Part shown: positions 1-28,360 of the stretch, piece by piece
How positions within the stretch are numbered: position 1 is the first letter of the stretch
Layout of the letters: every line of letters starts with the position of its first letter
IMG/VR virus record: IMGVR_UViG_3300038701_000885
Span: 1 to 28,360 of that record
Origin: a virus
DNA length: 28,360 bases
Strand: one strand, 5' to 3'
Position numbers and translations under genes: made by a program
The notes under the pieces: generated by a model
Told to the model about the DNA's origin: nothing
Database searches by the model: none
Seen by the model: only the letters and a program-made list of their open reading frames with translations

Positions 1-1
1 A

Positions 2-2329
2 AATTACGAGCAAGGCACATGGCAGTATGTGGCTGGCACTTACACTGCACCTATTATGGATTTAACTGAATCCGACCTAGTTGGCGGCATTTCTGTAATG
101 ACGGGGCCATCTAAAGCGGATTTAGTGAACACTGTTAAAGGCAATTATCTAGACCCTCGCCAGAATTATGAAGTTGTGCAGTTCCCTGAAATGTCTATCG
201 ACACATATGTCGCACGCGATAAAGAATCACTAACGGCTGAAATCAGCGCACCATTCGCAACGACTCCGACCATGGCCCGCAGATTAGGCAAGCTAACCAT
301 AGAGCAATCACGCTTTGGCGTTCGTATGCAGGCGGCTTTTAAATTCCGCACGTTAAAGTTACTACCTGGTGATCGCGTGACTTTTTCGAGTGCTCGCCTA
401 GGCTGGGATAAAAAGATATTTCGTGTTGTTGGCGGTGGCCAATCTATCAGCTTAACGGGTGGAGTTGATTTAACCCTATCAGAAGACGCGCCGGAAGTTT
501 GGGATTGGACAGAAGGCGAAGCGCTAGACGTTACTGCGCCTCCTGCTTTGACTTTGCCAGATTCTACTTTGTCAGTGCCTGTTAATCTTGCTGCTACAGA
601 AGAGCTTTATAATACTAACGTGCAGAATATAACAAAAACCCGTGTAACGCTTTCATGGGAGCGAGGCGGCGTTCGTTCAAATGCTTTCAATATCGAATCA
701 AAGAAATCCAGTGAAATTGAGTTCAAAGAATTAGCAAGAGGATGGACTGGAACTCAATTTACCATTGAAGACAGTGAACTAGGCGAGTTTGAATACAGAG
801 TGCAAGGCGTTACTGATATAGGTCGCTTAAGCGAGTGGACAAGTCTGACTTATGAAGTGCTGGGGAAAAATGCACCACCTGCTGACGTACCGACTATTTC
901 AGCGATACAAAGAAGTTATGGGATAGATATTTCTTGGCAAGCCGTACCTGATGCTGATGTGCAAGAGTATGAGGTCAGGTTAGATCAAAACTTTGGTGAA
1001 GCGGGCTCAGTATATACAGGGCGACAATTGCGCTTTACGGATATTCGCAGAGCCGACGGGACTATTTATTATGTAAAAGCATTAGACACAAGCGGCAACT
1101 ATAGCGCTAACGCTACTAGTTTTGCCCCGTCAATCACTGGCCCGTCCGCTGTTAGTTCTTTGGCTTTGCTTGCTACTGACAGCCAAATTCAACTTAGATG
1201 GGCAAGCGCCAACTCTGTTTACCCTGTTTCCACTTACCGTTTGTATGAAGGTGATATGTTCGACACGGCGGTGCCGATTGGCGAGTCTAGCGGCACTTTT
1301 GAAGTTATTATACGAGAGGAAACTGGGACTTATACTTTTTGGGTTGAACCTGTAGACGCGGCGAGTAATGTAGGCAGCGCTATTAAGGGCGCTATAAGCG
1401 TTGATGGAGCTCAGGATTATATTCTAAGAACAGATGAGTTTGTCGATTTTAACCAAATGGATACGCTTACCGATATGGCTATCGGTCAGGGTGGAGGGGG
1501 TCTTGGTTGGGACGATGAAACAGAGCTAGACTGGTCTAGCGATACTAGCCCGCGATGGGATGAAGCGCCAAGCCCTGATTTGATTGGGCCAGTTAATACG
1601 ACTGAAACATTTCTAGAAAATATGACACGATCAGGGCTAACAAGCGATCCTGATCAATTCTGGAATGATGAAACTGGCATTTCATGGGATGATGAAACAA
1701 ACTTACAATGGAATGATATCGGCGGCGACCCTTATCAAGTTAAACTAGATAACGGCTTTACGCACTTTCTTGATCCAAGTACAAGCACAGGTGTAGCTGA
1801 ACGCATTATTGATTTTGGTGCGCTTATTCCTAATACTCGAATCACAGTTAATCTTGATTATGAGGATTTGCGCCCTGGTGCGATTGTTACAACCGTGCTA
1901 AGTACGTCTAGCGATGGCATTTCTTGGGATGACTTTCCCGACAATCAATTCGAAGTCACAGCTTCTAATTTTCAGTATCTAAGAATCAATATTAATATTA
2001 ATGCTATAGGTACCAATGGATTAGTTCGTATTAATTCAATCCGCTATAAGCTGGACATAAAACAAAAAACAGACCAAGGGCAGGCACAGATATTTGCCGC
2101 AGACTATGACGCTGGCAACCCAAGCACTAGCGGCACCGTAGTGATATTGAATAAGCCTTTCCTTGATCTTGATTCAGTAGTCGCGACAGCTAAAGCTAAT
2201 GATGCTAAAATTGTCGTAACTAATTTTGATGACGTAGGCAACCAAGACCGTTTTCGCGCCGTGGCTTTTGACCGCGCAACAGGTAACGCGGTTGATGCTA
2301 CAATAAGCTGGAACGCACGAGGCTCTTAA
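2..2329 (+). CDS. Tail tip / central tail fibre protein, lambda J-like (5' partial)
   Basis: This is the C-terminal part of a large phage tail-tip protein that would sit at the distal end of the tail and contact the host. The frame is already open at the left edge, so the start lies outside the window; the GTG at 29 is internal. The first ~170 residues resemble the tail-tip (TipJ/Phage-tail_3) domain, with a passage like LLPGDRVTF and a DLTLSEDAPEVWDW-like end. Fibronectin type III-like beta domains follow at about 885-1140 and 1140-1400. Bases 1500-1740 encode tryptophan/aspartate-rich near-repeats (GWDDE, RWDEA, FWNDE, SWDDE, QWND), which recur near 1927 (SWDDF). The stop overlaps the next start as TAATG, so translation is probably coupled. 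The family call is confident; the receptor is unknown. Confidence 0.85.
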   Translation, partial: NYEQGTWQYVAGTYTAPIMDLTESDLVGGISVMTGPSKADLVNTVKGNYLDPRQNYEVVQFPEMSIDTYVARDKESLTAEISAPFATTPTMARRLGKLTIEQSRFGVRMQAAFKFRTLKLLPGDRVTFSSARLGWDKKIFRVVGGGQSISLTGGVDLTLSEDAPEVWDWTEGEALDVTAPPALTLPDSTLSVPVNLAATEELYNTNVQNITKTRVTLSWERGGVRSNAFNIESKKSSEIEFKELARGWTGTQFTIEDSELGEFEYRVQGVTDIGRLSEWTSLTYEVLGKNAPPADVPTISAIQRSYGIDISWQAVPDADVQEYEVRLDQNFGEAGSVYTGRQLRFTDIRRADGTIYYVKALDTSGNYSANATSFAPSITGPSAVSSLALLATDSQIQLRWASANSVYPVSTYRLYEGDMFDTAVPIGESSGTFEVIIREETGTYTFWVEPVDAASNVGSAIKGAISVDGAQDYILRTDEFVDFNQMDTLTDMAIGQGGGGLGWDDETELDWSSDTSPRWDEAPSPDLIGPVNTTETFLENMTRSGLTSDPDQFWNDETGISWDDETNLQWNDIGGDPYQVKLDNGFTHFLDPSTSTGVAERIIDFGALIPNTRITVNLDYEDLRPGAIVTTVLSTSSDGISWDDFPDNQFEVTASNFQYLRINININAIGTNGLVRINSIRYKLDIKQKTDQGQAQIFAADYDAGNPSTSGTVVILNKPFLDLDSVVATAKANDAKIVVTNFDDVGNQDRFRAVAFDRATGNAVDATISWNARGS

Positions 2330-3180
2330 TGGTAAGTTGGAATGATCCAAGCAACTCAAATCCTGTTCACGTTAATCTATTAAAGGATTTGGCGGATAAG
2401 GATACTTATGCCATCACTATGGGACAGATCAACCTTGGGGCATATACTGACCTTCCTGATGGAGTGATGAACTGGGATAACGGGCAGAAGTTGTTACGCC
2501 GGTTGCAATCAGGAACGCCAGAGGTAGTTAAGATAAGCCTAGCAGGCGGCGGCACAGGCGCAAGTGATGCGGCTGGGGCAAGGGCTGCTTTTAATGTATT
2601 AGAAGCGGGAACTGGGGCAGCACAGTCTCGAACGAACACACAAAACGATTCAAGGTTTGTGCAGGGTTCTCGGTCTATTAGTACAACCAGTCCTTTGCAA
2701 GGTGGCGGTGATTTAAGTGCCAACCGGACTTTGTCTATTCAAGATGCAAGCACCACTCAGAAGGGCGCTGTACAGCTTGAGAATACACTTAATAGCACAA
2801 GCACAGTTAAGGCTTTGACAGCGGCGCAGGGGAAGATTCTTGGTGATATGTTCAAAAGCGAATCAAAGCCTCTTGATGGTCAATTTACAGGTGGCACAGC
2901 ATACTTCTCAAAAGCTGGTAATATAGTTACAGTTGAGATTTTCGGAGGCTCAAACCTTATTGCTACGGAAAATGTTTTTTCAACCGTTGGATTTGTCCCA
3001 TTATGGGCAAGACCTAGTCGACAATCTCATGGCAGTACTGTTTACGAGATAGGATCGTATGGGGTGCAGGTAACGGTAAATACGAATGGATCAATTAAGG
3101 TAGCCTACTTCGATGATTCTTTCTCAGGGGTAAGCAAGACATTTTTCTCTGGCTCTATATTTATTTCATACACCATTTAA
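2329..3180 (+). CDS. Tail fibre-like structural protein
   Basis: This 283-residue protein directly follows the tail tip, sharing an A in TAATG. The middle has low-complexity fibre sequence rich in G, A, S and T: GGGTGASDAAGARAAFNV near residues 69-90, then SPLQGGGDLSANRTLSI and STTQKGAVQLENTLNST. The last two are stock motifs of trimeric phage side or central tail fibres, which form beta-helical shafts. The last ~90 residues are a separate beta-rich end with aromatic residues and likely form a tip. There is no signal peptide or membrane segment. Function in adsorption is inferred from the motifs and position. Confidence 0.7.
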   Translation: MVSWNDPSNSNPVHVNLLKDLADKDTYAITMGQINLGAYTDLPDGVMNWDNGQKLLRRLQSGTPEVVKISLAGGGTGASDAAGARAAFNVLEAGTGAAQSRTNTQNDSRFVQGSRSISTTSPLQGGGDLSANRTLSIQDASTTQKGAVQLENTLNSTSTVKALTAAQGKILGDMFKSESKPLDGQFTGGTAYFSKAGNIVTVEIFGGSNLIATENVFSTVGFVPLWARPSRQSHGSTVYEIGSYGVQVTVNTNGSIKVAYFDDSFSGVSKTFFSGSIFISYTI

Positions 3181-3189
3181 GGACACAAA

Positions 3190-4197
3190 ATGCCATACCA
3201 ACTAATAGACACAGTAACTCCAGACGTTGGCGCCAAGGTAGGCGGCAACAAGATTAATAACAACGCAATACAAGCGCAATATCAAGGCGGCTACTTCACT
3301 GTTGGCGGCACTGCTAATGCTATTACGCTAACCAGTGCGACAGGCGCGCCATCTGGTTACGCGACAGGGCAAGAGTTCTGCTTCCGTGCCAATGCGACTA
3401 ATACGGGCGTGACCACCGTTAACGTGGACGGCCTTGGTATTAAAACAATCAAAACCATTTCAGGTGCTGGCTTGCCAGCGGGGTATTTATCGACTTCTGC
3501 TGATACATGCCTCCGTTACGATGGCGTTAATATGATTGCCAATGTTAGTGCAGGCACGCTTGCGGATCAGGTGTCAACTAATGATAATCTGAGTGCAGCT
3601 ATAGCAGGAACTGCAACATTTAGCGGTGATGTTTACACGTTTTCGCCTTCAGGAACTGGTTTCCGTTCACTGCAAGCTGGAATGTATTTGAGCTTTAGAT
3701 TGCCAAGTGGCTCATCTAATACTACAACTACGCCGGATATTGACTATAACGGCACAACATACACAGTGAAATGGATTGATGGCAGTGCGCTAGAAGCTGA
3801 TGACTTAAACGAGACTTACAATAAACACCCTATTCTGTTCTACTTCGACGGCACGGACATGCTGATTGCTAGTGATATTAGCGGGGATTCAACAAACAAC
3901 TCTTGGCTAAAAACCACTAGCGGCGAGATGACTTTAAAGCTAGCTAACGGCGGGACTTATGCAATAACAACGCCCGCGCCAATTTATGGCTTTGTAAATT
4001 CCACTAACATTACATGGGTGTACTCGCATCAATTTATGACCAGCCCCGTAGTTATACCATCCGGCACGAATCTTAATTGCACAGTTGGTATCAGCTCAAT
4101 AGCAGAATCTCAGGTTGGTTTTAGATTATCATCTAGGGACTCCAGCGCATCTAACACAAGAACATGGAATATAGTTGCAACAGGTCGCTGGTACTAA
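3190..4197 (+). CDS. Tail fibre / adhesin-like protein
   Basis: This 335-residue protein has an AAGGA ribosome site nine bases after the preceding gene ends. The N-terminal half is rich in T, N, G and A, with a passage of type TGVTTVNVDGLG followed by ADTCLRYDGVNMI. Such passages occur in phage tail-fibre head or collar-like beta domains. The second half contains similar short beta segments (TPDIDYNGTTYTVKW, LFYFDGTDMLIA). It probably forms another receptor-facing fibre or a chaperoned tip. It ends TAATG into the next small ORF. No enzyme motif is visible. The exact role is not determinable here. Confidence 0.65.
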   Translation: MPYQLIDTVTPDVGAKVGGNKINNNAIQAQYQGGYFTVGGTANAITLTSATGAPSGYATGQEFCFRANATNTGVTTVNVDGLGIKTIKTISGAGLPAGYLSTSADTCLRYDGVNMIANVSAGTLADQVSTNDNLSAAIAGTATFSGDVYTFSPSGTGFRSLQAGMYLSFRLPSGSSNTTTTPDIDYNGTTYTVKWIDGSALEADDLNETYNKHPILFYFDGTDMLIASDISGDSTNNSWLKTTSGEMTLKLANGGTYAITTPAPIYGFVNSTNITWVYSHQFMTSPVVIPSGTNLNCTVGISSIAESQVGFRLSSRDSSASNTRTWNIVATGRWY

Positions 4198-4412
4198 TGA
4201 CAACAATAGCCCGCATCCTAGAATACACAGCCATAGCGCTGTTTGTTCTGTTTGCGGGTTGTGCCATGGCTTGCTGGTTGATTGGCTCTAGGATAGAACG
4301 GCTACGGTTAAGGCTACAAGGCCGGAAAGCACAGCCAGCATCACCGCGCCGGAAAGCTTCCAATAGGTTTTATGTGTGGCTAAAGCGATATCTGTCTCGC
4401 TTTGTTTTATAA
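4197..4412 (+). CDS. Small single-span membrane protein, unknown
   Basis: This 71-residue ORF starts at the ATG of a TAATG overlap with the fibre gene. Residues ~9-27 form one hydrophobic segment (ALFVLFAGCAMACWLIG), followed by a strongly basic tail rich in R and K. That topology would suit a lysis accessory protein or membrane anchor. No family is recognised. Its 3' half overlaps, on the opposite strand, a better-looking coiled-coil gene, and it has no clear ribosome site of its own. Expression would rely on coupling, so the call is moderate. Confidence 0.4.
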   Translation: MTTIARILEYTAIALFVLFAGCAMACWLIGSRIERLRLRLQGRKAQPASPRRKASNRFYVWLKRYLSRFVL

Positions 4413-4575
4413 CTAAAAAATCTAACAGTTTTTCGAATCTCTGGCCCATCTCAATCTGGCGCTCATTCTGGTTTACGACTTTTTCGAGCATTATCTCTAA
4501 CTTCGAATCTATATGTGAATGTATCTTTTTTTCTGTACGCTCTAAATCATCGTGTGTCACGTGTTCGCCAGCCAT
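4288..4575 (-). CDS. Coiled-coil protein with C-terminal membrane anchor, XhlA-like
   Basis: This 95-residue minus-strand gene has an AAGG ribosome site 7 bases before its ATG and a promoter-like sequence at 4601-4628. Residues ~10-65 are charged and helical with coiled-coil spacing. Residues ~73-95 (WKLSGAVMLAVLSGLVALTV) form a C-terminal membrane segment. This order matches the XhlA/hemolysin-type small phage proteins that often accompany holins. Its location in the lysis region supports a lysis or membrane role. It runs against the surrounding plus-strand genes and overlaps the end of the 71-residue ORF tail to tail. The family link is by layout, not by a search. Confidence 0.6.
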   Translation of the reverse strand: MAGEHVTHDDLERTEKKIHSHIDSKLEIMLEKVVNQNERQIEMGQRFEKLLDFLVIKQSETDIALATHKTYWKLSGAVMLAVLSGLVALTVAVLS

Positions 4576-4600
4576 TGGTTTGCCTTAAAGAATGGTGTAT

Positions 4601-4628
4601 ATTGTACTAGTGATTATAACTTAAACAA
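4601..4628 (-). promoter_or_regulatory. Sigma70-like promoter for the coiled-coil membrane gene
   Basis: Read on the minus strand this is TTGTTT, a 16-base spacer, then TACAAT. It lies about 25 bases upstream of the ATG at 4575. A second TATAAT falls inside the spacer. It is the only nearby promoter candidate for this isolated minus-strand gene. Confidence 0.45.
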
Positions 4629-4651
4629 TACGGCATTGGTACGGGTGTGAT

Positions 4652-5104
4652 ATGGAACTACATTTGAAGCGGCTTGGCGGGGATGACGATACAACCATTG
4701 GCGCGCTGTATATTGGCGAGGGCGTAAGCGGTTATCTGTTTAGCTTTACAATAGAAGACGAACGCCGATTTAACAAGGTATCAGGAGAAACCCGCATACC
4801 TGCTGGGCGATATCAGATTGAACTAAACCGCCGTGGCGGTATGAATGAGAAATATTCTAAATACCCTTGGCATAAAGGCATGTTAGAATTACAGAACGTG
4901 CCGGATTTCGACTATATCTATATCCATCCAGGTAATGACGACGACGACACAGAGGGCTGCATTCTACCTAATTACAAAGCCGATGCAGAAAACATGCGCG
5001 GTGAGAACAGTTTCGAGTGCTACAAAGACCTGTATTTACTGGTCATTGAAGCCATGAAAGAAGACCAAGATGTTTATATCACAATCACAGACGAGGAATT
5101 CTAA
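4652..5104 (+). CDS. DUF5675-type protein, candidate endolysin
   Basis: The 150-residue protein matches the DUF5675 pattern. It has an N-terminal MELHLKRL beta strand, a charged FTIEDERR turn, TRIPAGRYQIEL, and then the hallmark IHPGN followed by EGCI around residues 96-112. The conserved His and Gly-Cys recall the active-site layout of L,D-transpeptidase-like enzymes, so a peptidoglycan role is plausible but not established. It lies just ahead of a holin-like gene and no other lysozyme is visible, which makes it the best endolysin candidate here. It ends TAATG into the holin-like gene. The ribosome site is a weak GGGTG about 6 bases upstream. Confidence 0.7.
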   Translation: MELHLKRLGGDDDTTIGALYIGEGVSGYLFSFTIEDERRFNKVSGETRIPAGRYQIELNRRGGMNEKYSKYPWHKGMLELQNVPDFDYIYIHPGNDDDDTEGCILPNYKADAENMRGENSFECYKDLYLLVIEAMKEDQDVYITITDEEF

Positions 5105-5307
5105 TGGAAAAGAAATGGTATCAATCTAAAGCAGTATGGGGCGGCTTAATCGCAGTTGCGGCAGCCATTGCAGGTGCATTCGGCTATGCTGTAAGCCCTG
5201 ATGATCAGGCTAGTATTGTCGAGGCCGTAGTGGCTATTGGTGGCGGTATTGGTGGCGTGCTGGCTGTTTACGGTCGTGTAAAAGCGGAAGCTTACATTAA
5301 GAAATGA
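5104..5307 (+). CDS. Holin-like small membrane protein
   Basis: This 67-residue protein begins KKWYQSKAVWGGLIAV, a typical opening for a group of small phage proteins annotated as holins. It has two hydrophobic segments: residues ~10-28 and ~40-57 (VVAIGGGIGGVLAVYG). They are separated by a short loop carrying SPDDQAS, and the end is basic. It overlaps the DUF5675 gene by one base and the next gene by four (ATGA). The expected role is inner-membrane permeabilisation for lysis timing. Confidence 0.65.
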   Translation: MEKKWYQSKAVWGGLIAVAAAIAGAFGYAVSPDDQASIVEAVVAIGGGIGGVLAVYGRVKAEAYIKK

Positions 5308-5498
5308 ACACCCTAGCCCGCATAATCTACGAACTGCTCTCTATATGGGAACAGTTCAAAGCCGACCGCAAGAGGTTAAAACGTGATGAACTTGTCAAAA
5401 AGGCTCGTAAAAATCCCACTGGTGCTTTTAATAATCACTTTGGCGGGCTGCCTGACGATGCCAACGAAAGCAAACCCACCGATAAAACCGAACATTAG
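5304..5498 (+). CDS. Small lysis-cassette protein, unknown, hosts a nested lipoprotein gene
   Basis: This 64-residue, highly charged protein starts in a four-base ATGA overlap with the holin-like gene. The N-terminus (ARIIYELLSIWEQF) is amphipathic. It is followed by a basic helix and KNPTGAFNNHFGG, which resembles small proteins often found after holins in phage lysis cassettes. It lacks a convincing membrane span, so it is not an obvious inner-membrane spanin. Its 3' half carries an out-of-frame lipoprotein gene, the arrangement classic for Rz/Rz1. Confidence 0.55.
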   Translation: MNTLARIIYELLSIWEQFKADRKRLKRDELVKKARKNPTGAFNNHFGGLPDDANESKPTDKTEH

Positions 5499-5592
5499 AG
5501 CATTCCAAATACAAGGAAGCACCTGCTTTGCTAAGGCAGATGCTGCTTTGTTGTTCCAGTATATTGTCGAGCTAGAAATGGGCTACGATTGA
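5386..5592 (+). CDS. Rz1-like outer-membrane lipoprotein (candidate o-spanin), nested
   Basis: The 68-residue product has a basic N-terminus, a hydrophobic core and a lipobox ITLAGC with the lipidated Cys at residue 22. The mature part begins with a proline-rich stretch (MPTKANPPIKPN), as in Rz1-type spanins, and ends in an amphipathic ALLFQYIVELEMGYD. It starts inside the previous gene in another frame, with AGAGG 10 bases upstream of this ATG; an in-frame GTG at 5383 is an alternative start. The last 21 bases overlap the minus-strand barrel gene. The lipoprotein call is firm. The spanin role comes from context. Confidence 0.65.
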   Translation: MNLSKRLVKIPLVLLIITLAGCLTMPTKANPPIKPNIRAFQIQGSTCFAKADAALLFQYIVELEMGYD

Positions 5593-6078
5593 CAAACTAT
5601 ATCCATTTGTCTTCTCCTTTATTTCCTTTGTTTTTTGCTTTTCATAATAATTATCGTAAGAAAGCTTTATTGAGTAGTCACTTATTCTGTATTTAATAGA
5701 TACTCCGTACCCTGTGCTTGTGTCAGGATTACACCCATATCCATCTACACAGCTTTTATACTCAGTATAAGAACTCCTAGCCTCTGCACTAATATTTTTG
5801 TCTATTTCAATGGATTGGTTGATACTTAATGAAAAGAAATTTTTAACTGAAGCTTTATATTGGCTAACAGTGCTATTTCTTTCATTTGACTGGCCTGTGT
5901 ATAAGCTAAATCCTGTTCCCAGTCTATTATAGTAAGAGCCACCAACTTGCACCAAGGTTATAGGGAAATTAGCCTCCGCACCCCATGTGTAGTTGAGATC
6001 TGTTATCTTTATCTCGGCCTCATACCCAGCATGGCCAAGGCTTGAGGCTAGTAAAAGTGCAATGATTAATGTTTTCAT
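5572..6078 (-). CDS. Outer-membrane beta-barrel protein, moron-like
   Basis: The 168-residue protein has a clear signal peptide (MKTLIIALLLASSLGHA, cleavage after residue 17). Alternating beta strands follow, and the chain ends in phenylalanine (SIVAHF), as expected for BAM-dependent outer-membrane barrels. The mature length of ~150 residues suits an eight-stranded barrel. Two cysteines (KSCVDGYGC) could form a loop disulfide. It is oriented leftward, has GGAG 8 bases before the ATG and its own promoter at 6109-6136. It faces the lysis genes tail to tail. Similar phage-borne barrels (lambda Lom and relatives) alter the host surface. Superinfection exclusion is my inference. Confidence 0.75.
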   Translation of the reverse strand: MKTLIIALLLASSLGHAGYEAEIKITDLNYTWGAEANFPITLVQVGGSYYNRLGTGFSLYTGQSNERNSTVSQYKASVKNFFSLSINQSIEIDKNISAEARSSYTEYKSCVDGYGCNPDTSTGYGVSIKYRISDYSIKLSYDNYYEKQKTKEIKEKTNGYSLSIVAHF

Positions 6079-6088
6079 TTGTAACGCT

Positions 6089-6126
6089 CCGTGTGTGTTT
6101 GTAATTTAAATATACACTACACACGG
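6089..6126. repeat. Inverted repeat around the barrel-gene -10 box
   Basis: CCGTGTGT at 6089-6096 and ACACACGG at 6119-6126 are perfect 8-base inverted arms separated by 22 bases. They flank the -10 box of the barrel-gene promoter, so a repressor or activator site is plausible. A stem in the untranslated leader is the alternative. Confidence 0.4.
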
Positions 6127-6136
6127 GCATTCACAA
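6109..6136 (-). promoter_or_regulatory. Sigma70-like promoter of the beta-barrel gene
   Basis: On the minus strand this reads TTGTGA, a 16-base spacer, then TATATT, about 30 bases before the ATG. Five bases upstream of the -35 box is ACCTATCGAAAAT (6142-6154), also found six bases upstream of the promoter at 22855. Confidence 0.6.
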
Positions 6137-6162
6137 CTTAGATTTTCGATAGGTTGGCGGGG

Positions 6163-6501
6163 TTATTTATCGGCTAGGGCGATTAATACTAAGCACTCGC
6201 AGGCGGCGCGGAGGTATCGTTTATTTGATGCTGAGAAGCTGCGACTACCTATTGAACGGTATGCCTTCCACGTATCTTTTGTGTACGGCTTTGGGTTAAT
6301 TTGGATTTTTTCTTCAATAACCAACGGCATCGTTAGATTGTAGTCGTCAAGCATGTGTATTTGATATAAATCATACTCATCAAACATATAATGAGTACCC
6401 GTATCAGGATCCATCCAATGCTTACCTTCCGGCGGATAAAGCCAAATCATAGCCCTTTCCAATTCAGCATCACTTAGCGCGCTTACTTGTTCTGGTGTCA
6501 T
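6163..6501 (-). CDS. Hypothetical phage protein, Phage ABA sandwich-like
   Basis: This 112-residue protein is the last gene of the leftward operon. It begins with a short helical segment (MTPEQVSALSDAELERAMIW). It later contains DYNLTMPLVIE and ends with SASNKRYLRAACECLVLIALA. This order resembles the small ABA-sandwich-domain proteins common in siphophages, whose function is unknown. It starts in a four-base ATGA overlap with the upstream 28-residue gene, so translation is coupled. There is no membrane segment and no catalytic motif. Confidence 0.6.
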   Translation of the reverse strand: MTPEQVSALSDAELERAMIWLYPPEGKHWMDPDTGTHYMFDEYDLYQIHMLDDYNLTMPLVIEEKIQINPKPYTKDTWKAYRSIGSRSFSASNKRYLRAACECLVLIALADK

Positions 6502-6584
6502 ATCAGCTTCTCCAACTCTTGGCGCGTCATCCGCACGCCGTTAATGTGGTATGTCCATGTGCCGTTAATTCGTGTGGCTTTCAT
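6498..6584 (-). CDS. 28-residue conserved-position small protein
   Basis: The ORF begins MKATRINGTWTYHINGVRMT and ends QELEKLI. It overlaps both neighbours by ATGA: its start lies in the stop of the methyltransferase gene and its stop lies in the start of the ABA-like gene. Such exact tiling through the only gap between two genes argues that it is translated. The sequence looks like one beta hairpin plus a helix. Function is unknown. Confidence 0.55.
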   Translation of the reverse strand: MKATRINGTWTYHINGVRMTRQELEKLI

Positions 6585-7237
6585 TGCTTTACTCCATATT
6601 TTTCAAAAACAGCTTGAGCAAATCCACGAGGGGTTGCGCTGCGAATGTTTTTTGTCTTAAGGCTTTTACCGCCTAGCTTCTTATGCTGGTCTGAATACCC
6701 AGGCTCAACATACACAGCTTTCTTTTCTGGTAACTCAAAGCCGCCGCCCGACCACAGACATGTTTTCTTTGGATATGCGTCCTTGGGCGATATGTAATCT
6801 GGCCATTCTGGGTGCTGGTCATCTTCTTGCAAATAACCTCCAAACTCGTAAGGATGAAATGTAAAGTCTGGTTTGCCAAATATCGATGCAAACACACTCA
6901 CTGGATTTTCAAAGAACCAGGGCGAACCAGATAGCTCGCCGATCATTCTGCATTGCTCTGCTACAAGGGCGGCTTTAGCCTGAAAGTGCTGGTCTTGTTT
7001 TCTCTTGCTCTCAAAGTGGGCCGCACCGCTTACGGCAACATCAGTGCAAGGCGGAAAACCCATTACAAAAGCAATATCGTATTTACGCATAACCTGGCGA
7101 ATCACTGGAATCATTTCAAGTATGGTGCCATTATCATAGCGCTGTGGGTCAACATGAAGCGCGTAATATCCAGCGTCTCGCCAAGGCTTTGTTGCCATTC
7201 CGGTGTAGTCACATAAGCTGATAATTGCTTTCATCAT
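6581..7237 (-). CDS. Cytosine-C5 DNA methyltransferase-like protein
   Basis: This 218-residue protein has the Pro-Cys catalytic motif GFPPCTDVAVSG, with Cys64 as the expected nucleophile. FFENPVS (ENP at 110-112) stands where family motif VI carries ENV. A C-terminal RSATPRGFAQAVFEKYG resembles motifs IX-X. The protein is much shorter than usual C5 methylases (over 300 residues), and little room remains for a target recognition domain. It could methylate with relaxed specificity or act with a partner. It overlaps the genes on both sides by four bases. The likely role is protection of phage DNA from restriction. It lies in the same operon as recombination genes. Confidence 0.7.
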   Translation of the reverse strand: MMKAIISLCDYTGMATKPWRDAGYYALHVDPQRYDNGTILEMIPVIRQVMRKYDIAFVMGFPPCTDVAVSGAAHFESKRKQDQHFQAKAALVAEQCRMIGELSGSPWFFENPVSVFASIFGKPDFTFHPYEFGGYLQEDDQHPEWPDYISPKDAYPKKTCLWSGGGFELPEKKAVYVEPGYSDQHKKLGGKSLKTKNIRSATPRGFAQAVFEKYGVKQ

Positions 7238-7542
7238 GCAAACCTATTAAAAGTCACTGACTTCCCGTAATCCCTGAATGCTATTTCACGAGCCGTTTTT
7301 GGTAGTGGTCTTAACATATCAATGGCAGAATCAAACATCGCCAGCAAATCCGCCTCATTCTCTGGCGTAGTCATAATGTATCGCCCAGTGCCGCACAGTG
7401 CAATACCGAATAACTCTGTTTTGCCCTCTTGTGTGCTGTCAATGAACTGAATAGTGTATTCGCGCTCGCTTAAGTGATTGTCTTGCACGAGCTGCATAGG
7501 AAGCTGATGCGTTTGCATTTTTACGGTTTGGAATTTTTTCAT
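7234..7542 (-). CDS. Hypothetical protein
   Basis: This 102-residue protein overlaps the upstream HTH gene and the downstream methyltransferase by four bases each. The sequence suggests a small alpha/beta fold: beta-rich residues 1-60 (including YTIQFIDS and ELFGIALCGTGRYIM), then a helix (ENEADLLAMFDSAIDMLRPL). No family is recognised. Cotranslation with the methyltransferase is the only functional hint. Confidence 0.6.
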   Translation of the reverse strand: MKKFQTVKMQTHQLPMQLVQDNHLSEREYTIQFIDSTQEGKTELFGIALCGTGRYIMTTPENEADLLAMFDSAIDMLRPLPKTAREIAFRDYGKSVTFNRFA

Positions 7543-7769
7543 AGCTGAATACCATTAAATTCTGTTTTGTGTTTAAAGATAACGTCTTTCATGTCTTCAT
7601 GTACAGCGTGCCACTTGTGCAGCTCCTTGTGCGAGTAGAAGCGTATTTGACCGACATATCGCTTAGGCTTAGGGCTTAGGAAGTCGCGCTGCATACGAGT
7701 CCATACAGCGTGCCTATTCATGCCTATCTCTTTTGAGAACTCGCCAAGCCTTACTAATTTATCCATCAT
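7539..7769 (-). CDS. Small helix-turn-helix protein, excisionase/AlpA-like
   Basis: This 76-residue basic protein has LVRLGEFSKEIGMNRHAVWT followed by a wing-like QIRFYSHKELHKWH. That is the order seen in MerR/AlpA/excisionase-type winged HTH proteins. It could regulate transcription or act as a recombination directionality factor. No integrase is in the window, so regulation is more likely. It begins ATGATG in an ATGA overlap with the upstream gene. GGAG lies 8 bases before the first ATG. Confidence 0.6.
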   Translation of the reverse strand: MMDKLVRLGEFSKEIGMNRHAVWTRMQRDFLSPKPKRYVGQIRFYSHKELHKWHAVHEDMKDVIFKHKTEFNGIQL

Positions 7770-7963
7770 TCTCCCAACTCCATCGAAAAACTGGCAGTAT
7801 AGCGAGCTGGCAGTACTTCAAATTTATTGCCAGCCAATATGCCAATCGGCTTGCCATGGCCCATAATGCCAATTGAAATGTAATCCTTGTCCAGCTCGCG
7901 GTTGATCTTGGCAACCTGCGATTCGTTCAATTGTTCTGTTTCTGTGTTTGTTAGTTTGATCAT
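7766..7963 (-). CDS. Hypothetical protein
   Basis: This 65-residue protein lies in a chain of four-base overlaps. It has an N-terminal helix (NTETEQLNESQVAKINRELD), then beta-like YISIGIMGHGKPIGILAG. No catalytic motif or membrane segment is visible, and the family is not recognised. Confidence 0.5.
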   Translation of the reverse strand: MIKLTNTETEQLNESQVAKINRELDKDYISIGIMGHGKPIGILAGNKFEVLPARYTASFSMELGE

Positions 7964-8199
7964 TTTTCTAGCTCCTTGTTCTTAATAAAGCCATCAATAC
8001 CGCCTACATACAAGCGGCCTTTGTATTTAAATTTAGTTGTGCTTGGCCAATAGTCAAGGCGACTTCCATTAAGATTGCGCGACCAGTGGTAAGGCGTGTG
8101 CTTTTTCCAACCATCATCATTGGCTTTTTCTAGATTGCCCTGCTTCCGCTTTTGGTTAATTTCCTTCAAGACCTTAAAATCTTCTGCCATATCGCCCAT
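7960..8199 (-). CDS. Hypothetical phage protein
   Basis: The 79-residue protein is basic, with an aromatic-rich middle (HTPYHWSRNLNGSRLDYWP) seen in many small phage hypotheticals. I chose the ATG at 8199 because GGAG then sits 8 bases upstream. The in-frame GTG at 8208 directly abuts the Shine-Dalgarno. The tryptophans and basic residues would fit nucleic-acid binding, but this is speculative. Confidence 0.55.
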   Translation of the reverse strand: MGDMAEDFKVLKEINQKRKQGNLEKANDDGWKKHTPYHWSRNLNGSRLDYWPSTTKFKYKGRLYVGGIDGFIKNKELEK

Positions 8200-8204
8200 G
8201 ATTG

Positions 8205-8384
8205 TCACTCCTTTATCTGCATATATTCGCGCTTTTCTTGTTCTGTATGAAGGTTCAACGAACCAAGATAAAGCATGATTGGTACAGCTTGGTATTTAAC
8301 TGTATTGATCTGTTTGGCGGTCATTTCGTTAAACGTCTCAAATACGCCTTCTAATGTTGCTTTTTCTACTATGACCCAGCTCAT
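8205..8384 (-). CDS. Hypothetical protein
   Basis: This 59-residue protein starts at the ATG 8 bases after GGAG, with an in-frame GTG at 8393 too close to the same site. The N-terminus is beta-like (SWVIVEKATLEGVFETF), followed by helices. It is the first gene after the internal promoter at 8417-8445. No family is recognised. Confidence 0.5.
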   Translation of the reverse strand: MSWVIVEKATLEGVFETFNEMTAKQINTVKYQAVPIMLYLGSLNLHTEQEKREYMQIKE

Positions 8385-8416
8385 GTGCTGCACTCCTTTT
8401 GTTTAATCACCATCTA

Positions 8417-8445
8417 AAGATAGACACTAGCGCGGTGTTATGCAA
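8417..8445 (-). promoter_or_regulatory. Internal sigma70-like promoter of the leftward operon
   Basis: On the minus strand this reads TTGCAT, a 17-base spacer, then TATCTT. It overlaps the end of the 55-residue gene and precedes the small-gene and methyltransferase segment. It could uncouple that segment from the recombination genes, which end in a terminator. Confidence 0.45.
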
Positions 8446-8605
8446 GTAGTTTTTTACGAATTTTCCACCATTGCCTAACATATGTTTTAACCCACTCCTG
8501 AAATTCAGGCGGGACACGCTCTTGCATGTACTTTTGCATAGCCTCTTTATCATCTAGTCTTAATATATCCATTGCATACTCACGTGGTCGCTTTTCTGTA
8601 ATCAT
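8438..8605 (-). CDS. 55-residue phage protein, DUF7696-like
   Basis: The product carries KRPREYAMDILRLDDKEA early and VPPEFQEWVKTYVRQWW later. That layout is known from small phage proteins (RPREYA...VP...VKTHV) that I associate with DUF7696. It is helical and basic, with no catalytic motif. The ATG comes immediately after the T-run of the SSB terminator and no good ribosome site is present outside the stem. Its expression may therefore depend on read-through or on the hairpin state. Confidence 0.55.
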   Translation of the reverse strand: MITEKRPREYAMDILRLDDKEAMQKYMQERVPPEFQEWVKTYVRQWWKIRKKLLA

Positions 8606-8626
8606 AAAAAAAGCGGCCTAAGCCGC
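8606..8626 (-). terminator. Rho-independent terminator after ssb
   Basis: On the minus strand GCGGC, a four-base loop and GCCGC are followed by seven T. It lies ~20 bases after the SSB stop codon and separates the recombination genes from the downstream small genes. Confidence 0.75.
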
Positions 8627-8645
8627 CTCCTGTGTTGTTGTTAGA

Positions 8646-8951
8646 TCAGAACGGTACTTCGTCGTCGAAGTCTTCGAACGCTTGGCCCTGCTGTGGAGCT
8701 GCCTGCTGACTAGGCGCAGGAGTAGAGCCTGAGTCACTCCAAAAGATTCGGCTGTTGCCTAAAATAGCTCCTTCGCCTTTTTGTTGATCTTTCCATGATT
8801 GCGTGATCATGCCGTTATTACCGTATTGATCTTGTGCATCTAGATCAATAAAAGCAGTAGCATCTAAGTACACGCCCTTTTCCCCTTTAAATAAACGCGC
8901 TTTGTCGATCTTGCTAACGTCAATCTTTAAGCTTACGCCGATTTTAGCCAT
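8646..8951 (-). CDS. ssb: Phage single-stranded DNA-binding protein
   Basis: This 101-residue protein has a beta-rich N-terminal ~70 residues, a flexible linker rich in Q, A and P, and an acidic tip ending FDDEVPF. The tip is the SSB hallmark that recruits repair and replication proteins. The OB-like body does not resemble E. coli SSB closely and is short, so it is probably a phage-type SSB. It follows the exonuclease and the 197-residue protein in the leftward operon, the usual setting for phage recombination. Its role is to coat single-stranded DNA made by the exonuclease and at the replication fork. Confidence 0.75.
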   Translation of the reverse strand: MAKIGVSLKIDVSKIDKARLFKGEKGVYLDATAFIDLDAQDQYGNNGMITQSWKDQQKGEGAILGNSRIFWSDSGSTPAPSQQAAPQQGQAFEDFDDEVPF

Positions 8952-8961
8952 GAAATACCCC

Positions 8962-9555
8962 TTATAGGTCGTCTAGTGAATCGTCTAGCTGGTCGCTGGA
9001 CTGTTTGTTAATTGAGTTGATTGCTTCTAGCTGGCTAGCAGATAAAAGCCCCTTTTGTTGTACTTTTGCGATTAATTGCTGGGTAGTCATCTTGCCCGAT
9101 TGCACTGCACTTGTCCACGCTGGCAGGTTATTATCAAAGTCTGCTTGCGGGTAATCAGGAATTACAAGCGGTTCGACTGTATAAGGCTTGCGCTTTCCAC
9201 GCGTAGCAGTTAATGCAACGCTGATAGACTCTTCTATCGCGCTAACGTGACTAATACGAATGCCACCTACCTTTTGGCCGGCCCATGTAACACTTGGATC
9301 ATTAAACAAGGTCATGCTGCGACCGACCCAATTATTGCCATCCTTGCCCCATGCCACGATTAACAAACGACGCATCGATTTGCACGGCTTGTATGGTTGC
9401 AGGCCACCGCCTAGGTGAAGATTGATAGGCTGGTCATCTTGGCCAGACAGTGACACGCTTTGCACTGTTACCGTCATCGGCCCGCTGATTAGGTTGTCTG
9501 CGTTTAACTGGTCAGATTTTGGTTTTATTGTCTTGCTTAAATCCATTAGGCTCAT
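8962..9555 (-). CDS. Uncharacterised protein between exonuclease and SSB
   Basis: This 197-residue protein overlaps the exonuclease gene by four bases. It contains SDQLNADNLISGPMTVTV, PCKSMRRLL, WVGRSMTLFNDPSVTWAG and VGGIRISHVS. I recognise this pattern from many siphophage genomes as a conserved protein of unknown function in the same place. The C-terminal ~50 residues are helical with a Q/S-rich end. Lambda-like phages put a single-strand annealing protein in this slot, so that role is an inference worth testing. It has no RecT or Red-beta motif that I can see. Confidence 0.65.
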   Translation of the reverse strand: MSLMDLSKTIKPKSDQLNADNLISGPMTVTVQSVSLSGQDDQPINLHLGGGLQPYKPCKSMRRLLIVAWGKDGNNWVGRSMTLFNDPSVTWAGQKVGGIRISHVSAIEESISVALTATRGKRKPYTVEPLVIPDYPQADFDNNLPAWTSAVQSGKMTTQQLIAKVQQKGLLSASQLEAINSINKQSSDQLDDSLDDL

Positions 9556-10403
9556 AGTTCCACCTCTGCTTCTTCATCTAATGCCCACATTGGTAGGCTT
9601 AACATTTCGTCTTCTTGGGCAATGCCTTGCCAATCGCCTGATTCCATAGCTTGCTTATACGCTTCTAAATCTGCCTTGAACTGTCGTGCGCCAACTTGCT
9701 TGGCTTCTGTGTCTAGCTCAAAAACTTTGTTAGCGTGTGGCTGTTGTTCTTCTACTGTCAAGAAACGAAAGCGAAGTTTATTGCCAGTGATTAGCTTGTA
9801 AACGTAGCTATAAAAAGCATCTTGTACATGATAGCGATAATTAGCGACTGACTTTTGAAACTGCTCGTAGCGCACATCTTGAGTCTTTTTAAGATCAACA
9901 CAGTTATTGTCGTAAAGCGTAACCCAGTCATAGCGACAACGTAATAGCAAACCTGTAACGGGGCACGTTACAAACGCGCTTAGTTCTGCAAAGCCTTCTT
10001 TTTTCAGTTCTTTGATAGCTGTCGGGTTTAGCTGTATGGCTTCTTGCATGCCTAGCACGTTATCGCCTTCTGATCCTGTTAGCACAAAATCAGCACTGTG
10101 TGTTTTAACCGCTTCTCTGTACTCAGATTTACGACGGTCGTTAATACCATGCAGAACCATGTATTCCTTATCAAATCGCAGCGGCTCAAGTATGGCGCAA
10201 TGAATAGCTGAACCAATCGCCATGTTGCGGGTTGGTTCGCGCTTCTGGGCGTACACTAGATGCGCAGGGCTACGATTAACAAGGTCTAACATCGACTTGC
10301 TTACACTTTCGTGCTCGTGGTACGCATCTTCTGGCATACCGATAACAAAGCAGCCTTTTGCGGCTTGTTCTGGTGTGAAGTCTTTGTATTCGATTATGTT
10401 CAT
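9552..10403 (-). CDS. RecE-type PD-(D/E)XK exonuclease (DUF3799-like)
   Basis: The protein is 283 residues from the ATG at 10403; an ATG at 10439 would add 12 residues but lacks a ribosome site. It shows SKSMLDLVNRSPAH, then GSAIHCAILEP (His68), FAELSAF, RYDWV (Asp159), VDLKKT (Asp170, Lys172) and a QDAFY motif (Gln194-Tyr198). These are the signature of RecE/exonuclease VIII-type nucleases. It would resect double-stranded ends 5' to 3' for phage recombination. It is near the start of the leftward operon, driven by the strong promoter at 10638-10666, with an unknown protein and SSB downstream. Confidence 0.8.
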   Translation of the reverse strand: MNIIEYKDFTPEQAAKGCFVIGMPEDAYHEHESVSKSMLDLVNRSPAHLVYAQKREPTRNMAIGSAIHCAILEPLRFDKEYMVLHGINDRRKSEYREAVKTHSADFVLTGSEGDNVLGMQEAIQLNPTAIKELKKEGFAELSAFVTCPVTGLLLRCRYDWVTLYDNNCVDLKKTQDVRYEQFQKSVANYRYHVQDAFYSYVYKLITGNKLRFRFLTVEEQQPHANKVFELDTEAKQVGARQFKADLEAYKQAMESGDWQGIAQEDEMLSLPMWALDEEAEVEL

Positions 10404-10404
10404 T

Positions 10405-10605
10405 TTAGTGGGCCCCATTGAATTCAAGTAGCTGCTCATGCACTTCTATCCAGATTGCGTTAATTGACTGGCTCATAATCTCACAGCTCTTGTCTTGGTT
10501 TTGCTCAGCTTCCATTGTCAGTATTGAATCAACCTGACCTAAAAGCTCTAAAACCATTTTTAGTTTTTCATTAACTTCAATATATGTACTGGCTGTATCT
10601 GTCAT
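10405..10605 (-). CDS. Small helical protein, first gene of leftward operon
   Basis: The 66-residue product is almost entirely helical and acidic (TDTASTYIEVNEKLKMVLEL; EQNQDKSCEIMSQSINAIW). The ATG at 10605 has GGAG about 8 bases upstream; the longer in-frame ORF would begin inside the promoter region. No family is recognised. It is one base from the exonuclease start, so the two are probably coexpressed. Confidence 0.55.
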   Translation of the reverse strand: MTDTASTYIEVNEKLKMVLELLGQVDSILTMEAEQNQDKSCEIMSQSINAIWIEVHEQLLEFNGAH

Positions 10606-10626
10606 TGTCACTCTCCTTTTTTCTAG

Positions 10627-10655
10627 TTGACGATGTGAATATAAGGGCTTACTAT
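10627..10655 (+). promoter_or_regulatory. Early rightward promoter
   Basis: TTGACG, a 17-base spacer and TACTAT, about 30 bases before the HTH gene start. The two promoters of this region overlap by most of their length and oppose each other, so only one can be occupied at a time. Confidence 0.7.
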
Positions 10656-10666
10656 ACACTTGTCAA
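10638..10666 (-). promoter_or_regulatory. Early leftward promoter
   Basis: On the minus strand this reads TTGACA (perfect consensus), a 17-base spacer, then TATATT. It drives the recombination operon. The two opposing -35 boxes form GTTGAC/GTCAAC inverted ends of a ~40-base quasi-palindrome, which could serve as an operator for the neighbouring HTH protein. Confidence 0.75.
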
Positions 10667-10684
10667 CCACGAAAGGAGAATAAA

Positions 10685-10852
10685 ATGAACCTAGACCAAA
10701 TCAAAGAAAAACTAAGCGACCGCAATCTATCAGAGGTTGCGCGGCGTGTTGGTGTTACTCGTGCTTATATAAGCGCAATCAAAACAGGCGTTGTTACTAA
10801 GCTTTCAGAACACACGCACAAAAAACTAACCGAATATTTCGAGGCGAACTAA
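10685..10852 (+). CDS. Cro-sized helix-turn-helix regulator
   Basis: The 55-residue protein has a textbook HTH at residues ~16-35 (SEVARRVGVTRAYISAIKTG), with a helix before and after. This matches small Cro/XRE or YdaS-like phage repressors. AAAGGAG lies 7 bases before the ATG. It is the first gene after the rightward promoter and overlaps the helicase start as TAATG. It probably binds the divergent control region and tunes both operons. No CI-type partner repressor is visible. Confidence 0.75.
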   Translation: MNLDQIKEKLSDRNLSEVARRVGVTRAYISAIKTGVVTKLSEHTHKKLTEYFEAN

Positions 10853-12321
10853 TGTCGTTTGAATTACATGAAGATCAAGCTGAGTTTGTGGTCAAACTGA
10901 GGCGGTCACTAACAAGCGGAATCCGTTCTGTATTAGGTGTTGCTAGTCCTGCGTTCGGCAAAACGGTTGTAGCGGCTCACATAACGGAAAAGGCAAGCAT
11001 TAAAAACCCAGATACAAAAGTATGGTTTCTTGTGCACCGTAAAAACCTATTACGCCAAACCAGTCAATCGTTTTGGACTGCTAAGATAGCTCACGGCTTA
11101 ATTACAAGTGGCAAAAGAGCTTCTATGTTGCCAATACAGGTGGGAACGATAGGGACGGTTTTCTCTCGCATGGATTCACTTGAACCGCCTTCTATATTAT
11201 TCGTTGATGAAGCGCACTTAGCCAAGGGCAATATGTTTGAGACTGTCATCCAATGGGCGAAAGATTCCGGTACTATCATTATAGGCTTGACTGGAACGCC
11301 GCAGAGGCTTGATGGCAAAAGCCTTGGGGATGTGTTCGATGATCTGATTGAAGCAAAGCCAACAAAATGGCTCATAGAGCAGGGCCGACTGTCTGAATAT
11401 CTGGCATACACTACGCCTGGCTTGCCTGATTTATCCGAGGTAAAAAAATCCGGTGGCGATTTTAATACTAAAGACTTGGCCACGGCTATGGATAAACCGA
11501 CTATCTTGGGCGATGCAGTAGAACACTGGCGCAAGTATGCAGGCGGTATGCGCACGGTTTGCTATTGCGTAAACGTAGCTCACAGCAAGCATACGGCGGC
11601 GGCGTTTAATGAGGCGGGTATTCCGGCAGCTCATGTTGATGCAAGCACTACTGAGAAGGAACTGAAAGAAATCTGCGAAGGCTTAGCAGATCGCCGCATC
11701 CTTGTTTTATGTAACTGTGAACTGGTAATTGAAGGTTTCGATTTGTCCGCGCAAGTTGGGCGTGATGTGACACTTGAATGCTGCATCTTATTACGACCAA
11801 CTAAGTCATTGGCTCGTTATCTTCAAATGGTATTCCGCGCACTACGCCGCAAGGCTACTAAAGCGGTTATCCTAGATCACGCTGGTTGCATCCTAGAGCA
11901 CGGCCTACCATGCGAAAAACGTGATTGGTCACTAGAAGGACAAAAGAAAGGCAAGCGAAAGAAGAAAGACGATGACGAACCGGATGTAAACGTGCAGCAG
12001 TGTACATCGTGTTATGCTGTGTTTGTACCGGGGCCGGATTCGTGTCCGATGTGTGGCGCACATATCGAGAAGAAAGTTCGCAAGATAGAACAGGCAGAAG
12101 GCGAATTGCAAGCCGTTGATATTGATGCCGTTAGATTAGAGCGCAAGAAAGAACAAGGGCAAGCGCGTACACTGCGCGACTTAATTAGTCTTGGAATGCG
12201 CAGAGGTATGAATAAGCCTGCTCAATGGGGCGCAATCATGCTGGCTAGTCGTGAGGGGCGCAAGCCAACAACAGATGAATTCACGCAGGCAAGGCGTTTG
12301 CATATGGAGTTAATGGGATGA
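10852..12321 (+). CDS. SF2 DEAD/DEAH-box helicase with C-terminal zinc ribbon
   Basis: This 489-residue protein has motif I ASPAFGKT (31-38), motif II VDEAH (118-122), motif III-like LTGTP (146-150), and a C-terminal RecA-like lobe with QMVFRALRR near 325-335 as motif VI. A four-cysteine ribbon, CTSC then CPMC, lies near 383-400, after a lysine-rich linker. It is similar in layout to Ssl2/RecG-like phage helicases that remodel forks or unwind for recombination. It is translationally coupled to the HTH gene and overlaps the SLOG gene by ATGA. The role in phage DNA replication is inferred from its company. Confidence 0.8.
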   Translation: MSFELHEDQAEFVVKLRRSLTSGIRSVLGVASPAFGKTVVAAHITEKASIKNPDTKVWFLVHRKNLLRQTSQSFWTAKIAHGLITSGKRASMLPIQVGTIGTVFSRMDSLEPPSILFVDEAHLAKGNMFETVIQWAKDSGTIIIGLTGTPQRLDGKSLGDVFDDLIEAKPTKWLIEQGRLSEYLAYTTPGLPDLSEVKKSGGDFNTKDLATAMDKPTILGDAVEHWRKYAGGMRTVCYCVNVAHSKHTAAAFNEAGIPAAHVDASTTEKELKEICEGLADRRILVLCNCELVIEGFDLSAQVGRDVTLECCILLRPTKSLARYLQMVFRALRRKATKAVILDHAGCILEHGLPCEKRDWSLEGQKKGKRKKKDDDEPDVNVQQCTSCYAVFVPGPDSCPMCGAHIEKKVRKIEQAEGELQAVDIDAVRLERKKEQGQARTLRDLISLGMRRGMNKPAQWGAIMLASREGRKPTTDEFTQARRLHMELMG

Positions 12322-12665
12322 AAGTATTAGTGTGCGGTGGCCGAGAATATCAAGAGTGGGATTTTTTGTACTCATGCCTTGATAAAGTACACAAAAAGCA
12401 TGGAATTGAGCTAATCATAGAGGGAGGCGCGAACGGAGCAGATGCTCATGCCGCAACATGGGCGGATAAAAACCTAATCCCGAGAATGACGTTCCATGCA
12501 AATTGGGCAAACCTTGGCAATAGAGCGGGGCCAGTTAGAAATAAGAATATGATAAAGTTTGGGGCTCCTGATTGTGTGGTTGCATTCAGGGGCGGAAAAG
12601 GCACTAAAGGGATGATAAGACTAGCTAATCAGTCTGACCTTAACGTATGGGAGCCATGCAAATGA
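12318..12665 (+). CDS. YspA-like SLOG-family protein (DUF2493)
   Basis: The 115-residue protein contains VCGGREYQ at the N-terminus, IIEGGANGADAHAATWA mid-chain and NRAGPVRNKNMI after it. These are the conserved motifs of the YspA/DUF2493 branch of the SLOG (DprA/LOG-like) Rossmann fold. Proteins of this fold bind nucleotides or nucleotide-derived ligands, and the phage branch has no settled function. It overlaps the helicase and the nuclease by four bases each, so the three are made together. Confidence 0.75.
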   Translation: MKVLVCGGREYQEWDFLYSCLDKVHKKHGIELIIEGGANGADAHAATWADKNLIPRMTFHANWANLGNRAGPVRNKNMIKFGAPDCVVAFRGGKGTKGMIRLANQSDLNVWEPCK

Positions 12666-13018
12666 ACGAAGAGACTAAGATACAACGCCTAATCATGCTG
12701 CACCTTTCAAAAGCTGGCCACTCTGTTTTCAGGAATGAAACTGGCCGCTTCTGGACAGGCAGACCAATACACAAAGACGGCCAAACGGTAACACTAGCCA
12801 ATGCCATGATGATTCCAGTAGGATTGTGTGTTGGTAGCTCCGACATCGTCGGTATTCAAAAAGGCACAGGCCGTTTCTTTGCAATCGAAGTAAAAACAAA
12901 AAAAGGCCGTGCATCTAAAGCGCAATTAAACTATATTGACCACGTTCAAAAAATGGGAGGCTTGGCAGGTATCGCAAGAAGTCCGCAAGAAGCCCTAGAT
13001 ATATTGAACAACAATTAA
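12662..13018 (+). CDS. VRR-NUC domain nuclease
   Basis: The 118-residue protein starts at 12662 in an ATGA overlap, with GGGAG upstream; earlier in-frame ATGs lie in the preceding gene. VGSSDIVGI (Asp61) and FFAIEVKTKKG (Glu76, Lys78) form the PD-(D/E)XK core, and SKAQLNYIDHVQKMGG is the typical VRR-NUC C-terminus. Stand-alone phage VRR-NUC proteins cut branched DNA such as Holliday junctions. It could resolve recombination or replication intermediates with the helicase. Confidence 0.75.
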   Translation: MNEETKIQRLIMLHLSKAGHSVFRNETGRFWTGRPIHKDGQTVTLANAMMIPVGLCVGSSDIVGIQKGTGRFFAIEVKTKKGRASKAQLNYIDHVQKMGGLAGIARSPQEALDILNNN

Positions 13019-13036
13019 CCAACCAAGGAGAAAATC

Positions 13037-13231
13037 ATGCACGATTGTGATCATGCTGATAGACAACAATACGTTCGTTTTACCCGCGAAAACTCTACCA
13101 CTCATTACGCTGTTTACTGCCATAAATGCGCAAAGCTTGTTAAAAGCAAAGCTCACAATGGCAAGCTTCTTATTAAGCATTCGGAAATTCCAAGCGGACG
13201 AACTGTTTTTGATATCGGGAGTATGAAGTAA
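13037..13231 (+). CDS. Small Cys/His protein, possible zinc finger
   Basis: The 64-residue protein has MHDCDHADRQQYV, then YCHKCAKLV, so Cys and His pairs could bind a zinc ion. A basic end follows. AAGGAG lies about 7 bases before the ATG, and the stop overlaps the primase start as TAATG. A role with the primase-ATPase is suggested by coupling only. Confidence 0.55.
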   Translation: MHDCDHADRQQYVRFTRENSTTHYAVYCHKCAKLVKSKAHNGKLLIKHSEIPSGRTVFDIGSMK

Positions 13232-15996
13232 TGACTACACGAACAGTAGAATGGTACGCCCAACAATACACCAACCGATTCAACTGGGAACTAGTGCCGC
13301 TTGATCCCGGTCAAAAGTTCCCAACTACTAAGAACTGGGGCGAGAACACAATTAAAACACCTGAGCAGGCTAGTGCGTTCTATGCCAAGCATCCTGATTG
13401 GGGTGTAGGTCTTGTTCTTGGTAAGTCTAAAATGTGCAGTATCGACATCGACTGCGAAGACTCTTTTCAAGCCCTACTAGCTGAGTTCGGACTACCTGCC
13501 GAAGACCTTGATCAGTATCCTTGCATTATGGGGCGCGGACGCCGAATTACGTTCCGAGTTCCTGACGGTGCTGATCTAAAGTACTGCAAACTGAACTGGC
13601 CTAGTGAGGCAGACCCCACTGGTGCGATTCATAGAGGCATGATGAAAGATGCTTTGGCTGCACGCAATGAAGGGCGAACAGAAGACGAAGCAAAAATAAG
13701 AGAAGAGGCTAAACAGTATTCAAAGTTCACTGTTGTAGAGCTTCGCGTGGCTGACGCAAACGAAGGCCAGCAACGCCAAGACGTTCTACCGCCTACCATT
13801 CACCCAGACACAGGCAAGCCATACGAGTGGCTTGTTCAACCGCCTAAGCAAGGCGAATGGCCTACTGTACCAGATTGGGTGTTAAGCTTCTGGACTGCGT
13901 GGGATAAGTTCAAACCCCAGTTCATTGACGCTTGCCCATGGGGGCCAAAGCCTGAGCCAGTAGCGCACAAGCCAAAACCAGCTCCTAGTGCCGACTACGA
14001 TAACCAAGGCGTTAACGTAATCGAGGAATTCATCAAGGCACATGACCTATTCTCGATGTTGCGGAACTACGGTTATAGCAAGAAGGGCAACCGATGGTTA
14101 AGCCCGCACTCTGGTACTGGCATACCGGGTGTGCACATCCTACCAGACGGCGACCGTTGCTACATACACCACGCATCTGATCCGTTATGCAGTGCTGACA
14201 CAAACCAGCCTGTGAACTGCTTCGATCTGTTCTGCTACTACGAGCATAACAACGACGTGAGCAAGGCTGTCAAGGCTGCTGCTGAATTGCTAGGAATCAA
14301 GAGCAAGCGACAAGCGCCACCGCCTCCGATGCCTAAACAGGAAGCGCCAACGAGTGAGACTGAACCGGAGCAGCCACAAGCAGAACAGCCACAGCAGAAC
14401 GACCAGCCTGCTACAGAGTTCTTATGCCTAGGCTACAACGCCAACAGCATCTACGTGTTGCCTCGACGTTCTGAGCAAGTGACGCGCTTGGCATACGGAT
14501 CGCTGACCAAGTCAGCACTGTTGCAGATCGCAAGCCTCGAATGGTGGGGCGCGTTCTTTCCCAAGAAGGAAGGCATTGACTGGGAGCTGGCCATGAACGC
14601 ATTGCTTCGCTGGTGTGAGGCGAAGGGCATCTACGACCCTCGCAACGAGCGTGGACGTGGCGCGTGGTACGACAGCGGACAGCCAGTGCTTCACCTTGGC
14701 GGCTCTCTAATAGTGGACGGCAAGCAGAAGCGCATCAACGAGCACGAAAGCAAGTACATCTACACCAAGCAGGCAACGCTTGAGAACGCATTCAACGCTA
14801 CACCTGCCGACGACAAGGAAGCGGCTAAGCTGGGCGCTATCTTCAAGCAAGTGAACTGGATCAAGCCAGAGCACGGGCTACTAGCACTGGGCTGGTCAGT
14901 ACTAGCGCCTGTATGCGGCGCATTGAACTGGCGGCCTCACTTGTGGCTGACTGCGCAGCGTGGTGCGGGTAAGTCATGGTTTCAGTCGTACATCATGAAA
15001 CCTGTAGTAGGTGAAGAGTCGTTGATCTACTGCCAAGGCGGTACAACTGAGGCGGGTATACGCCAAGCTCTTAAGCGTGATGCTCGCCCGGTAATGTTCG
15101 ACGAAGCCGAAAGCGAAGACGCTAGCGCTGCCCGCCGGATGCAGTCAGTGCTAGAACTGGCCAGACAGTCTAGTAGCGACACTGGCGCGGAGATCGTGAA
15201 GGGTACGGCTAACGGTGACGGCATGAGCTTCAACGTTCGCTCCATGTTCCTTCTTGGATCTATCAACGTAGGATTGAAACAGGCAGCAGACGAAAGCCGC
15301 TTCTCTGTGGTAGCACTGGCACGACCTGACAAGGGTAAGGCTGAGGCTGAGCGGTTCGCAGGATTCGAGCGCGAAGTACTGGCCACGATGACACCTAGCT
15401 TCTGTGCGTCTATCCGTGCGCGTACTTACCACGGCATTCCTGTTATCCGCAAGAACGCCAAGGTACTGGCTCAAGCTGTTGCTGAGATGCTTGGTTCGCA
15501 GCGTATGGGTGATCAGGTAGGCACTCTATTAGCGGGAGCTTTCAGTCTTGCGGATATGAGTGAGTACAGTCTTGGTCATGCACGCGACCTAGTAGCAGGG
15601 CTGGACTTCAATGAGGCCACAGAAGCCGAGGAAGTCAGCGACGAGGCTAACTGCTTGAACGTGATCTTACAGCGCCAGGTGCGGGTTGATCTGGATGGTA
15701 TCGGTTCGGTTACCCGTTCACTAGGTGAGTTGGTAGACGTTGCAGCAGGTCGTGGCGAAGTAGGTGGGCTTAGTCGTGGCGAGGCTGGCGACACGCTTAG
15801 CCGCCATGGTTTGCGTGTCGAAGATGGCCGTCTTTGCGTGGCCAATACTCACGCAGAACTAGCCAAAACGTTACGCGATACACCTTGGAGCTCTGGTCAT
15901 CGTCGCATGTTGTTACGGATAGACGGGGCTGAAAGCGGCGCTAAGCCGATAAAATTTGCTGGCTCAGCTAGTCGATATGTGTCGATTCCCATATAA
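13231..15996 (+). CDS. Primase/polymerase-helicase fusion (AEP primase plus ATPase)
   Basis: This 921-residue protein combines two replication enzymes. The N-terminus resembles archaeo-eukaryotic primase/Prim-Pol domains, with motif I CSIDIDCED (Asp72, Asp74), GRGRRITF, and LPPTIHPDTGKPYEW (His191). A CHC2-like or linker segment follows, then a Pro/Gln-rich linker at ~360-395. The C-terminal part has Walker A TAQRGAGKSW (~573-583) and a Walker B-like PVMFDEAESE (~619-629), as in DUF927/superfamily-3-like phage helicases. It would open and prime the origin just downstream. C-ending codons are unusually common from ~14400 to 15500 compared with flanking genes, suggesting a different history or expression level. 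Confidence 0.75.
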   Translation: MTTRTVEWYAQQYTNRFNWELVPLDPGQKFPTTKNWGENTIKTPEQASAFYAKHPDWGVGLVLGKSKMCSIDIDCEDSFQALLAEFGLPAEDLDQYPCIMGRGRRITFRVPDGADLKYCKLNWPSEADPTGAIHRGMMKDALAARNEGRTEDEAKIREEAKQYSKFTVVELRVADANEGQQRQDVLPPTIHPDTGKPYEWLVQPPKQGEWPTVPDWVLSFWTAWDKFKPQFIDACPWGPKPEPVAHKPKPAPSADYDNQGVNVIEEFIKAHDLFSMLRNYGYSKKGNRWLSPHSGTGIPGVHILPDGDRCYIHHASDPLCSADTNQPVNCFDLFCYYEHNNDVSKAVKAAAELLGIKSKRQAPPPPMPKQEAPTSETEPEQPQAEQPQQNDQPATEFLCLGYNANSIYVLPRRSEQVTRLAYGSLTKSALLQIASLEWWGAFFPKKEGIDWELAMNALLRWCEAKGIYDPRNERGRGAWYDSGQPVLHLGGSLIVDGKQKRINEHESKYIYTKQATLENAFNATPADDKEAAKLGAIFKQVNWIKPEHGLLALGWSVLAPVCGALNWRPHLWLTAQRGAGKSWFQSYIMKPVVGEESLIYCQGGTTEAGIRQALKRDARPVMFDEAESEDASAARRMQSVLELARQSSSDTGAEIVKGTANGDGMSFNVRSMFLLGSINVGLKQAADESRFSVVALARPDKGKAEAERFAGFEREVLATMTPSFCASIRARTYHGIPVIRKNAKVLAQAVAEMLGSQRMGDQVGTLLAGAFSLADMSEYSLGHARDLVAGLDFNEATEAEEVSDEANCLNVILQRQVRVDLDGIGSVTRSLGELVDVAAGRGEVGGLSRGEAGDTLSRHGLRVEDGRLCVANTHAELAKTLRDTPWSSGHRRMLLRIDGAESGAKPIKFAGSASRYVSIPI

Positions 15997-16022
15997 TAGC
16001 GTTACCCCTAGTATATAACCTT

Positions 16023-16045
16023 AGCCCCTTAATTGGGGCTTTTTT
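16023..16045 (+). terminator. Rho-independent terminator after the primase gene
   Basis: AGCCCC and GGGGCT are perfect six-base arms around a TTAATT loop, followed by six T. It is placed 27 bases after the primase stop and ends the rightward replication operon. It lies within the iteron field, between the first and second iteron. Confidence 0.8.
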
Positions 16046-16082
16046 ATGTCTGAAAGGAATATAGGGTAACGTTTTGGAGCTT

Positions 16083-16104
16083 GCGTTACCCCTGCGTTAC
16101 CCCT
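16083..16104 (+). repeat. Tandem pair of 11-base iterons
   Basis: GCGTTACCCCT occurs twice with no gap, 16083-16093 and 16094-16104. One turn of helix per repeat puts both sites on the same DNA face, as expected for cooperative initiator binding. Confidence 0.7.
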
Positions 16105-16310
16105 GTTTTCCCTTTAAAATCAATGACTTAGCAAAAAGTAACGCTGGTAACGCAAAATTAGGATAGATATATATAAGGAATGAATACCAAGTATGTAGGC
16201 TAGTATGGGTTATTTTTTCTATAGGGGGCTCTATTATTATTATTATTTGTAACTTTATTATTATTATTAGGGGGAAACCCAGTAAACATGGGCCTTTCAG
16301 CGGGAACGCT

Positions 16311-16343
16311 AGGGGTAACGGCAAGCTTGCCAGCGTTACCCCT
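16311..16343. repeat. Inverted iteron pair around a 12-base palindrome
   Basis: AGGGGTAACG at 16311-16320 faces CGTTACCCCT at 16334-16343. Between them, sharing the last G of the left arm, lies the perfect palindrome GGCAAGCTTGCC (16320-16331). The element could extrude as a cruciform or bind a dimer. It sits on the far side of the AT-rich tract from the tandem iterons. Confidence 0.65.
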
Positions 16344-16440
16344 GTCTTGTAAATCATTGATTTATAAGGGTTTTAGGGGTAACGGTAATCGTTACCGTAG
16401 TTTTTATAACTAAAGGTTATTAATATACAGACGCATACCG

Positions 16441-16468
16441 TTGTGTCCTGCAGTTATCCTGCTACACT
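16441..16468 (+). promoter_or_regulatory. Promoter for the post-origin early genes
   Basis: TTGTGT, a 16-base spacer, then TGC followed by TACACT, an extended -10 form. It lies ~35 bases before the gene at 16502 and directly after the iteron field. Confidence 0.55.
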
Positions 16469-16501
16469 GACAGGGTGTTCAATTAAAAAGGAGTGATAGA
16501 G

Positions 16502-16852
16502 ATGTTTGATTACGGGACTAAGCCTATAAACAGAACAGCCGGATTGGTTACTGGCCAATCTGGGTGTGCAACAGATGATACGCTGAGTGATGAGCAACTA
16601 AGGGAAAACTTAGTATCAAAATGGAAGGCGCTGACTAACAAGATAAAAACAATGGATAAAGGATCGCCAGAGAGGAAGATATTAGGTAAGGAACAAGCAG
16701 AACTACAAAAGCAAATCTCGAATCTTAGGCCTAAGCGAAAATACAAGGATTTAAGGGATCATATACTTGACGTACTAAGAGAAGAGCTATCAGAGTTTGA
16801 GTTCAGAAGACTAATACATAAAGCAAGTATTCGAGCAGACGAGCAGGAGTGA
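16502..16852 (+). CDS. Hypothetical coiled-coil protein
   Basis: The 116-residue protein is charged and mostly helical. A likely coiled coil lies at ~40-80 (SKWKALTNKIKTMDKG; EQAELQKQISNL), followed by a basic KRKYKDL and a helical acidic end. The start chosen is the ATG in GGAGTGATAGAGATG, not the in-frame GTG that overlaps the ribosome site. The stop is part of the same leader repeated before the next gene. No family is recognised. Confidence 0.55.
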   Translation: MFDYGTKPINRTAGLVTGQSGCATDDTLSDEQLRENLVSKWKALTNKIKTMDKGSPERKILGKEQAELQKQISNLRPKRKYKDLRDHILDVLREELSEFEFRRLIHKASIRADEQE

Positions 16853-16857
16853 TAGAG

Positions 16858-17049
16858 ATGAAAGAATCAGTGAAACAACTATACAAAGCGCTTGTTGGTA
16901 TCGAGCGCAAAGTAGATCTAGCAGAAAACATGGGTGGCGAGGTTGTTACTCTTACGATAGAAGAGGCAGATTCGCTTATTCGAATAATGGATACGGTTAT
17001 ATCTGATGAGCTAGGCATTAACCCAGAACTATTGGAGGTGGTGAAGTGA
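16858..17049 (+). CDS. Hypothetical small acidic protein
   Basis: The 63-residue helical protein begins MKESVKQLYKALVGIERK and contains a run of acidic residues (IEEADSLIRIMDTVISDE). Its leader repeats the AGGAGTGATAGAGATG of the preceding gene, where TGA-TAG gives tandem stops for the upstream frame. It overlaps the next gene by GTGA. Function is unknown. Confidence 0.5.
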   Translation: MKESVKQLYKALVGIERKVDLAENMGGEVVTLTIEEADSLIRIMDTVISDELGINPELLEVVK

Positions 17050-17288
17050 GTGATTTACTAGCAAAAGACTGTTACGGGATAAACCAATTGACGCCTACAT
17101 TGAGAATAAAGCGAAAGCTATGGCATCCGCCAGCGTTGTTTAGTTCTTGCTTCTGTCTTCAGGAAAAAGGATTTTTAGGTTTATATTGGACAATATCTTG
17201 GAATTACGTTGACGTTCTTTCTGAAGATAATGAAAAAGCCGAATTTATTGAGAGATGGTTAAGATGGGACGCTAGCGAATATAACTAA
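17046..17288 (+). CDS. Hypothetical protein, GTG start
   Basis: The 80-residue protein starts at the GTG of a four-base GTGA overlap, 5 bases after GGAGGTG. It is rich in W, L and C (KLWHPPALFSSCFCLQEKGF, then GLYWTISWNYVDVLSED). No membrane segment is convincing and no family is recognised. Its 3' end overlaps the non-AUG membrane ORF. Confidence 0.5.
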   Translation: MSDLLAKDCYGINQLTPTLRIKRKLWHPPALFSSCFCLQEKGFLGLYWTISWNYVDVLSEDNEKAEFIERWLRWDASEYN

Positions 17289-17415
17289 CAACACCCAAGG
17301 CCCGCTATTAAACGCTAAACGGATAGCGGTAGTAAGTATCATAATTTTATTAATCGCCCTGTGTGTGGCCATAGGTTACGTCTGGGTGTGTATTTGGAGG
17401 GAGATTAACCAATGA
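17281..17415 (+). CDS. Small membrane protein ORF without a standard start codon
   Basis: This frame encodes a 44-residue protein, beginning ITNNTQGPLLNAKR. A strong membrane span follows (IAVVSIIILLIALCVAIGYV) and the end is WREINQ. Its TGA overlaps the methylase ATG as ATGA, and its proposed first codon, ATA at 17281, overlaps the end of the previous gene. That is the tiling seen for every other gene here. No in-frame ATG, GTG, CTG or TTG precedes the span, so it either uses ATA or lost its start by a point change. A 7-base inverted repeat (CCGCTAT/ATAGCGG, 17302-17329) lies in its 5' half. Confidence 0.4.
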   Translation: MTNNTQGPLLNAKRIAVVSIIILLIALCVAIGYVWVCIWREINQ

Positions 17416-18131
17416 AATACATGGGAAGCAAGAACAGGATCGCAAAGCATCTTTTGCCGATAATTCTGAAGGATAGAAAGGAGGGCCAATGGTACGTAGA
17501 GCCTTTTGTGGGTGGTGCCAATATGATTGATAAGGTTGACGGTAATCGGATTGGGGCGGATTTGAATCCTTTTTTAATAAAAGCCCTTGAACTTATTAGA
17601 GATAATCCTGAATCCATTCCTGATGTCATTACAGAGGAGGAGTATAAATACTTCAAGGAGTATGGGGAGTGTACGGGCATTACTGGATTTGTGGCATTTT
17701 CAATGTCTTTTGGCGGCAAGTTCTTTGGTGGATACAGGAGGGATAAAGCAGGCACCAAAGGGTGCGTTGATAATATGAAAAATCAAACTAGGATGGCAAA
17801 AAACTCAGCTATAAAACAGTCTTCAAATATTAAGAGTGTCATATTTCATGCCATGCCATATGAACACTTGGATATTCCTAGTAATAGCATTATATATTGC
17901 GACCCGCCATACCAAGGCACGACAGGCTACAAAGACAAATTCAACCATGAAGACTTCTGGCAATGGTGCCGCGATAAAGTAAGCGAAGGGCATAGAGTGT
18001 TTATTAGTGAATATAACGCGCCTGATGACTTTAAATGCGTCTGGCAGCAAGAGTTGAATGTAAGTGTGGCAAAGAGTGGAAAGCACAAAAAGGCTACGGA
18101 AAAGCTATTTGTGCATGAGTCGCAAAACTAA
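17412..18131 (+). CDS. Dam-like N6-adenine DNA methyltransferase (D12 class)
   Basis: This 239-residue protein has MKYMGSKNRI at the start, the AdoMet-binding YVEPFVGGANMI (motif I, residues ~28-39) and catalytic DPPYQGT (164-170). The spacing is normal for D12/Dam enzymes. The length is slightly below Dam (~270). It would methylate adenines in phage DNA, guarding against restriction or self-attack by the phage nuclease. GGAGGGAG lies 10 bases upstream and the start overlaps the small membrane ORF by ATGA. A second methylase-like gene of the C5 type is encoded at 6581-7237. Confidence 0.85.
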   Translation: MKYMGSKNRIAKHLLPIILKDRKEGQWYVEPFVGGANMIDKVDGNRIGADLNPFLIKALELIRDNPESIPDVITEEEYKYFKEYGECTGITGFVAFSMSFGGKFFGGYRRDKAGTKGCVDNMKNQTRMAKNSAIKQSSNIKSVIFHAMPYEHLDIPSNSIIYCDPPYQGTTGYKDKFNHEDFWQWCRDKVSEGHRVFISEYNAPDDFKCVWQQELNVSVAKSGKHKKATEKLFVHESQN

Positions 18132-18135
18132 CCCC

Positions 18136-18164
18136 TTGCAGTAACACCACATCGGCGCTATTGT
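18136..18164 (+). promoter_or_regulatory. Sigma70-like promoter
   Basis: TTGCAG, a 17-base spacer and TATTGT lie in the gap between the adenine methylase and the 53-residue gene, ~30 bases before its ATG. The spacing is ideal but the -10 box is only moderate. Confidence 0.45.
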
Positions 18165-18192
18165 TGGGGCCTACTAGAAAAGGAGAGTTAAA

Positions 18193-18354
18193 ATGAAATA
18201 TACACCAGAACAATTCAAAGCAATGGCACTAGAAGCCATCGAAGCGAAGCACAACCATGACCCGCGATATTTTCAGCTAGTTATGACGATTAGCATGGTT
18301 GCAGGAATGCAGCCTAGCGAAGTGGAAGCGCGTATTATGGAGTTGGCAGCATGA
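18193..18354 (+). CDS. Small helical hypothetical protein
   Basis: The 53-residue product (MKYTPEQFKAMALEAIEAKH at the start; ARIMELAA at the end) is predicted to be all helix. AAAAGGAGAG lies 6-7 bases upstream. The stop overlaps the next ATG as ATGA. No family is recognised. Confidence 0.6.
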   Translation: MKYTPEQFKAMALEAIEAKHNHDPRYFQLVMTISMVAGMQPSEVEARIMELAA

Positions 18355-18539
18355 GCAAACTAAAAAACACACGCCTAGTTAAGCAGCTAGTTGAACTGGG
18401 TGTATCAACGACTCACCAGGCGCGTGCGCTAGACGAGTCAATAAATAAGATTAAAAACATTCAGCAGGGCCGTTCAGCAGGTGAGCTGCAAGATTGGCAA
18501 GTTAAGAAGTTAGCCAAGTTAGTGGAGTTATTGAAATGA
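18351..18539 (+). CDS. Small basic protein, HTH-like
   Basis: The 62-residue protein is strongly basic and helical. The segment LVELGVSTTHQARALDESI followed by KIKNIQQGRS has the look of a small DNA-binding HTH (phage Cro/YdaS-like). It overlaps both neighbours by four bases. Regulation of the following early genes would be one reading. Confidence 0.5.
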   Translation: MSKLKNTRLVKQLVELGVSTTHQARALDESINKIKNIQQGRSAGELQDWQVKKLAKLVELLK

Positions 18540-18883
18540 GTGGATTTACTAAAGGTCCGTGGTCTCAAAAAGAGAGTTACGATATAGAAATTCGGAATGA
18601 TAATGAACTGGTCTGCAATATACCAACTTGGGACCCCGACAATACAGGCTACAATGTTTGCACTGAGGTAGCAGCCAACGCAAACCTAATAGCAGCCGCG
18701 CCGGATATGCTTGAGGCTTTGGAGTCCACAAACAAAGAATTGCAGTCTGTAATTACGAAGCTAAACCAAATGCTAAAGAAAAATATTTCGCCTTATGATT
18801 TGGATGAACCTGAATATTACGATATGCAAACATGCCACGAAAATCAGGTGTTAATCGCAAAAGCCAAAGGAGAGAGTCAATGA
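18536..18883 (+). CDS. Hypothetical phage protein
   Basis: The 115-residue protein contains FTKGPWS at the N-terminus and ANANLIAAAPDMLEAL near residue 45-60. These are two signatures of a very widespread family of small phage proteins of unknown function. A helical region and an acidic segment rich in Y and D (DLDEPEYYDMQ) follow. It overlaps both neighbours by four bases. Confidence 0.65.
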   Translation: MSGFTKGPWSQKESYDIEIRNDNELVCNIPTWDPDNTGYNVCTEVAANANLIAAAPDMLEALESTNKELQSVITKLNQMLKKNISPYDLDEPEYYDMQTCHENQVLIAKAKGESQ

Positions 18884-19068
18884 TTGATGAAGAAAAAGTA
18901 CTGAAGCACAGTAAAGAGGCTTGCTATGTTGGTATTACCGGTGGCGCAATATTCTCATTATTTGCCAGTAGTATTGAGCCATTGCTTGTAGGCGGTTTAT
19001 TTTCCTTGCTTTCAATGGCAAAGCATTACGACTTAAAGCGTTTTATTAAAAAGGAGCAAAATCAATGA
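18880..19068 (+). CDS. Small membrane protein
   Basis: The 62-residue protein starts in an ATGA overlap, with AAAGGAGAGAG upstream. Residues ~16-46 are hydrophobic (YVGITGGAIFSLFA then LLVGGLFSLLSMA), probably two spans with a short polar turn, and the end is basic (KRFIKKEQNQ). It could be an early host-membrane or exclusion protein. No family is recognised. Confidence 0.55.
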   Translation: MIDEEKVLKHSKEACYVGITGGAIFSLFASSIEPLLVGGLFSLLSMAKHYDLKRFIKKEQNQ

Positions 19069-19850
19069 AACCAAACCAACTAAAATGCTACCCGCAAGTT
19101 TCCGCCGTAATTGGCGAGGCTTTGGCGGATTATGAACTGCAGCGCGTTATTGATTGTGATAAGTGCCATGTAAATATTGACAGGGAGACCGTAGGGGCTG
19201 CGTTCGCTTGGAGAGGTTCGCCACAGACTGGTGATTTTTGGAAGTTAATTGATAGAGGCCAAAACCCCTACGACCACGGACACGAAAAGCCGGAGGTTAA
19301 GGAGTGGGGGTATATGGGTGAAAATTGGTATAAATTGGAGTTTTTAAATAAAAAAGGGTTTCCATATAAAGCTACAACCAAAAGCGTAACCATGCCGGAC
19401 TGGGTGCCAGAGTTGTCCGAAATAACCCCTACGAATTCGGACAAGACTAATGTCCATAAATCCGAATCTGGGTACAAAGAGCATAAGTCAGACACGTTTA
19501 AGCGACTGCGAAAGCAATTAGGATCTGAAGCAGCATACCGGATCGTGTGGGGTGACCCTGAATCCGAATCAAAAGACGGGCCAAACGAGAAACTAAAGGC
19601 GGCTTTTGATAAGGCTAGCGAGATGGGGTTCGATAAGCCAATCAACAAATACAAAGTACTATGTAAAGGCGCAGAGATTGACGTGTATGACGTGCTACTA
19701 GCCTATGCAGTAACGAACCCAGCAGATCAGCACGCAATTAAAAAGATGTTGATGCCAGGTAAGCGCGGCGTTAAAGATGCAAATCAAGACCGCAAAGAGG
19801 CCATTCAGTCACTTGAGCGTGCGATTGAACTTGCATCCGCCAGCGAGTAG
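19065..19850 (+). CDS. Two-part hypothetical phage protein
   Basis: The 261-residue protein overlaps its upstream neighbour by ATGA. The N-terminal ~100 residues contain a W-rich passage (AFAWRGSPQTGDFWKLIDRG), often seen in phage early proteins. The centre is low complexity and charged (SESGYKEHKSDTFKRLRK). The last ~70 residues (IDVYDVLLAYAVTNPADQ, AIKKMLMPGKRG) match a domain I know from many phages but cannot name. The promoter at 19831 lies inside its 3' end. Function is unknown. Confidence 0.6.
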   Translation: MKPNQLKCYPQVSAVIGEALADYELQRVIDCDKCHVNIDRETVGAAFAWRGSPQTGDFWKLIDRGQNPYDHGHEKPEVKEWGYMGENWYKLEFLNKKGFPYKATTKSVTMPDWVPELSEITPTNSDKTNVHKSESGYKEHKSDTFKRLRKQLGSEAAYRIVWGDPESESKDGPNEKLKAAFDKASEMGFDKPINKYKVLCKGAEIDVYDVLLAYAVTNPADQHAIKKMLMPGKRGVKDANQDRKEAIQSLERAIELASASE

Positions 19851-19858
19851 GCTATTCT
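19831..19858 (+). promoter_or_regulatory. Sigma70-like promoter at gene end
   Basis: TTGCAT, a 16-base spacer and TATTCT overlap the end of the previous gene, ~40 bases before the ATG at 19901. The leader contains a GGGCG/CGCCC hairpin (about 19869-19883) just before the ribosome site. Confidence 0.45.
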
Positions 19859-19900
19859 AATATTGTACGGGCGCTAGTCGCCCATAAAAAGGAGAGTAAA

Positions 19901-20284
19901 ATGACTGATTATATGAAAGAAATATCCGAATTTGAGTTCGTGGTAGATGAGCATGGAGAGTTTATCGGCCCTGAGGGTAATTCGCACGAGACAAAAGCAG
20001 AAGCTATGTATTATGGCCAATTGGGAGGGTGTGGTTGTGGGTCGCCTCAGTGTGTTCATAAGTTTATTATAGACATACTAAGTAAGCAGAATCCAAAAAC
20101 AAAAATGCTAGACTATGAGCTAATAACGTCTCATATAGAAGATAACCATGATGAAGCCTACCAGTTTATTATGCATATGCTTGGCGAAAAGCACTTAGTA
20201 GAACATGGAGGGTCGGTTTACGGCTCATGGCTGACCCCTCGCGGGGAGCAGTTTGTTGAAATTGGCCCAGTTGAGGAGGAATAA
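19901..20284 (+). CDS. Hypothetical protein with Cys cluster and winged-helix-like end
   Basis: The 127-residue acidic protein has GGCGCGSPQCVH near residues 42-53, a cysteine/histidine cluster that could bind metal. The C-terminal half (YELITSHIEDNHDEAYQFI, then HLVEHGGSVYGSWLTPRG) resembles a winged helix with its wing. AAAGGAG lies 7 bases upstream. It may be a regulatory or host-binding protein. No family is recognised. Confidence 0.55.
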   Translation: MTDYMKEISEFEFVVDEHGEFIGPEGNSHETKAEAMYYGQLGGCGCGSPQCVHKFIIDILSKQNPKTKMLDYELITSHIEDNHDEAYQFIMHMLGEKHLVEHGGSVYGSWLTPRGEQFVEIGPVEEE

Positions 20285-20287
20285 ATC

Positions 20288-20530
20288 ATGTCACAACCAA
20301 AACCACTAAACTATCTGCTTAGCAGACTAGACCATCGCATGGTCAACGAAGCCAAACGAGAAGCATTTCTATCTATTGAGCGCAATAAACCATTTATGCG
20401 GTACGGCGCGCCTGTTAGTTATCCGCAAACGCCAGCGCTTCTTAGATTGGACAGCTTCACATTCGACTTGTGCATTGTGAACGCGCGCGAGGTTGCGCTT
20501 AAAGCTATTAATAAGATGATGGAGGGGTGA
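20288..20530 (+). CDS. Hypothetical protein
   Basis: The 80-residue protein starts 3 bases after the previous stop, with GAGGAGG upstream. It is basic at the N-terminal side (LSRLDHRMVNEAKREAF). It then has RYGAPVSYPQTPALLRL and a helical end. No family is recognised. Confidence 0.5.
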   Translation: MSQPKPLNYLLSRLDHRMVNEAKREAFLSIERNKPFMRYGAPVSYPQTPALLRLDSFTFDLCIVNAREVALKAINKMMEG

Positions 20531-20533
20531 GGT

Positions 20534-20710
20534 ATGACAATTATTGAGAGTTTTGTTTTGGCACTAATCATTACAGTATTAATACTGCTAGGTGTAGTCA
20601 TAGGTATTGGTTCGGGCGCTACAAACTATGAAATATTGACCGCCTGCGAAGCCGAACTGCCACGCAATGAGCATTGCATTCTAATAGCCGTACCTGAGAA
20701 AGGGGAGTGA
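20534..20710 (+). CDS. Small single-span membrane protein
   Basis: The 58-residue product begins with a membrane span (FVLALIITVLILLGVVIGIG, residues ~7-26). A short exposed domain with two Cys follows (LTACEAELPRNEHCILIAVP), a pattern common in siphophage early regions. GGAGGGG lies ~9 bases before the ATG. Its stop overlaps the next gene's ribosome site. The likely topology is N-in, C-out with a disulfide-bonded periplasmic part. Confidence 0.6.
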   Translation: MTIIESFVLALIITVLILLGVVIGIGSGATNYEILTACEAELPRNEHCILIAVPEKGE

Positions 20711-20712
20711 TT

Positions 20713-20925
20713 ATGGATGTAAAGATGATTAAATATCCAAGCAAAGCCACTAATCATGAAAAGTTCAGATGCTCTAAAACAAGTAAGCATCAATACGCAT
20801 TCTCAAATAGTCTGAACATCATTGGCGGCAGCAGATGCTCAAGAAAGGCGCTTTATAGTGTAAATGGTGCGCTGCTATGTAAGATGCACGCAGGGGAGCT
20901 ATTACTGGAGGAGGCTTTATTATGA
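20713..20925 (+). CDS. Small Cys/His protein
   Basis: The 70-residue basic protein contains FRCSKTSKHQ, GSRCSRKALYSV and LLCKMHAGE, so three Cys and several His may bind a zinc ion. The ATG at 20713 has GGGGAG upstream; the in-frame GTG at 20707 overlaps the previous stop. It overlaps the A1-like gene by ATGA, so the two are coupled. Function is unknown. Confidence 0.55.
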   Translation: MDVKMIKYPSKATNHEKFRCSKTSKHQYAFSNSLNIIGGSRCSRKALYSVNGALLCKMHAGELLLEEALL

Positions 20926-22412
20926 AATGCCCAAACTGCGAAAGCGAAAACCTAGCCGTACACCAAGCCACGCCGCCTCGCTGGATATGCGGTGACTGCG
21001 CCAAGACTACACGCAGGCCGTTAACCTCGCTCACATGGCCAGAGGTTAAGCCTACAAAGCAGGTGTTTGTCGTAACATGGGCGCAGAACGCAACTCCAGT
21101 GTTCGGGCCATTCCTTAAATCAATTAAGACCTACCTGAAAAAGAACGATGCTCAGTTCATGGTGATACCCGGGCGATACAAAAACGCTACGAGCGTCTGG
21201 ACTAAGCAGCAAGAGACAGACGAATGGTGGCATGAGGACTTAGCGTCGTATATGTGCGGCAATGAGACGCAGCTTGACCGTAATCTGACCGTATTGGCTG
21301 ACCTGCCTATTCAGCCTACTGCGGTTAATCCCCTTTCTGGGTCTGTTAAGACCCAATCTGGGCCTCTTAGCTGTATAGTTGGTCACCCACAGATAGCCCA
21401 AGAGACAGTGGCCACGCCACAAAGCAAGCTAGCCAAAATCGTAATGACAACGGGATCAATCACAAAGCCGAACTACTCCAGGTCTAATCGAGGCAAGCAA
21501 GGCGAGTTTCACCATGAATACGGCGCTGTAGTAGTCGAGATAGACGGCCCTCGCTTCCATGTTCGCCATATCATTGCCGATGGGCATGGCAAGTTCTACG
21601 ACCTAGACAAGCTTTATGATGGTAACAAGGTAACGAAAGGCCACCGTGCAGCGTGCTTCGTTAGTGGTGACTTTCACGCCAAGTTCCTTGATCAGAATGT
21701 AAAGGCAGGTTTCTGGACTGGTAAAAATAGCTTAGTAAAGTTAATCAATCCAAAGGCTCAAGTGTTTCATGATTTCTTTGATGGCTATGCTGTTTCACAC
21801 CATCACAAGCACGATCCTTTTCTAATCGCCAAAAAGCATTTCAATGGCGACAATGACGGTATGCGTGAAATGCAGCAGTCCATATCTGAGCTAGTGGATT
21901 GCTTGGTGTGCGACAAGAACTACATAACCAAGTCCAACCACGACGAGCATGTCGATAGATGGTTAAAAGAAACCGACTGGCGCAAAGACCCGCAGAATGC
22001 TGAGTTTTACTTGGAAACTAGCCTTGAATGGATCAAAGCCATTAAAGCTGGCAAGTCATTTGATCCGGTAAAGCACTGGGTTGAGCGCTCGACAAATAAA
22101 GCCACCTTCCTAGGTCGTTCTGATGTGATCAAGATAAAAGACCACATTGTAAGTTATCACGGTGACAAAGGCCCGAACGGTTCGCGTGGCTCTCGTAAGT
22201 CAATGAACAACATTGGTGCCAAAACAATCATTGGTCATTCACACTCGCCAGGTAGGGAGAAAGGCTGTATCCAAGTCGGCCTCTCAGCCATCTACGGCCT
22301 TGAGTACGCAGTGGGCGCACCTAGCGCATGGATGCACACGGCGGCTATAGAATATGCAAACGGAAAGGTGACGTTGATCAATTGTATTGACGGGCACTAT
22401 CGGAAGGGTTAA
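20922..22412 (+). CDS. T5 A1-like metallophosphoesterase-fold protein
   Basis: This 496-residue protein begins with a zinc ribbon (Cys3, Cys6, Cys23, Cys26). It then shows the metal-binding series of calcineurin-like phosphoesterases: GDFH (249-252), SNHDEH (338-343), YHGDKG (~412-417) and GHSH (438-441). The first motif, normally D-x-H, seems replaced by AQNA (54-57). The domain order and the AQNATPV string recall phage T5 A1, needed for host DNA degradation in early infection. A role in host chromosome breakdown or second-step takeover is therefore plausible but not shown. It is followed by a strong terminator. Confidence 0.7.
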   Translation: MKCPNCESENLAVHQATPPRWICGDCAKTTRRPLTSLTWPEVKPTKQVFVVTWAQNATPVFGPFLKSIKTYLKKNDAQFMVIPGRYKNATSVWTKQQETDEWWHEDLASYMCGNETQLDRNLTVLADLPIQPTAVNPLSGSVKTQSGPLSCIVGHPQIAQETVATPQSKLAKIVMTTGSITKPNYSRSNRGKQGEFHHEYGAVVVEIDGPRFHVRHIIADGHGKFYDLDKLYDGNKVTKGHRAACFVSGDFHAKFLDQNVKAGFWTGKNSLVKLINPKAQVFHDFFDGYAVSHHHKHDPFLIAKKHFNGDNDGMREMQQSISELVDCLVCDKNYITKSNHDEHVDRWLKETDWRKDPQNAEFYLETSLEWIKAIKAGKSFDPVKHWVERSTNKATFLGRSDVIKIKDHIVSYHGDKGPNGSRGSRKSMNNIGAKTIIGHSHSPGREKGCIQVGLSAIYGLEYAVGAPSAWMHTAAIEYANGKVTLINCIDGHYRKG

Positions 22413-22444
22413 TATCAACAAATCGGGAATACTCCGCCCGTGTT

Positions 22445-22486
22445 GCCCGCACAAGGTTTATTCCTTTTTCCTTGTGTGGGCTTTTT
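22445..22486 (+). terminator. Strong rho-independent terminator after the A1-like gene
   Basis: GCCCGCACAAGG pairs with CCTTGTGTGGGC through 12 base pairs (one G-U), around a 13-base loop, followed by five T. It starts 33 bases after the stop codon. Confidence 0.8.
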
Positions 22487-22735
22487 CACAAACATGTGTT
22501 GATAGGTCGGAACCCATAGAGCTAACGAGCTGGCACTTGCCAAGTGATTAATTACTGTACACTTGGATTCTGCGTTTAGCATAGCGTTCAGTAGATGTAT
22601 GCTTTTATACACTCACCAAGGATGCGGCAGGTTCCAATATGGAACTAACCACCTCAAATTGATGTGAGTTTTTACCAGCTCTGCGCAAGCAACTGGCTTT
22701 CGAGACTAAGCCAAGGTCAGTCCCGCTTAGCATTC
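22487..22735 (+). other. Non-coding segment between two terminators, ncRNA candidate
   Basis: About 250 bases without a convincing gene on either strand. It holds small hairpins: CACTT/AAGTG near 22535, and GTTCC/GGAAC with loop AATAT near 22632. A longer pairing, CTCAC (about 22612) with GTGAG (about 22664), would enclose the second. It ends at the next terminator stem. No tRNA, tmRNA or riboswitch signature was recognised. The promoter for such an RNA would have to lie near or before 22500; I see none that is clear. Confidence 0.3.
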
Positions 22736-22779
22736 GCCCCATTCACGCAGGCTTTCACTCTGTATCATGGGGCTTTTTT
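22736..22779 (+). terminator. Second terminator-like hairpin
   Basis: GCCCCAT and ATGGGGC form a seven-pair stem around a 24-base loop, followed by six T. The long loop weakens it. It would define the 3' end of any RNA from 22487 onward and insulates the next promoter. Confidence 0.5.
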
Positions 22780-22854
22780 ATACACGTCCCATTCTCATGT
22801 ACACATATCGGCTTTTTCTATACATATCCTGTTAGACCTATCGAAAATTTTGGC

Positions 22855-22882
22855 TTGTTCTATTGCTAGCGGGCGTTATACT
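22855..22882 (+). promoter_or_regulatory. Promoter for the third early gene block
   Basis: TTGTTC, a 16-base spacer and TATACT lie ~35 bases before the ATG at 22915. ACCTATCGAAAAT (22836-22848) sits six bases upstream of the -35 box, as it does at the beta-barrel promoter. Confidence 0.6.
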
Positions 22883-22914
22883 AAGTTCGTCAACTAACAA
22901 AAGGAGCATCAAAA

Positions 22915-23025
22915 ATGAAAGACGAAGGCGTAATTAGATCTGTATATTTCTGGTTCTTAAATCAGGGGTTTGATTCCCATTACTCATACGCAATGGCAAG
23001 AAAACATACGCCATTTCAGCTTTAA
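22915..23025 (+). CDS. 36-residue small protein
   Basis: The product begins MKDEGVIRSVYFWFLNQG and ends with HTPFQL. AAAAGGAG lies 8 bases upstream of the ATG, and the next gene has its own AAAGGAG right after this stop. Aromatic residues (VYFWFL, SHYSY) are dense. The good ribosome site, upstream promoter and tight spacing support translation. Function is unknown. Confidence 0.55.
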   Translation: MKDEGVIRSVYFWFLNQGFDSHYSYAMARKHTPFQL

Positions 23026-23037
23026 AGGAGCACCAAA

Positions 23038-23529
23038 ATGAAACCAACACTAGAGCAAATTAAAACAGATGAAAGTGTGTGGCCGGATGGGGCGACGCAC
23101 TATATAGGTGGATGTTTTACAAAATGGATAGATGATATTGAGCATAGCTGGATTAATAATAAGGGTAAGTGGGTTGTTGATAATCCATCTTGGCCGCTAG
23201 AGAAATATGAGAAAGATGAACACGAAATGATTAAGCGCCCCACTAAAGCCTTTGTGCCAGAGGTTGGCTTTCACGGCGAGTGTACATACGCAGGCAGAAC
23301 CTTGGAGTGCGTAGTTGTACTAAAAAACAGAGTGTGTATTTTTGATCATGGATTTGAGTTAATTGCAGGTATTACCCATGATCTTGATATTCGCACTATC
23401 AAATCCGAGCGTGAATTGTTTGTTGATGCTGCTGTAGATTGCCATAGTTCGGCTGGTCACTCAGAATTGCGTATGCTTAATGCAATGTACGACTCAGGCA
23501 AATTCAAGCTAGTGGAGCCAACCAAATGA
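23038..23529 (+). CDS. Hypothetical phage protein
   Basis: The 163-residue acidic protein opens with a helix and WPDGATHYIGG, a string found near the start of many phage proteins of unknown function. A mixed alpha/beta body follows with AFVPEVGFHGECTYAGR and a C-terminal helix. The N-terminal half is rich in W and D. It overlaps the next gene by ATGA. Confidence 0.6.
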   Translation: MKPTLEQIKTDESVWPDGATHYIGGCFTKWIDDIEHSWINNKGKWVVDNPSWPLEKYEKDEHEMIKRPTKAFVPEVGFHGECTYAGRTLECVVVLKNRVCIFDHGFELIAGITHDLDIRTIKSERELFVDAAVDCHSSAGHSELRMLNAMYDSGKFKLVEPTK

Positions 23530-23801
23530 TCCTACAAATGCGAAGAAACCGCCATGAGGTGCTTACTCTAATGAGCACTGGCTTTGTATTGCCGCCGGAA
23601 CATTGCGAGTTCGTAGAGGCTGCCATTATCATGGAGAAAATGAAAGTCATTCTTATGGAGCATGTAGGCACGATGCCTAGCGGTTATTGGTTTGAGTTGG
23701 TGACGAGGGACAGTGAAGGTCGTGAGCGCACAAGCGAAATCCCAGCTGAAATAGACACAGTATGCGACTTGTATGACTGGTACATGATGGAGGTGCAGTG
23801 A
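23526..23801 (+). CDS. Hypothetical protein
   Basis: The 91-residue protein overlaps its neighbours by ATGA and TGATG. It has a basic start (MRRNRHEVLTLM), a helical acidic middle (EAAIIMEKMKVILMEHVG) and an acidic end (EIDTVCDLYDWYMMEV). No family is recognised. Confidence 0.5.
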   Translation: MILQMRRNRHEVLTLMSTGFVLPPEHCEFVEAAIIMEKMKVILMEHVGTMPSGYWFELVTRDSEGRERTSEIPAEIDTVCDLYDWYMMEVQ

Positions 23802-23965
23802 TGGCATACTACACAGATCAAGAAGAGCAGACGCAGTGCTGCTTCATGGAATGCGAATCAATCGGCGATAGGCGCGTACATGATACAGTTCACGGCCAGT
23901 TCGTTAGTGTATGTAAAGAACATGAGGAGGAGCTAATTCAATGGATAGCGGACTCGCTTACATAA
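23801..23965 (+). CDS. Small Cys-rich protein, possible zinc binder
   Basis: The 54-residue acidic protein has QCCFMEC, then VCKEHEEE, so several Cys and His may bind a metal. The ATG shares one base with the previous stop (TGATG). Its 3' end overlaps the next gene by 25 bases in another frame. The long overlap suggests both are translated in coupling. Function is unknown. Confidence 0.55.
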   Translation: MAYYTDQEEQTQCCFMECESIGDRRVHDTVHGQFVSVCKEHEEELIQWIADSLT

Positions 23966-24114
23966 TCGGCCTGCTATGGGTATTCACCTATGTACTCATA
24001 TTGCACGTAGAGGTGCCAGTAATAGATACAGGCTTACCAGCCAATGAAGAGCTATACGACTCAGAAGCGCAAATTAAAAACGCTTGCACGAAGTTTCTGG
24101 GGCGTGTAAATTAG
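23941..24114 (+). CDS. Small membrane protein
   Basis: The 57-residue product starts MDSGLAYIIGLLWVFTYVLI, a membrane span at residues ~6-22, and then has an acidic soluble part (LPANEELYDSEAQIKN). GAGGAGGAG lies ~8 bases upstream of its ATG, inside the preceding gene. It overlaps that gene by 25 bases. Confidence 0.55.
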   Translation: MDSGLAYIIGLLWVFTYVLILHVEVPVIDTGLPANEELYDSEAQIKNACTKFLGRVN

Positions 24115-24140
24115 GGTTTCAATTAACGGAGGGAGGCGCT

Positions 24141-24401
24141 ATGAGTAACGTAGTGGATATTACTGAATATCAAGACAATAATGATGTCGAATATTCTATA
24201 GGTGACGACGGAAAGGTAAGCGGAGTATCTCATTCAAATCTATCTATTTGCTTTAATGATGCAGTTGGCAATGTAGATATTATCTGCAAAATTACAGGCG
24301 AAACGGTAGATAAGATAAGCAAGAGCGATTTTAGCTCGACACTTATAGCATGGCTGCTAATTAACAAGCCTGATGTAATTAATCAAATAGAGGAAGACTA
24401 G
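24141..24401 (+). CDS. Small acidic hypothetical protein
   Basis: The 86-residue protein starts at the ATG 4 bases after GGAGGGAGG; a longer in-frame ORF would begin inside the previous gene. It is beta-rich and acidic (VVDITEYQDNNDVEYSIGDD, later VDIICKITGETVDK). The end is helical. It is followed by the next gene as TAGTG. A DNA-mimic role could be imagined from the charge, but nothing more supports it. Confidence 0.55.
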   Translation: MSNVVDITEYQDNNDVEYSIGDDGKVSGVSHSNLSICFNDAVGNVDIICKITGETVDKISKSDFSSTLIAWLLINKPDVINQIEED

Positions 24402-24583
24402 TGTTTGGACTATTCACAAGTGCAGTAGAAAACGTATTAGATATGGCAGAAGGCCTTTGTTATGGCGAGCTTCCAAGTAAGCGGCAAGTAGCAAAGCTGG
24501 TAGATGCAGGCCTTACTATCTATGCAATATCTGAGGCTACAGGCTTTGCAGAAGATGTTATTCGAGAACTTGCAGAAGACTAA
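24401..24583 (+). CDS. Small helical protein, GTG start
   Basis: The 60-residue protein begins with GTG in a TAGTG overlap. It is helical, with a basic patch (LPSKRQVAKLVDAG) and an acidic end (EDVIRELAED). The segment AKLVDAGLTIYAISEATGF resembles a small HTH. No family is recognised. Confidence 0.5.
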   Translation: MFGLFTSAVENVLDMAEGLCYGELPSKRQVAKLVDAGLTIYAISEATGFAEDVIRELAED

Positions 24584-24676
24584 AGAATCATCAACGAGCA
24601 GGAGGTGATGGCGTTACCCCGTCAACTACATGCGAGAGCATCTAGGGCGGGTTTTTACTGTTCGGTAATATTCACC

Positions 24677-24709
24677 AAGTTAAAACAACCCTAGTTCTTA
24701 TTTTAACTT
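24677..24709. repeat. Inverted repeat flanked by direct repeats upstream of a promoter
   Basis: AAGTTAAAA (24677-24685) and TTTTAACTT (24701-24709) are perfect 9-base inverted arms separated by 15 bases. CGGTAATA occurs on each side, at 24663-24670 and 24712-24719. The element lies just before the promoter at 24721, as an operator might. Confidence 0.45.
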
Positions 24710-24720
24710 AACGGTAATAC

Positions 24721-24748
24721 TTGCAATACGTCAATCTAGTGCTATATT
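24721..24748 (+). promoter_or_regulatory. Extended -10 promoter
   Basis: TTGCAA, a 16-base spacer ending TGC, then TATATT. It lies 25 bases before the ATG at 24774 and follows the inverted repeat at 24677-24709. Confidence 0.6.
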
Positions 24749-24773
24749 AAGCAGACACAAAAGCAGAGTCACC

Positions 24774-24959
24774 ATGAAATACAAAAAGATTATCGACAAC
24801 GAAACAGGCTACCAATTAGAAGTATTCCCAGCTACTAAGAGCGTTTACTTTAAGCACTTTGACGAAACCAAAGAGATGCTATGCGACTCAGAGCTTCGCT
24901 GGTTGGCGGCAGAGTTGATAGGCGAAGATGTTGCTCAGTACATTGCCACGCAGAAATAA
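24774..24959 (+). CDS. Hypothetical protein
   Basis: The 61-residue protein (MKYKKIIDNETGYQLEVFPA at its start) has a beta-hairpin start and a helical end (ELRWLAAELIGEDVAQYI). The ribosome site is weak (CAGAG). It is the first gene after the promoter at 24721. No family is recognised. Confidence 0.55.
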   Translation: MKYKKIIDNETGYQLEVFPATKSVYFKHFDETKEMLCDSELRWLAAELIGEDVAQYIATQK

Positions 24960-25010
24960 GCCGATTAACGCCGATATTCGGCTCAATACGTTAGAAAAGG
25001 AGTGATAGAA

Positions 25011-25286
25011 ATGACAACACTTAGAGATAAACCACGTAGTGAACTTGGCAAGAAATTGCAGAGCTATCGTGCGGATAGACCAGACGAATGGACTATGGAT
25101 GAATTTACTAGAATGGCGGAGAAACTTGAGCAACAACTAGCCGACCTAAAAGCCAGTCTGCCAAAGGTGCGGGCGGATGCTGTTAGTTATGCAATATCTG
25201 AGTGCGCTCATAATGGTACAGACGGGCAGGGGTGGCAATCTGATTTAGAGCAATGCGTAATAAAACTGGAGGCAGGCAATGAGTAA
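25011..25286 (+). CDS. Hypothetical coiled-coil protein
   Basis: The 91-residue protein has a helical charged segment (FTRMAEKLEQQLADLKASL) and a Cys/His-containing end. Its leader is AAGGAGTGATAGAAATG, the third copy of the leader seen at 16488 and 16847. The start is taken at the ATG for the same reason. It overlaps the next gene by 8 bases. No family is recognised. Confidence 0.5.
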   Translation: MTTLRDKPRSELGKKLQSYRADRPDEWTMDEFTRMAEKLEQQLADLKASLPKVRADAVSYAISECAHNGTDGQGWQSDLEQCVIKLEAGNE

Positions 25287-25611
25287 GCAGAAGATTAGAG
25301 AGTGGCTAAATAATATAGATTTGGATAGCCTTAAGTATGAAGTCTTTTTTGAAGAGATTGTAGGTTTTATCCATCAATACACACAAGAGCAGAGCGGGTT
25401 GATTGACCTAAAAGATGAAATTCCAAGCCATAAGGAACAAGTACTCTTTAAAGTTAAATATGAAGGTACAAAATGGATGTACAGATCAGGGTACGCAAAG
25501 CATTATGATAACGGTGATGTTTTGATTGTTATTCCAGAATTTGGAAAGGTGGAAGATAGGCAAATAGCAGGGTGGAAGCCACTACCACCAACAGAGGAGG
25601 TGTTATTGTGA
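25279..25611 (+). CDS. DUF551-like phage protein
   Basis: The 110-residue protein ends in GWKPLPPTEEVL, and the region before it (DEIPSHKEQVLFKVKYEG, then MYRSGYAK) matches the DUF551 pattern: a short domain in phage proteins, with LP-x-VLF and the closing GWxPLP. The N-terminal half (REWLNNIDLDSLKYEVFFEE) is helical and precedes the domain. Function is unknown. It overlaps the next gene by GTGA. Confidence 0.65.
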   Translation: MSKQKIREWLNNIDLDSLKYEVFFEEIVGFIHQYTQEQSGLIDLKDEIPSHKEQVLFKVKYEGTKWMYRSGYAKHYDNGDVLIVIPEFGKVEDRQIAGWKPLPPTEEVLL

Positions 25612-25862
25612 AAGTAGATGTATTGCAAGTACAAGACGCAAAGTTTAACAGTGGGTTTAGCTGGTGGTCTGACTGGGTAGATGTTTGTATTTATGACTTT
25701 GAAAGCACCCCGTTTTTATTGCAAATGAGTGTAAGCCGAACCAATAAAAAGAAATTCAGAAACGCTCGAATTAGCGGCACATTCGCATATAGGCAGGTTA
25801 GAAGTAGCGCTATAGGTGATTTAGTTCAAATGAGCAGTAAACCTTATGCAGATATTGATTAA
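25608..25862 (+). CDS. Hypothetical protein, GTG start
   Basis: The 84-residue protein starts at the GTG in a GTGA overlap, 7 bases after GGAGG; a longer frame runs back into the previous gene. It is beta-rich (FSWWSDWVDVCIYDFEST) and basic in the middle (RTNKKKFRNARISG). No family is recognised. Confidence 0.5.
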   Translation: MKVDVLQVQDAKFNSGFSWWSDWVDVCIYDFESTPFLLQMSVSRTNKKKFRNARISGTFAYRQVRSSAIGDLVQMSSKPYADID

Positions 25863-25874
25863 GGAGGGGTTGGT

Positions 25875-26090
25875 GTGAGCAATATTACAAAAAACGTGGA
25901 ATTCCTAGCTGGGACTGATATTAAGTCGGCAGTTACAGAAGCAAAAGAAAAGGCCAGCCTATGGAAGGTTGGCTATGTTTCTTTTGATTTTAATGGACAG
26001 TCTTTTAACATAGGTAGAAATGCTGACATTCATAGCGTGCTAGAAGAGTACAACCAAGGTGGCAGTAAATACGGGATAGTGTCAGCATGA
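25875..26090 (+). CDS. Hypothetical protein, GTG start
   Basis: The 71-residue protein starts at a GTG with GGAGGGG about 5 bases upstream. It alternates a helix (KSAVTEAKEKASLWKVG) and beta strands (YVSFDFNGQSFNIG). It overlaps the next gene by ATGA. No family is recognised. Confidence 0.55.
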   Translation: MSNITKNVEFLAGTDIKSAVTEAKEKASLWKVGYVSFDFNGQSFNIGRNADIHSVLEEYNQGGSKYGIVSA

Positions 26091-26329
26091 CCGAACAAAA
26101 CCTACTAGACCGCCTAGAAAGCGCAAAACGCCGCATAGTAAGGCTAGAAGCTGAGAACAACAAGCTGACCAATGACTGCAAATCTAAGAATGGGCTTATC
26201 AATGTAAGAGATCAGCGCATTAGGTTCTTACAGTATGCCTTGGCCAAGCTAGCCGATGAAACCAAAAACGGCCACGACAAAATAGAAGCTTGGCGGGCGA
26301 TTGCGGAAGATTGCAGGTATTTAGACTAA
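26087..26329 (+). CDS. Coiled-coil protein
   Basis: The 80-residue protein is one helix with coiled-coil heptads (LLDRLESAKRRIVRLEAENN), then a basic segment and a helical end. Similar short coiled-coil proteins are common at the ends of siphophage early operons. It is followed by the terminator at 26351. Confidence 0.55.
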   Translation: MTEQNLLDRLESAKRRIVRLEAENNKLTNDCKSKNGLINVRDQRIRFLQYALAKLADETKNGHDKIEAWRAIAEDCRYLD

Positions 26330-26350
26330 CCCCAGTAGTAGTGCTACAAT
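26321..26350 (+). promoter_or_regulatory. Extended -10 promoter for the packaging genes
   Basis: TGC then TACAAT (26345-26350) forms an extended -10 box; TTAGAC at 26321 is a poor -35 at 18 bases. The predicted +1 (~26357) lies at the end of the left arm or in the loop of the next terminator. RNAs made here would therefore lack that arm. Confidence 0.45.
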
Positions 26351-26373
26351 AGCCCCATTTAAGGGGCTTTTTT
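26351..26373 (+). terminator. Terminator abutting terS
   Basis: AGCCCC and GGGGCT pair around ATTTAA, followed by a T run reaching 26373. It closes the early block. The right arm also holds AAGGGG, the only ribosome site of the terS ATG at 26375. Confidence 0.8.
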
Positions 26374-26374
26374 A

Positions 26375-26794
26375 ATGCAGAAGCTAACAGTTAAACAGGA
26401 GCGCTTTTGTCAGCTGTACGTTGAGCTGGGCGGCAAAGGCAGGGCTTATAAAGAAGCCTATGACACAGATAAATCTATTAGGACGTGTGACGTTGATGGT
26501 TGCAAGCTAAGCAAGCAGCCACACATAGCCGCGAGGATTGCAGAGTTGAAAGCAGAGATTAAAGAAAAGCACGATATAACAGTTGACGGCCTATTGTTGG
26601 AACTAGAAGAGGCAAGAAGCATCGGCAAAAAAGAAGGCCAAGCATCGGCCATGGTTAACGCCACCATGAGCAAGGCCAAGCTGTGCGGACTGGATAAGCA
26701 GATTATTGATCACACTAGCTCGGATGGTTCAATGGCCCCGACTATCATCCAACTTGTTGCGCCATCGGTAGAAGATGACGACACAGAAGATTGA
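26375..26794 (+). CDS. terS: Terminase small subunit
   Basis: The 139-residue protein begins with the Terminase_2 signature (LTVKQERFCQLYVELG, then AYKEAYDTDKS). A helical region (RIAELKAEIKEKHDITVDG) and the oligomerisation part (EARSIGKKEGQASAMVN) follow. It recognises phage DNA for packaging and hands it to the large subunit. The ATG lies directly behind a terminator. Its ribosome site, AAGGGG, is inside the terminator stem. It overlaps terL by 20 bases. Confidence 0.85.
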   Translation: MQKLTVKQERFCQLYVELGGKGRAYKEAYDTDKSIRTCDVDGCKLSKQPHIAARIAELKAEIKEKHDITVDGLLLELEEARSIGKKEGQASAMVNATMSKAKLCGLDKQIIDHTSSDGSMAPTIIQLVAPSVEDDDTED

Positions 26795-28013
26795 GCTGCC
26801 GCCAAAGCTAATACCTGTATTTAGTGGAAAGGCACCTGTAAGGGGTGCACACGGTGGCAGGGGTAGCGCTAAAACTCGAAGCTTTGCGCTAATGGCTGGC
26901 GTCCGTGGTTATATGCTTGCAGCTCAGGGGGTTAGCGGTGTTATCCTTTGCGGTCGTGAGTATATGAACTCGCTGGCTGATTCTTCTATGGAAGAAATAA
27001 AGCAGGCAATAAAAGAAACGCCATGGCTGCACGCCCAGTATGACATAGGCGAGAATTACATTAGAACAAAATGCAGGCGCGTGTCATTCGTGTTTGCTGG
27101 CCTTCGCCATAATCTGGACAGTATCAAATCAAAAGCGCGCATATTACTAGCATGGGTCGATGAAGCCGAGTCTGTTAGTGATGTTGCATGGTCGAAGCTA
27201 ATCCCAACCATTCGAGGCATAGAAGAAGCCGAGCTATGGGTGACATGGAACCCAGAGAAAAAAGAAAGCCCGACGGACATTCGATTCAGACTTAAAGCGG
27301 CAGAAGATGCCAAGATAGTCGAGATGAACTACCAAGATAACCCATGGTTTCCCAAGGTTCTCGACCGCGCACGCCTAGAAGATAAGCGCATAATGAATGA
27401 GTCTGATTATCGCTGGATATGGGAAGGCGCATACCATGAGCATTCAGACGCGCAGATATTCGCTAACAAGTACCGAGTGGCAGACTTTGAGCCTCAAGCA
27501 AATTGGGACGGGCCTTACAATGGCCTAGACTTTGGCTTTGCTCAGGATCCTACGGCAGCGGTGAAGAGCTGGGTATATCAAGAGACGCTTTATATTGAAC
27601 ATGAAGCTGGCAAGGTTGGTTTAGAGTTGGATGATACAAGTCAGTTCATTGAGAAGAAAATACCTAGCTTTGGTGATTACGTTATTCGTGCTGATAGTGC
27701 CCGCCCTGAATCCATTAGCTATTTAAAGCGCTTTGGTATGCCTAAGATAGTCGGAGTCGAGAAGGGCAAAGGCAGTGTAGAGGATGGTATTGAGTTCATC
27801 AAAAGCTTTCGTGAGGTCGTTATACATACGAGATGCAAGGAAACTGCTAAGGAATTCAGCCTGTACAGCTACAAGGTAGACCGCCTCACACAAGACGTTT
27901 TGCCCGTACCAGTGGACTCATGGAATCATTACATTGATGCCTTGCGTTATGCGTTACAGCCACTGATGAAGGCGCGCAAATTCAAACCAATCTCCATATC
28001 ATTTATTAATTAG
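26775..28013 (+). CDS. terL: Terminase large subunit
   Basis: The 412-residue protein has Walker A GGRGSAKT (27-34), Walker B LLAWVDEAE (residues 125-132, with D129 and E130) and nuclease aspartates in GLDFGFAQDP (D252), RADSARPES (D307) and YIDALRYAL (D388). The layout is Terminase_3/PBSX-like. It drives DNA into the prohead and cuts the concatemer. The start follows the terS overlap, where translation is coupled. No frameshift is seen. The length is at the short end of the normal range. Confidence 0.9.
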   Translation: MTTQKIELPPKLIPVFSGKAPVRGAHGGRGSAKTRSFALMAGVRGYMLAAQGVSGVILCGREYMNSLADSSMEEIKQAIKETPWLHAQYDIGENYIRTKCRRVSFVFAGLRHNLDSIKSKARILLAWVDEAESVSDVAWSKLIPTIRGIEEAELWVTWNPEKKESPTDIRFRLKAAEDAKIVEMNYQDNPWFPKVLDRARLEDKRIMNESDYRWIWEGAYHEHSDAQIFANKYRVADFEPQANWDGPYNGLDFGFAQDPTAAVKSWVYQETLYIEHEAGKVGLELDDTSQFIEKKIPSFGDYVIRADSARPESISYLKRFGMPKIVGVEKGKGSVEDGIEFIKSFREVVIHTRCKETAKEFSLYSYKVDRLTQDVLPVPVDSWNHYIDALRYALQPLMKARKFKPISISFIN

Positions 28014-28020
28014 CCTATGG

Positions 28021-28029
28021 TGTTATAAT
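28021..28029 (+). promoter_or_regulatory. Extended -10 element before the portal gene
   Basis: TGTTATAAT, a consensus -10 with TGn extension, lies 24 bases before the portal ATG; no good -35 box is present. It sits in the loop of a GCCTAT/ATAGGC inverted repeat (28013-28033). Confidence 0.4.
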
Positions 28030-28053
28030 AGGCAAAAACTATAGGGCCGAATA

Positions 28054-28360
28054 ATGGGCGTTACTACTTTACATCCTGAATATACCGCTAATTTGCCGGA
28101 CGTGACGCGTACTCGTGATGCTGTTAAGGGCCAGCGAGTTGTTAAAAACAAGGGTAAATTATACCTTCCTGCTGACTTTGCCGACTCAGATGAAGGCCGC
28201 TATGCGGTGTATAAAGAGCGCGCTTATTTCCTTGGCGCTACTAAGCAAGCGGCTAAATCCTATAGCGGCATGGTATTCCGTAAGCCTGCAAGCTGGGGCG
28301 AAGAAGGCACACCGGATCAGCTAGAAGAATACCAATACAATATTGATGGCAGCGGCAAGC
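28054..28360 (+). CDS. Portal protein, DUF4055-like (3' partial)
   Basis: The ATG at 28054 opens a frame that runs to the right edge (102 residues visible). It begins MGVTTLHPEY, with TRTRDAVKGQ, LYLPADF and RYAVYKERAYFLGATKQ, and ends near MVFRKPASW. These are the conserved N-terminal features of DUF4055 phage portals (HPEY, RD..KG, YLP, FRKP). It follows terL directly, as portals do. The portal is the dodecameric ring through which DNA passes. AGGG lies 7 bases before the ATG. The rest lies outside the window. Confidence 0.8.
   Translation, partial: MGVTTLHPEYTANLPDVTRTRDAVKGQRVVKNKGKLYLPADFADSDEGRYAVYKERAYFLGATKQAAKSYSGMVFRKPASWGEEGTPDQLEEYQYNIDGSGK

Follow-up and report, generated by a model that had tools for sequence, protein, structure and literature searches.

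SaPI/PICI elements encode a primase and an initiator helicase, which are sometimes fused, and their replication origin lies immediately 3' of the rep gene (PMC6092414; PMC7581432). The SaPI Rep protein recognises the origin via its C-terminal domain (PMC7581432), and PICI origins with an AT-rich core and a bipartite layout support autonomous plasmid replication (PMC6092414). In one survey, the Rep-ori layout was called unique to PICIs. The C-terminal domain of the SCCmec protein Cch2 binds repeats 3' of its own gene (PMC7581432). The alpha protein of P4 unites primase, helicase and winged helix in one chain, binds repeats and unwinds (PMC4234260). In ORF904 of pRN1 and in phage BIP-1, a Prim-Pol is combined with a helicase and a C-terminal wHTH, and a putative origin is located directly 3' of the gene (PMC4234260). 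For the RepA-ori system of the V. cholerae PLE, the DNA-binding domain and the origin co-vary and are swapped as a module, specificity was shown by origin swaps, and the exchange is apparently driven by an origin-directed nuclease (PMC8263062). Here, we compare these systems to a putative replication origin in a tailed phage and its relatives.

Gene Context of the Repeat Region

We analysed a 28,360-bp fragment from IMG/VR (record IMGVR_UViG_3300038701_000885), which is called the window in the following. It encodes terminase subunits and tail genes and, therefore, stems from a tailed phage. A gene of the initiator type (13231-15996, plus strand) codes for a protein of 921 aa with an N-terminal Prim-Pol domain, an AAA+ helicase domain and a C-terminal DNA-binding domain, and it ends directly before the repeat region. 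The only ORF across this region is an unsupported antisense ORF of 86 codons. Neither tRNA genes nor Rfam families were found in the window.

A DNA-level phage search with the surrounding 7.9 kb returned mostly the methyltransferase region. The D12-class adenine methyltransferase encoded at 17412-18131 represents the main DNA-level similarity of the window to known phages (Vibrio, Shewanella). A recombination block on the minus strand (8646-10439) encodes an exonuclease VIII-like protein (phrog_412) together with a phrog_11517 protein and a small protein whose acidic EDFDDEVPF tail resembles those of SSBs.

Iterons, AT-Rich Core and IHF Consensus Sites

The sequence AGGGGTAACG/CGTTACCCCT is present in six exact copies within 400 bp directly 3' of the Prim-Pol/helicase gene, and no further exact copy was found elsewhere in the window. 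The 7-bp core CGTTACC/GGTAACG occurs nine times in 15997-16502, while 2000 dinucleotide shuffles gave a mean of 0.084 and a maximum of 2; the remaining approximately 27.9 kb of the window contain four cores.

An AT-rich core divides the iterons into a left and a right array. The first exact copy of CGTTACCCCT (16000-16009, plus strand) starts 4 nt past the stop codon of the initiator gene and is followed by the intrinsic terminator of this gene (16023-16046, plus strand; hairpin at 16023-16040), which is conserved in relatives. A variant iteron (TAGGGTAACG) is located on the minus strand at 16062-16071, and two exact copies on the plus strand (16084-16093 and 16095-16104) form a tandem pair 11 bp apart. 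The left array further comprises a degenerate iteron pair with 9 bp spacing (GTAACGCTGGTAACG, 16138-16152, minus strand). The AT-rich core, the proposed melting site, extends from 16155 to 16270, contains TTATTATTA tracts and has 76% AT, with a peak of 83% at about 16210-16269. To the right follows a degenerate iteron (AGCGGGAACG, 16299-16308, minus strand), for which two relatives (L001 and L044) have GGTAACG at the same place. The exact copies at 16311-16320 (minus strand) and 16334-16343 (plus strand) are inverted and enclose the 12-bp palindrome GGCAAGCTTGCC (16320-16331). The last exact copy (16375-16384, minus strand) pairs with an iteron core CGTTACC at 16390-16396 (plus strand). A 424-nt region folds far better than its shuffles (z -6.0), since its two arms carry inverted iterons.

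Two sites with a perfect match to the IHF consensus, AATCAATGACTTA at 16118-16130 (plus strand) and AATCAATGATTTA at 16350-16362 (minus strand), lie in inverted orientation on either side of the AT-rich core. The 28-kb window as a whole contains just three matches to WATCAANNNNTTR, two of which are inside the putative origin.

When the window was aligned to the two nearest relatives holding the region, the right half was conserved nearly site by site, in the order three iterons, IHF, two iterons. Iterons, IHF sites and AT-richness were largely kept in the nearest relatives. Neither the 12-bp palindrome nor the exact TTA tract was conserved there, and we dropped both as functional elements for this reason.

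A first-pass annotation of the window, made without database searches, had described six copies, a tandem pair one turn apart, an inverted pair around the palindrome and a flanked tract. This description held. Its statement that the stretch is without genes also held, with the terminator hairpin to be added, and so did the assignment of a primase and an ATPase to the adjacent gene (PF09250 Prim-Pol and phrog_35358 in 921 aa). It had missed the two exact inverted IHF consensus sites and several degenerate repeats. The GC skew, which it had proposed as a check, showed no inflection at the repeat site in the window and thus gave no support. In three complete relatives, the skew was confounded by gene strand or absent and provided no independent support for an origin.

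Domain Structure of the Initiator Protein

The Prim-Pol domain (PF09250) covers aa 10-216 (13258-13878, plus strand). No Pfam family was assigned to the C-terminal half of the protein; aa 361-921 match phrog_35358, a phage primase-helicase family. AlphaFold gave a good model of the C-terminal half (pLDDT 85.6). The AAA+/MCM-like helicase domain at about aa 475-800 (14653-15630, plus strand) was delimited by structure alignment (range 117-442 of the model). The top structural match of the model was the SCCmec Cch helicase (5dgk; 409 aligned residues, Z 13.9, rmsd 7.5), and further fold matches of the helicase part were SaPI5 PriRep1, the NrS-1 helicase and D5 helicases. An HMM search of solved structures gave P-loop noise only, so that no solved relative was found by sequence.

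The last 118 residues (aa 804-921; 15640-15993, plus strand) are modelled as a compact alpha/beta domain with short strands at the end (pLDDT 94.5). The assignment of this part as a DNA-binding domain rests on the model, a structural match and the tracking of the repeat sequence described below. Its best structural match was the C-terminal domain of SaPIbov1 Rep (8tch, residues 454-549). With a Z of 3.8 this match is weak and only suggestive. Foldseek gave no significant match for the C-terminal domain alone.

Conservation of the Layout in Relatives

Relatives were collected by scans of IMG/VR (protein; C-terminal-half alignment), GTDB genomes and phage records, which yielded well over a hundred. 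A viral scan with the phi1422 protein as query recovered phi1422 alone. Repeat arrays were identified by searching the 520 nt behind each helicase gene for motifs de novo, and a downstream array was recovered in most non-redundant loci. For 51 loci, the inter-array gap, taken as the largest gap between sites, had a median of 98 bp (IQR 94-106) and an AT content with a median of 16 points above the contig, and the repeat spacing was mostly 8-11 bp.

The repeat sequence itself drifts among lineages (CGTTACC, TGTTACA, CGTAACA, CGTGACA, CGTGAGA, CGTCAGA, CGTTAGG, GTCAACA, GGCACA, GCTGACA). Despite this drift, array position, spacing and core length were constant in about 50 non-redundant phage loci, and the layout persisted where the C-terminal halves were only about 30-40% identical to that of the window. 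In distant relatives the gap was 97 (Synechococcus S-H1) and 91 (Bdellovibrio phi1422). The gene after the array differed among relatives, while the array remained. These comparisons show that the anatomy is conserved, with constant geometry and drifting sequence.

The relatives phi1422, KLER1-1 and S-H1 encode terminase and structural proteins and are tailed phages. In the complete phi1422 genome, the array was the strongest repeat cluster, and no second comparable cluster appeared among the top windows. In one relative (L039), about 20 TTGCAGC repeats occur in a run at 6000-6750, downstream of the origin.

IHF consensus matches numbered 15 in 39 kb of downstream regions versus 25 in 548 kb elsewhere. 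The sites were mainly limited to the clade of the window and KLER1-1, and a GC-rich cyanophage-like clade has kept the arrays without IHF sites. It is likely that the host factor IHF assists at the putative origin in the clade of the window; IHF use is inferred here, as there are no occupancy data.

About ten relatives with a homologous helicase lacked an array directly downstream. The only one of these searched genome-wide was Bordetella phage PY223 (L279), which has no 3' array; an iteron/AT-rich region is located 12 kb from the gene, at 25272-25590. An IHF-like AATCATAGACTTA lies beside the right array of this region. Its distance from the gene suggests that the origin can be displaced.

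Phages with other arrangements were also seen. Two Pseudomonas phages that share the Prim-Pol half only have other repeats (TGTGTTGGGT, GGTTAGGGT) 3' of their replication genes (L025, 6715-7060; L026, 6701-6990). In four phages of about 90 kb that have no 3' array, the primase gene is preceded by a common TTAGCTACCGG-like element (L020, 1600-1716; L024, 1600-1770; L027, 1620-1794; L028, 1690-1875), which is degenerate in L019. This element may be a leader RNA or a displaced cis element.

The C-Terminal Domain Tracks the Repeat Sequence

In array-bearing relatives, TOPRIM or Zn-ribbon primases replace the Prim-Pol. Since the primase type varies while the arrays stay, the primase is not the reader of the repeat, and this independence from the primase type is shown by the comparison. 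We tested each column of the C-terminal half against base 6 of the repeat. Residue 908 was at the top with a z of 16.7, followed by the next column with 11.2. In the window protein this residue is a lysine (codon 15952-15954, plus strand), which is located in the first of the C-terminal short strands of the model.

In the discovery loci, Arg or Lys at position 908 was combined with C in 30 of 30 cases and Tyr or Trp with G in 13 cases. The single Arg-G case was KLER1-1, for which the orientation of the repeat is uncertain. Hold-out loci, which were not used in discovery, confirmed the co-variation (R/K-C 22/22, Y/W-G 26/27). Some hold-out loci may be closely related to discovery loci, so that their counts do not represent independent events. 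The sole hold-out exception, L143 (Tyr-C), has a hybrid origin at 4112-4411 with the junction in the AT-rich core: the left array, CGTGAGA, fits its Tyr, and the right array has CGTTACA. This hybrid could be a recombinant or a misassembly. The distant region of PY223 carries a repeat of the base type predicted by its Arg.

Over 81 distinct alleles, residue 908 predicted base 6 with a leave-one-out accuracy of 0.96 versus a baseline of 0.60; the best column outside the domain (before aa 820) reached 0.85. The best single predictor of base 4 was residue 918 (0.72 versus a baseline of 0.51), which is Ser in the window (codon 15982-15984, plus strand). On a tree that was built from the helicase part without the C-terminal domain, residue 908 and base 6 each changed about ten times. 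Five independent pairs on well-supported branches comprised four in agreement, none in disagreement and one without difference. The sign test gave p 0.125, and this phylogenetically corrected test is underpowered alone. A partial Mantel test of repeat distance against sliding protein windows was weak (0.1-0.24 at the C-terminus, also 0.21 at 660-699) and was superseded by the per-column tests. While the co-variation on held-out loci is shown, binding data are lacking. Together with the natural exchange described below, the co-variation indicates that the repeat tracks the C-terminal domain of about 100 residues and not the primase, and it favours this domain as the reader.

Natural Exchange of the Domain Together with the Repeats

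The proteins of L091 and L195 are identical at 261 of 261 positions in aa 560-819, and from aa 820 on only 66 of 104 positions agree. Their repeats differ (CGTAACA versus CGTCAGA). The DNA identity of this pair is about 95%, falls to approximately 0.5 within 300 nt on either side of the stop codon and then returns to approximately 0.9. L102 and L195, which have the same repeat, are 98-100% identical across the same 600 bp. Among close pairs, mean C-terminal identity was 0.63 for different repeats (n = 24) and 0.94 for the same repeat (n = 211). Sequence comparison thus shows that a cassette of approximately 600 bp, comprising the C-terminal domain and the origin, was swapped between near-identical phages with flanks of about 90% identity. 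The exchanged unit starts near aa 820, corresponding to nt 15688 of the window.

This pattern implies that the C-terminal domain and the origin move as one unit. As domain and repeats are adjacent, hitch-hiking is possible, and co-inheritance as such carries less weight than the residue-base code. Linkage alone might explain part of the cassette pattern. We favour functional matching because of the sharp boundary at the start of the domain and the residue-base code.

Comparison to Known Initiator-Origin Systems

The first-pass annotation had found no match to a known phage origin. The type can nevertheless be assigned, as the layout is that of the SaPI/PICI Rep-ori modules. Like in these modules, the putative origin is located directly 3' of the initiator gene in the window and in most relatives, two iteron sets lie on either side of an AT-rich region, and the initiator belongs to the same AAA+ helicase fold group (SaPI5 PriRep1 match). 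The C-terminal domain likewise appears to set iteron specificity, as judged from co-variation and natural exchange and not from binding. Unlike the SaPI/PICI modules, the carriers described here are complete tailed phages and not satellites without virion genes, sequence similarity to Rep proteins of solved structure was not detected, the primase is interchangeable (Prim-Pol or TOPRIM), and IHF sites are present in the clade of the window.

SCCmec Cch resembles the window protein over nearly the whole model, but Cch/Cch2 belong to a chromosomal cassette with few repeats and have the CCPol polymerase as partner instead of a fused Prim-Pol. P4 alpha has a TOPRIM-type primase, whereas the window has a PF09250 Prim-Pol and TOPRIM versions are found in relatives. 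The ori/crr layout of P4 also appears to differ, as far as can be judged from the window, which is a fragment, and from phi1422, where only one cluster was seen. The window gene shares with pRN1 and BIP-1 the order Prim-Pol, helicase and C-terminal DNA-binding domain with a cis region just 3', but the pRN1/BIP-1 origin is described as a large stem-loop of approximately 100 nt without iterons, while the window region carries iterons. PLE RepA differs as a satellite protein of the RepA_N family that lacks helicase and primase and has an N-terminal DNA-binding domain. The polymerase of phage NrS-1 also combines Prim-Pol and ring helicase in one phage protein, but is described to initiate through the primase recognition motif TTTGGTTA, and iteron arrays are not mentioned in the passages considered. 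No phage origin of this layout was found in the open-access literature that we searched; an earlier description, for example in subscription journals, is possible. With this reservation, we consider the locus as a known type of layout, PICI-like Rep-ori, that is new in complete tailed phages.

Proposed Function of the Region and Alternatives

We conclude that 15997-16400 is very likely (probability roughly 0.85) the phage's own replication origin with the 921-residue protein as initiator. The first-pass annotation had suggested a candidate origin and self-contained replicon. This is supported by the relatives, including the conservation of repeat spacing in about 50 non-redundant loci, a check it had proposed, so that its refuting condition of repeats lacking conservation in relatives did not apply, but there is no direct evidence for a replication start at this site. 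Among the binders it had considered, the primase-ATPase is favoured, through its C-terminal 100 or so residues and not the primase, and a host factor applies in part, with IHF probably assisting.

According to our model, the C-terminal domain (about aa 820-921) would bind the CGTTACCCCT iterons in both arrays, and host IHF would bend the DNA at the two inverted sites in the clade of the window. The AAA+ helicase domains would assemble into one or more rings at the arrays and open the AT-rich core, and the N-terminal Prim-Pol would prime the exposed strands. Replication would probably be bidirectional. The protein would act as a self-loading initiator-helicase on its own iterons, as in the SaPI/PICI Rep-ori, and the neighbouring DNA-binding domain and origin would be passed on and swapped as a single specificity cassette. 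The molecular steps, from iteron binding and the use of IHF to melting, the loading of the helicase and the start and direction of replication, are inferred, as no binding, footprint or nascent-strand data are available.

The arrays may instead be operators for the initiator or another phage regulator, which control transcription of the initiator gene or of genes located beyond 16500, with replication starting elsewhere. The repeats are indeed located between two genes and beside a terminator, and a promoter could overlap with part of the array. However, they follow the initiator gene instead of lying at its promoter, there is no cluster of this kind ahead of the gene, and the next gene varies in relatives while the array is constant. 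The constant AT-rich core of approximately 98 bp between the arrays suits melting more than regulation, and the PY223 region is 12 kb from the gene. We consider this explanation very unlikely.

Alternatively, the region may be a copy-control or second cis site like the P4 crr, or a partition site, which is bound by the initiator but is not the start point. In P4, replication involves a further cis region in addition to the origin. Iterons can titrate initiators, and the window is only a fragment. However, the top windows of the complete phi1422 genome contain no second comparable cluster, and both the bipartite arrangement and the AT-rich core agree with PICI origins from which plasmids replicate autonomously (PMC6092414). 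This alternative is also very improbable. Since the window is a 28-kb fragment, a second origin elsewhere is not excluded.

An origin of the pRN1/BIP-1 type, with recognition of a large hairpin and not of iterons, would agree with the same gene order, the origin being just 3' of the Prim-Pol/helicase/wHTH gene (PMC4234260), and with the fold of the 424-nt region (z -6.0 versus shuffles), but this fold follows from the inverted iterons in both arms, residue-base co-variation is unexpected if structure alone is read, and the published pRN1 origin is stated to be without iterons (PMC4234260), which leaves very little in favour of this view.

Implications for Phage Replicons

The replication origins of environmental phages are mostly unknown. 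If the region is an origin as proposed, many uncultured phages reveal their origin in the sequence beside the initiator gene, and one residue largely predicts the type of repeat. The natural cassette exchanges represent ready-made chimeras for initiator-origin specificity, and the PICI-like layout in complete tailed phages bears on the source of satellite replicons.

A bolder reading goes beyond this. A widespread group of tailed phages would replicate from PICI-like iteron origins, would swap a specificity cassette of approximately 600 bp with a simple recognition code (908 to base 6, 918 to base 4) and would change its replicon type in this way; in that case, the PICI origins would represent a single branch among replicons of a kind that phages carry, and would not be unique to PICIs. 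We lean towards this reading without being confident of it. If it is true, replicon switching may help to evade origin-directed nucleases, satellites or incompatibility, as was proposed for PLE satellites.
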